In this document: piece after piece, positions 1-64,000 of the stretch
Position numbering within the stretch: position 1 is the first letter of the stretch
Layout: each line of letters starts with the position of its first letter
Origin: Anadara kagoshimensis
Lineage: Eukaryota > Mollusca > Bivalvia > Arcoida > Arcidae
Direction: 5' to 3'
Length of the DNA: 64,000 nucleotides
Assembly: GCA_021292105.1 (NCBI GenBank)
Contig: CM037874.1
Span: 24,850,583 to 24,914,582, forward strand
Notes under the pieces: model-generated
Seen by the model: only the letters and a program-made list of their open reading frames with translations
What the model was told of the DNA's origin: nothing
The model's database searches: none
Position numbers and translations under genes: made by a program

Positions 1-827
1 CAATTTATTGGCATATAATTTCTCAGTGTTATTGTAGTTGCACGTTTTAGCAAAAAATGGTACTTTGTTCTTTTTAACATTTCAGCATAACTTGAGGTTG
101 CCAAGTTAAAATTGAAGAGGCTAAACTGGAGTTTAAATGTTTAAACCCAATCCATAAAAAAATCTAAAAATAAAGTGGTGGCTATAATTAAGTGTTTGTT
201 CATTATTTGTGCCTTTTGCATAGTACACTAATAAAATCTATATGATTAAAGAAAGTTCATAACAATGACCAAAACCAAAACCATACTGAAATACTGCTTT
301 ATTCAGATCATGGTTTGGAATTCATAGTCATAATCGAAACTTGTGTTTGGAATGCAGAAAAGAGATTATTCCATACAGCCTTTTATATAGAGTTTGCCAC
401 ATGTTCTTGCAAAATAGTATGTAGAAGCCGTGGTTGTAAATGTCAAAATACCGAATTATTATGCATATCATCATGCGTCAAACTTTTAAGAAGGATATTG
501 CTTTAATAAGTAGAATCACAATCATTACTTAAAATATTTAGATATGTTCTGAACCTCATATGTAATTGTTTGAATTTTGGTGGTAATATTGCATTATTTT
601 TCAACAAAGTATCGGTCTCTATACAGTTTTGTCATCGATGTTTAAGGAACTCAATGCAACTTTTTTCAGAATTCATTTTCTTGAAAATTCAGAAAGACCT
701 CCAATGAATATATGACATCATCTGACTATAAAACTGGGTATTGTAAATGGCAGATTTCAGTGTTGGAAAAAGACAAAAGACTGATATGCAAGCTTAAGTA
801 ATAAGTTGGCCACTCAATCAATTTAAA
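1..827. other. AT-rich non-coding stretch
   Basis: No convincing gene, RNA or repeat is seen. The only open frame (315-506) is 63 codons and looks like chance in AT-rich DNA. Confidence 0.5.
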
Positions 828-1800
828 GAGGTATGGCGGGTTTGATGGGATTTTGTCCTAAATGGACCGTTTTGGTTTTTGAAAAATAAAAGTCTAAATA
901 TTCTTGCATTTAATTTATAAAGCAGCAATATTTTATTTGGCTTTTCAGATTTTGGCTCATACAAAGGTATATTTTACTGGTATTTTTCTTAATAAGCTCA
1001 TCTTTGTGCTCTATTATGCTAAAATATGAAAAATGAGGGGGTTTTCCCGTCTTTGATAATTATTTTCAAAGTGTTCTCCTCGGAAGACCAACTTTTACGT
1101 CATTGTTTCTGAAAATATTTTCAAAACCCAATCATTACGAGTTTTCGAAAAATTGGTCCTCTGAGGAGAAAATGGTCAATTTTTGAAAAATAGGGAAAAT
1201 TAAAACTGACTACTCCACATACAACTGATGTTATATTTTAACACTGCTTACACTTACTGCTTTGGTTAGCTCAGTGGATAGCGAGGAAGCTTTGTAACCT
1301 GAACGAAATGGGTTCAAATCCCATCCGGATGTCTTTTTTTATTTACTCTTTTTCTTCTTATTACTTTTTTAAATTTTTATCTTTATAAAATGCTATTGTT
1401 CAATTTTTCCTTTTACGAATATAAGTTTAATAAGTTTAAAAAAATGAACATTTTCTAAACACACGTCTTACTAGCAAATCAAGCCAGGTTATATTTTTAT
1501 ACAATAAATCTACAAATTTATCACCCGTGAATTCTTAGTGAAGCGTTATGTAAGTTCTAGTTTTTCTGTTTATTGTATAAAGATGAAAAATGAAGATTAT
1601 GGATGTTAAGGTTTGTTAAATATCTTCAGCTCTTCAAGGAAAATCAAGTTTACAAAAACGAAGCGCTTGTTTTTCATAGACCTGGTCTAATTATAGAACG
1701 CGAAATCCTCAGGTGTTTAAAAATACATCCTTACGTCATTCATCTGTTTAAGCAGGGGGGGGGGCAATGTAAAAGCGCCTATCAAACCCGCCATACCTCA
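828..1800. mobile_element. Candidate TIR element, about 970 bp
   Basis: The sequence GAGGTATGGCGGGTTTGAT at 828-846 recurs inverted at 1781-1799. The 8 bp before the left end (820-827, AATTTAAA) recur at 1801-1808, which fits a target-site duplication, although the motif is AT-only and could be chance. No transposase is encoded; a tRNA-like segment lies inside. The TIRs are clear, but the superfamily and exact ends are inferred. Confidence 0.5.
1263..1331 (+). other. tRNA-like sequence with Pol III boxes
   Basis: A box-A-like TAGCTCAGTGG and a box-B-like GGGTTCAAATCCC are spaced as in a tRNA. The T stem is perfect (ATGGG/CCCAT), but the anticodon stem pairs only 3 of 5 positions and the acceptor stem does not pair. 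A T7 run follows at once, resembling a Pol III terminator. Most likely a tRNA-derived pseudogene or SINE head rather than a working tRNA. Confidence 0.5.
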
Positions 1801-1872
1801 AATTTAAAGCCGGCATTGTTAATTGCAGTCAAGGCAATGGTAGAATTGTCTTAGTGGAACAAGACACTCTTA

Positions 1873-2235
1873 CTAAGTTTTCCACAGTACTTGAGTTGAA
1901 TATTTACCCGTAACACTCTCACAAGTAATGCAAATTATGTGACATTTATTTTTTGTCTCTACACGTACCATCTGAATACCATCAGTATCTAAGTTAACCG
2001 TGGTCATAATCTTTCCAGATGGTGGAACAGTCTTTCTCTGCCTTTTTTGGTGGAGGTGAACCAGGGTGGTTCCATTGATTAGGCTGTTGTTTTGGGTCTC
2101 GAAGAAATAATAGACCCACTTTGCCTCCATAGTAACAAAGCTATCATGGGAGCTAGCAGGATCTACCACTAAAAGGTTCAGATTAACATGTGACAAAGTG
2201 CTTCTGATTAATTGCCAGAAGCCCAATAGGCTCAA
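1873..2235 (-). CDS. Unrecognised 120-codon open frame
   Basis: This is the longest open frame in the first 10 kb and has an ordinary amino-acid mix, without the AT-codon bias of chance frames. No domain, signal peptide or membrane segment is recognised. It could be a remnant exon or a repeat-derived fragment. There is no supporting neighbour. Confidence 0.2.
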   Translation of the reverse strand: MSLLGFWQLIRSTLSHVNLNLLVVDPASSHDSFVTMEAKWVYYFFETQNNSLINGTTLVHLHQKRQRKTVPPSGKIMTTVNLDTDGIQMVRVETKNKCHIICITCESVTGKYSTQVLWKT

Positions 2236-4269
2236 CGCTTTATCATTGCAGGATATCAGAATGGAGTTTATGTGGAATACTCATTGTCCTTATATTTTCT
2301 GTAAATCACCTGTCCAGTCATAACAATACCATGGTGTTTATCTACGTTTCTACCATTTTAAAATGAGAAGTGGCCAAACTTCCACAATTTGTGAAAATGT
2401 TTACCTTTTTAAAGTAGTTTTAACAGATTTGTAAAATCAATCTTTTTTCCAGATTGCTCAGAAATGAGCAGCCAACGGTGAATACCATGAATGAAAACAA
2501 AGTTTTATTGGCCATTTCTGGGGTTGCAACATGTAACAGTGGCATGATTTCCATGACTGGGGTCATTATCAATCATATGCCTGTCACGTTTATAATCCGC
2601 CACCCACCTTTTTACTCTTGCTTTTCAAGAGGCACCTTTCCCTAGTGTTGCTATCATATATGTTTGGATAACATTTGGTGCTTAACCGTTCTTGTGCAAA
2701 TATTGGACCCTGCTCTTTCAATTTTTTTTACATTTGCCAAGTCACTAGCCTTATTTACTTTGGAGTAATACGTTGTTGTTATTTACTTACAAAATGACTA
2801 GTCTTTCGATACACGGATTTAAATAATCAGAGAATAGAGGTGTTGAAAAGGGACGTCGGGGCTAATCTCCTTTAACAGAAGGCGCATGTCATATCAATCA
2901 GCTCTCGCAGTGTTGCTTTTGCTATCAAACTTTACATCAACATTTGTGAGCATTTTCACTTGTTTACCAAATAGTCAGCTTAAGAGTGATGACTTAGCAC
3001 CTCTAAATATGGTTTGAAGGCTAGTGTAGTTACATTTACTTCTCTTCCATTAAATAAAGAAAAATTCTTAAGCATTTGGTGCAAACACAGGTTTTGATTT
3101 TGTAAGCTATTTCATTCACACTCTGACCTACATAAATCAGTGTTTCAGCATGTTATGTGTCATACTTAATCCAATTCATTTAATTTAACAGAAACATACA
3201 GTCCCATGTTCAAATTACAATCCAAAAACAAACACAAAAACTTTTAATACTGATTTAAGTTAAACATGTGAACTTCTTCCAGGAGTCAAATATATACATT
3301 TTTTCATAATGACCTTTGTTGCTAGGCCACCTGAGACGAATGCTGACCAGCATGCCAGATCTTTTGATTTCCTAATTATCAAACCACCTATTACAGAGTT
3401 ATTGCCCCTAAAAAATAATATTTTTTTGCAAATTTTGCTGGTTTTGGGGCTATTTACTTGAAAACTATCAGTGTTATATAAAAGCAATACATTGAAAAAA
3501 TAATGAACATGACAAGCTAATTAGCAATGTTTGTAACAATATGATGTGTCATAGAGGAGTTGTTACCCCTGGAGTATAGTTTTTTGCGAATTTGTAGTTT
3601 TAACCATATTTTTAAAAAGTATTATAAATAGATAAAAACACCAAGTTGCAAAAATTATCAACATGCCAAGATCTAACTCCTTAGCAAATTTTGTATTTGA
3701 TAATCAACGAAGGTGTTGTTGCCCCTAAAATTTCAGTATCTTCTAAATATTTTCAGGTGAGCAATAAGGCCCATAGGCCTTTTGTTTAAATTTTCTGCAT
3801 ATTAACACCCAAATAAGTCTTGAAATATTACAATCTTTGATTAATAACGGTTTCTTGCTACTAAAACAACTTTCATTCAAAAAAGCATTTTGATTTTGGC
3901 GGCCATTTTTTATTAAAATTTTAACCTACTTAGAGCAATTTTTCAGCTTGGTATCCGCCATTTTCGAACTCAGCACACCCAAATTAGGTAAGAAGGATAT
4001 ATGGTTTGCTTTTACTAAAAAATGTCTCTTCCTCTTTAAAACGACGCCTTTTCTGAAAATGTGCCTAGTCTATTTAGATTGATGAAGCAATTTATGAGAC
4101 GTTGTGATACGTTTTCGGCACAACAGCGAGTGATTTGCATGGCAAAAATCGACATTTGCATAAACCCCGAATTTAATTTAGGTTAATACCGGTGACATAC
4201 AGTATTTTAGATGAATATGTTTATATCTAATTAATAGCAACTAAAACATAGTTTTTAACACATCATGCT
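2236..4269. other. Non-coding DNA with dispersed repeat fragments
   Basis: Two related segments (about 3270-3440 and 3540-3775) share a TTRTTRCCCCTRRA-like motif. The second ends CAGGTGAGCAATAAGGCCC, resembling a terminus of a dispersed repeat that I recall as common in molluscs (from memory). No gene is seen. Confidence 0.4.
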
Positions 4270-4289
4270 GTTATACCAACCGGAATCTC

Positions 4290-4500
4290 TCGCTTCGACA
4301 ATCGCAACTTCCTGTAAACTGTTTTCGGCGGTCCCACACTGTGATGCCTATCAAGTTCAAATCCCACGCGGGACATTTCGTCCTTATGCGAGAAAGTTCA
4401 TCAGTTAGCTTTACCGGAGGTAGGTTGTCTCCTCCTGTAAGTTAGCTACACCCAAAAAGTGTGTCCAAATTGCGAGTGAAAGGAATTAAAAATTAAACTA
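4290..4500 (+). repeat. tRNA-derived SINE, degenerate
   Basis: A box-B-like AAGTTCAAATCCC near 4355 is followed by a body (about 4385-4460, ending in a TTAGCTACACCC-like block). The body resembles segments at 16325-16425, 30605-30675, 31865-31950 and 46045-46115. These look like pieces of one dispersed SINE family. Confidence 0.5.
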
Positions 4501-6796
4501 TTGGACGTTAAATATATATAAGTGAAAAGTACTAGTCTTGACAGTGGCGTAAAATTTCATCACCACTCCAAAAACAAGGCACAAACGTTAAGAAGTATTA
4601 ATCACGTGGTTAGCTGGTTGTTTCCAAAAATCTTATCCTCACGTGACCTTTATTACAAACATCTGAACTAGATTTCCATAATACCAATGTGATCATTGTC
4701 TTTTGTTTTGAATGGTGTTGAAAACGATGATGTCAAGAATTCCAAAAATAACATTTTTACAGGGAATCGTTAACATATACGATCTTAAGTATCTAATGGA
4801 AAAGGTTGTTTTAAATACGCATGAGATATCACGTGGTACGCCGTCAAACCAAATTACTACATGTACAATGCGGGTTGCAACCCCCCCCCCCCCCTTAAAA
4901 ATTTAAAAGAGGGGGTTGCAACCCCCTTTTAAAAATTTAAGAGAGAGAGAGAGAGAGAGGAGAGCTATTGACTGATGTGACCCCCATATGTTAATATGAC
5001 AATCCATTTCTGTATATAATACGCGCTGTTCCGGATCGCGTTTACTAGACCCCACGTCTCTGAAGCTCGCACCTAGCATTGATATACTAGTAATTCTCAA
5101 CCCCCCCCCCCCCCTTTCAAAAAATCCTGGATCCGCTCCTGCAAGGTACTTTGGCTTTAACTCGTTTTTAGCACAAGCATGACAAGTTCATCGATGACCT
5201 TTTGTCTTTAGTTATTACATCACGATATTAAACATTTTCTATTACGTCATTTACTAAGACAATAGCAAATCAGTATCAATGGGGCTGATAACTTGTGATT
5301 ACGTAAAATCGAAGTAATGCAAATTGATGACGTAAGCCTCATTCACTCGGGACAAAAGGCGGGAACCGTTGCGTCATGGGACTGGGTGACCATAATTATA
5401 TGTTCCAGAATAAGCCATTTCCTCTGATAATTTAATACAACCAGATTATTCTAAATCATTTTCTTGGTTGATAATGGTAATGGATTTTTGAAATCCCCAG
5501 AACATCAAAGACTGGATAATTAAAACCTATCGTTATTGCCTTAAAGGGTATACATTATACATCGATATTGCGATCATCACGGAATACAACCCTGTTTGTT
5601 TCCGTTTACCTAACTGACATTTAGTGGCATTTCGTACATTTTAATGTTTACTTTATCAAATTAAATTTATAATTTGTTTACATTAAACCCACATGAATAT
5701 TTAACAAAGCTTTTGGGGAAAATAAAATAAATAAATTTAAAAAATTAGAAAAAAAAATATACCAGTCAAATTGAAGTTTTAATTTAAATTTTGTCATGCA
5801 ATGATGATGTCATTTGCTATTGACTTTGTTACAATACATTGTACATTACAAACATGTAGTTACTGTCTAATCGTTGACGAAATAAATTGAACGTTTTTTT
5901 CGTAAACTTTACAATAATAACCGTTGACATTTCCGCTTAGAATTTGCAAAAGGTCAATCGATTAATATTACTTGTACAAAACACCGTTTTTCATTTTGTA
6001 TCCTCTAGTTTTGTTAGTAATAATAATAATAATACTTTATTGTATATAAACTACATAGATAGTTTGTTACAATCATCTTACAAGAATTACATAAAATATG
6101 CAATATTGCAAATTAATACCTTTGACAGCATATTCATTGCACAAAATAAAATAAATGATATATATGTATCTGTATGAAAACATTCAGTTTAATATCCTAA
6201 ATATTCAATAAGCCTGTCCTCCTCAGTTCAAAAGACTTGTTAGTGAATAGAACAGCGCCATTCACCCGTTCAGGGCATGTCATCCCGCCTTCTTTGACGT
6301 CATTTCAAACCTTCAGCGCAATTTACCCCGCTTTCTTTGACGTCACAATAAAAACCCAAAACCAAGACTTGATGAGAGGTTGACAGGTCATGCTAGTTTA
6401 GTTTTCTTCTCAACACATGAAAAAAATCAGTGACTGTAAATAGTTTAGTTAGCTAAGTTTCGCAATTCCTTTCGTAATAGAGAATTCTGCATATCAAGAC
6501 CTAACTTCATTTTAAATCCAAAACGAAAAAAATATGTTTAACTGTTTTGACTTCATCAATTTGCATCTGAAAGACATGTATCCAATTAACGAACAACCAA
6601 ATAAAACAAGGCAAGATGAACAAGTAACCTGGCAAAAGTATCGTGATTAAAGTGTCCTAAATATCCAACCTGTCCCATTTATAGTCAAGTCAGCCGTACC
6701 TAAATAAGTACATTTAAGATTTCTAATATAAACTAAATTTTTCTAAAAGTGAATTATCAATACGTCAACAACCTACAAAATGGTCATGGAAATATA
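4501..6796. other. Non-coding DNA, simple repeats
   Basis: Contains poly-C and inverted GGGTTGCAACCC blocks at 4868-4925, a (GA)n run near 4940-4960, a second poly-C at 5101-5114 and an AT-rich stretch to 6200. Two TGACGTCA octamers lie at 6295-6302 and 6338-6345. No gene is seen. Confidence 0.45.
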
Positions 6797-7180
6797 CAGT
6801 ACAGACCTGTAGAAAGTTTAACACTGTGCTAACGAAAAGTAACAGAAGTTCGGCTGTCCAATGGCTAAGATCTGGATAGCTAGTGGCCGAATAACTGTCG
6901 AATGTGATATATATAGCTACTGTTGAGATATAACTACCTATGGGCTATGTTTCCATTCCTGGTAGCCAAAATCGCCATTGGCTACAAATTTCTGAGGAAT
7001 TCTTTCAAAAAGTAACCTATTTTAGCAAATTTGTGGAAAAATACTTTAAAAAGGACTATATTTTCACAAATTTTGGAAATTTGGCTACTAATTATTTTAA
7101 ATTTTTGGAAACCTACCTATGGACCGAGATAAGCTCTGGATTCAACACTAATATGTTACACTTTCGACACGTCTGTATAG
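6797..7180. mobile_element. Tc1/mariner-type MITE
   Basis: The left end CAGTACAGACCTGTAGAAAG is matched inverted at about 7157-7180. Both ends are flanked by TA, and the termini begin with CAGT as in mariner elements. The same TIR flanks 39699-39912 and 59043-59256. No transposase. The inside holds a 112-codon open frame (6940-7278) that runs past the right end and is probably chance. Confidence 0.6.
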
Positions 7181-7620
7181 TACTCCATTTCCTTATTTTA
7201 TCCTTTGATATATGTTTTCCCGGAAAACTACTTTCTGAATGGAACAGATTTACATTTAAAAATCTATTTGGGTACTAAGCTTCTTTCATGTAGGAAACTC
7301 TTTTATATTTCTATCCTTACTGCTTTTAAAAATACAAGTTGTACATGGAATTAGATTTGTCTTTTAAGATCATTTCAAAGACAATGTGTCAGATTAAAGG
7401 TTATCGACTTAAAATAAAAGATATATCATATCCCTAAACGTCAGCGATTTCGTGTTGTGATGTGTTCTATTGTTATTATGAAGCAGCAAAATTATATGTT
7501 GTTGATTTCAAAAGTAGAGCATCTTGATTCAGTGTTTTTGATTAAACTTGATTGTGTGAAATTGATTACTTGATAAACAGAAACTGATTAATTTGTTTCT
7601 ATGAAGAATGTATGATCATG

Positions 7621-7918
7621 CAGTGGCGGATCCAAGATTCTATGTGGGGGGAGGGAGGGGGCACACTGACAAACGTTCGCTCGAGACACATTCTAACATA
7701 AGTTTGCCAGTGGCTACAAGATGAATCAAACGCTCGCTCGAGATGTATTATAAATAAGTTGTGACGGAGATCCATTCTTATAATCGGTGCTGGTTTATTT
7801 TATATTTTAGAAACAAAAATGCATTTATGGTCTGGTAAAATATTTCTTATTATGATTACCCGGAAATTTTAGGGGGGGGGGCACAGTCCGGGTGTGCCCC
7901 CGTCTGGATCCGCGCCTG
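7621..7918. mobile_element. hAT-type MITE
   Basis: The left end CAGTGGCGGATCCA and right end TGGATCCGCGCCTG form a TIR of a type common among hAT-derived MITEs. GC-rich blocks follow each end inwards. TCATG abuts both ends, shorter than the usual 8-bp hAT duplication. No coding capacity. Confidence 0.55.
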
Positions 7919-8149
7919 TCATGAAAATGGTGGTGTTCAAATTTCATGGTGTTGTGATTTTATGAAAATATTGTATGGAGAGAAATAATTGGAAAAAATT
8001 TCCTAGAATAGTGTTTTCTGTAAATAAACTACTTAAAACAATCAAATTTCGTGGTATTCATTAACACGCGAAAAAAGTGAAATTTAAACCCCCACGGGTA
8101 CTTGCGATTTAACAGTGGCTTGATTATGGAAACTGTTTAGGTTGATCCA

Positions 8150-8725
8150 GGGAAATTTATCTTGAATTTGTGAAACTGATTCTATTGATTCTGTGAAACT
8201 GATTTACTTGATTCCTATATTATGTGAAACTGATCAACTTAATTATGTTAAATTGATAAGCTGAAATCTATGAAAACATAATAAAATTATCGATTGATAA
8301 TTAAAAAAATACATAATTTAGTTGCGATAATGTGCGCCGTAATCACATTTAATCCCATAAAATGCATTATGTATACATAATGCGAATTATGTATTTAATG
8401 TGGCTGAGGCATTCCATAGAAATCTGTGAATCTGATGAACTTTATTCTGTGAAATTGATTAACTTTATTCTGTGAAACGAAACTGATTAACTTTATTCTG
8501 TGAAACGAAACTGAATAACTTTATTCTGTGAAACTGATTGATTTAATTCTGTGAAACTGATTGATTTAATTCTTGTGAAACTGATTGATTTAATTCTGTG
8601 AAACTGATTGATTTAATTCTGTGAAACTGATTAACTGAACTATGTGAAATTGGTAAACTTTAAAATGTGAAAATGATTAATTTGAAAATGTAAAAATGAT
8701 TACTTTGATTCTGTGAAACCGTTGG
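8150..8725. repeat. Degenerate minisatellite, about 20-24 bp unit
   Basis: Many imperfect copies of a unit built on TCTGTGAAACTGATT. The most regular tract is 8430-8640. A further block at about 8750-8860 repeats a GAAATAACGCC-like motif. No coding role is evident. Confidence 0.7.
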
Positions 8726-9565
8726 TTAAATTGGTTAACTTGCGTGTTTACTAGGTGAAATAACGCCACACGAAACGACGAAACAAATTCCGGGCGAAAC
8801 AACGCCACGCGGATAGACGAAAAGGTGAAATAACGCCGCACGAAATAACGTCAACGCGATAAAAACAAAGTGACGGGAATAAGGTGGTGTAAAGTCAATA
8901 TTATAGCTATAAACACGATAGCAACCTGTTGGATATTCAAAACACATCTTTTATACAACAGTCACGAGAACCCCGTTGACTGCTTGGATTGAAATTTGTT
9001 GTTTTGTTTTTCACAAAAACATGTAACAGCTATATTCGTGGCCCTTGTGAAGGTTAAACCATTAGTTATTAACAGATCACCAGTTATATGGAGATTAATA
9101 CATATGATATTACATATTTGATAACAATTTTACAAGTCTATTATACCAGCTACGTTATTACCATACTTATCATGATCTGACGGTGGATCTTAACGATATT
9201 ATAGATCATGTGTAATGCCATTAGTATAAAAGTACATATAGAAGCTTCTAAAAGAGATTCTGAAAATTGTTTGATGTGAAATAACTATAGTAGCAATGTC
9301 AACCAAATGGCTTATAATGTCCTGTTTGATTGGAAGTGTTCATCTAGTTGGTCACTGTGGAATCTAATTCAGCGAGTATCTAGGGATTCCATGGCCTTTT
9401 GGTCATGTATTGCTTCGACGTGTTCTTCTTGTCTTTTAAAGGGTCCTTCAGAAGAGACCTTAAAATGTCACGGCAAACGCGATACCTTAAAGAACACTCT
9501 GCACATTGTCCTGAGCGCACTGCAAACAGAGATAATGTCAAAATTTCTCCTCTTCACCAATAGCT

Positions 9566-9645
9566 GGTGACGTCTCGATATAAGTGAAATATTCTTGACG
9601 AGGATGTAAAACTCCATTTAAACAATCAAGCAATCAATCTTGTGT
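9566..9645 (+). repeat. SINE tail fragment (RUDI/V-SINE-like)
   Basis: The ATATAAGTGAAATATTCTTG block followed by GTAAAACTCC and a CAATCAAGCAATCAATC tail matches the 3' end of the SINE at 56899-57142 and the fragment at 20410-20475. No tRNA-like head precedes it. The RUDI name is from memory. Confidence 0.55.
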
Positions 9646-9869
9646 TTGGATATCGACAAGCACACTTTCTTCTTTATATGCCGTCAAGGTTCGTACACCA
9701 CTTTGACTGGCGTGTAATAAGATGCAATGATTGTTTTACGACTCAGCCAATAGTATTTCGCGTATACCGATTGCAGCCAGTCCTGAGATTTGAAGAAAAC
9801 CGGAGTGACTGGTCAAAAGTACCGATCTTCAACAAGCAAACTGACATACTTTCTCACACTGGAACCTAC

Positions 9870-9946
9870 ATAAGAAGGATTCGAACGTTAAGTCGGTGGG
9901 AGACACCGTAAGCGTGCGCTTTAAACCACTCGGCCACTGAGGGCCC
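9870..9946 (-). repeat. tRNA-derived SINE head
   Basis: Read on the minus strand: a box-A-like TGGCCGAGTGGTTTAAAG and a box-B-like CGTTCGAATCC, with the long variable region typical of tRNA-Leu/Ser. It is close to the head of the SINE at 56899 and lies next to the tail piece above in opposite orientation. Confidence 0.5.
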
Positions 9947-9953
9947 GTATCCC

Positions 9954-11241
9954 ACAGATCCTTGTATGATGAGACAGTAGGCTCGCTTACTGAAGCACGG
10001 TGCTTTTTCAGTTCCAAAGTCATAAATACTAGATTCTAATGCCTATATTATTATTTTATCTTTCAGAAAACAAGATGGGAAGGATGGAATCTTTAAGACG
10101 ATAATCCTGAAAGACATTCCAAGGTTTATAAATAACCTAGCATAGTCGATATTTTTAACTGTTTGGAGCCAGACGTAATATTCATAGTTAATGATCAACA
10201 TGCGTCTTAATGAACTTAACTGCAGATATTTTTCTCCCAATTAAGAGATGTGCTTTTAAAGAAAGCAGAGGCATTTCCTGAGATAGGTCAGTTAAATGTC
10301 TGAACTCAGCCGGATAATGACAAAAACATGACAAATATTATCGGATAATTATCACGCTAAATACCTGATACCCAATCAGCCGATTACAACAGACAAATAG
10401 AAACGTTTAACGAGGAAAATCAATGACGTCACTAAGTGTCGTCTGTGTTAGTGTCATCACAAATTATTGGATAATTATCGCAAAAGTTAGTATCCGACAA
10501 TTACAAGATCCAATAAAGACGTGTTTAGCAAAATTAACGATCTTGCAAAATGTCGTCTGCTAATTAAAAAGGGTAGGAGTATTGTAATGCCATGGATTAA
10601 AAATAATGTTGTTTGTAATAAGTTAAGATCGTTAATCAGAAATATTGAGAATTGTCGGCCATTACTTAAATGGTTACTATGACAACCATTGAATTCTGAT
10701 ATATTTTATCAGTTTGTCTCCACAGTGTTGTTTGATTGATGGAATTTGATGGTTTTCAATTGCATTTAAGTCGTATTGATCAAGGGATTTTTTCTAAATG
10801 TTTACCAGGCTATGGAATAGCTGTAAAACTGGTTTTATTATCCCCGGTCTAATACTAAAAAGTGACAAATCCCACGGGAATATGACATTTCCTTGATCGT
10901 GTATTTCTAAAAATTGTTTTGTCGGTATATTCTTAACGGACGAGTATCAACTACTGGTAATATTCTACGGGTATTTAACATTGTCTTGATTGTGGATATT
11001 CTGAAATAGGTACGTCAGTATATTTTGAAAAGACGGATATCAACGTATGGCAGTGAATCCAGCTACAAGACTGACTGATTGATGTCAAATCCCGATTGCC
11101 TGCAGAATTGCAAACAAAATCTTTGTTCTGTTTATGGTATATCGCAATCGCTGAAAAAGAGTCAATTTTCTTAAAACGTGGTGTTCTATAACTATATATG
11201 CAATGCATGACAATGCAACTTTTTGTAAGGTGTAATTCACG
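9954..11241. other. Upstream flank of the GPCR gene
   Basis: AT-rich DNA with no recognised gene. It includes one TGACGTCA near 10423. No TATA box or initiator can be assigned confidently to the downstream gene. Confidence 0.35.
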
Positions 11242-12646
11242 ATGATTTCGAATTCAACAATTTCCTCATTAGGCAACAGCACAGAATTGGTTGACTTTTA
11301 TGCACACGAGACATGGGATTTACCTCTGTGTGCAGTCATCTTTAGCATTGTACATCTCTCTATCAATATTGTGTTCGGCTTTCTTACAAACGCATTGCTG
11401 ATGTTGATAATTTACAACTCCCCGAGTTTGCGCACGCCACCAAACACCCATTTGGTCAACATAAGTATAAATAATATCACGCTTTGTGTCTGTATGCTTT
11501 TGTCATTAACATCAGTGAGCTTAAAAGGAAAACCTGAAGAAGTCAAAACCTTGGCAGGAGTTCAACTTTTCATGATTACAAACTCTCTCCTTCAGTATCT
11601 GTGTACATTTGCATCAATTGGACTCTACCGAATACAGACGATAAAACGTCCATCTTTGCCTCTGAAAGTCCGAAAACGTTTAGTGTCGAGGTCTGTGACT
11701 GGTGGATGGCTTGTGACGTGTCTTCTAAGTTTAATGTATTGTCTGTCGTTTTCTAAGTATGATAACATACTGAGCACTACACTAAGTCCATTTCAGAGAA
11801 CGTTCTCAAATGATCACGGAGAGGCTTACTTGACTGTGGAACAACTCAGTGTAGTCGGTATCATCATTATTGCATTTTTGTCTGGTCTCCTGGTGATATT
11901 TGTTTCTTACTATAACATTTGCAAAGCATTAGATTTAAGAGGACCGTTGAGCAAAAACAAAATTGGACCATGGAACAGGAATCTAAGTTTTTCTTCGGAT
12001 GCAACGGTGGATTTTCAGTTTCCGATTCGCAATTACACACCGGAACCAGGCCATCCAAAAGCGGAAGGAGGATATCCGAAACTATTTATGGTGTCGGGAG
12101 AGGAATCCGACGGGGTCATAGTTCATTATCATAAAAGCGAACACACTTTAGCATTCGAGGATATATTTGCTCTTGAAAACCCTATTTTAGCCAATAGGAG
12201 AAATCAAATGATTTTAAATAAACGCCCATTGCAAAAGACACTTAGCAACACTAGCACTTCGTCAACACGAACGAGAAACGAAGATTTTACAGATATTTCT
12301 CCGAGCGCAGATTTACAAAGAGTACAAAATCTTAAAAATAAAACAGCTCTTAGGAAACAGAATCTTCGGAGAGACCGGATATACCATAGCAGTGCTGCTA
12401 AAAATAGCATGGTGATGTTAGTGGCGTTTTTGACCAGTTCATTGCCGATGTTTATATGTACGGTTCCGAGTGTTTTGCGTTCATTGGAAAATTCAACTCG
12501 GTTTTGTATTGTTAGGTGTTAAGTTAACTTTTTATTTAAATGCATGTATTTATCCAACGTGGTATCTGATATTTAGTAAGCGTGTAAGGAAATGTATGTT
12601 CCGTATGTTTGAGAGTATTTATTTACGATTAAATTCAAGAAGATGA
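11242..12646 (+). CDS. Rhodopsin-like (class A) orphan GPCR, one frame break
   Basis: A seven-helix receptor of the plasma membrane; the ligand is unknown. The extracellular N terminus carries N-glycosylation sequons at N4 and N12. Helices: TM1 about 30-58 (with N50 in GFLTN), TM2 69-92, TM3 104-128, TM4 152-170, TM5 200-228, then a very long third intracellular loop of about 155 residues, then TM6 388-410. The first frame stops at 12520-12522, just after TM6. The next frame continues directly with NACIYPTWY (an NPxxY-like TM7 motif), a basic helix-8 segment and a stop at 12644-12646. Removing one T from the T4 run near 12503 would join them, so this is either a recent lesion or a sequencing error. 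Unusual: TM3 ends YRI rather than DRY, and TM2 has Asn where Asp 2.50 is normal. Single exon, no introns seen. Class is sure, subfamily unknown. Confidence 0.8.
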
Positions 12647-14768
12647 AAAATTTACAGAGAAATTAAGCGAGGAGAATGATCTCAGTGACTTTGTTTGCCT
12701 AAAATTGCTACCGAATATAGGTTGTTTCTCCTACAGAAAAAATGACTATTTTTTTTACCAATTTGACCACTAAAATTCCAAAACAACAGAAACTACCAAA
12801 TGAAATCTAGTTGTCCTTACCCACAAAATGTTAGAAATTGTCACAAAATAACATCTTTGCGGACGGGATCCTACGTTATTGCAAGCTTGTCATTGAGCAG
12901 TTTACTGAATTTTAGATCTGTTCCAAAATAAAAAGGTAAAAGGTAGGGTTTTTTAATGTGAACGTCCATTGGGGAGGTGAGACCGAGTGCCAAGGAAGAC
13001 TAAGCAAAATGCAACATAATCACTTAATCTCGACATTTACACTGTGAGACAACTGAATCATATAGAAAAGGACTTATTTAACACAAGTGGCTGAAACCAG
13101 GTCAGCTTCATACAGGCTTGCCTAAGCGTTTTTGTTTTGTCTAAGTCCTTTAAAACTATAGAGCCAATTTGATCTAAATCTGGTCTAGTCTTCTAAACTA
13201 TAGAGCCAATTTGATCTAAATTTGGTGTAGTCCTTTAAAACTATAGAGCCTATTTGATCTAAATTTGGTCTAGTCTTCTAAACTATATATATATATATAG
13301 AGCCAATTTGATCTAAATTTGGTCTAGTCCTCTAAAACTATAGAGCCAATTTGATCTAAATTTGGTCTAGAGGGTCACTAGGTGATATAGAATAAAATTT
13401 TACAAATCAACTTTCAGTGACATCCAAAATGACTGCCGTTAACATAAATACCAAAAGTTATTTAAATGAATGGTCGATACAGTTTTATTTATCTACGGGT
13501 TTAATTCAAAAATGTTTTCCCAATTTTTTATTGGCTCTGTATCACCGGAATGTGCAAATAAGGTAGTACATTAAGCTGATTCTTTAAACATGTTCCTATT
13601 TGAGACTAATAGGTCAATTTGAACCAAATTTAGCGTGGAAGGTCACCAGGCAGAGTACATTAAAGTTTGCACAAGTCAGCTTCTATGCTTCTTTTGGCGT
13701 CCAAGATTGCTTTTGTTATTATAAATAGCAAAAAGCGAAAGTTTTCGATATAGCTTCATTTATCAACCGTTTTTATTCATAATAAATATATGAGAAATTC
13801 AGTCATTTAAATTCGTTTTTACATCGCCTGTAAACATCTGTCACCAAAATGAAATTTTCTCTGATTAAACCATAACAATAATCTATAAAACGGATTTATA
13901 TATGGATATTTATATGGAATTGAATTTATTAAACTCGTTGAATAAATGCTGTGCAATCCGCACATAGCGACTCTTGCATAGATATTTATTTATCTCGGTT
14001 AATAAAGTGAATATTATTGTTATTATTCTATGAATATTATATTTTCTGGGAGTTATTCCTCTTTTATAGTAAATTGTGTTATCAGTTTGTATAACTTTGT
14101 TTCTGATACCTACCCTTCCAAATCCATTGAAGGAATTCCCGTCGGTCTTATCGCGGTTGTCCTGTGGACTGACGTTTTAGTTTTTAATAGACGTAGTGAT
14201 TACATAGGCCTGCTGCAAATGTTCAGGGCATTGGAACAAGCATGTGCTTGTTAATGAAATCTTGACCGTTAATTGTAAATAAGCAAAAGATTAAATCCCT
14301 CAATGTTTGGTTTATCTAGGATTCTATTTCCAGTCAAGATCCATAATAAAAAATATTACTAAAGCTGCTTTAATTTTGCAGTACTAGAAAAATGAATAAA
14401 TATAACTCTTCTTGTTAATACTGTGAAATTATCAATTTTCATTATGTCCTTATTTTCGCATATAATCTGACCCACGAATTAACATGTCAGCGAAATATTA
14501 TTTATTACAAATCTCACCTTGAACAAAAACCACAACCGACGAATTTATTACCCCACAAAAAGATATTTTTCTTAAAACCACGAAAATGAAACACCGCGAA
14601 AATAAATCATTTCGCAGTTATAACTGTATCAGGATATATATTTCGATTCGATTCAAATTTAAATATTTACAATCGTAATTTTATGAGAATTGCCACTTCC
14701 AAAATTTTGTTTATACCCCGTAAACCACAAGAACTTGAAAGTTACTTCTAAAGGTAATTACGTGTGTG
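12647..14768. other. Non-coding DNA with a minisatellite
   Basis: 13141-13370 holds about five copies of a 43-46 bp unit built on ACTATAGAGCCAATTTGATC, one copy expanded by an (AT)n run. An imperfect SINE-body fragment lies near 12960-13010. The 74-codon open frame at 14030-14254 is not recognised. Confidence 0.5.
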
Positions 14769-15161
14769 ATATAGCCCAACAACATTGGCCTGTCTGCTTG
14801 ACCTTTCATTAGGAAGATCCATCCAGTACCTAGGTAGTGTTATGATTCACAGTAGATTATAATGTATACCCAAGGCATGTGATTAGTGTTGGCATTCTGT
14901 AGGGGACATAAGCAAGCGTGATTCCTATACGTAAATGCACGCGTCCATAATTAATACAGTCCAACCTGACTTAAAGGCCACCTCTATATAAAGGCCATAA
15001 TTGTATCTTAATTGTTCTTTATCCATATTTTAAACCTCTATATAAAGACCACTTGCCCATAAAGGCTACTTTTACTGGTTCCCTTCGATGGCCTTTATAG
15101 ACAGGTTTGCCTGTTTCTGAATTAAATGTCAAGCGGGTAGGTTAATGTTGTTTGCCTATAC
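14769..15161. mobile_element. MITE, TIR family CAACATTGACCTGTC
   Basis: The left end (about 14771-14815) contains CAACATTGGCCTGTCTGCTT; the inverted form closes the element at about 15128-15161. The same TIR bounds elements at 30956-31446, 32699-32930, 46401-46619 and 48269-48486. Each end begins near TATAG/CTATA, so TA is a possible target site. No coding capacity; superfamily unknown. Confidence 0.5.
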
Positions 15162-15942
15162 AAACATTAGAGGTTTAAAACTATAACTGGTTAATATTTG
15201 TTTTTTATATTGTTTTCTAACGTCTCACTTAAATATCTGCATGGTAAAACATTTTAAATATAAAATTAAAAATCGGGTACTACCTCACATCGAATAACAG
15301 TGTTCTATTTTGCAAACTGTTAAGTTGTTAAGAACGATAGTTATTGATTATTTTTATGTATGATATAAATGTTAAACTAAATAAACATGTAATTCTTACT
15401 AACTTGCTTGATTTTAAAATTTTAATTTTTATAGCATTCTGTGAAATGAATTATTTTCGTGATATCCCAATTTTTGTTGTCTTCGTGACCACACAAGTCC
15501 ACAAATTTACATGTCAGCGAAAAAATATTTATGACGTTATATTAAACGAGCTTATTTTAAAACGATAAGCAGAAAACACGAATTTGTCGGGTTTTTTTTT
15601 CTTAGAACCATGAAAATTGGACACAACGGAAATAAAAAAACTTCACAGTATATTTTTACATATTGAAAATAATGAAAAAATAAATATAAAGATGGTTTTG
15701 AATAACATATAAATGGCGGTTTGTTGGTTCAAGTTGTCATATCACACAAAAAATAAAAGATGTAACCTTGGGGACAATCAATACAACCAAGAACAATGGC
15801 TTATGTAAAAGAAAACGGATAAACACGACTAGAAAAACGACCATATTGGGATCACTGACTATAAAACTGCTAGACTAGCTCTTTATTTTGTAACAAAAAT
15901 GTCAAGTGGTGTGATTAAAATACTCTCAGAGGGTCCCAACCA

Positions 15943-16201
15943 GGCCCCGGTTTCACAATCATTCCTTAACTAAAATTTTCCTTTAACTTAAATTTAGCTA
16001 ATTTTGGCAAGCTTTTTTGGAATTACGAATAAATAGTTTTGTCAAAACTTAATGCAGATGTCATAAGCTTGATGTAATCTTTAAAATGACACCTTGAATG
16101 CCCTAATATCTTTACAATTAACAAAATTATAAAGGTTTTTAATTTGCCACATTTAAGTTAAGGAAAATCTTAAGTTAAGAAATAATTGTGAAACCGGGGC
16201 C
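15943..16201. mobile_element. Harbinger-like MITE, 259 bp
   Basis: GGCCCCGGTTTCACAATCAT at the left end is mirrored at the right end (about 16180-16201). The inverted similarity extends about 50 bp inwards with some mismatches. A second copy of the same length lies at 31018-31275. PIF/Harbinger assignment rests on TIR style only. Confidence 0.6.
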
Positions 16202-16452
16202 TGCACACTTATTTTACATTGATTAATCGATAAATAAGCGCTTAGTGGTTTAAATAAAAAACAAACATACTAATCCATGTCCGAATCACAATTCAGAAGC
16301 AAAGTAAAAACTTTGGAACTGACAAGTTAGGTTAGATATGTCAACTTCCACCAGGGAAGTGAGGCCGGGTGCTCCGGAAGGGTAAGCACCTCCTGTTTAG
16401 CTAGCTACATCCGCCACGTGTGTAATCGAAATTGTGTGAAAGAAACATGGAA

Positions 16453-18739
16453 CTATGAGACGTCAAATATATCCAGGGCAATCCTGGACACAGAGATATC
16501 AAACTTATCAACAATACTGTGATGACGGCCATAAAACTTTTTGAGGGCCTTGATAAGCCTAGGCTTGCAATATCCCTGAGTCAACAATTTATTTGCAAGC
16601 AGCCTACTTCGTTGTACAAAGTCCCCTTAGTGGGAACAAGCTCTACCGTAGCGTATTAATTGGGAAACAAATTCACCATAAGCAGGAGAAGCAGGTATAT
16701 TGCTGCATAAAAAAGGAAAGTTGACAATAGAAAAATTGAAGTCATCACGTTTGTCATAAAGTTTTAAATGTAGCCTTTCATGTGCGTCATAACTCAGGTA
16801 TAAGTCCAAATATGAAGCAGAACTTGAGGAATCAGTCGTGTCTTTTATTTCAAGCTCACTAGGATAGATGACATTTACATAGTCTCCAAAGGATTGTTAA
16901 GAGACAGAACGTCATCTATATATCTGTATGTTGAGTTGAATGATTTGGCGACAGTCTTCTCTCCAGATTTAACAAGGTTCTGCATAAATTCTGCTTCATA
17001 AGAATAAAGAAACAAATCAGCAAGCAATGGTGCACAGTTTGTACCCATTGGTATACCGATTGTTTGCTGAAAAACTATATTACCAAACACAACAAATATG
17101 TTATCTATAAAAAACTTCAACATTTTGTTGATGGTATCTTCAGTATGACAAAATAACCAGAATCCCTGTTCAGCACCAGATATTTGTATCTTGGCTTACC
17201 GTTTTTGTAAAAGAAAGACAAGTGAATAATTTCTTTAAGACGTTCTTTCAATTTAAAATGAGGGATAGTGGTGTATAGTGTAGAAAAATCTAATGTTTTT
17301 TATATTTTTTACATGAGATGAAGTATTAGAAGCAAGATGTTCAAGTAATTCTTTAGAGTTTTTGAGAATCCACATTTGGTTGGTTCGAGATGTAGAATAT
17401 ACTTTTTCTGAATAAGACTGAAAACCATCTTTGACGATTGTCAAAATTTGTGTTAGAGTTACCGATAATGATTTAGAAGTACATTTAGATGAGCCTGCTA
17501 TATATCTTTCCTTGTATGGATTTTTATGGAGTTTAGGAATCCAATACAAGTAAGGAAGATCAAGATCTTCCTCTCTAAGATTGATACCGAAAGACTCGAG
17601 AACTCCCCTATGGTTGGAAAGAACGTCATCTTTGGTAAAATTACTTCTAGTATATGCATGGTTATTTGATATACTATCTAAACCAAGCTCCTTAATAAGA
17701 CATTCAAGGTAGAATCTCTTACAAACGAGAATAATGTTGTTGGAAGCCTTATCAGCTGGGACAACAACATATTTGTTATGAATGTCTGTTAGAATTGCCT
17801 TGATTTCTGGATCCTTGAGTACTGAAGACGGTTTAGTACTCATAGACTCTTTAAGTTTGGCAATCCTAGTTTTAACGAAAGATCTCACAACCTTTATCCA
17901 GTCGGATAAGGTATTAAGCTCAACATCTTCTAATTTAGCCCAACGTCTGGCGTACTCTTCAACAGAATCCATGACAAGTCTGAAATTCTGTCCCCAAGTA
18001 AAATGTTGAACTTCTCTATATTTAGGACCTTTTGAAAGTAAAGATCTTAATTTAGTGTTCTCGATTATATTGAGATCACCAGTTATCACATGTCCAGCTG
18101 GTCCATAAATATAGGGAGAAGACGAGCAAGAGCAGGTAGGTGGAGTAAAATTATGAAAGTTCAAACACTGCAATGTTTGTTTATAATTAAATATTTTAGA
18201 TGCAATAGGTTTATTGTAGGAAACTAGAGGTGGCGAATTAATTTTGAAATAAGCAGGAACTTTAGATTGTACTTGTTTATTTTGAAGAATATTGGAAATG
18301 TGTATAGCATCTATGCCTTTGTTAGCATAGTGTAACTTAAGATATTGGCGTTGACCATCGTTCTCAATATCGTTTTCCCGAGCAGGTTTAAATAATCTGT
18401 TAAAAGCAATATCCATGATGATAGCAGTAAGCTTATATTCTGGTGTATTAGAATCTATAGTAGTTTCAGATATGCATTCTTCTTGTAACTGTCTAAGACG
18501 GGATAGTGGTATAGAGTAGAGTTTAGTTCGGATATGGTGTAATCCGAGAGGTTTCTGCAGGAATTGTAAAAGATTAAGAAAACTAACATCATGGATATTG
18601 GGTTTATGGTAACGCCGATGTCCATGACTTCTATTGTTAAGTGTAGTTTTGTTGAACAAGTGTAAAACATTTACATTGTTACAACCCGGGCTTGAAAGAT
18701 CTCCTATGTTTACAATTTTGTCATTGCATCCATATGGCG
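16453..18739 (-). pseudogene. Penelope-type reverse transcriptase, degraded
   Basis: C-terminal part of the Penelope-like polyprotein. The largest open piece (18739-17253) holds the linker and the early RT region, including YLYWIPKLHKNPYKERYIAG. A shifted frame carries the motif-A-like TLYTTIPH near 17255-17280. The frame at 17123-16875 carries QTIGIPMGTNCAPLLADLF and the catalytic YRYIDD. The thumb and tail continue at 16809-16453 (QLIRYGRAC, KKFYGRHH) across an in-frame stop near 16627. The order and spacing match Penelope RTs. At least three frame breaks or stops rule out an intact product. Confidence 0.8.
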
Positions 18740-18746
18740 AAGCAGT

Positions 18747-18983
18747 GTAACGCCACATAGCGGTGTTGCCGCATAAACGTGTTCCAACACGTCTATGAGG
18801 GGAACTTCGTCGCATAAAAAACCCTTTTATGCGATAAAAAGGCTACCTTCCACCGCATAAAGAGAACGTTTAAAGTGCGATATAATATTCTTCACTATCA
18901 TCACCTAGACTTCCATCATTATTACCACCTTCACTAAAAACACCACCACCATCACTATCATCATCATCATCATCATCATCATC

Positions 18984-19020
<37 letters not shown>

Positions 19021-19050
19021 CCCAAAGAGTGAGGGGTATATAGTAATACC

Positions 19051-19111
<61 letters not shown>

Positions 19112-19431
19112 TCATTTGAAAAAAGTACATCCGATTGAGCTGATACTTGGTCAGTTGATTTATTATGGTGGTGAGTGGTATGGGACTGCTACCACCGCGT
19201 CACCATTAATGTCACCACCACCGTTTTTGTCGAGATATAAACTCTTTTTAAGATTCGATAATATTAGTCCTCTTTATGCGTCAAAAAGGCACCTTTGCGC
19301 CGCATATAAGCAACCTATCTTTATGCGTTAAACGTCGCCGCATAAACGTGGCCGACCTCTTTATGCGTTGAAATTCCCCGCATAGACGTGTTGGGCGCGC
19401 TTATGCGGCAACACCGCTATGTGGCGTAACA
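18747..19431. mobile_element. TIR element with TTTATGCG arrays, inserted in the Penelope element
   Basis: The ends are inverted repeats of about 70 bp (left GTAACGCCACATAGCGGTG; right end its complement with few mismatches). AAGCAGT occurs directly outside both ends (18740-18746 and 19432-19438), a 7- or 8-bp target duplication. Removing the insert and one repeat restores the host reading frame (GTA followed by SPYGCND). The subterminal regions carry many TTTATGCG/CGCATAAA octamers on both strands. The core is (ATC)n, (ATT)n and (GT)n microsatellite. No transposase, so non-autonomous. Confidence 0.75.
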
Positions 19432-19438
19432 AAGCAGT

Positions 19439-20182
19439 ACCTAGTTCTCTTATCCAGTAATTTTCCCGTTGTAATCGGTATGGAGTGCTTAATGTAGGAA
19501 TATTTGTATGGTGATATATTTTTTCCAAAAGTCTGACTTTCATAGATAACACAGAATGGTCCGACTGGTTAAAATGTTGGTAAAGAAACTGATTACCATT
19601 GTTATTGATCTCAAACCGATGTCCATTCATACGTACATTAAGTCTACCTTTGGTTTCACCCACATATATGAGTCCACATAAATTGCACTCTATTCCATAT
19701 ACAACATTGGAAGATTTACAATTCAGATCATCTTGACTTCGTAAAGTGTAATTTTTAGATGTAAGGTTACTGGCAAAATGCGTATCAGTTATTAAAATTT
19801 TACAGGTTTTGCAGTTTTTTGATTTACAAGTTGTAACGATGCAGTAAGTTAAATTGTCATCATAATTAAAAATATCTGAAAGTTTAATTGTTGACTTTTT
19901 TATTTGTTTGAAAGTGTCTTGTGAATCTTTTTAGAAGTAACGATGATCGGAACTGGCAACATATGACGTTTTGATAATATCCTGAAGGATAATCCTAGGA
20001 GCACCAATAATAACTGCTAGTCTAGTGCCCGTAGTGCTAGCGGGATACCTTTTTATAGAGCGAGACGTCTCAGGCTCTCTAATGTCATTTTGTTTGTGCT
20101 GCATATATAATAGATGCGACTGGGCTAATGGTATCATCGGGGAAAATTCCACCAGACATGGTTTAAAATGATTCGCCACCAC
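19439..20182 (-). pseudogene. GIY-YIG endonuclease region of the Penelope element
   Basis: N-terminal part of the polyprotein. 20182-19931 encodes about 83 residues and ends at TAA; the same frame then continues without other stops through a Cys-rich segment (CKSKNCKTC) to VVYGIECNLCGLIYVGETKG and the R...H pattern (RMNGHRFE) of GIY-YIG nucleases. It ends at YWIRELGTA, where the TIR element is inserted. The frame agreement on both sides of the stop supports a single nonsense mutation. Expected role: nicking target DNA for reverse transcription. Start codon uncertain. Confidence 0.7.
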
Positions 20183-22090
20183 TAACCACTAAAAGTATAT
20201 TTTTAGAAGTTATGGTGTAGAAGTATACGGTAGCAAGCTTTGTTGAACCATACATACGAATACGTCATACGTGTGAAAAATTTGTACAATTCTTCATTTT
20301 TCACCCAAAGAATGATTCCTCAAACACGTCTTTGTATATATTCCGATAGTTAATTCCCCGATCTTAACAAAGAAAGGTGATTTAAGCTGCAAATGCGTGA
20401 TGGTTACTGATGTCTTGATATAAGTGAAATATTCTTGACTGGGACGTAAAACCTCATTCAATCAACTAATCAATTAATTTGTGTTGCATTATATCTTTGT
20501 AATGCATTTGTATAATTATAATATAAATTATTCAGCTTATTATTTTTACATGTGGCAAAATTCGTCCGGATACCAATTTGCATGTGTCCGCCATTTTGAA
20601 CTCTGGTGGAATTTAATTCAAACATAACAATGCATAGAGGAATCCTTGCTGTCTAAAAACAGAACATGGACATTTTTCCGAGGGTTACAAAAATGCCTTA
20701 CACCGGGTTGACTATTTTTGTTAGCACTTCCCAATCATCTAAAGAAATTTCAAGGTTCCTGCGAATTTTGAAGTTTTGAAGCGAGAGTCACTTAAAAAAC
20801 GTGTTATTCTTTTTAAAAAAATGTGGCAAAAAATGGATTTTTGCTATCTTGCAGGGAATATCAAACATAAACACATTGACCTATGCTAGTTTCCGAGCAT
20901 TAGAAAGAAGCGCCTTAAACATTTGTTCCGAGTTATGCCAAAATAGGCTTACAAAATTGAAGTAAAAAAGTTCCCGAGACTGTTAAAAAATTGTAATTTT
21001 GAGAAAAATGCCTTTTGCGGATGAGAAAAACACGAGGTTCTCAATTATATTTACGTTAAACAACAAAACAAACAACGGTCTTATAATAAAAAAGTATTCT
21101 TCTCGCAGCAGCACTAGCTTGATCCAGTTTTTAAACTCAGTTTTAATAAGCCGCTTCATTTGAAAATCTCGCGTAAATCAACTTTAACCTGTGAATATTT
21201 ATTGATTTGAAATTAACGCGTTACGTGTCTTTCTAATGAATATTCGGAATCATTTTTGGGTTTGATGTTTTAACTATCACGCTGGATAAAAATTGGGTCG
21301 TTTAAAGCTCTAGATGATGAAAACAAACTCACAACGGCGTACCATGACCTGATTATATGTGTACGCAAACTTGGAGCGCCGAAAGCGCAATCACGCTAGG
21401 GGGTTCAGGGGCATGCTCCCCAAGAAAATTTTGAAATCTATATGCTTCAAAACGGCTTTTCCTGTATTTTGAGACCGATATACCGTGATTACCTTCTCGT
21501 GTTAAATTTTTGATACATTACAAATTTTAAATATGCGGATCCTACTTTTCCTTGGGAGTGGAAGGTTGGGTAACAGGTTTAACCACACATGTTCACTGCG
21601 TTAGTATCATAGAAGTTTTTGGTTTAATAATTTGAAAGATTTTCAGTTTTGAGCTCCGATTACAAATGATAATGCATAATTTATTGAAATCTAAATTAGT
21701 ATTTTTTAATTCGTATTAGTGTTTTATTTAATGTGTGCCTGTTTCTTGCTGTTTGATCTCTATTACTTCCATTCTTAATTTGAATTGTACAACTTAAACA
21801 ATAAGCTTTGTTCCAACTGGAATAAAGTTTATGATTATAAGAGTGTAAACCGATAACGGCCCCATACAAACTAGCCGGAAAATTTGGAAAACACACACAC
21901 ACACTCTCTCTCTCTCTCTCTCTCTCTTAAACATTTCTTTATTTTAAAATAATTTGTGTGACCAGGGCGGTACGCCACTGACTTTAGTATATTGGAAGAT
22001 AGATACATATACCTGACAAAAGCCAAGAACACCTAAAACAGCAAGTTAATAAAACAGTTGAAGGAATGATTGGGCTACCGACTATGTTTC

Positions 22091-22147
<57 letters not shown>

Positions 22148-22670
22148 AAGAAAACATTAAATATATTATGCCCAATATGTTAACTATATACCAATGTTCC
22201 AATAAAACAATAAAAGGCGGGATAATTTCATTTTGCAATTTTTGTATTTCAATAGCTTTTTTTGATTAACTGTAATGCATTTTAATTATGGATTGTTCTT
22301 CATTTTTGTAATTATATAATGATGTATATTATACCATTTGTTGCATTTCACTTATTTTTCCTATTTTTATCTTTAGTTCAATTTCTTCAATAGTTTTTGG
22401 TGATAACAGTGTCTCAGAAGTCAATTTTGGCTGGACATTAATACATTTTATTGTGAATCATTTCTTTCATTTATGTTTGTATTAAAAATGTGTGTTTTTA
22501 TCTGTGACACTATAATAAAATAACTTTATTTTTAATTATTATTATAATAATTATTATTAGTATTTCTAGTAGCAATATTAGTAGTAGTAGCCAAGTGGTT
22601 AATCAAAAGTAAACGGAACTTTGAACTAAACATTAAACCTTTAAGGTTAGTTTCATTGATAAAGTAACCA
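20183..22670. other. Non-coding DNA with SINE tail and simple repeats
   Basis: 20410-20475 is another ATATAAGTGAAATATTCTTG SINE tail. 21363-21480 has a GGAGCGCCGAAAGCGC-like block followed by GGGGTTCAGGGGCATGCTCC, resembling a repeat I recall from marine invertebrates. (AC)n(TC)n lies at 21890-21930 and (TTTA)n at 22087-22145. No gene is seen. Confidence 0.45.
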
Positions 22671-22930
22671 CTGCGGTAGCTCAGTTGATCGAGTGCTAGC
22701 TCCGTAAGTGGGAGGTCGTGGGTTCGATCCCCGGCCGGGTCTGACCCATGACTTGAAAGTGGGTAGCGACTGTTCTTTCGCCAAGCACTCGGCATTACGG
22801 AATGAAAGTCACGGTTCTTTCGGATGGGAACTTAAAATAAACGAGGTCCCGTGTCACGGTAGGCTTGGCACGCTAAAGAACCCTGCTGTATAATGCCATA
22901 AGCGCAACGCACAGGCAAAATTTCTGCACC
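22671..22930 (+). repeat. tRNA-derived SINE with conserved central domain
   Basis: The tRNA-like head has box-A-like GGTAGCTCAGTTGATCGAG and box-B GGTTCGATCCC. The body carries GGCTTGGCACGCTAAAGAAC, a block I recall as conserved among several metazoan SINE families. A long conserved body after a tRNA head is typical of V-/Deu-/Meta-type SINEs. Target duplications were not found by eye. Confidence 0.6.
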
Positions 22931-23647
22931 TTCGCCTTGTTTAGACTCCGAGTCATGTGATATTGGTCATGTGATACTGATGAATCGTACAATTCTGGTA
23001 TTTCACCCATTATTATCAAGAAGTCACATGATTAATAAAATTTAAACAAACATCGGTCTATTTAGATAATTATGTAGCGTCGTCTGAAAGATAAACACCA
23101 CGGGTCATTTACTTGGGGTACAATTGATAGAGTGCTATGCTATGGTGAACCATAAATATCAAACATATGAATACGACACACGTGTGAAAAATGCGTACGG
23201 TTTTCTTGAAGGCACCATGACCTTATGGTCTTCGCTGTCCCAAAGCCTTATGCGCCGGAAACCTCATGACTTAAGGCTTCCATCACCTCAGTTTCTTGAA
23301 GGCACCAATGACCTCATCTTCTTGGCAGCTCCATTGACCTCAGTCTTGACACTTCCATGTCCTCATGCTTCGTTCCAGGAATCGTCACAATCCTATTCAC
23401 CCTAAGACTCAATGAATCCGTGCTCCTGAGGTCTCTATCACCTCTAACTATTGAAGGCACTATGGTATTATGCCCCTGGAGGATCAATCACACCATGCTT
23501 CACAAGAATATATTTTAGAAATTATTGTTGTGGTTTACGGGTATATAAACAATTTATGATAGAATTGCCACTTCCATTTTTTATTATCCGTAAACCACAA
23601 CAAATTGAAACCTGAAACAATTTCAGACTTGACAAGAGGTTGACAAG

Positions 23648-23946
23648 TACGAAAGCTTGTTCGTGCCACTTTGTCATCTGATTTTTTTTTCAAATCGTAG
23701 GTACGATTTTTAAATTCGTAGCTACGATTTTTTTTATAATTCGTAGCTACGACTTTTAAAATCGTATGTACGATTTTTAAATTCGTAGCTACGATTTTTT
23801 ATTCGTACGTACGATTTTTTAATTCGTATGTACGATTTTTAAACTCGTAGGTACGATTTTTAAACTCGTATGTACGAATAAAAAAATCGTACCTACGATT
23901 TGAGAAAAAAAATCATATTACAAAGTGGCACGAACAAGCTTTCGTA
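23648..23946. mobile_element. MITE built of TACG palindromes, 299 bp
   Basis: TACGAAAGCTTGTTCGTGCC at the left end is inverted at the right end; the TIR is about 60 bp with few mismatches. GACAAG flanks both sides (23642-23647, 23947-23952). The matching position in the second tandem copy (about 26172) has a single GACAAG and no insert, an empty site. The interior is about ten small palindromes of the form CGTAnnTACG separated by A/T runs. Superfamily unknown; a 6-bp duplication is unusual. Confidence 0.8.
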
Positions 23947-24124
23947 GACAAGTCATGCTGGTTTACTGAAATATAAAAAATATTCTTTTCAATAAGATTA
24001 CGTAAGAAAGAAAACCAGTGCTTGTAAATTTAGGTAGGTATACATACTCTAAAAATAGACATTTACAGGTAAATGATAGCTACAGTAGTATAACTTCAAG
24101 AACTCTCAAATATCTTGTATAGCA

Positions 24125-24520
24125 AGTATGGCTGTCATTTTGATATAGCATCGATAAAAACCATTGATACGATATATCGATACATTTTTTTGAGTATCGA
24201 TATCAACAAAAATGTCTGCCAGTTCATGGCTAAGGTTAGAGTAGTCAATGACACATAAATTAAACTAGTTGCAAATGTATTTTAATTACAACTATCTCAA
24301 AACAACAGACATACAAAACAGAGCGCATGTAATACAACATGTACCAGAAACATTTGAGATCACATCAGACATGTCAAATATATTGGTGGAAAATAATCTG
24401 TCAGATTCAACAAAAATAAAGTATTTTAATCACTTTCTCGATATATCGAGTGACGACTTATCGATATAATTTACAATCGATAGATCGATATTCAAATTCT
24501 TATCAATGACAGCTTTAATT
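24125..24520. repeat. ATCGAT-rich inverted-repeat segment
   Basis: GGCTGTCATTTTGATA at the left and TATCAATGACAGC at the right are imperfect inverted repeats. Clusters of ATCGAT and TATCGATA lie just inside both ends, a layout seen in some hAT-derived MITEs. No target duplication found. The duplicate is at 26640-27040. Confidence 0.4.
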
Positions 24521-24879
24521 ACAAGTCATTAACCACAAAGCACACATGTAAAAAGCCCAATGGGTTAAATTAAAAAACTATTATTAGATCCTAAAGTGAC
24601 CGACTGGGTGAACATCATAACCTTCCTATTCAATTATTCAAAGTAGTGAAAAGTGTATTTTGTCATAAAAAACTCTGTTGAACATTAATAAACATCAACT
24701 TCAAATAACAGTTTAAGTTCTTAATATATAGGTCTGTTTCGTGTGAAATATATATAGGCAAATTTAACCGACTGTCTATATTTGCATAGTATACCATAGA
24801 TAAACAGCCCGAGGAGGCCAAATTTTAGGATCCGGTAGGAGTGACATTTGTAAGTTAATAAGCATTTTTCTTTTTCTTA

Positions 24880-25085
24880 ATGGTGGCTCAGTAGTGGAGT
24901 GTCAGTCTCGAGAGCGGGAGGTCGTGGGTTAGAAATCTCGTTATTTGATGACAGCTAGAGTATCAACTGGTTCACCCCGTGTCAGTATATGGCGGATTGA
25001 ATGCTTGTCTGCATCGTCTTTTTTCTGTGAGCTAGCTACTACTTAAAGCTGTCCCGATCGAGGTACAGCCAACCAGTTGTCTCGT
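24880..25085 (+). repeat. SINE fragment upstream of C45
   Basis: The head has box-A-like GGTGGCTCAGTAGTGGAGTG and a decayed box B. The body (GGTTCACCCCGTGTCAGTAT, then GTGAGCTAGCTACTACTTAA) is shared with the better preserved element at 35740-36068. Copies at 27390-27700, 42990-43210 and 62330-62550 reflect duplication of the locus. The copy near 27600-27700 contains an extra internal partial duplication. Confidence 0.6.
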
Positions 25086-25303
25086 TAATAATTGAAGCTA
25101 GTCCACTTGTATACAATATAATTTATGTCGTTTCACATATATTCATTTGTCAATGTATTAGTTTTGTTGCTTCATGGAATTCTACGGAGCCCGCGAAGGG
25201 ACATTGAAATAAATAAATGTTCGCGTTTGCACGCAATATTTCGTTTCCACGCAATAGTTTTATGTTCGCAGAATTCTCATTTCTTCTAGAGATTATGCTT
25301 AGC

Positions 25304-25312
25304 TATAAAAGG
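25304..25312 (+). promoter_or_regulatory. TATA box of the duplicated C45 upstream region
   Basis: TATAAAAGG, matching the TATA consensus, about 480 bp before the ATG stub. It is the same as in the intact gene's promoter (27936-27944). It would serve only the 12-codon remnant at 25788, unless transcripts continue into the next copy. Confidence 0.5.
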
Positions 25313-25787
25313 ACAATTTAGACTGTCTGAAACCAAATCGACGTCAGCACAACACTCAATGGGCTATCGTTGTCTTTTAATTCGCGCAGAAACGCTGATT
25401 GACACACTGTGTATATACTGCGTGAATGATATAACGATTCTTCTACTCCATCAAGCATATGGTCTATATTGTTGGTAAAAATAGTTCTATTATGTATACA
25501 TTGGCATGCACCTTCAAGTTCCAATTTGTGTAACTGAGCATCATCTTAACATGTCTATTATTAATGCTGTATTATCATAATAAACAGATAAAAAGTAGTG
25601 AGGAGCAACACGATTTAAATTGTGAATTGAAACCATTCTTCATACTAGTATTCAGTGATACAGCTGCGCCTTGAATCAAAATAGCTTAAAACATGAATTA
25701 GAAACTACACAAAGAAATAACGCTGGTTCGGAAGTAGATAAATTCGTTTCAGTATATTTGTAACATTCTTTAAATTGTAGTTGAAAA

Positions 25788-25826
25788 ATGGCGACCGAAG
25801 CACCAATCAGAAAGATGAACTCATGA
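25788..25826 (+). pseudogene. C45 start-codon stub (copy 0)
   Basis: ATG plus 11 further codons (MATEAPIRKMNS), then TGA where the tandem junction interrupts the gene. Compared with the intact copy there is one substitution (Met for Leu at residue 10). It marks the right-hand breakpoint of the upstream duplication. No function as a peptide is implied. Confidence 0.75.
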
Positions 25827-26266
25827 CCCAACCTCATGCCTTAAGGTTTCCATCACCTCAGTTTCTTGAAGGCTCCATTGACCTCGGTCTTGTCACTTCC
25901 ATGTCCTAATGCTTCGTTCCAGAAATCGTCACAGTCCTATTCACCCTTAGACTCGTGCTCCTGAGGTCTCTATCACCTCTAACTATTGAAGGCACTATGG
26001 TATTATGCCCCTGGAGGATCAATCACATCATGCTTCACAAGAATATATTTTAGAAATTATTGTTGTGGTTTACAGGTATAAACAATTTATGATAGAATTG
26101 CAACTTCCATTTTTTTTTATCCGTTAACCACAACAAATTGAAACCTGAAACAATTTCAGACTTGACAAGAGGTTGACAAGTCATGCTGGTTTACTGAAAT
26201 GTAAAAATTATTCTTTTCAATAAGATTACGTAAGAAAGAAAACCAGTGCTTGTAAATTTAGGTAGG

Positions 26267-26539
26267 TTGGTTGGTTGGTTGAATGTTGCTTAACGTCGCA
26301 TCAGCAATTTTTCAGCTATTCGCGACGAGAACTATTTAATTAATCTATATGGATTAATCTATAACAATTTTGTGTATGCATGTGAAGTGCGAGTGTGTTG
26401 TATGGTCTGCCTTGTACTAGCGCGCACTCAGGGCGACTTTACCGTGCTAGCTCACAGAGTCAGTACGCCGCAGACAAACGTATCACTCCCCCAGTCCATT
26501 ATACTGATACCAGGTGAATCAGTAAAGGCCAACGGCAAA
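26267..26539 (-). mobile_element. SINE insertion with target duplication
   Basis: Minus-strand copy of the family at 35740-36068, including TGCTTAACGTCGCATCAGCA near the 3' end. It is flanked by 12-bp repeats with one mismatch (26255-26266 AATTTAGGTAGG, 26540-26551 AAATTAGGTAGG). The other tandem copy has the uninterrupted site near 24030. It therefore inserted after the tandem duplication, or was absent from the template. Confidence 0.75.
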
Positions 26540-27935
26540 AAATTAGGTAGGTATACATACTCTAAAAATAGACATTTACAGGTAAATGATAGCTACAGTA
26601 GTATAACTTCAAGAACTCTCAAATATCTTGTATAGCAAGTATGGCTGTCATTTTGATATAGCATCGATAAAAACCATTGATACGATATATCGATACATTT
26701 TTTCGAGTATCGATATCAACAAAAATGGCTGCCAGTTCATGCCTAAGGTTAGAGTAGTCAATGACACATAAATTAAACTAGTTGCAAATGTATTTTAATT
26801 ACAACTATCTCAAAACCAACAGACATACAACACAGAGCGCATGTAATACAACATGTACCAGAAACATTTGAGATCACACCAGACATGTCAAATATATTGG
26901 TGGAAAATAATCTGTCAGATTCAACAAAAAATAAAGTATTTTAATCACTTTCTCGATATATCGAGTGACGACTTATCGATATAATTTACAGTCGATAGAT
27001 CGATATTCAAATTCTTATCAATGACAGCTTTAATTACAAGTCATTAACCACAAAGCACACATGTAAAAAGCCCAAATGAGTTAAATTAAAAAACTATTAT
27101 TAGATCCTAAAGTGACCGACTGGGTGAACATCATAACCTTCCTATTCAATTATTCAAAGTAGTGAAAAGTGTATTTTGTCATAAAAAACCTCTGTTGAAC
27201 ATTAATAAATATCAACTTCTAATAACAGTTTAAGTTCTTAATATATAGGTCTGTTTCGTGTGAAATATATATAGGCCAATTTAACCGACTATCTATATTT
27301 GCATAGTATACCATAGATAAACAGCCCGAGGAGGCCAAATTTTAGGATCCGGTAGGAGTGACAGTTGTAAGTTAATAAGCATTTTTCTTTTTCTTAATGG
27401 TGGCTCAGTAGTGGAGTGTCAGTCTCGAGAGCTGGAGGTCGTGGGTTAGAAATCTCGTTATTTGATGACAGCTAGAGTATCAACTGGTTCACCCCGTGTC
27501 AGTATATGGCGGATTGAATGCTTGTCTGCAGCGTCCTTTTTCTGTGAGCTAGCTACTACTTAAAGCTATCCCGATCGAGGTACAGCCAACCAGTTGTCTC
27601 GTTAATAATTAAAGGTAGTCCACTTGTATACTGCTTGTCTGCGGCATGCTTTCTCTGTGAGCTAGCTACTTAAAGCTGTCCCGAGTTACAGCCAAACATG
27701 CAGTTGTCTCGTTAATAATTGAAGCTAGTCCAATTGTATACAATATAATTTATGTCGTTTCACATATATGCATTTGTCAATGTATTAGTTGTGTTACTTC
27801 ATGGAATTATACGGAGTCCGCGAAGGGACATTGAAACAAATATATGTTTGCGTTCGCACGCAATATTTCGTTTCCACGCAATAGTATTCCGTTCGCAGAA
27901 TTCTCATTTCTTCTAGTATAGAGATTATGCTTAGC

Positions 27936-27944
27936 TATAAAAGG
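27936..27944 (+). promoter_or_regulatory. TATA box of the intact C45 gene
   Basis: TATAAAAGG, 470 bp before the ATG at 28414. A start site would be expected near 27966-27972, giving a long 5' UTR or a spliced leader exon. The corresponding position in the two decayed copies reads TACAAAATG (43444-43452, 62782-62790). Confidence 0.55.
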
Positions 27945-28413
27945 ACAATTTAGACTGTCTGAAACCAAATCGACGTCAGCACAACACTCAATGGGCTATC
28001 GTTGTCTTTTAATTCGCGCGGAAACACTGAATGACACTTCATGTGCATGTACTGTGTGAATGATATAACGATTCTGCTACTCCATCAAGCATATGGTCTA
28101 TATTGTTGGTAAAAATAGTTCTATTATGTATACATTGGTATGCATCTTCAAGTTGCAATTGTGTAACTGAGCATCATCTTAACACGTCTATTATTAATGC
28201 TGTATTATCATAATTAACAGATAAAAAGTAGTGAGGAGCAACGCGATTTAAATTGTGAATTGAAACCATTCTTCATATTCAGTGATACAGCTGCACCATA
28301 AATCAGAAAAGCTTTAAACATAAATTCGAAACTACACATAGAAATAACGCTGGTTCGGAAGTAGATAATCCGTTTCAGTATATTTGTAACATTCTTTAAA
28401 TTGTAGGTGAAAA

Positions 28414-29637
28414 ATGGCGACCGAAGCACCAATCAGAAAGCTGAACTCATTACCAATGATATATGTGAGAGGTACACATTATGAAGTCGGATATCAAATC
28501 GGATCAACGTTCAAAGAAAGAATTCATGGATTCTTCCAAACTTCGGATCGTGTGCAGAAATACCTTATGTCATTCTTAGATTCGAAAGAGGGAAGTGAAG
28601 TCTATAAGTCATATCTGGATGTAACGAAGAGAGAGTTCCCATATTATATTAAAGAAATCGAGGGTATTGCCGATGGTGCAGAGATGCCTTTTGAACATAT
28701 TTTCCTTTACAATATATCAAAAGAAATATACAATGTGCATTATCGTAAAATAACCTTGTCCGAAAATAATGATAACAGCAACAATTGGTCTTGTGAATCT
28801 AGTAAAACTGACCCTAACCAAAAGCCTTTGGCCACTAATGACCAAGATGATTCGGGGTGTACAACTGTGTTTTTGAACAGACCAAACTGCAAAATCATGG
28901 CCCATAATGAAGATTCAGATCCCGCCATTTTGCATTTCTCGTACATCGTCTGCGCGGACATCACTGATCCGGACTTTGACGATCGCCATGAATGTTTCAC
29001 GGCATTTTCTTATCCGGGTGCTTTACCAGGCCATGCGTTTGGTTTCAATGACAAAGGCAGTGTTTTTGGGATGAACGGGCTTTATGGGAAGAATGCCTTT
29101 GTTGGGAAAGCTCCAAGATATTTCTTAAACCGTGTTTTACTCTCTTGTGAAACAATTGAGGATGTGCTAAAGGTTTTGAGAAATCCAAAGTATGGTTCTG
29201 CATATTGCTTCTGTCTAAATTATGCAAATTTAAAGCAAAATGACATGTGGTCGATTGAAATGGCTTCAGGGGAAGAAGGACGACTGTTCGTACACAAAAT
29301 ACCGGAACAGACGGACATGGATAAACCCGCTCACTTCGTCCATGCCAACCACTACAAAATAGCAGACGACAATGCAGTTGAGTGTCTACAATCACAAAGT
29401 ACTCTTGAAAGAACAAAACGAGCTGAAAAAATGAAAGCTCCTGAAAATCTCGAGGAGTTGAAGAATATTCTTGGCGATACACAGAATAAAGAATTTCCTA
29501 TCTATAGGATCAAAAGCGCAACCGACAAGAACGCAACTGTGTCTACCGCCATCTTTGATCTAACGAACCGGACAATGGAGATTTATATTGATAATGTTAA
29601 ATATCATGCCAAACCTTTATTAACTCTGCCATTGTAG
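28414..29637 (+). CDS. Peptidase C45 / acyl-CoA:6-APA acyltransferase-like hydrolase, intact
   Basis: 407 residues in one exon. The fold is that of the Ntn-hydrolase family that includes fungal isopenicillin-N acyltransferase and insect Tan (beta-alanyl-dopamine / carcinine hydrolase). Such enzymes are made as a precursor that cuts itself before a Gly-Cys; the new N-terminal Cys is the nucleophile. Here DDSGCTTVF places it at Cys149. AHNEDSDP (163-170) matches the conserved Asn/Asp block of the family, and GHAFGFNDKGSVFGMNGL follows. The N-terminal RGTHYEVGYQIG (about 19-30) is also typical. No signal peptide, so probably cytosolic. Likely reaction: hydrolysis of an amide such as a beta-alanyl amine; the substrate cannot be read from sequence. 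This is the only unbroken copy in the window. Confidence 0.85.
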   Translation: MATEAPIRKLNSLPMIYVRGTHYEVGYQIGSTFKERIHGFFQTSDRVQKYLMSFLDSKEGSEVYKSYLDVTKREFPYYIKEIEGIADGAEMPFEHIFLYNISKEIYNVHYRKITLSENNDNSNNWSCESSKTDPNQKPLATNDQDDSGCTTVFLNRPNCKIMAHNEDSDPAILHFSYIVCADITDPDFDDRHECFTAFSYPGALPGHAFGFNDKGSVFGMNGLYGKNAFVGKAPRYFLNRVLLSCETIEDVLKVLRNPKYGSAYCFCLNYANLKQNDMWSIEMASGEEGRLFVHKIPEQTDMDKPAHFVHANHYKIADDNAVECLQSQSTLERTKRAEKMKAPENLEELKNILGDTQNKEFPIYRIKSATDKNATVSTAIFDLTNRTMEIYIDNVKYHAKPLLTLPL

Positions 29638-30955
29638 CTAGCCACGAACTGAAAATGATAAATGTCCTCGGTGATTTTGTTGCATTTTAATACTGCTTTT
29701 AAGATTGGGAAAATTGAAGTTCTAAGAACTAGCAAACTGCATTATGATATGCTGGCAATAGCTTGATTCTTCATACTAGAGACACTACATTGTGATACTA
29801 TTTGATATTTCGTGGGTAAGGACAACAAGTTTTTTTCATTGCATCACTGTTATTTTGGGGAATTTTTGTGGACAAATTGGGAAATTTTAGGGATCTTTGT
29901 AACCACATCAGACTGAAAATTAATTCAATTATGAATAAATGTTTTGCAGGATTTGAGTTGTATTGAATACCTAGTACATTTTTTATCAAACTCTATTACA
30001 ATGTTGTACAATGCATCGAAAATGACTAACCGATATAACATGGACATATGTAACTCGAAATGTCTTTGGAGAGCCAACAAGAAAAAATATTACAAGATTC
30101 CACCTAGTGACCTTGACCTTTGAATTACACGCAAAGTATTGGAACGCGACCCGTCGATCAATGTTGATAAACTTTTGTTCCAAGTTTAAGCGAAATTCAT
30201 CCATTAATGTGAAAGCACCTCCCTAGTAATAGTTCACGGGTTAAACCTAATTTGCCAGTTTTAAAGTTTTTGCTTTGCTTCGGGATTTTAACTTAGACAT
30301 GGATTGGTAAGCTTGTTCTTGATTTTGGAGTGGGTACGATTTTACACAGACGGACAGGCGGGTAGACAGATATGATGATTCTTACATATCCGTGCTAAGT
30401 TTGCAGGGGTATAAAATGACTGCTGAATGACCCATGTTTGTATCGAATAAGTTGCTGCTATGCTCTCGAGATGTTATTGTATATGTAACCATTAATTAAT
30501 TTATTCTTTCCTGCAAGGACAAAATCAAACATACTTATCCATGTCGGAATCACAACCCAGAAGCAAAGTAAAAACTTTGAAACTGACATTTTAGGTTAAA
30601 CATCTAAACTTCCACCAGGGAAGTGAGGCCGGGTGCTCCGGAAGGGAAAGCACCTATATAGCTAGCTACACAAAGTTATAAAAACGAAGGGTGTACTATC
30701 CATTTATAGACTTTATTTGAGAAAATAAACAAGCATTTACACTATATTATGTATCCATAGTTATGATACAGACTTTCACAATAAAATACACAATTAATTA
30801 ACATTTCAGATAATAATAATAATAAATTCATAAAGAACGTTTAGAATGAAAGTACATGTAGTCGCCTTCCTTCTTATTGCTTGTATTTCTGACCCAACAT
30901 TGAACTCAACCAATGCCATCTGGAACCAATGGGAGGAATTCATATAAAGTAAATG
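29638..30955. other. Downstream flank of C45
   Basis: No gene. Closely related to 45126-46400. Contains a SINE-body fragment at about 30530-30675 (GAAGTGAGGCCGGGTGCTCC) shared with 16268-16435. Confidence 0.4.
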
Positions 30956-31446
30956 TATAGCCGAAACAACACTGACCTGTCCGCTTGACCTTAAATTCAA
31001 ATATTTATTGTGGACCTGGCCCCGGTTTCACAATCATTCCTTAGCTAAGATTTCACTTAACTTAAATCTTGCAAAATTTCAAATCTTTATAATTTTGTTC
31101 ATTTTCAAGATATTGGGGAATTTAAGGTGTCTTTTTAAAGATCAAATCTAGATTAAAACATTTGCATTAGTTTTGACAAAAATATTCACCAGTAGTCCCA
31201 AAAAGAGATTACAAAAATTTGCTAAATTTAAGTTAAGGAAAATCTTAGCTAAGGAATGATTGTGAAACCGGGGCCAGCACATTTATGTATTGGGAACTCG
31301 TTGATTTTTTCAACTATATCATAGGAAACAAGCAATGTTTATGCATTAACTATATGTTCTATTACTATCCTTGTACAGGGTGGATCATTGTATCAGAATA
31401 GTCCTAATGAAAGGTCAAGCGGACAGGTCAATGTTGTTTGCCTATA
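30956..31446. mobile_element. MITE (CAACATTGACCTGTC family) with a nested MITE
   Basis: The ends match the element at 14769-15161. It is interrupted at 31018-31275 by a Harbinger-like MITE. The sister copy at 46401-46619 lacks that nested insert, so it gives the uninterrupted form of about 219 bp. Confidence 0.55.
31018..31275. mobile_element. Harbinger-like MITE, nested
   Basis: Same TIR and length as 15943-16201. The sister unit reads straight through (GGACCAGCAC near 46455). Flanking triplets are CTG on the left and CAG on the right (counting the outer G/C of the TIR), a CWG-type site. The empty site has CAG. Confidence 0.65.
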
Positions 31447-32698
31447 CAACAAAGTTATGTGCATTTACAATACCATCTGTAAACAGAATTGGGATGTCAT
31501 TTCAAAAGTACACTAAAACCAACCCAACTGGGAAATACGTGTTTTCCCAACCTTATGCATGATCAAAACACAAAGCGCCAAGGGCACATCTATTCCACTC
31601 AAGAGATTGTTCTTGTGAAGTTTCATAAAGCTATGTTAAATAGTTTTTGAAAAAGTTGCAGTCAAAATATTGGCAGATGACATGAAGTAAACACATTATC
31701 CGCCCTCCGTTTGTCGCCATAGCAACTATACATTTACAAATGGTTTATTTCTGCTTCAAGTGAAAAAAGGTATCATATAGGAACATGTCCGACCATGTTC
31801 AAATCATATCAAACCACAATCGAAAAGCAAAGTAAAAATCTTGAAAACTGACAAATTAAGTTTACCACCAGAACTTCCACTGCAGAAAAGAGGCCGCGAT
31901 TGTTGATCCAGGGAAGGAAAGCCCGTCCTATTTAACTAGCTACACCCGCTACTTTTTAATATTACATCTCTTTTTATGCAATTTTTAATTTTTATTGAAA
32001 TTTTCTTGTTCTACAGTAACCATGGTAAAGGCAAAACTGGCAGAATGTTAAAAGCATGTGTATGGTAACTGATGGAGACTTTTGTTTTAGTTTGCAAAAG
32101 ATATCTTTTCTAGATATTATGCTGTACACATCTGTAGAGTTTGGGGGAAAAGGTTGACCATCTCATGATCTGTGATCAATGCGACAAGCTTCATCAATGA
32201 AACAACTTAACGGGTATCCACTACTTGGTTGGCAAATGCAAATTGTAATTATGTCAAAACCTCAACACTATAATAAATATTTTCAATACTTAATAACACT
32301 TTTAATCTTTGCTAGCTATTTGGTTCAGCTAAAACTCCTCAGCACAATTTACTAATCAACATAATTCTTTCATATTTTGAAAATTAATTCAGAATACATC
32401 GTAAAGATTTAACATGGAAGGATCACCATTCAGAAGATCAGACGCATGATTAGGAAGTTTCCATGACAACAACAGGTGCTTGTAATAATTTAGGTATGAA
32501 AAATAAATGGAAAAAATTATGCAAATAAAATAAATTGGGACCCAAAAGGATGAAGTCACAAGAACACAGTTTCTTGGTTCACTGCACAAAAGAATTGTAA
32601 ATTTTACATGTACAAATTCCATAATAAATTCAATGTTAATTTCTATATAAATCTACATAAAAAATTTAATTACATGTGACAATTTCAAATAGCATTAT

Positions 32699-32930
32699 CT
32701 ATAGGCAAACAACAATGACCTGTCTGCTTGGCATTTAATTTAAATATTTATTAAGGACCAGACCATTTATGTACAGGGTATACAGGTGTTTATTCCATCA
32801 ATATCATGGAAAACCTGCTCTGTTGATGCATTGCCTGCCTTTACCAACAATACCAATGTATTTGGTAGATCATCAAATTTGAATATCCCCAACGAGAGGT
32901 CAAGTGGACAGGTCACTGTTGTTAGGCTGT
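32699..32930. mobile_element. MITE (CAACATTGACCTGTC family)
   Basis: The left end GGCAAACAACAATGACCTGT is inverted at about 32896-32928. Duplicate at 48269-48486. No coding capacity. Confidence 0.5.
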
Positions 32931-35739
32931 ATTCTGACTTATGACAAATATAATAACATATACTGCTTTGACTGGTGCCATCAATTTTTTTCATTATAAA
33001 CCATGCAATTATGGTATGCTACAAAACAATGGATGGGAGGTACCAATTTATATATTTGCAGTGAGAAGAATTAAATAATATTGAAATAATATTCTTATAA
33101 TAGGGGTTAAATTATAGCTGAGGTCCACTGTGCAAATATATAAATGCTGATGTTTTGTTCACCCTCATAAAATTGAGGCAATTTTCACAAATGTATAACA
33201 AATGATATTATGGAATTAAATTTAAAAATATTGTTTCATGAGCCAAATAACTTATGAACTCCAGTTTAATTGGAGGTATCCATCTAGTTGGTGACTATGA
33301 CATCTTCAATACACTAACTCTTTATTAATATTAATGAACATAATTATGAAGACCTAACCCTCCTTGTAAAAACAGCAGTATTTATCCCTCTTCAGATTTT
33401 CCCTTTATTTCGCCCAGAAATCAAAACAGAAAGTGATAAGGGATTTACAAAATAAATTACACAAATTATTATCAATATTTATGTAAGCACATCAGATCAT
33501 CTGCACATCCAAGGATCCATCTTCGATGATCTACAATCAGCAATGATGCACAACAAAGTGTGGAGACCATTCACCTTTTAGTTAAGAAGTATATTACAAA
33601 TTATGTCCATAAAAAACAAACAACAATGCACTAGTACTTTCTAACAACCAGAATCCATGTGTAATTTACACAATTCATCGAAGAGAAAGTTCTATTAAAA
33701 TAAATTTTTGACTATGCACAAACATTTCACAGTAAAATACATTAGCAGCATGGAGCAAACAAAATGCTTGCTAACTATAGTATAATATTATAACTATGGG
33801 CTCTGTAACTGACGTGAAGGTATCCAAGATATTTTAAGTTTTCAATTTGTATTATTTTAATGATTGTCAACATACAATATTTAAAAAAATTACATTAAGT
33901 CTATATTTCACTAATTGGGTTTGTCAACATACCTGTAACCATTGTGACATTAACTAAATGTTACTATGAATTTTGTGTTATTCCTGGTATTCAAGAATAA
34001 TGTTAAAGTTGTCAGTCAAAACCATAGTGACTTAATTGCATGAACATATAAAAATCTGATACTCAAGTTGTAAAAATTATCAGACACATTTGTGTGGAAA
34101 TGTACATTTTTCTATATAAGAATATTTGATTTTATACATCATTTACAAACAAGTAAAATAAATGTATTATCTCAGAAAGCAAGCAAGCAAAACAAAAATC
34201 CACTTCTTTTTACAACCTGTATGTATAAGCTTGAAAATTATCAATATATACATTTTCACACCATATATATGTTTATTTCATAATACACATTTGAACTGTA
34301 ATAGCACCGACAACAATTAACAAACAAAATTGTCCTCACAATTTAGTTTATAGATTTTTCAATGTATATAGGATTATGTATATAAATATTAACCCATTAT
34401 AATAATTAGATGGACACTTTTTTCAGATTATTCCATTTTGTAACAAGGGAGTTAAATAATGAACTTCAAGTACATACAACTGGAAAGTCTTTTTATCTAA
34501 CATTAGACTAGTTTTTCTACTAAATGCAAGTTTTATCAAACATACACGTGCACGTTCTCATTGTGACGTCATTAGGGAGAATGTAGAACAAATGTCATAA
34601 CATAAGTCAGTGGTTTTCTGTGGTAAAATGTAAATTTTTCACATTAAGTATTTTTTTAAATTATTTTAAATAACCTAATTGGAAATGTTAGATAAAATAT
34701 TATATACACAATGTGTAGGTACAACACTTCGTATCAGGTCTCGTCCTTTTTTCTTAGAAAAACCAATGTTTGTGGTTGTGGTCTAGGGAAATAGTGGGAT
34801 TTTTCGAGAAGAGTGATAGTATTTCATAAAATAAAGTTGACTAACGTTTCAGTGACAAATAAACAGCCACAGGATAATCACTATTGTTAAACATGTTGTA
34901 ACTGAAATGGGATTCTATTTTAAAAGTGCCCCCCCCCCAAAAAAAAAAAAAAAAAGTTAGGAAATTCCTTACTATGTGCATGATCAAAAATGCATGAATA
35001 GCAAATTGCAAAATATACTGCACCAAAAAATTGTTCCTGTTAAGTTTCATAAAGATCTTTTTCATGTTTTTTTAAGAAAAGTGACAGACAAAATATTTGT
35101 AAAAGAAATGAAGCAAATCCTATATTTATCCCCCAACCCCATCTTGTTTCGTGGAAATAATAAAATTTGAGATAATACTGTTTGACTATTGTATACATAT
35201 AATTGACTACCAGGTATCTCTGATTATAAAATATAACTTTTCATTATTTTTCACTATCACACTACAATAATATCCAATAAAATCTAACAGAACACTGGCC
35301 ACAAAACTGAATAAATTTAATTCTACACGGATCAATTTGAAAAAGGGCTATAACAAAAATACTCTATGCTAGCTTTAACATACATGTATGACCCTTGTGC
35401 CCAGGCAACCTAATAAAACTGATAAACTAAAGAGCACTAAACATCACTGCGCTGGTAGTAAGACCTGATGTACATGTACTGTAAACCAACTTTTATTTGT
35501 GGATATTGACTATCGAGATTCTCTTGCCAAAAACATTTTCGACAATTATCTTTCACGATACTGACTATAGCTAAATATTAGGTATAAATAATACCATTTT
35601 CAGAAAGAAGTTTGCGTTAATTAACTTTAGGGATTCTTTTGCCCACAGGAAACATTCAAGTTAAATGCACACAAAAAATTGGTTTACATTAAGCAAAATG
35701 GGGTAAAACATGGAGCTCTACATATATATATACAACTTG
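32931..35739. other. Non-coding AT-rich DNA
   Basis: No gene is seen; all open frames are under 80 codons. The matching stretch in the next unit is 48487-51280, which lacks about 250 bp (34491-34745) and carries an extra 198-bp insert. Confidence 0.45.
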
Positions 35740-36068
35740 TACCGCTGTGAGTTTGAGTTCTGCTCAGACTATATGTGGGAAAGTGAATTTTCCTTGCCGT
35801 TGACCTTTACTGGTTCAGCCGGTGTCAGTATAATGTGACTGGGGGAGTGGTATGCTTGTCTGTGGCATACTGACTCAGTGAGCTAGCTCCTTAAAATTGC
35901 CCTGAGTGTGCGCTAGTACAAGGCAGACCATACAACACACTTGGACTTCACATGCATACAAGAAATTGTTCATAGATTAATCCATAGAGATTAATAAAAA
36001 AGTTCTTTTTGCGAATAACTGAAAAATTGCTGATGCCACGTTAAGCATCATTCAACCAACGAACAACC
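35740..36068 (+). repeat. tRNA-derived SINE, best preserved copy
   Basis: A head with a weak box B (GAGTTTGAGTTCTGCTC) is followed by a body containing GGTGTCAGTATAATGTGACT, AGCTAGCTCCTTAAA and a 3' segment ending in an ACCAACGAACAACCAA tail. Partial copies lie at 24880, 26267 (minus), 27390, 42990 and 62330. The segmental duplicate is 51280-51606. Confidence 0.6.
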
Positions 36069-36287
36069 AAATCTTAACATTAGTGAAGAAATAAATAATA
36101 GGATTTTAAAATCTCATCAACATATTTAATTCTGTACCAGGATATAAAATGTTTGATACAACTGAACGTCAGAGAACAAATATTACTGTCAATTACCTAC
36201 GACAAAAGATGAATGCTTACATGACACCATTTGACACAATTTCTAATCAAACAAAATATTTATATAACCTTAAAATCACAAATTCAA

Positions 36288-36420
36288 GCTGGTCACATGA
36301 CGAGATATACAAGCTGGTCACATGACAAGATTTACAAGCTGGTCACATGACGAGATATACAAGCTGGTCACATGACAAGATTTACAAGCTGGTTAGTTAC
36401 ATGAGAAAATACACAAGCTG
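36288..36420. repeat. 25-bp minisatellite with TCACATGA
   Basis: About five copies of a unit built on CAAGCTGGTCACATGACGAG, alternating between two variants (GACGAGATATA and GACAAGATTTA). Duplicated at 51829-51962. Each unit contains an E-box-like TCACATGA. Confidence 0.75.
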
Positions 36421-36777
36421 GACATTACAAGCCTTGCAGACCAAATTTATAAAATTTCAATTTATCTATAATTTCCTTTAAAATTGTACAACATGTTGTC
36501 AGATTGATGTCTTGATGTTTAGCATCCAAATGTCAGTGCTTCCATGGGAACATTACAACTCCATAAATGTTATGGACAATCACATGGTACATTGATGAAG
36601 CGCAGTGAATATTATCACTCATCGTCATTATTGAAACATATAACAAAAAACATTTGTATCACAAAATCTTATGACCTTCTATGTCACTACCATACATGTA
36701 TAAATCATAGCAAAGCATTAAATGTGAAACCATTCATAACAGGTTATGTTTGAGATGTAGATGCTTTCTGCTTTCTA

Positions 36778-38634
36778 GTGCCAAATTCGTGGAAAAAAGG
36801 AATAATAATTCCAATTTTTAAAGGAGGTAATAAAGATAAAACCTCACCCGACAGCTACAGACCCGTATCGCTACTACCAACGATAGAAAAAGTCTTTGAA
36901 AAACTGCTAGTGACTAGGATTGACAATAATATCACCGTAACAGGTACAACGCTTAGCCCTCAGCAGCAAGGATTTCAACGGGGATTGAGCTGTATAACCA
37001 CCTCCTTCAATCTCCATGAAACCATTTACCACAATGTTGAATTAGGTAGTAAAGTCTATGTAGCCTTTCTAGACACCAAAAAGGCTTTTGATACGGTGTG
37101 GAGAAAGGGACTTATGATAAAACTAAATAAAGTGGGAATTAAGGGTAAACTGTGGAGATTGGTTGATGATCTCCACATAAATACAGTAAGTGCGGTTATC
37201 ATAAATAGTGTCAAGTCTAAATGGTTTCCAACATATCAAGGTGTCAAACAAGGTGGTGTACTATCCACATTTCTATATCTGGTATTCATAGATGATTTAC
37301 TGAGGTTGCTAGAAAACAATCCTTGCGGGGCCTGTGTTGGTAATTTAAATAGCAGCTGCCCATCTTTTGCTGACGATATAGCATGTATAAGTATTTCACC
37401 TAATGGTCTGCAAACCATGTTGGATATAGCACATAGTTACGCTACAAAATGGCGTTATATTTATAATGTTAGTAAATCCAATATCCTTGTGTTTGGATCC
37501 TCTAAATGTTCATATGACAAAATAAAGTTTCAGTGGAAGCTTGGGAATGATCCACTTCCTATAGCTACACAATGTACTCATCTTGGTATCGAACTCAATG
37601 CTTTTAATCGACCCAACCAACGTACCAGAGAAAGGTGTAATAGAGGACGGAAGTCGTACTTTGCTATAGCTGGAATGGACAATAGTGACTTGAATCCTAT
37701 AGTTTTAACTGACTTATACCGGAAAATTGTGTTACCGACTGTTTGTTATGGATGTGAAGTATGGTCTGATATTAAAGAAAGTGACTATAACATTTTAAAT
37801 ACGTTCCAGCACTTTGTTGCTAAACACATTCAAAACTTCCCACAAAGAACCCGGTCAGATATATCTGAAAGTATGCTTGGACTATCCCGTATTCAAACTG
37901 AAATAGAAAAAAGGAAGCTATTCTTCTTACAAAAGCTCTGTGATTTAAATGGAGAAACACTGACTAAAAAAATATTTATATATCGATTGTACACATATTG
38001 CACCGAACCACGACTAACTCAATTTGGATTCATTCCTGATATTATAGAAATTCTCTTAAAATATCAGCTGCACCAGTACCTCCATGGATTTATGATCACG
38101 CAGCATTTCCCCGACAAGAGGGCATGGAAGGCAACAGTCAATAAAACAATAGCTTAACATGAAGCTACTAAATGGAGAGACAGGTTATCACAGAGTCCGG
38201 ACTTTATACGTTTCGCCGAATTGCATCACAAAATTGCGTATGCTTCTATATGGTCATTACCATCTACAAGGAGCCAGTTAAGACTTGTCCGATATATTGC
38301 CAAATTATGGGCACTACCTACTTGCTTAGTCAATAATACTTGTTCTTTGTGTGGCAACATTTACACAGACTTATACGTCCATATAGCATGCTGTTGTGTT
38401 CTTTTAAGTGATCTGCGCAACAGTTTTTGAAACGATATTACAGATGTGTTCGGTGTCTCTCTTAACGCAGAAATCAATAACATCAGCGATGAAAAACTGT
38501 ACCAAACTCTCTTAGGCAACACACAATGGATAACCACCGAAATAGACCACAAGTGTTTTATGTTTCACAGCTTTATCTATATACAAGCTGTATCTGCAGA
38601 ATACTACAGACAGTTACAAGTTGACTCAGCATAA
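36778..38634 (+). pseudogene. Jockey-like LINE reverse transcriptase, 5'-truncated, unit 1
   Basis: A non-LTR retrotransposon ORF2 that begins inside the RT domain (PNSWKKGIIIPIFKGG). RT motifs: SYRPVSLLPTIEKVFEK (26-42), catalytic AFLDTKKAFDTVW (about 96-108), GVKQGGVLS, and FADDI (197-201). A thumb and C-terminal region with Cys residues follows (CSLCGNIYTDLYVHIACC, zinc-knuckle-like). There is no endonuclease domain, so this is a typical 5'-truncated insertion. Two in-frame stops, TAA at 38155 and TGA at 38428, break it; the sister copy has sense codons at both sites. The 3' end has AATAAAGT followed by a short GAATGAAT tail at 38837-38860. Confidence 0.8.
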
Positions 38635-39698
38635 TAACATTCAGAGGGTCCAAACACAAGTTTAGCCCCAAACTAGACTGTCCTAACTATATATAGTATA
38701 TATATATATATATATATGTATTACCTACTTTATATTGCATGTGTTTAATTAAGTTTACACACGTTTAAATATTTTTTTATTTATTTATTTGTAACATATA
38801 ATTAATAATTATTTGTTAAAAATCTCTTATAGAGGAAATAAAGTTTGAATGAATGAATATATATAAATATATATATATATATATAATTATATATATCCCC
38901 AAATATAGGGTACTCTTGAAATCCGGATTTCGTACATTTCGTTTTCCTAGTAATTTATTAACATCATGGAGTGACTTCCGACAGCACGTTACGGACCGAT
39001 TAGCCTCTGTAATGTTTTATTTCTTCTTTGAAAACTAATAGTAAGATTACCCCCGCTGAATCTATTTATATCATAATGTATAGACAATATGACTTCACAT
39101 TTCTTAATAGGACAACTCAACTCCTAATTAAAACATGCTACATTTGAAATCAGAACTTTTGCCGACCAGCCACACGATGTCGTGGTGTGTGTTGGTTTAT
39201 ATATGTATATGTGTGCATGTACACATGTATATGTGCATGCATTCATACTTTTGTATGTTTTGTCTTTTGGTATGGTGGTACACATGTATATACTTTTGTG
39301 TAAATATATCTATGTGTATTTACACACATGTTGCTTAATCTGTGTATATTAATGTATATATACTTTATATTATATCTTTAAAATTATGTATTTGTCTACA
39401 TTTGTACTTGCAGGCATATATATGTATATGTGCATACTTATATACATGTAGGCATTTTTTTATTTTTTTTTTTTTTTTTTTGGAGGGGGGGAGGAGAATG
39501 TGTATGTATATATTCTAAGGTTTTTATGGAGTATACTTTAGGGTATATACATGAATGTATATTTATATATCCCTGTGTTAATATTTTTGTATGTATGACA
39601 GGTGTAGGGATGTACATACATGTATATTTAGGTTAAATTTTTATTATTCTTTCCAGCCAGTGCTTTTTTTTGTTTTTGTAAGCAAGAAATAATCAGTA
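38635..39698. other. LINE 3' tail and simple-repeat-rich DNA
   Basis: Contains (TA)n at 38690-38720 and 38857-38895, a unique block at 38896-39010 (which holds the empty site of the helicase element in unit 2), and a TATG/CATA-rich tract at 39195-39620 with a T18 run at 39463-39480. No gene is seen. Confidence 0.5.
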
Positions 39699-39912
39699 CA
39701 GTACAGACCTGCCAAGAGTTTAACACTGAGCTAACAAATTAGTGCCGAATCGGCAGCTCATCTCAGACTCTGTAGTAAGTTATATCTACAGCAGCCACCA
39801 TATCTCTCGACAGCCTTTTAGTCACTAGCAATCTCTATCTCCGTCACTCGGTAGCCGAGTTTTTGACACCTATTCATTACCTCAGTGTTAAACTTTCGAC
39901 AGGTCTGTACTG
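39699..39912. mobile_element. Tc1/mariner-type MITE, 214 bp
   Basis: CAGTACAGACCTG at the left is inverted at the right, with TA on both sides. The TIR is about 30 bp. Related to 6797-7180, with the segmental duplicate at 59043-59256. Non-coding. Confidence 0.7.
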
Positions 39913-40323
39913 TAGCTTAGTATAGGCTGTCAGCTATGTCACAGTTCTTTTTTTTATGGTAAACTGTCTTAAATTTTGGTTATTAACTGAACAGAAGTAG
40001 AAAATTCCCATGCTATTTTTATCTTTTTTTTCTTAATTATTAAATTCTATCTAACTTTGCCACATCATTCAGTGGCATCTGCTTGCTTTGATAATATACA
40101 AAATCACATGAAAGTACAAATGAATTTTGTACTTTTTTATACATTGCAATCACCTTTACACAAACACATGTCATACACTTTGTCAACCCCATTGACTTTC
40201 CTCATGATTTTTGTAACTAGTAAAAAATGTTTAATATCTTAAGAAGTGAAGTTTGTATTACTTCACCAGAATGCCTTGTTTGTGTTATAGACAAAAAATA
40301 AAAGTTATTGATTAAATCCAATC

Positions 40324-42930
40324 ATGGAAGCACATAACAATATCACAATACTTACTTCCAACTGTAGAGGTCTAAAGGATTATGAAAAACGTAGGGATGT
40401 GTTGAACTTCCTAAGGTCAAAATCATATAACATATACTGTTTACAAGAAACTCATTTGGTAGACAATTTACATTGGGTAATAAGATCAGAATGGGGTGGA
40501 GAAATTATTTTAAATTCAGTTACATCAAACTCAAGAGGGGTAGGCATTTTGTTTAATAATAATTTTGAGTATAATATACACCAAATTAAAAAAGATAATA
40601 ATGGGAATTATATAGCAGTTGACCTGACTATTGAAAAGATGAGAGTAACATTGATAAATATATATGCTCCAAATGAGGATAACCCACAATTTTTTTCAAA
40701 TATAGCAAAAATTCTCCAAGATTTTGAAAATGAATATTGCATCATAAATGGTGATTTTAATTTAGTTCAGAATCAAGAACTGGATACCTTTGGTTACCTC
40801 CATTACAATAATCCAAAAGCAAGCGATGTCGTAATAAATATGAAAGATGAATTGAATCTCATAGACCCTTTTAGAGAACTATATCCAGATGATAGAAAAT
40901 ATACTTGGCGAAAAAAACACCCATTAAAACAAAGTAGACTTGATTTTTTCCTTGTGTCAGAAAATTTTTTGACCAAGGTTGTAGATGTCAAACCAATCCT
41001 AGTTATAGGTCTGACCATTCTTCTGTTTGTTTATCATTAAAACTAAATGAATTTGTTAAAGATAGAGGCCTCTGGAAATTCAACAATTCCCTACTAACAG
41101 ATAAAAACTATACTGATATAGTAAAAAAGTGTATTAAAGATGTAAAAATACAATATGTAGTGCCTGTTTATAACATAGAAAAAAATTAATGAAATAAGCA
41201 ATGATGATATTCAATTTACCATTACAGATCAACAGTTTTTTGGAAACTGCTTTGCTTGAAATTAGGGGAAAAACCATATCATACTCCTCTTATCGTAAAA
41301 AAATGTCCATCCAAAAAGAGAAACAGATAATTGATGAAATTACTAGACTAGAAAGTAACTGTTTTTCTAACATTAATGAAATTAATAATAAAAAGAAAGA
41401 TTTAGAGGAATTAAGAAAAGAAAAAATGAAAGGGTCTCTGTTAAGGTCTAAAGCAAGGTGGGTAGAGGAAGGTGAAAAACCAAAGTATTTTTGTAGTTTA
41501 GAATCCAGAAATTTTGTTAGTAAAATAATCCCGAAAGTTGTAAAAGATGATAACTCTATAATTACTGATCAAAAGGAAATCCTAGCAGAAACTAAACAAT
41601 ATTACTTCAATCTTTATAATAGAGATAATGAGGAGTATTATATGGATCTCAAGAGTAAACTTAAAGATATTAAAGACATAAGTATTTTAACTGAAGAAAA
41701 AAAAGCATAGTTTGGAGGGAGAATTAACAAACACAGAAATTCATACTTTTTTACGAAAAATGAAAAATTTGAAAAGTCCTGGATCAGATGGTTTCATGTT
41801 TTACATCTGAATTTTTTAAATTTTTTTATAACAACTTAGTAAGCTTTTTAAGACGTTCGCTAAATGAAGGATTTCATACTGGAAAATTGTCAATTACACA
41901 AAGTCAGGGTATTATAACTTGTTTACCAAAAGGGGACAAACCAAAGCAGTTTCTAAAAAACTGGCGACCAATATCATTGTTGAATGTTGTATATAAAATA
42001 GCATCTGGCTGCATAGCTGAAATATTGAAAAAGGTATTACCGTTTATTATTTCAGAAGATCAGACAGGATTTATCAGTGGCAGATATATTGGTAAAAACA
42101 CTAGACTAATTTATGACTTAATGCAATATACAGAGGAAAAAAATATACCAGGGCTACTTTTAATGATTGATTTTGAAAAGGCATTTGATTCAGTGTCCTG
42201 GGATTATATTGATAAAGTGCTTGATTTTTTCAATTTTGGTGAATCTTTTATAAAATGGATTAAAATATTTCGACAAGAGATTATGTCAGCAGTCCTACAA
42301 AATGGAATTGTTTCTGGATTTTTTAGTATAACAAGAGGGTGTCGACAAGGGGACCCTATTTCACCCTACATATTCTTAATGTGTGCTGAAATTCTGTCTG
42401 TTCTTCTGAAAAATAATAAAAATATCAAAGGTATTAAAATTGGTGATGAAGAATTTAAACTGTCACTTTTTGCAGATGACACTACTGTCATACTGGATGG
42501 AGCAGAGTCATCATTACAAGAAACTTTACATGTCTTAGATGACTTTGCCTTGCTTTCCGGTTTAAAAATTAATAATAATAAAACAAGAGCAGTGTGGATT
42601 GGATGTAATAAATATAATGGCGAAACCTTTAATCATCGTTTTAAATTAGATTGGAACCAAGGTCCATTCACATTGCTTGGAATAAATTTTTCTGTTGATT
42701 TGGACAGAATGATAAAAATAAATTATGATATTAAAATACAAGAAATAGAAAAAAGCTTAAAACAGTGGTCAAAAAGAATTTTAACTCCTTTAGGTAGAAT
42801 AACCATTTTGAAAACACTGATAATTTCTAAACTAAACCATTTATTTATTGCTATTCCAAATCCACAACTGGAAATAATAACAAAACTGAATAAAATGTTT
42901 TTTAACTTTATTTGGCAACATAAAAAATTG
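40324..42930 (+). pseudogene. L1/Tx1-like LINE ORF2, unit 1, truncated and frameshifted
   Basis: Starts at an ATG with an AP-type endonuclease (TSNCRGLKDYEKRRD; CLQETHL; NGDFN; SRLDFFLVS), then a linker, then RT: NWRPISLLNVVYKIASG, MIDFEKAFDSVSW, RGCRQGDPISPY and FADDTTVI. The target-recognition SDHS motif survives only out of frame. Frame breaks lie near 40995 (one base lost relative to unit 2), 41185 (A run), 41700 and 41795. The ORF is cut off at 42930, where the duplication junction begins, so the C terminus and 3' UTR are absent. No ORF1 is visible upstream. Clade by motif style. Confidence 0.8.
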
Positions 42931-43443
42931 GTAGAGTGCTATGCTATGGTGAACCATAAATTTCAAACCGGTAGGAGTGACAGTTGTAAGTTAATAGGCA
43001 TTTTTCTTTTTCTTAATGGTGGCTCAGTAGTGGAGTGTCAGTTTCGAGAGCGGGAGGTCGTGGGTTAGAACTCGCGTTATTTGATGACAGCTAGAGTATC
43101 AACTGGTTCACCCCATGTCAGTATATGGCGGATTGAATGCTTGTCTGCAGCGTCCTTTTTCTGTGAGCTAGCTACTACTTAAAGCTGTCCCGATCGAGGT
43201 ACAGCCAACCATGCAGTTGTCTCGTTAATAATTGAAGCTAGTCCACTTGTATACAATATAATTTATGTCGTTTCACATATATGCATTTGTCAATGTATTA
43301 GTTTTGTTACTTCATGGAATTCTACGGAGCCCGCGAAGGGACATTGAAATAAATATATGTTTGCGTTTGCACGCAATATTTCGTTTCCACGCAATAGTAT
43401 TCCCTTCGCAGAATTCTCATTTCTTCTAGAGATTATGCTTAGC

Positions 43444-43452
43444 TACAAAATG
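43444..43452 (+). promoter_or_regulatory. Mutated TATA box of C45 copy 2
   Basis: TACAAAATG at the position of TATAAAAGG in the intact gene. Copy 3 has the same change at 62782-62790. Two substitutions probably weaken or remove TATA function. Confidence 0.45.
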
Positions 43453-43887
43453 ACAATTTAGACTGTCTGAAACCAAGTCGACGTCAGCACAACACTCCAT
43501 GGGCTATCGCTGTCTTTTAATTCGCGCAGATATAACGATTCTGCTACTCCATCAAGCATATGGTCTATATTGTTGGTAAAAATAGTTCTATTATGTATAC
43601 ATTGGTATGCATCTTCAAGTTCCAATTTGTGTAACTGAGCATCATCTTAACATGTCTATTATTAATGCTGTATTATCATAATTAACAGATAAAAAGTAGT
43701 GAGGAGCAAGGCAATTTAAATTGTGAATTGAAACCATTCTTCATACTAGTATTCAGTGATACAGCTGCGTCTTGAATCAAAATAGCTTAAAACATGAATT
43801 AGAAACTACATATAGAAATAACGCTGGTTCGGAAGTAGATAATCCGTTTCAGTATATTTGTAACATTCTTTAAATTGTAGGTGAAAA

Positions 43888-45125
43888 ATGGCGACCGAAG
43901 CATCAATCAGAAAGCTGAACTCATTACCAATGATATATGTGAGAGGTACACATTATGAAGTCGGATATCAGATCGGGTCAACGTTCAAAGAAAGAATTCA
44001 TGGATTCTTCCAAACTTCGGATCGTGTGCAGAAATACCTTATGTCATTCTTAGATTCGAAAGAGGGAAGTGAAGTCTATAAGTCATATCTGGATGTAACG
44101 AAGAGAGAGTTCCCATATTATATTAAAGAAATCGAGGGTATTGCCGATGGTGCAGAGATGCCTTTTGAACATATTTTTCTTTACAACATATCAAAGGAAA
44201 TATACAACGTACATTATCGTAAAATAACCTTGTCTGAAAATAATGATAACAGCAACACTTGGTCTTGTGAATCTAGTAAAACTGATGCTAAACAAAGACA
44301 TTCGGCCACCAATGACCAAGATGATTCGGGGTGTACAACTGTGTTTTTGAACAGACCAAACTGTAAAATCATGGCCCATAATGAAGATTCAGATCCCGCC
44401 ATTTTGCATTTCTCGTACATCGTCTGCGCGGACATCACTGATCCGGACTTTGACGATCGCCATGAATGTTTACGGCTTTTTCTTATCCGGGTGCTTTACC
44501 AGGCCATGCGTTTGGTTTCAATGACAAAGGCAGTGTTTTTGGAATTAACGGGATTTATGGAAAGAATGCCTTTATTGGGAAAGCTCCAAGATATTTCCTA
44601 AACCGCGTGTTACTCTCTTGTGAAACAATTGAAGATGTGCTAAAGGTTTTGAAAAACCCAAATTATGGTTCTGCATATTGCTTCTGTCTGAATTATGCAA
44701 ATTTAAAGCAAAATGACATGTGGTCGATTGAAATGGCTCCAGGGGAAGAAGGTCGACTTTTCGTACACAAAATACCGGAACAGACGGATATGGATAAACC
44801 CGCCCATTACGTCTACGCCAACCACTACAAAATAGCAGACGACAATGCAGTTGAATGTCTACAATCACAAAGTACTCTCGAAAGAACAAAACGAGCTGAA
44901 GAAATGAAAGCTCCTGAAAATCTCGAAGAGTTGAAGAATATTCTTGGCGATACACAAAATGAAGAATTTCCTATTTACAGGGTTAGAAGTGCAACCGACA
45001 AGAACGCAACCGTGTCTACCGCAATCTTTGATCTAACGAACCGGACAATGGAAATTTATATTGATAATGTTAAATACCATGCCAAACCTTTGGTAACTCT
45101 GCCATTGTATCTAGCCACGAACTGA
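43888..45125 (+). pseudogene. C45 acyltransferase-like gene, copy 2, frameshifted
   Basis: The first 190 or so residues match the intact copy closely, including RGTHYEVGYQIG and the DDSGCTTVF nucleophile site. At 44466-44472 the intact TGTTTCACGG has become TGTTTACGG; the lost base shifts the frame and the product would stop at 44601 (237 codons). The correct frame resumes to 45125. The original stop TAG is TAT here, adding a few residues before TGA. Copy 3 carries the same missing base, so the lesion predates the last duplication. If translated, the product would keep the N terminus and the Cys but lose most of the catalytic fold. Confidence 0.85.
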
Positions 45126-46400
45126 AAATGATAAATGTCCACGGTGATTTTGTTGCAATTTAATGCTACTTTTACGATTGGGAAAATTGAAGTTCTGAGA
45201 ACTAACAAACTACATTATGATATGCTGGCAATAGCTTGCATCTTCATAGTAGAGACACTACATTGTGGTACTATTTGATTTTTTGTGGGTAAGGACAACA
45301 AGTTTATTTTCATTGCATCAATTTTTGTGGACAAATTGGGAAATTTTAGGGAAACAAAACCACTTTGTAACCACATCAGACAGAAAATTAATACAATTGT
45401 GATTAAATGTTTTGCAGGGTTTGGGTTGTATTGAATATTATTATCAAACTCTAATACAATGCATCGAGTTGGACTTGCCCGATATTAAAAATGGACATAT
45501 GTAACTCGAAATGTCTCTAAAGAGCCAACACGAAAAACATCCCAAGAATCCACCTTGTGACCTTGGCCTTTGAATTACACGCCAAGTATTGGAACGCGAA
45601 CCGTCGATTAATGTTCCAAGTTTAAGCGAAATTCATCCATAAATGTGAAAGCACCTCCCTAGTAATAGTTCACGGGTTAAACCTAATTTGCCAGTTTTAA
45701 AGTTTTTGCTTTGCTTCGGGATTTTGACTTTGACATGGATTGGTATGTTTGTTCTTGATTTTGGAGTGGGTACGATTTTACACATACGGACAGACGAGGC
45801 GGGTAGACAGATATGATGATTCCTACATATCCGTGCTAAGTTTGCAGGGGTATAAAATGACTGCTGAATGACCCATGTTTGTATCGAATAAGTTGCTGCT
45901 ATTGCTCTCGGCATCTTATTGTATATGTAACCATTAATTAATTTATTCTTTCCTGCAAGGACAAAATCAAACATACTAATCCATGTCGGAATCACAAACC
46001 AGAAGCAAAGTAAAAACTTTGAAACTGACATTTTAGGTTAAACATCTAAACTTCCACCAGGGAAGTGAGGCCGGGTGCTCCGGAAGGGAAAGCACCTGTA
46101 TAGCTAGCTACATACACAAAGTTATAAAAACGAAGGGTGTACTATCCATTTATAGACTTTATTTGAGAAAATAAACAAGCATTTACACTATATTATGTAT
46201 CCATAGTTATGATACAGACTTTCACAATAAAATACACAATTGATTAACATTTCAGATAATAATAATAATAAATTCATAAAGAACGTTTAGAATGAAAGTA
46301 CATGTAGTCGCCTTCCTTCTTATTGCTTGTATCTTTGACCAAACATTGAACTCAACCAATGCCATCTGGAACCAATGGGAGGAATTCATATAAAGTAAAC
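45126..46400. other. Downstream flank of C45 copy 2
   Basis: Diverged duplicate of 29638-30955 with small indels. The longest open frame (132 codons, minus, 45633-46031) is not preserved in the sister region and is judged chance. Confidence 0.45.
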
Positions 46401-46619
46401 TATAGCCAAAACAACACTGACCTGTCTGCTTGACCTTAAATTGTTTATTGTGGACCAGCACATTTATTATTGAGAACTCCTTGATTTTCGTCCATAGGAA
46501 ACATGCAATGTTTATGCATTAACTACCAGTTCTATTACTACCCTTGTATAGGGTGGTTCATTGTTTCAGAATAGTCCTAATGAAAGGTCAAGTGGACAGG
46601 TCAATGCTGTTTGCCTATA
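46401..46619. mobile_element. MITE (CAACATTGACCTGTC family), uninterrupted
   Basis: Counterpart of 30956-31446 without the nested Harbinger-like MITE. TIR ends at TATAG (46401) and CCTATA (46619). Confidence 0.55.
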
Positions 46620-47858
46620 CAACAAAGTTATGTGCATTTGCAATACCATCTAAAAACAGGCTAAAACAGAATTGGGATGCCATTTCAAAAGTACACCAAA
46701 ACCAGCCCAACTGGGAAATCCATGTTTTCCCAACCTTATGCATGATCAAAATACAAAGCGCCAAGGGCACATCTATTCCACTCATCAGATTGTTCCTGTG
46801 AAGTTTCATAAAGCTATGTTAAACAGTTTTTGGGAAAAGTTGCAGTCAAAATATTGGCAGAGGACATGAAGTAAACACTTTATCCCCCCCTCTGTTTATA
46901 CATTTACAAATGGTTTATTTCTGCTTCAAGTGAAAAAAATGTATCATACAGGAACATGTCCGACCATGTTCAAATCATATCAAACCACAATCCAAAAGCA
47001 AAGTAAAAATCTTGAAAACTGACAGATTAAGTTTAACACCAGAACTTCCACTGCAGAGGCCGCGATTGTTGATCCAGGGAAGGAAAGCCCATCCTGTTTA
47101 GCTAGCTACACCCGCTACTTTTTAATATTACATCTCTTTTTATGCAATTTTTAATTTTTATTGAAATTTTCTTGTTCTACAGTAACCATGGTAAAGACAA
47201 AACTGGAAGAATGTTAAAAGCATGTGTATGGTAACTGATGGAGACTTTTGTTTTAGTTTGCCAAAGATATCTTTTCTAGATATTATGCTGTACACATATG
47301 TAGAGTTTGGGGAAAAAAATTTGGCCATCTCATGATCTGTGATCAATGCGACAAGCTTCATCAATGAAACAACTTAACAGGTATCAACTACTTGGTTGGC
47401 AAATGCAAATTGTAATTATGTCAAAACCTCAACACTATAATAAATATTTTCAATATTTAATAGCACTTTTAATCTTTGCTAGCTATTTGGTTCAGCTAAA
47501 ACTCCTCAGCACAATTTACTAAACAACATAATTCTTTCATATTTTGAAAATTAATTCAGAATACATTGTAAAGTTTTAACATGGAAGGATCACCATTCAG
47601 AAGATCAGACACATGATTAGGAAGTTTCCATGACAACAACAGGTGCTTGTAATAATTTAGGTATGAAAAATAAATGGAAAAAATTATGCAAATAAAATAA
47701 ATTGGGACCCAAAAGGATGAAGTCACAAGAACACAGTTTCTTGGTTCACTGCACAAAAGAATTGTAAATTTTACATGTACAAATTTACATAATAAATTCA
47801 ATGTTAATTTCTATATAAATCTACATAAAAAATTTAATTACATGTGACAATTTCAAAC

Positions 47859-48246
47859 GGGGTCAAATGCTGGTGAGGGTCTCGAGGGGTGTCTCTCTGG
47901 TCACGGAGATACACTAACAAAAACCACGAGTTAATGCCCACCGTCTCAAATAGGTTCTGCCAGCAAGTCACTTGTCACACCTCCTCGTTTTGGTGACCCT
48001 GGAAATGCTTTGGCAGCTGAGTGACAGTGGCGAAAGGCGAGCCTCCGGCGCCTTCAAATAACCGGACCCTGTGACTAAGGGAAGGAAAACCCCAACAGAA
48101 AACCACTGGTCCTCCGAGTTCAGGGGGTTATGCTTAGGGTTAGCAACCCTAACATGTAAAAAATACAAACGCTACAGAAACCAAAACCGAGGATTTTAAG
48201 GCCTTATGTGCCCCAGGCACGAAGAGGATTAAGTAAGTAAAAGTAA
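47859..48246 (+). mobile_element. Retroposed LINE 3' end or SINE, 388 bp
   Basis: Inserted in unit 2 only. Flanked by exact 13-bp repeats GACAATTTCAAAC (47846-47858, 48247-48259). Unit 1 has a single copy at about 32678-32690 and no insert. The right end is a GTAAGTAAAAGTAA tail, so it arose by target-primed reverse transcription. GC-richer than its surroundings. No open frame of note. Family not identified. Confidence 0.75.
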
Positions 48247-48268
48247 GACAATTTCAAACAGCATTATC

Positions 48269-48486
48269 TATAGGCAAACAACAATGACCTGTCTGCTTGG
48301 CATTTAATTTAAATGTTTATTAAAGACCAGTCCATTTATGTACAGGGTACACAGGTGTTTATTCCATCAATATCATGGAAAACATGCTCTGTTGATGCAT
48401 TGCCTGCCTTTACCAACAATACCAATGTATTTGATTGATATCCCCAACGTGAGGTCAAGTGGACAGGTCACTGTTGTTAGGCTGTA
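48269..48486. mobile_element. MITE (CAACATTGACCTGTC family)
   Basis: Duplicate of 32699-32930, starting a few bases after the retroposed insert. Confidence 0.5.
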
Positions 48487-49376
48487 TTCTGACTTAGGAC
48501 AAATATAATAACATATACTGCATTGACTGGTGCCATCAAATATTTTATAAACCATGTAATTATGGTATGCTACAAAAACAATGGATGGGAGGTACCATTT
48601 TTATATTATTGCAGGTGAGAAGAATTAAATAATATTAAAATAATATTCTTAAAATTAGGGGAGTAAATTATAACTGAGGTCCACCGTGCAAATATATAAA
48701 TGCTGATGTTTTGTTCACCCTCATAAAATTGAGGCAATTTTCACAAATGTATAACAAATGATCATGATGATATTATGGAATTAAAAAATTTAGAAATATT
48801 GTTTAATGAGCCAAATAACTTATGAACTCCAGTTTGATTTGAGGTATCCATCTAGTTGTTGACTATGACATCTTCAATACACTAACTCCTTATTAATATT
48901 AATGAACATAATTGTGAAGACCTAACTCTCCTTGTAAAAACAGCAGTATATATCCCTCTTCAGATTTTCCCTTTATTTCACCCAGAAATCACAACAGAAA
49001 GTGATAAGGGATTTACAAAATAAATTACACAAATAATTATCAATATTTATGTAACCACATCAGATCATTTGCACATCCAAGGATCCATCTTCGATGATCT
49101 ACAATCAGCAATGACGCACAACAAAGTGTGGAGACCATTCACCTTTTAGTTAAGAAGTATATTACAAATTATATCCATAAAAACAAACAACAATGCACTA
49201 GTACTTTCTAACAACCAGAATCCATGTGTAATTTACACAATTCATCGAAGAGAAACTTCTATTAAATAATTTTTTGACTATGCACAAACATTTCACAGTA
49301 AAATACATTAGCAGCATGGAGCAAACAAAATGCTTGCTGACTATAGTATAATATTATAACTATAACTATGGGCTTT

Positions 49377-49574
49377 CTCCAAAAACACAGAAAACTCAAC
49401 ACTTCACATTCATGATAATACCATAATAAATACCATAGCAGTCTGTGAAGTGTTGAGTTTTCTGTGTTTTTTGGATATAGTTTAATACTTCAGAACTCTA
49501 TTGAATCCATTAGGATCCACCAACAGACTCCACCGCCAGCCACATCTAAGGGTGTTGATTCTCTTTTTTATTAG
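49377..49574. mobile_element. 198-bp insert with a 30-bp hairpin
   Basis: Flanked by exact 15-bp repeats (49362-49376 and 49575-49589, ATAACTATGGGCTTT). Unit 1 has one near-copy of that site (about 33795) and no insert. The first half contains inverted arms of about 30 bp (49380-49409 and 49449-49480, around ACAGAAAACTCAACACTTCA) separated by about 40 bp. The right part is unpaired and ends in a T-rich ATTAG. The long duplication suggests retroposition. Confidence 0.7.
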
Positions 49575-49589
49575 ATAACTATGGGCTTT

Positions 49590-52320
49590 GTAACTGACGT
49601 GAAAGTATCCAAGATATTCTAAGTTTTCAATTTGTATTATTTTAATGATTGTCAACATACAATATTAAAAAGAATTACATTAACAGATTAAGTCTGTATT
49701 TTATTGATTGGGTTTGTCAGCATACCTGTAACTATTGTGACATTAACTTAATGTTATTATGAATTTTGTGTAATTCATGGTATTTGAGATTAATGCTAAT
49801 GTTGTCAGTCAAAACCATAGTGAACATATAAAATCTGATGCTAGAGTTGTAAAATTATCAGACACATTTGTGTGGAAATGTACATTTTTCTATATTAGAA
49901 TATTTAATTTTATACATCATTTACAAACAAGTAAAATACATGTATTATCTAAGAAAGAAAGCAAACAAAACAAAAATGCACTTCTTTTTACAAACTCTAT
50001 ATGTATAAGCTCGGACATTATCAATATATACATTTTCACACCATATACATGTTCATTTCATAATACACATTTGAACTGTAATAGCACCGACAACAATTAA
50101 CAAACAAAATTGCCCTCACAATTTAGTTTTATAGATTTTTCAATGTATATAGGATTATGTATATAAATATTAACCCAATATAATAATAAGTTGGAAACTT
50201 TTTTCAGATTATTCCATTTTGTAACAAGGGAGTTAAATAATGAACTTCAAGTACATACAATTAATTGGAAAGTCTTTATATTTGGCAGATTTTTCTTAGA
50301 AAAACCAATGTTTGTGGTTTTGGTCTAGGAAAATAGTGGGATTTTTCGAGAAGAGTGGTAGTATTTAATAAAATAAATCCAGATTAAGTTGATTAAGCTT
50401 TCAGTGACAAATAAACAGCCACAGGAAAATCACTATTGTTAAACATGTTGTAACTGAAATTGGATTCTATTTTAAAAGTGCCCCCCCCCCAAAAAAAAAG
50501 TTGGGAAATTCCCAACTATGTGCATGATAAAAAATGCATGAATAGCAAATGGCAAAATCTATTACACCCATAAATTGTTCCTGTTAAGTTTCATAAAGAC
50601 CTTCTTCATAATTCTTAAGAAAAGTGGCAGATAAAATGTTTGTAAAAGAAATGAAGCAAATCCTATATTTATCCCCGACCCCATCTTGTTTCGTGGAAAT
50701 AATAAAATTTGAGATAATACTGTTTGACTATTGTATACATATAATTGACTACCAGGTATCTCTGATTATAAAATATAACTTTTCATTATTTTTCACTATC
50801 ACACTACAATAATATCCAATAAAATGTAACAGAACACTGGCCACAAAACTTAATAAATTTAATTCTACACGGATCAATTTGAAAAAGGGCTATAACAAAA
50901 ATACTCTATGCTAGCTTTAACATACATGTATGACCCTTGTGCCCAGGCAACCTAATAAAACTGATAAACTAAAGAGCACTAAACATCACTGTGCTGGTAG
51001 TAAGACCTGATGTACATGTACTGTAAACCAACTTTTATTTGTGGATATTGACTATCGAGATTCTCTTGCCAAAAACATTTTCGACAATTATCTTTCACGA
51101 TACTGACTATAGCTAAATATTAGGTATAAATAATACCATTTTCAGAAAGAAGTTTGCGTTAATTAACTTTAGGGATTCTTTTGCCCACAGGAAACATTCA
51201 AGTTAAATGCACACAAAAAATTGGTTTACATTAAGCAAAATGCGATAAAACATGGAGCTCTACATATATATATACAACTTGTACCGCTGTGAGTTTTAGT
51301 TCTGCTCAGACTATATGTGGGAAAGTGAATTTTCCTTGCCGTTGACCTTTACTGGTTCAGCCGGTGTCAGTATAATGTGACTGGGGGAGTGGTATGCTTG
51401 TCTGTGGCATACTGACTCAGTGAGCTAGCTCCTTAAAGTTGCCCTGAGTGTGCGCTAGTACAAGGCAGACCATACAACACACTTGGACTTCACATGCATA
51501 CAAGAAATTGTTCATAGATTAATCCATAGAGATTAATAAAAAAGTTCTTTTTGCGAATAACTGGAAAATTGCTGATGCCACGTTAAGCATCATTCAACCA
51601 ACGAACAACCAAATCTTAACATTAGTGAAGAAATAAATAATAGGACTTTAAAATCTCATCAACATATTTAATTCTGTACCAGGATATAAAATGTTTGATA
51701 CAACTGAACGTCAGAGAACAAATATTACTGTCAATTACCTACGACAAAAGATGAATGCTTACATGACACCATTTGACACAATTTCTAATCAAACAAAATA
51801 TTTATATAACCTTAAAATCACAAATTCAAGCTGGTCACATGACGAGATATACAAGCTGGTCACATGACAAGATTTACAAGCTGGTCACATGACGAGATAT
51901 ACAAGCTGGTCACATGACAAGATTTACAAGCTGGTTAGTTACATGAGAAAATACACAAGCTGGACATTACAAGCTTTGCAGACCAAATTTATAAAATTTC
52001 AATTTATATATAATTTCCTTTAAAATTGTACAACATGTTGTCAGATTGATGTCTTGATGTTTAGCATCCAAATGTCAGTGCTTCCATGGGAACATTACAA
52101 CTCCATAAATGTTATGGACAATCACATGGTACATTGATGAAGCGCAGTGAATATTATCACTCATCGTCATTATTGAAACATATAACAAAAAACATTTGTA
52201 TCACAAAATCTTATGACCTTCTATGTCACTACCATACATGTATAAATCATAGCAAAGCATTAAATGTGAAACCATTCATAACAGGTTATGTTTGAGATGT
52301 AGATGCTTTCTGCTTTCTAG
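49590..52320. other. Non-coding DNA, duplicate of 33810-36777
   Basis: Includes the SINE duplicate (51280-51606) and the minisatellite duplicate (51829-51962). Divergence from unit 1 drops noticeably after about 50650. No gene is seen. Confidence 0.5.
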
Positions 52321-54168
52321 TGCCAAATTCGTGGAAAAAAGGAATAATAATTCCAATTTTTAAAGGAGGTAATAAAGATAAAACCTCACCCGACAGCTAC
52401 AGACCCGTATCGCTACTACCAACGATAGAAAAGTCTTTGAAAAACTGCTAGTGACTAGGATTGACAATAATATCACCGTAACAGGTACAACGCTTAGCCC
52501 TCAGCAGCAAGGATTTCAACGGGGATTGAGCTGTATAACCACCTCCTTCAATCTCCATGAAACCATTTACCACAATGTTGAATTAGGTAGTAAAGTCTAT
52601 GTAGCCTTTCTAGACACCAAAAAGGCTTTTGATACGGTGTGGAGAAAGGGACTTATGATAAAACTAAATAAAGTGGGAATTAAGGGTAAACTGTGGAGAT
52701 TGGTTGATGATCTCCACATAAATACAGTAAGTGCGGTTATCATAAATAGTGTCAAGTCTAAATGGTTTCCAACATATCAAGGTGTCAAACAAGGTGGTGT
52801 ACTATCCACATTTCTATATCTGGTATTCATAGATGATTTACTGAGGTTGCTAGAAAACAATCCCTGCGGGGCCTGTGTTGGTAATTCAAATAGCAACTGC
52901 CCATCTTTTGCTGACGATATAGCATGTATAAGTATTTCACCTAATGGTCTGCAAACCATGTTGGATATAGCACATAGTTACGCTACAAAATGGCGTTATA
53001 TTTATAATGTTAGTAAATCCAATATCCTTGTGACTCTAAATGTTCATATGACAAAATAAAGTTTCAGTGGAAGCTTGGGAATGATCCACTTCCTATAGCT
53101 ACACAATGTACTCATCTTGGTATCGAACTCAATACTTTTAATCGACCCAACCAACGTACCAGAGAAAGGTGTAATAGAGGACGGAAGTCGTACTTTGCTA
53201 TAGCTGGAATGGACAATAGTGACTTGAATCCTATAGTTTTAACTGACTTATACCGGAAAATTGTGTTACCGACTGTTTGTTATGGATATGAAGTATGGTC
53301 TGATATTAAAGAAAGTGACTATAACATTTTAAATACGTTCCAGCACTTTGTTGCTAAACACATTCAAAACTTCCCACAAAGAACCCGGTCAGATATATCT
53401 GAAAGTATGCTTGGACTATCCCGTATTCAAACTGAAATAGAAAAAAGGAAGCTATTCTTCTTACAAAAGCTCTGTGATTTAAATGGAGAAACACTGACTA
53501 AAAAAATATTTATATATCGATTGTACACATATTGCACCGAACCACGACTAACTCAATTTGGATTCATTCCTGATATTATAGAAATTCTCTTAAAATATCA
53601 GCTGCACCAGTACCTCCGTGGATTTATGATCACGCAGCATTTCCCCGACAAGAGGGCATGGAAGGCAACAGTCAATAAAACAATAGCTGAACATGAAGCT
53701 ACTAAATGGAGAGACAGGTTATCACAGAGTCCGGACTTTATACGTTTCGCCGAATTGCATCACAAAATTGCGTATGCTTCTATATGGTCATTACCATCTA
53801 CAAGTAGCCAGTTAAGACTTGTCCGATATATTGCCAAATTATGGGCACTACCTACTTGCTTAGTTAATAATACTTGTTCTTTGTGTGGCAACATTTACAC
53901 AGACTTATACGTCCATATAGCATGCTGTTGTGTTCTTTTAAGTGATCTGCGCAACAGTTTTTGGAACGATATTACAGATGTGTTTGGTGTCTCTCTTAAC
54001 GCAGAAATCAATAACATCAGCGATGAAAAACTGTACCAAACTCTCTTAGGCAACACACAATGGATGACCACCGAAATAGACCACAAGTGTTTTATGTTTC
54101 ACAGCTTTATCTATATACAAGCTGTATCTGCAGAATACTACAGACAGTTACAAGTTGACTCAGCATAG
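52321..54168 (+). pseudogene. Jockey-like LINE reverse transcriptase, unit 2
   Basis: Near-identical to 36778-38634. One A is lost near 52432 and 7 bp are missing near 53032, splitting it into three frames (52321-, 52451-53059, 53209-54168). It has GAA and TGG where unit 1 has stops, so the lesions in the two copies are independent. FADD and AFLDTKKAFDTVW are intact. 3' tail with AATAAAGT near 54380 followed by (TA)n. Confidence 0.8.
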
Positions 54169-54395
54169 TAACATTCAGAGGGTCCAAACACAAGTTTAGC
54201 CCAAACTAGACTGTCCTAACTATATATAGTATATATCTGTATGTATATATATATATATATGTGTATTACCTACTTTATATTGCATGTGTTTAATTAAGTT
54301 TACACACGTTTAAATATTTTTTTTATTTATTTGTAACATATAATTAATAATTATTTGTTAAAAATCTCTTATAGAGGAAATAAAGTTTGAATGAA

Positions 54396-54431
<36 letters not shown>

Positions 54432-54544
54432 CAAATATAGGGTACTCTTGAAATCCGGATTTCGTACATTTCGTTTTCCTAGTAATTTATTAACATCATG
54501 GAGTGACTTCCGACAGCACGTTACGGACCGATTAGCCCCTGTAA

Positions 54545-54845
54545 CACAGGCATTTGTTTCTATGAATGAAAAAAAAATCGAGAAATTACTATATAATAAC
54601 ACAAGGTGGTCATCTCTTTTTCAGGAGAATTACCACCAGTCCGCTTCAAACTGATTATTTCCATTTTTGCACGATAAAAATTCAAACAAACCTGGTACCG
54701 TTCGATTCAAAACACTTTTATCTTTACGGTAATACACATTTTTGTATCCCTCGATAACCCCTCGCTTGAATAATTGACATATTTCTCAGCTATTCCAACG
54801 ACTACGACAAATATCACACTTCCACTATATTCACTTCCGGTCCGC
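54545..54845 (+). repeat. Left terminal inverted repeat (301 bp)
   Basis: Exact reverse complement of 58048-58348 as far as read by eye, including an A9 run. A 63-codon frame in each TIR is identical, a by-product of the symmetry and probably not a gene. Confidence 0.85.
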
Positions 54846-54940
54846 TGCGCAGGGAATATGATGACCATATTTGATTGGTCGGTGAATAAATAGAATCACA
54901 AATCGAAAGTAGAAATTGTAAAACAGGTAAAACGACAAGA

Positions 54941-56744
54941 ATGCAAGACGATATTGTTCAAAAGGCGGTAAATGGCCATTCCTTGTTAATTTAGGCCAGA
55001 GTGGCACTGGAAAGAGTTTTGTTTGTAAAGAAATTGCCCGTAAACTTAAAGAAAAGTGTATAAATGTAAGGCTTACAGCCACTACAGGGATAGCATCCCT
55101 TAATATAGGGGGACAAACTGTTCATTCGTGGTGTGGTATTGGCGATGGTAGATATTCGAACGAAAATTTACTGGACAAAATTTCTAACAATGAACATTTT
55201 TTAATATATAAGAACAATATTTTAACAACAGACTGCTTAATCATTGATGAAATTTCTATGTTGTCAAAACGCTTATTCGAACAATTAGAATATATTTGCA
55301 GGAAAACAAGAAAAAGTGAGAAAATATTTGGGGGAATTCAGGTACTGGGGGTTGGTGATTTTTTTCAGTTAGCCCCAGTTCCTGACATCCTAAAGGATGA
55401 CCCAGGAGAATATTGTTTTGTCTCGGATATTTTTAAAACCTATTTTATTCATAAATTTGTATTAACTGATGTCATGCGTCAAAATCAGCCAGACTTTATT
55501 AAGGCTGTGAATGATGTGTCGAGAGGAAATTTACCTGATGACACTCTTAATTTAATTAAGCGCTTGAGTCGTCCTTTACCACCTGGCGAGGAACCTATCC
55601 ATCTATGTGCACGGAATTTTGATTGTTTTATTTTTAATGCTTGTAAATTAATGGAAATTGAAGGTGATGACCATGTGTTTCATTCAGTTGACGAGGGTGA
55701 TACAAACAAACTTGAGAGAATGCCTGTTCCTAAAACACTGCACCTTAAGATTGGCTGTTCTATTCTACTGCTAAAAAATTTATCTGACAAACTTGTCAAT
55801 GGGTTAAGAGGTACTGTGGTGAAAATTGACAAAACTAATAAAACTGTTGGTGTAAACTTCCAAAATAAAAACTTTGAAAGTACTTTATACACAGAGTTGA
55901 GAAAGGAAACATTTACTGTCTTCAGTACCACTGACAATAAAGTTGTAGCAACACGTAGACAATTGCCTCTGTGTTTGGCATTTGCCATTACAATCCATAA
56001 GTCTCAGGGGTTGACATTAAGTAGGTTAGAAGTTGATGCCAGTTGCATATTTGCAGCTGGTCAGTTTGGCGTGGCAATAGGTCGGGCAACAGAAAAAAAG
56101 GGTCTACGTATAATGGGCTTTAATCCATCTTGTGTCATAAAACACGAGAAAATTTTATATGACTTTTATGATGACTGTGTAAAGTGCCATAAGAATTTTT
56201 TTCAAGACACAACTTGTTGCAAAATTGACTTTGTTCCCAGTCAGACTGAAGAGAAAGCACATCCTGCAATTTCAATCTTTGAGGAGGGGGAGGAATTATC
56301 TGATTTTAGTGACACAGAAATTGAAGAAATTGATTTTTTGATGAGTAGTGATTCTGATGTTCTTGATCCAGAGGAACAGGTTCATAAAGTCATTAACATG
56401 AATGAAATCTGTAGTATTTTTCTGGAGAGAAAGTTTCGCCAAGAGAAAAACTGGTAAGTTCTTATTTTAAATCATTAACTGAAAACAGAATCAATACTGT
56501 GGAAACTTTTTCAAATAAACTTTTTCACAAATTCAGTGATATTTTTCAAGCAACATGTGGAAATGTTAAAACAGTGTCAACAGATTCAAAGATATGGACA
56601 GCATTCTGTACAGAACTATACAACTTTTCTGTATCTGCAGAATACACTGCTCTTGTTCACTTGATATCTGATGGTGAGCCCTCAGATATCTATTATGAAA
56701 TCTGTAGTAACATTTTTGATAAAGTGATTTTAGAGACCCATTAA
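54941..56744 (+). CDS. Pif1-like SF1 DNA helicase in the TIR element
   Basis: ATP-dependent 5'-to-3' DNA helicase family. In order: an N terminus (MQDDIVQKAVNGHSLLI) from the ATG at 54941, motif I GQSGTGKS (about 54991), TATTGIASLNIGG, motif II CLIIDEISML, motif III GVGDFFQLAPV, LPLCLAFAITIHKSQGLTL, and motif VI GVAIGRATEKKGL. The tail is acidic (EEGEELSDFSDTEIEE), then about 95 more residues. Two single-base frame breaks: near 54990 a T appears lost, and near 56450 an A appears lost. Both are in homopolymers. If these are errors, one frame of about 601 codons fills 54941-56744; as given, the unbroken core is 54931-56457. It starts 95 bp inside the left TIR. Possible roles: replication or repair of the element, or a captured host gene. 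Confidence 0.8.
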
Positions 56745-56898
56745 AAAATTAGTTATTTGTTGATTTCAATTGGGGATCACTAAATTTTTTTTCACAGAAT
56801 TCTGAATATGAAACTTTGACCACTAAAATGAAATTGTTACGACGTAAACGTTTAGCTACATAAGTACAGATATCTGCATTTGACTTTATTTAATCAAT
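56745..56898. other. Helicase 3' flank
   Basis: AT-rich; includes one TACAGATATCTGCATT palindrome of the kind arrayed at 57165-57310. The 12-bp TATTTAATCAAT at 56887-56898 is the left target duplication of the SINE that follows. Confidence 0.5.
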
Positions 56899-57142
56899 TA
56901 GGCCGCAGTGGCCGAGTGGTTAGGCAGGGCGCCAACAATCATGTGGTCTCTCAGCAATGAGGTCGCAGGTTCGAATCCGCACAGCGCGGCCTTATCTGAG
57001 AAAGGGTTTGTTCAGTTCCCTTACCGCAGGTCGGTGGTTCTACCTGGCGTCTCCTCGTGAAACCAGGGTCTTCCTCCACCATGGAAAACTGGACGCCTCG
57101 TATAAGTGAAATATTCTTGAGTAGGCGTAAAACACCTTACCC
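56899..57142 (+). repeat. tRNA-derived SINE (RUDI/V-SINE-like), nested
   Basis: The tRNA-Leu/Ser-like head has TGGCCGAGTGGTTAGGC (box A) and GGTTCGAATCC (box B). The body has GGTGGTTCTACCTGGCG and the tail ATAAGTGAAATATTCTTGAG then GTAAAACACC. Exact 12-bp repeats TATTTAATCAAT flank it (56887-56898, 57143-57154). The SINE jumped into the helicase element. Confidence 0.75.
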
Positions 57143-57164
57143 TATTTAATCAATGCATAAACAT

Positions 57165-57310
57165 GAAATATAGATATCTCTATTTCAAATACAGAAATCT
57201 ATATTTGAATTAGAGATATCTGTATTAAAGCATTAATTTTTGGAAAATGTAGATATCTGTATTTGAAAGAGATATCTTTATTTGAAATAAAGATATCTGT
57301 ATTTAAATGT
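57165..57310. repeat. GATATC palindromic repeats
   Basis: About seven copies of AGATATCT/TAGATATC-like palindromes separated by TATTTGAAAT-type spacers. They lie inside the helicase element, between the SINE and the right TIR; another copy is at 56867-56876. They could be protein-binding iterons or just a simple repeat. Confidence 0.6.
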
Positions 57311-58047
57311 AGATAACTCCATTTTTTGAATAAAAACCCATTTGGTCTGCCATAGAATTGCATATCAACTAAATATATATTGACAATCAAAAATTTCTCG
57401 ATAATTTTTTTTATTCATGAAACAAGTGCCTGTGAGAAATATGCACTCTCATGAACATATAGAACATAATAAACTTTGAACATTTTTTTTTTAATCTTTT
57501 TTTTTTTACTGCATAAATGTTGTGCCAGTCCATAAATCTGATCCCCCCCCCCCCCCCCCGTACAAATGTAGGTACCGTCATTTTTTTTTAACTCTATGCT
57601 GCATTCTCCATGTTTACAGAAACACAAATTTGACTAGGTACTAGTACCATAGAAAGCCTCATTTGGTACTATCTCCTTTATATATTTCCCCAAAACGTCA
57701 ATATAATTGGCTGTATTACAAATTGAGAGTTCTCTCATTATACTTACCAAAAAGTAATTGCAAAATTATTTCTGCATTCACTCATTTTGAAAAGTATCAA
57801 AATTGTCCGTTTTAAATTTCCCACCAAATGTCAATTTGATTTCATCGGGAGTTATCGTTCTTATTTGGAAACCCTCTTGACTTGTCATGGCGTACATGTT
57901 GAGAACATAAATATAGTCAAAATAATAAAACACAGATTTTAAATTAAGATATGTATTATTTTGTTTGTGTAAAAATATAAATGTTAAAACTGTTATACGT
58001 TTATATTTTTAAACAACTCATTTTATTTACTCAAAATAATATTAACT
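57311..58047. other. Right non-coding part of the helicase element
   Basis: No gene. Contains T9 runs and a C16 run at 57544-57559. Confidence 0.5.
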
Positions 58048-58348
58048 GCGGACCGGAAGTGAATATAGTGGAAGTGTGATATTTGTCGTAGTCGTTGGAA
58101 TAGCTGAGAAATATGTCAATTATTCAAGCGAGGGGTTATCGAGGGATACAAAAATGTGTATTACCGTAAAGATAAAAGTGTTTTGAATCGAACGGTACCA
58201 GGTTTGTTTGAATTTTTATCGTGCAAAAATGGAAATAATCAGTTTGAAGCGGACTGGTGGTAATTCTCCTGAAAAAGAGATGACCACCTTGTGTTATTAT
58301 ATAGTAATTTCTCGATTTTTTTTTCATTCATAGAAACAAATGCCTGTG
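58048..58348 (-). repeat. Right terminal inverted repeat (301 bp)
   Basis: Reverse complement of 54545-54845. The outer end TGCCTGTG abuts the 8-bp CCCTGTAA repeat at 58349-58356. Confidence 0.85.
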
Positions 58349-58356
58349 CCCTGTAA

Positions 58357-59042
58357 TGTTTTATTTCTTCTTTGAAAACTAATAGTAAGATTACCCCCGC
58401 TGAATCTATTTATATCATAATGTATAGACAATATGACTTCACATTTCTTGATAGGACAACTCCACTCCTAATTAAAACATGCTACATTTGAAATCAGAAC
58501 TTTTGCCGACCAGCCACACGATGTCGTGGTGTGTGTTGGTTTATACGTGTGTGTATTGTGCAGTGTATATATATGTATATGTGTGCATGTACACATGTAT
58601 ATGTGCATGCATTCATACTTTTGTATGTTTATGTCTTTTGGTATGGTGGTACACATGTATATACTTTTGTGTAAATATATCCACATGTTGCTTAATCTGT
58701 GTATATTAATGTATATATACTTTATATTATATCTTTAAAATTATGTATTTGTCTACATTTGTACTTGTATATGTGCATACTTATATACATGTAGGCATTT
58801 ATTTTATTTTATTTTTTTTTTTTTTGGAGGGGGGAGGAGAATGTGTATGTATATATTCTAAGGTTTTTATGGAGGTATACTTTAGGGTATATACATGAAT
58901 GTATATTTATATATCCCTGTGTTAATATTTTTGTATGTATGACAGGTGTAGGGATGTACATACATGTATATTTAGGTTAAATTTTTATTATTCTTTCCAG
59001 CCCAGTGCTTTTTTTGTTTTTGTAAGCAAGAAATAATCAGTA
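58357..59042. other. Simple-repeat-rich DNA, duplicate of 39014-39698
   Basis: The TATG/CATG-rich tract differs in length from unit 1 and has an extra GTGTGTGTATTGTGCAGTG block near 58545-58565. No gene is seen. Confidence 0.5.
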
Positions 59043-59256
59043 CAGTACAGACCTGCCAAGAGTTTAACACTGAGCTAACGAATTAGTGCCGAATCGGCAG
59101 CTCATCTCAGACTCTGTAGTAAGTTATATCTACAGCAGCCACCATATCTCTCGACAGCCTTTTAGTCACTAGCAATCTCTATCTCCGTCATTCGGTAGCC
59201 GAGTTTTTGACACCTATTCATTACCTCAGTGTTAAACTTTCGACAGGTCTGTACTG
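59043..59256. mobile_element. Tc1/mariner-type MITE, 214 bp
   Basis: Segmental duplicate of 39699-39912, with the same TA-flanked CAGTACAGACC ends. Confidence 0.7.
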
Positions 59257-59673
59257 TAGCTTAGTATAGGCTGTCAGCTATGTCACAGTTCTTTTTTTAT
59301 GGTAAACTGTCTTAAATTTTGGTTATTAATTGAACAGAAGTAGAAAATTCCCATGCTATTTTTATCTTTTTTTTCTTAATTATTAAATTCTATCTAACTT
59401 TGCCTTGCCACATCATTCAGTGGCATCTGCTTGCTTTGATAATATACAAAATCACATGAAAGTACAAATGAATTTTGTACTTTTTTATACATTGCAATCA
59501 CCTTTACACAAACACATGTCATACACTTTGTCAACCCCATTGACTTTCCTCATGATTTTTGTAACTAGTAAAAAAAATGTTTAATATCTTAAGAAGTGAA
59601 GTTTGTATTACTTCACCAGAATGCCTTGTTTGTGTTATAGACAAAAAATAAAAGTTATTGATTAAATCCAATC

Positions 59674-62269
59674 ATGGAAGCACATAACAATATCACAATA
59701 CTTACTTCCAACTGTAGAGGTCTAAAGGATTATGAAAAAGGTAGGGATGTGTTGAACTTCCTAAGGTCAAAATCATATAATATATACTGTTTACAAGAAA
59801 CTCATTTGGTAGACAATTTACATTGGGTAATAAGATCAGAATGGGGTGGAGAACTTATTTTAAATTCAGTTACATCAAACTCAAGAGGGGTAGGCATTTT
59901 GTTTAATAATAATTTTGAGTATAATATACACCAAATTAAAAAAGATAATAATGGGAATTATATAGCAGTTGACCTGACTATTGAAAAGATGAGAGTAACA
60001 TTGATAAATATATATGCTCCAAATGAGGATAACCCACAATTTTTTTCAAATATAGCAAAAATTCTCCAAGATTTTGAAAATGAATATTGCATCATAAATG
60101 GTGATTTTAATTTAGTTCAGAATCAAGAACTGGATACCTTTGGTTACCTCCATTACAATAATCCAAAAGCAAGAGATGTCGTAATAAATATGAAAGATGA
60201 ATTTAATCTCATAGACCCTTTTAGAGAACTATATCCAGATGATAGAAAATATACTTGGCGAAAAAAACACCCATTAAAACAAAGTAGACTTGATTTTTTC
60301 CTTGTGTCAGAAAATTTTTTGCCCAAGGTTGTAGATGTCAAAATCAATCCTAGTTATAGGTCTGACCATTCTTCTGTTTGTTTATCATTAAAACTAAATG
60401 AATTTGTTAAAGATAGAGGCCTCTGGAAATTCAACAATTCCCTACTAACAGATAAAAACTATACTGATATAGTAAAAAAGTGTATTAAAGATGTAAAAAT
60501 ACAATATGTAGTGCCTGTTTATAACATAGAAAAAATTAATGAAATAAGCAATGATGATATTCAATTTACCATTACAGATCAACAGTTTTTGGAAACTGCT
60601 TTGCTTGAAATTAGGGGAAAAACCGTATCATACTCCTCTTATCGTAAAAAAATGTCCATCCAAAAAGAGAAACAGATAATTGATGAAATTACTAGACTAG
60701 AAAGTAACTGTTTTTCTAACATTAATGAAATTAATAATAAAAAGAAAGATTTAGAGGAATTAAGAAAAGAAAAAATGAAAGGGTCTCTGTTAAGGTCTAA
60801 AGCAAGGTGGGTAGAGGAATGTGAAAAACCAACAAAGTATTTTTGAAGTTTAGAATCCAGAAATTTTGTTAGTAAAATAATCCCGAAAGTTGTAAAGATG
60901 ATAACTCTATAATTACTGATCAAAAGGAAATCCTAGCAGAAACTAAACAATATTACTTCAATCTTTATAATAGAGATAATGAGGAGTATGATATGGATCT
61001 CAAGAGTAAACTTAAAGATATTAAAGACATAAGTATTTTAACTGAAGAACAAAAGCATAGTTTGGAGGGAGAATTAACAAACACAGAAATTCATACTTTT
61101 TTACGAAAAATGAAAAATTTGAAAAGTCCTGGATCAGATGGTTTTACATCTGAATTTTTTAAATTTTATAACGACTTAGTAAGCTTTTTAAGACGTTCGC
61201 TAAATGAAGGATTTCATACTGGAAAATTGTCAATTACACAACGTCAGGGTATTATAACTTGTTTACCAAAAGGGGACAAACCAAAGCAGTTTCTAAAAAA
61301 CTGGCGACCAATATCATTGTTGAATGTTGTATATAAAATAGCATCTGGCTGCATAGCTGAAAGATTGAAAAAGGTATTACCGTTATTATTTCAGAAGATC
61401 AGACAGGATTTATCAGTGGCAGATATATTGGTGAAAACACTAGACTAATTTATGACTTATGCAATATACAGAGGAAAAAAATATACCAGGGCTACTTTTA
61501 ATGATTGATTTTGAAAAGGCATTTGATTCAGTGTCCTGGGATTATATTGATAAAGTGCTTGATTTTTTTCAATTTTGATGAATCTTTTATAAAATGGATT
61601 AAAATATTTCGACAAGATATTATGTCAGCAGTCCTACAAAATGGAATTGTTTCTGAATTTTTTAGTATAACAAGAGGGTGTCAACAAGGGGACCATATTT
61701 CACCCTACATATTCTTAATGTGTGCTGAAATTCTGTCTGTTCTTCTGAAAAATAATAAAAATATCAAAGGTATTAAAATTGGTGATGAAGAATTTAAACT
61801 GTCACTTTTTGCAGATGACACTACTGTCATACTGGATGGAGCAGAGTCATCATTACAAGAAACTTTACATGTCTTAGATGACTTTGCCTTGCTTTCCGGT
61901 TTAAAAATTAATAATAATAAAACAAGAGCAGTGTGGATTGGATGTAATAAATATAATGGCGAAACCTTTAATCATCGTTTTAAATTAGATTGGAACCAAG
62001 GTCCATTCACATTGCTTGGAATAAATTTTTCTGTTGATTTGGACAGAATGATAAAAATAAATTATGATATTAAAATACAAGAAATAGAAAAAAGCTTAAA
62101 ACAGTGGTCAAAAAGAATTTTAACTCCTTTAGGTAGAATAACCATTTTGAAAACACTGATAATTTCTAAACTAAACCATTTATTTATTGCTATTCCAAAT
62201 CACAACTGGAAATAATAACAAAACTGAATAAAATGTTTTTTAACTTTATTTGGCAACATAAAAAATTGG
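59674..62269 (+). pseudogene. L1/Tx1-like LINE ORF2, unit 2, truncated and frameshifted
   Basis: Near-identical to 40324-42930. Here the endonuclease and linker form one open frame of 390 codons (59674-60846), with NGDFN, SRLDFFLVS and the SDHS motif in frame. A TGA at 60844 (TGT in unit 1) and several single-base homopolymer changes (near 60893, 61384, 61460, 61566, 62200) break the rest. The RT motifs NWRPISLLNVVYK and FADDTTVI remain. The motif RGCRQGDPIS reads RGCQQGDHIS. Cut off at the same junction as unit 1. Confidence 0.8.
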
Positions 62270-62781
62270 TAGAGTGCTATGCTATGGTGAACCATAAATT
62301 TCAAACCGGTAGGAGTGACAGTTGTAAGTAAATAAGCATTTTTCTTTTTCTTAATGGTGGCTCAGTAGTGGAGTGTCAGTCTCGAGAGCGGGAGGTCGTG
62401 GGTTAGAACTCGCGTTATTTGATGACAGCTTAAGTATCAACTGGTTCACCCCATGTCAGTATATGGCGGATTGAATGCTTGTCTGCAGCGTCCTTTTTCT
62501 GTGAGGTAGCTACTACTTAAAGCTGTCCCGATCGAGGTACAGCCAACCATGCAGTTGTCTCGTTAATAATTGAAGCTAGTCCACTTGTATACAATATAAT
62601 TTATGTCGTTTCACATATATGCATTTGTCAATGTATTAGTTTTGTTACTTCATGGAATTCTACGGAGCCCGCGAAGGGACATTGAAATAAATATATGTTT
62701 GCGTTTGCACGCAATATTTCGTTTCCACGCAATAGTATTCCCTTCGCAGAATTCTCATTTCTTCTAGAGATTATGCTTAGC

Positions 62782-62790
62782 TACAAAATG
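62782..62790 (+). promoter_or_regulatory. Mutated TATA box of C45 copy 3
   Basis: TACAAAATG, the same change as in copy 2. Confidence 0.45.
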
Positions 62791-63248
62791 ACAATTTAGA
62801 CTGTCTGAAACCAAATCGACGTCAGCACAACACTCCATGGGCTATCGCTGTCTTTTAATTCGCGCAGAAACGCTGATTGACACACTGTGTATATATAACG
62901 ATTCTGCTACTCCATCAAGCATATGGTCTATATTGTTGGTAAAAATAGTTCTATTATGTATACATTGGTATGCATCTTCAAGTTCCAATTTGTGTAACTG
63001 AGCATCATCTTAACATGTCTATTATTAATGCTGTATTATCATAATTAACAGATAAAAAGTAGTGAGGAGCAAGGCAATTTAAATTGTGAATTGAAACCAT
63101 TCTTCATACTAGTATTCATCATATACAGCTGCGTCTGAATCAAAAGCTTAAAACATGAATTAGAAACTACCACTAGAAATAACGCTGGTTCGGAAGTAGA
63201 TAATCCGTTTCAGTATATTTGTAACATTCTTTAAATTGTAGGTGAAAA

Positions 63249-64000
63249 ATGGCGACGAAGCATCAATCAGAAAGCTGAACTCATTACCAATGATATATGT
63301 GAGAGGTACACATTATGAAGTCGGATATCAGATCGGGTCAACGTTCAAAGAAAGAATTCATGGATTCTTCCAAACTTCGGATCGTGTGCAGAAATACCTT
63401 ATGTCATTCTTAGATTCGAAAGAGGGAAGTGAAGTCTATAAGTCATATCTGGATGTAACGAAGAGAGAGTTCCCATATTATATTAAAGAAATCGAGGGTA
63501 TTGCCGAGTGCAGAGATGCCTTTTGAACATATTTTCTTTACAAATATCAAAGGAAATATACAACGTACATTATCGTAAAATAACCTTGTCTGAAAATAAT
63601 GATAACAGCAACACTTGTCTTGTGAATCTAGTAAAACTGATGCTAAACAAAGACATTCGGCCACCAATGACCAAGATGATTCGGGGTGTACAACTGTGTT
63701 TTTGAACAGACCAAACTGTAAAATCATGGCCATAATGAAAGATTCAGATCCCGCCATTTTGCATTTCTCGTACATCGTCTGCGCGGACATCACTGATCCG
63801 GACTTTGACGATCGCCATGAATGATGTTTACGGCTTTTTCTTATCCGGGTGCTTTACCAGGCCATGCGTTTGGTTTCAATGACAAAGGCAGTGTTTTTGG
63901 AATTAACGGGATTTATGGAAAGAATGCCTTTATTGGGAAAGCTCCAAGATATTTCCTAAACCGCGTGTTACTCTCTTGTGAAACAATTGAAGATGTGCTA
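63249..64000 (+). pseudogene. C45 acyltransferase-like gene, copy 3, multiply frameshifted, runs off the window
   Basis: The ATG at 63249 is followed after five bases by loss of a C (GCGACGAAG for GCGACCGAAG), so the natural start reads out of frame almost at once. Further single-base or short indels lie near 63507, 63533, 63618, 63729 and 63824. The base lost in copy 2 is also lost here, with an extra GAT just before it. The DDSGCTTVF site is still readable in a local frame. The gene continues beyond 64000. Either a decaying pseudogene, a poorly polished consensus, or both. Confidence 0.8.

Follow-up and report, generated by a model that had tools for sequence, protein, structure and literature searches.

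The element at positions 54545 to 58348 of the window, the 64,000-nucleotide stretch of Anadara kagoshimensis DNA that we analysed, is very probably a recent and non-autonomous copy of an 8.9-kb P-superfamily DNA transposon, shortened by internal deletion and moved in trans. This confidence extends to both the identity of the element and its movement in trans; the role of the helicase that it partly encodes stands apart and is a more tentative matter. From the comparisons of both genes across diverged families, we take the parent elements to form a lineage of the P superfamily in which a Pif1 helicase is resident.

The element is bounded by terminal inverted repeats (TIRs) of 301 bp, the left one at 54545–54845 (forward strand, beginning CACAGGC) and the right one at 58048–58348 (reverse strand), which self-comparison shows to be 100% complementary across 301 nt. 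Inverted ends of P-superfamily elements of the P element/THAP9 type begin with CA. The 8-bp sequence CCCTGTAA is read at both the left and the right junction (54537–54544 and 58349–58356). The two flanks, joined and with one 8-bp duplication removed, align to the sister unit of a flanking duplication (the units are about 97% identical) with a single mismatch in 120 bp, and the sister site CTCTGTAA, at about 39005–39012, is therefore empty. The identical 301-bp ends, the 8-bp direct repeats and the empty site near 39006 were all part of the original prediction, and each was borne out. The window copy differs from the full-length copy L027 by homopolymer lengths alone, which is typical of consensus error and could be taken to suggest that the insertion is an assembly artefact, but the perfect 8-bp duplication, the empty sister site and the many copies with other duplications make this extremely improbable. 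A third copy of the TIR tip, 88% identical to the outermost 43 bp, lies at 57392–57434 on the reverse strand and is likely the former right end of the element; the stretch from there to the present right TIR (57435–58047, reverse strand) is in L027 too. By eye, a tRNA-derived SINE-like insertion occupies approximately 56902–57145 on the forward strand, with no Rfam match at gathering cut-offs, and this stretch is also found in the full-length copy L024, around 7690–7940.

A Pif1-family helicase had been predicted within the element, and Pfam agrees, with matches to PF05970 (E 9.5e-31) and Pif1_2B_dom (E 1.1e-8). The same prediction held the gene to be nearly full length, which it is not: comparison with L027 shows that 54941–56727 (forward strand) holds the 5' part of a gene for a Pif1-PHD helicase and covers some 596 of its 1032 codons, the intact protein being 1032 residues long with a PHD finger. 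The coding part of the window copy stops near residue 596 at an internal deletion junction (56727) where full-length position 2185 is joined to 7283, and the roughly 5.1 kb removed held the rest of the helicase, the PHD finger and the whole transposase. The window copy otherwise corresponds to full-length positions 1–2185 and 7283–8906 with zero substitutions. The helicase start expected 95 bp from the TIR is there as the ATG of the gene at 54941, but a one-base difference at 54989 throws that ATG out of the helicase frame, and the first ATG in frame in this copy, at 55258, lies beyond what we take to be the Walker A and B motifs. A second one-base difference breaks the frame at 56416. Because both breaks fall in T runs, and all differences between the window copy and L027 are homopolymer length changes, they may be assembly errors.

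The TIR is not confined to the window. A genome search with the 301-bp end gave 40 scored matches, all at 100%, from 136 candidates, and among the end matches listed at least five pairs are spaced 8.9 kb apart. The full-length element of this family (family 1) encodes the 1032-residue Pif1 helicase-PHD protein and a convergent transposase, whose frame spans 790 aa; the helicase occupies the same position in these relatives as in the window copy. With the query's own locus counted in each case, the helicase matches at 100% across at least residues 1–732 of a 737-aa query at 14 loci, nine of them within 1049-aa open frames, and the transposase has 15 full-length 100% matches in 790-aa frames. 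Besides L027 there are four 8.9-kb copies, 99.8–99.9% identical to it, and these together with the matching ends and the empty site make family 1 look recently active. Exact 8-bp duplications, comprising 15 different 8-mers, flank 15 of 17 family-1 copies, a count that omits L027 (the reference), L035 (a tandem copy of the L034 locus) and L036 (a single end in the fetched stretch) and scores L033 and L038, which have no matching duplications, as misses. Since the copies were located by their ends, retention of both ends partly reflects the way in which they were chosen.

These relatives alter how the window element is to be understood. It had been described as having no transposase, which is true of the window copy, but in the 8.9-kb elements the same pair of ends encloses a P-type transposase. 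The window copy is therefore derived from such an element by internal deletion, and the helicase is a resident gene. Of the two readings originally offered, a new family that uses the helicase is incomplete, in that the family is not a helicase-only one; a non-autonomous long-TIR transposon with a captured helicase is right as to mobility, non-autonomy and TIR length and wrong as to a one-off capture.

The assignment of the transposase to the P type draws on several comparisons. The TNP-like_RNaseH_N domain is matched by the family-2 transposase (51.9 bits) and by an 802-aa transposase on C16 (33.4 bits) against a Pfam cut-off of 24.6; the family-1 transposase, at 23.0 bits, is just below the cut-off and is 42–48% identical to the other two. 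TNP-like_GBD is matched in family 2 in the right domain order (26.3 bits against a cut-off of 24.8) and falls below it in family 1 (16.1 bits), and the C16 protein gave no match to it at E<=1. D379, E380, D480 and E724 are common to all three aligned transposases, and we propose D379, D480 and E724, by their position, as candidate D, D, E catalytic residues. Target duplications of 8 bp are found at the window element, at L027, at L048 of family 4 and at two of three family-2 sites. Solved P transposases were not matched by phmmer or by a three-sequence profile, and a THAP C2CH pattern was absent from L024, L027 and family 2, one frame being scanned in each so that an exon-split domain would escape. 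We infer that this P-type transposase is the mover of DNA with these ends. Two further loci in the genome, L055 and L056, are conventional P-type matches.

The arrangement of the two genes recurs well beyond family 1. Of 21 diverged helicase loci, 10 have a diverged transposase in convergent orientation within 10 kb, against a mean of 0.003 and a maximum of 1 in 2000 random draws, although the ten pairs are not independent, in that family 2 accounts for four of them and L048 and L050 seem to belong to a single family. With the strand condition dropped, non-convergent neighbours within 20 kb occur solely across two tandem elements. Eleven of the 21 helicase loci have no such partner, nor do nine of the 19 transposase loci that are diverged, and the C16 transposase has no helicase within the 6 kb fetched. 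Two further families share the arrangement, with long inverted ends, 8-bp duplications and a PHD-like tail, which brings it to at least three diverged families including family 1. Recurrence on this scale contradicts the idea that an ordinary long-TIR element once picked up a helicase from the host or from a Helitron, which we consider very unlikely; the genome does have many other PIF1 matches, in frames up to about 2,600 aa and by their look probably Helitrons, but the helicase here scores 224 and 190 bits against PDB PIF1 chains, compared with 124 and 79 for the Helitron-like L057. Helitrons have a Pif1-type helicase in common with the present element but are without TIRs or target duplications, and the original view that the architecture does not match that class agrees with the 301-bp TIR, the 8-bp duplication and the absence of a Rep/HUH domain among the Pfam matches listed for the ORFs of L024, L044 and L027 (25 of 29 for L027).

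Comparison between families indicates that the helicase and transposase genes are both under constraint. The family-2 helicase is open over 1004 codons at 34% identity, whereas simulated neutral drift to 35% identity introduced 30–57 stops. There is a third-position excess in all eight comparisons, and w is 0.12–0.31 in the three of eight where dS, which is saturated or nearly so, could be estimated. PF05970 and PF21530 are over the Pfam cut-off in the window, L027 and L044 helicases, and the PHD finger is over the cut-off in family 1, below it but recognisable in family 2, and visible by eye in family 4.

The nature of these proteins suggests a plausible cycle. The P-type transposase, encoded leftward on the right side, would cut and paste DNA with 301-bp ends and leave 8-bp duplications, and the window copy would be mobilised in trans by transposase made elsewhere. 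The left gene, reading rightward, encodes a helicase of the Pif1 family, to which a long C-terminal region and a PHD finger are fused. The P element is the textbook example of a cut-and-paste transposon whose copy number grows through host gap repair, and Pif1 elsewhere is best known for strand-displacement synthesis, its family being tied to long repair synthesis. We tentatively suggest, at somewhat less than even weight, that the Pif1-PHD helicase is part of the mobility cycle and turns cut-and-paste into copy-out, the entire element being made anew through break-induced or gap-repair synthesis. After excision it would drive long strand-displacement synthesis on a template, recopying the element into the gap and raising copy number, and aborted copying would yield deleted copies like the window element. 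Microhomology at 12 single-deletion junctions (L032 and L043, each with more than one junction, being omitted) averages 2.5 against 0.78 at random (P 5e-5), which is compatible with aborted copying and also with other repair routes.

Two other roles for the helicase deserve consideration. It could act at the ends, unwinding or remodelling the transposase-DNA complex or disassembling it after insertion, with no part in recopying. The convergent position of the nearest diverged transposase at each of the ten paired helicase loci, and an order of divergence that is the same for both genes across L050, L048 and L044, are in keeping with this, but Pif1's best known role is the synthesis described above, and we regard an end-acting helicase as possible, though rather doubtful. 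A very weak Tnp_P_element_C match in the family-2 helicase C-terminal region (E 0.088) would also fit, yet it is far under the cut-off, a PDB search with that region found nothing relevant and a genome search with Tnp_P_element_C found nothing over the cut-off, and we have set aside the idea that the helicase protein has a P transposase C-terminal domain. Less probably still, the helicase-PHD protein is either cargo or a factor that targets chromatin or counters silencing, and is retained for reasons unrelated to the chemistry of transposition. The PHD finger is consistent with such a factor, as is L030, from which the whole helicase is absent and which inserted with a perfect duplication, so that the helicase is dispensable in cis; a role in trans is nevertheless compatible with that insertion, and retention of the helicase motifs across families whose overall identity is 34% speaks for an active motor. 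A P-type lineage with its own Pif1 allows a direct test of whether an element can itself supply a repair factor of this kind; the apparent recent activity of family 1 means that native sequences are usable in assays, and its copies form a natural set of deletion products.

Among known systems the element most resembles the P element/THAP9 type, for which 8-bp duplications, an RNase H domain with a GTP-binding insertion and many internally deleted copies are described in the text available (PMC7776569), and with which it shares 8-bp duplications, a P-type transposase and internally deleted non-autonomous copies. It differs from the Drosophila P element in its additional Pif1-PHD helicase gene, its length (8.9 kb as against 2.9 kb), its ends of 301–538 bp rather than 31 bp, and the absence, by pattern, of a THAP domain. 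Excerpts on Galileo describe a P-superfamily element with long TIRs, as here (PMC2775673, PMC3688188, PMC4168063, PMC3573991), but its duplications are 7 bp, and where the passages seen in PMC2775673 speak of a helicase they mean a host gene and not the element. In the parts of the literature seen, with a search that had Repbase outside its scope, we found no description of a P-type transposase paired with a Pif1-like helicase. A resemblance of TIR positions 51–67 to a sequence taken for the fly P-element terminus was rejected, as it lies at another distance from the end, is not in family-2 ends and involves a terminus sequence that we did not find in print. Three viral-contig matches to a 17-mer of the end have no wider similarity and were put down to chance; viral contigs scanned with the helicase and transposase, and a genome-contig collection scanned with the transposase, gave no relatives.

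KolobokH and AcademH, as far as the passages seen go, are DNA transposons with an accessory helicase (PMC9587614, PMC10045372, PMC10799480), and like the present element they add a helicase gene to a DDE-type element, but they belong to other transposase superfamilies. The KolobokH helicase is RecQ rather than Pif1, AcademH has target duplications of 9–10 bp (PMC10045372) rather than 8 bp, and in the passage seen in PMC10799480 the domains DEAD, Helicase_C and PIF1 are given jointly for AcademH, KolobokH or Helitron, unassigned individually. Zisupton/KDZ elements have 8-bp duplications in common with ours (excerpt of PMC12730594), and the PHD part of the helicase protein gave a weak match to the KDZ-associated CxC5 domain (E 0.069), but the transposases described here match P-type TNP domains and not KDZ.

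The window element (54545–58348; 3804 bp) is an internally deleted copy of a longer transposon that encodes both a Pif1-like helicase and a P-type transposase. Its 301-bp terminal inverted repeats are perfectly complementary, the 8-bp duplication CCCTGTAA is present on either side, and the site is uninterrupted in the sister unit of the window's tandem duplication at approximately 39005–39012, all in agreement with the original prediction. The flanks of the two duplication units are about 97% identical, so the insertion postdates the duplication. In comparison with L027, a full-length relative of 8906 bp, the window copy consists of positions 1–2185 and 7283–8906 with no substitutions, and the end of the helicase protein, a PHD finger and the transposase are missing by deletion. 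The helicase, described earlier as nearly full length and beginning 95 bp from the repeat, does begin there in the full-length gene, but its end and PHD finger are deleted here. Otherwise the two copies differ only in the length of six homopolymer runs, and two of these changes (54989 and 56416) break the helicase frame; these breaks may be assembly errors, although the internal deletion by itself makes the window copy non-autonomous, whatever their status.

Longer relatives with a transposase between the same repeats, proposed as something to look for, are present. L027, which is also flanked by an 8-bp duplication, encodes a 1032-residue helicase protein whose start lies 95 bp inward of the left repeat, with a Pif1 domain, a Pif1 2B domain, a long stretch with no Pfam match over the cut-off, and a C-terminal PHD finger. 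A transposase ORF of 762 aa runs convergently toward it; in L024, a second full-length copy, this ORF is part of a 790-aa frame, and the helicase frame of L024 is interrupted between its helicase and PHD parts. At least 14 helicase matches at 100% cover at least residues 1–732 of the 737-aa query, nine of them in 1049-aa frames (best 61 of 311 candidates scored), and at least 15 full-length transposase matches at 100% lie in 790-aa frames across the genome (best 59 of 123 candidates scored), with the query's own locus included in each count.

Confinement of the repeat to this locus is contradicted by a search of the 1.115-Gb assembly (36 contigs), in which all of the best 40 of 136 candidates scored match the 301-bp end at 100% over 301 bases, a lower bound that leaves the window's own two ends outside the 40. 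Five of the end pairs among the matches listed are spaced about 8.9 kb apart and others about 1.7–3.6 kb, and 20 stretches with end matches were taken for closer comparison. In seven copies (L037–L043) with only one end among the matches listed, the partner end is 99.0–99.7% identical. An exact 8-bp duplication flanks 15 of the 17 copies with both ends tested, with 15 different sequences, one of them at a member of a tandem array (L034); no matching duplication was found at L033 or L038. Internal deletions with both ends kept and individual break points account for 13 of the 17 other copies compared, although retention of the ends is partly a matter of selection, since the copies were located via their ends. 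Microhomology at the junctions of 12 single-junction copies, including the window's, averages 2.5 (2.25 by a stricter count) versus 0.78 for random junctions (P = 5e-5). At C5:48829286–48862624 a 1.9-kb deleted element occurs six times at a spacing of about 6.3 kb, the transposon being carried along in a tandem duplication.

The helicase recurs in diverged families, in keeping with the proposal that its recurrence be examined: a diverged transposase lies 3' on the opposite strand within 10 kb at 10 of the 21 helicase loci that are diverged relative to family 1 (the window element and its full-length relatives). Such convergent pairs include 10 of 19 diverged transposase loci, and random placement gives a mean of 0.003; both locus sets exclude any second fragment of the same locus and any fragment situated in a family-1 copy. 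The ten pairs are not independent, as those on C4, C17 (two) and C18 belong to family 2, and a single family (family 4) seems to account for both L048 and L050. With the strand condition dropped and the distance set at 20 kb, non-convergent neighbours occurred only between the two elements of the C17 tandem. In family 2 the helicase of L044 is open over 1004 aa with 34% identity to family 1, the transposase is convergent to it, and a PHD-like tail in L047 falls below the Pfam cut-off. The 538-bp ends (97.8%) start CACAGGC, and duplications surround the C17 pair (GTCTATAG) and the C18 copy (GTCCAGAT), with none flanking the C4 copy. Family 4 is decayed and holds both genes, with a PHD-like tail recognized by eye; L048 has 309-bp ends (95.8%) with CACAG at one and CACAT at the other, and the duplication CTTTTCTG. 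Both genes show a third-position excess in all eight comparisons, and w is 0.12–0.31 in the three of eight with estimable dS, which is near saturation. Simulated neutral drift to 35% identity yields 30–57 stops (50 runs) versus none in the family-2 helicase ORF. Exactly 8 bp, CTATAGAC, lie between the two tandem family-2 elements at C17:12151587–12170498 (L051, L049 and L052). This spacer is the reverse complement of GTCTATAG, the duplication on the outer sides, as though recombination between adjacent inverted ends had flipped it.

We place the element in the P superfamily because of its family's transposase domains, duplication length and deletion behaviour. Two related transposases pass the Pfam cut-off for TNP-like_RNaseH_N and the family-1 protein falls below it; for TNP-like_GBD, family 2 is above and family 1 below. 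Residues D379, E380, D480 and E724 are invariant in an alignment of three transposases, and their catalytic roles are predicted by position from the three acidic catalytic residues that excerpts of PMC7776569 describe for the fly P-element protein. No solved structure matched the transposase (one row at E 0.5 is unrelated), and a one-frame search of L024, L027 and family 2 found no THAP pattern; the element is filed as a putative P-superfamily lineage without a detected THAP domain. On C16, an approximately 1.6-kb self-complementary stretch (97%; L046:1–1605) lies beside an 802-aa P-type transposase ORF, near which is a second, decayed and inverted transposase copy. Within 15 kb at C3:45935199–45949769, a diverged Pif1 helicase is accompanied by a stronger P-type transposase match and by a weak match to the P-element C-terminal domain, and these may represent nested elements.

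The window helicase scores 224 and 190 bits against the PDB PIF1 chains 7otj and 9fb8, respectively, versus 124 and 79 bits for L057, a locus that appears Helitron-like from its look and 2529-aa frame. DNA transposons from other superfamilies that carry a helicase are described in excerpts of published work, KolobokH with a RecQ helicase (PMC9587614) and AcademH (PMC10045372, PMC10799480). No Pif1 gene in a P element was found among the matches listed for literature on Pif1, P element/THAP, Zisupton, TIR transposons and molluscs, as far as the excerpts extend, or in the portions seen of PMC7776569, PMC2775673, PMC10799480, PMC10045372, PMC12730594 and PMC9587614. Judged from this literature without Repbase, a P element with a Pif1 gene is provisionally new.

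The sequences show a P-type transposase gene together with the ends, the 8-bp duplications and deleted copies that lack a transposase. Those deleted copies would have moved in trans. Cut-and-paste excision would leave a gap that is refilled from a template, with the element's own Pif1 motor aiding the long synthesis that restores 8.9 kb, and interrupted synthesis would yield deleted copies such as that in the window. The helicase is dispensable in cis, as L030 lacks it entirely yet has a perfect 8-bp duplication at its insertion.

An inner 43-bp copy of the end at 57392–57434 is found in all five full-length copies read (L024–L028), and is closer to the family-4 end (CACTTGTTTC) than the present family-1 end is. 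The simplest reading is that it was the right end formerly and that a left-end copy was added outside it later, which would explain the perfect 301-bp identity.

Elsewhere in the window, the tandem units contain duplicated genes (28414–29637 and 43888–45125) whose proteins start MATEA(P/S)IRKLNSLPMIYVRGTHYEVGYQIG, the second copy being split over two frames. ORFs resembling non-LTR retrotransposon reverse transcriptases and endonucleases are present in both sister units (36778–38157, 40324–43068, 52451–54168 and 59674–62215).
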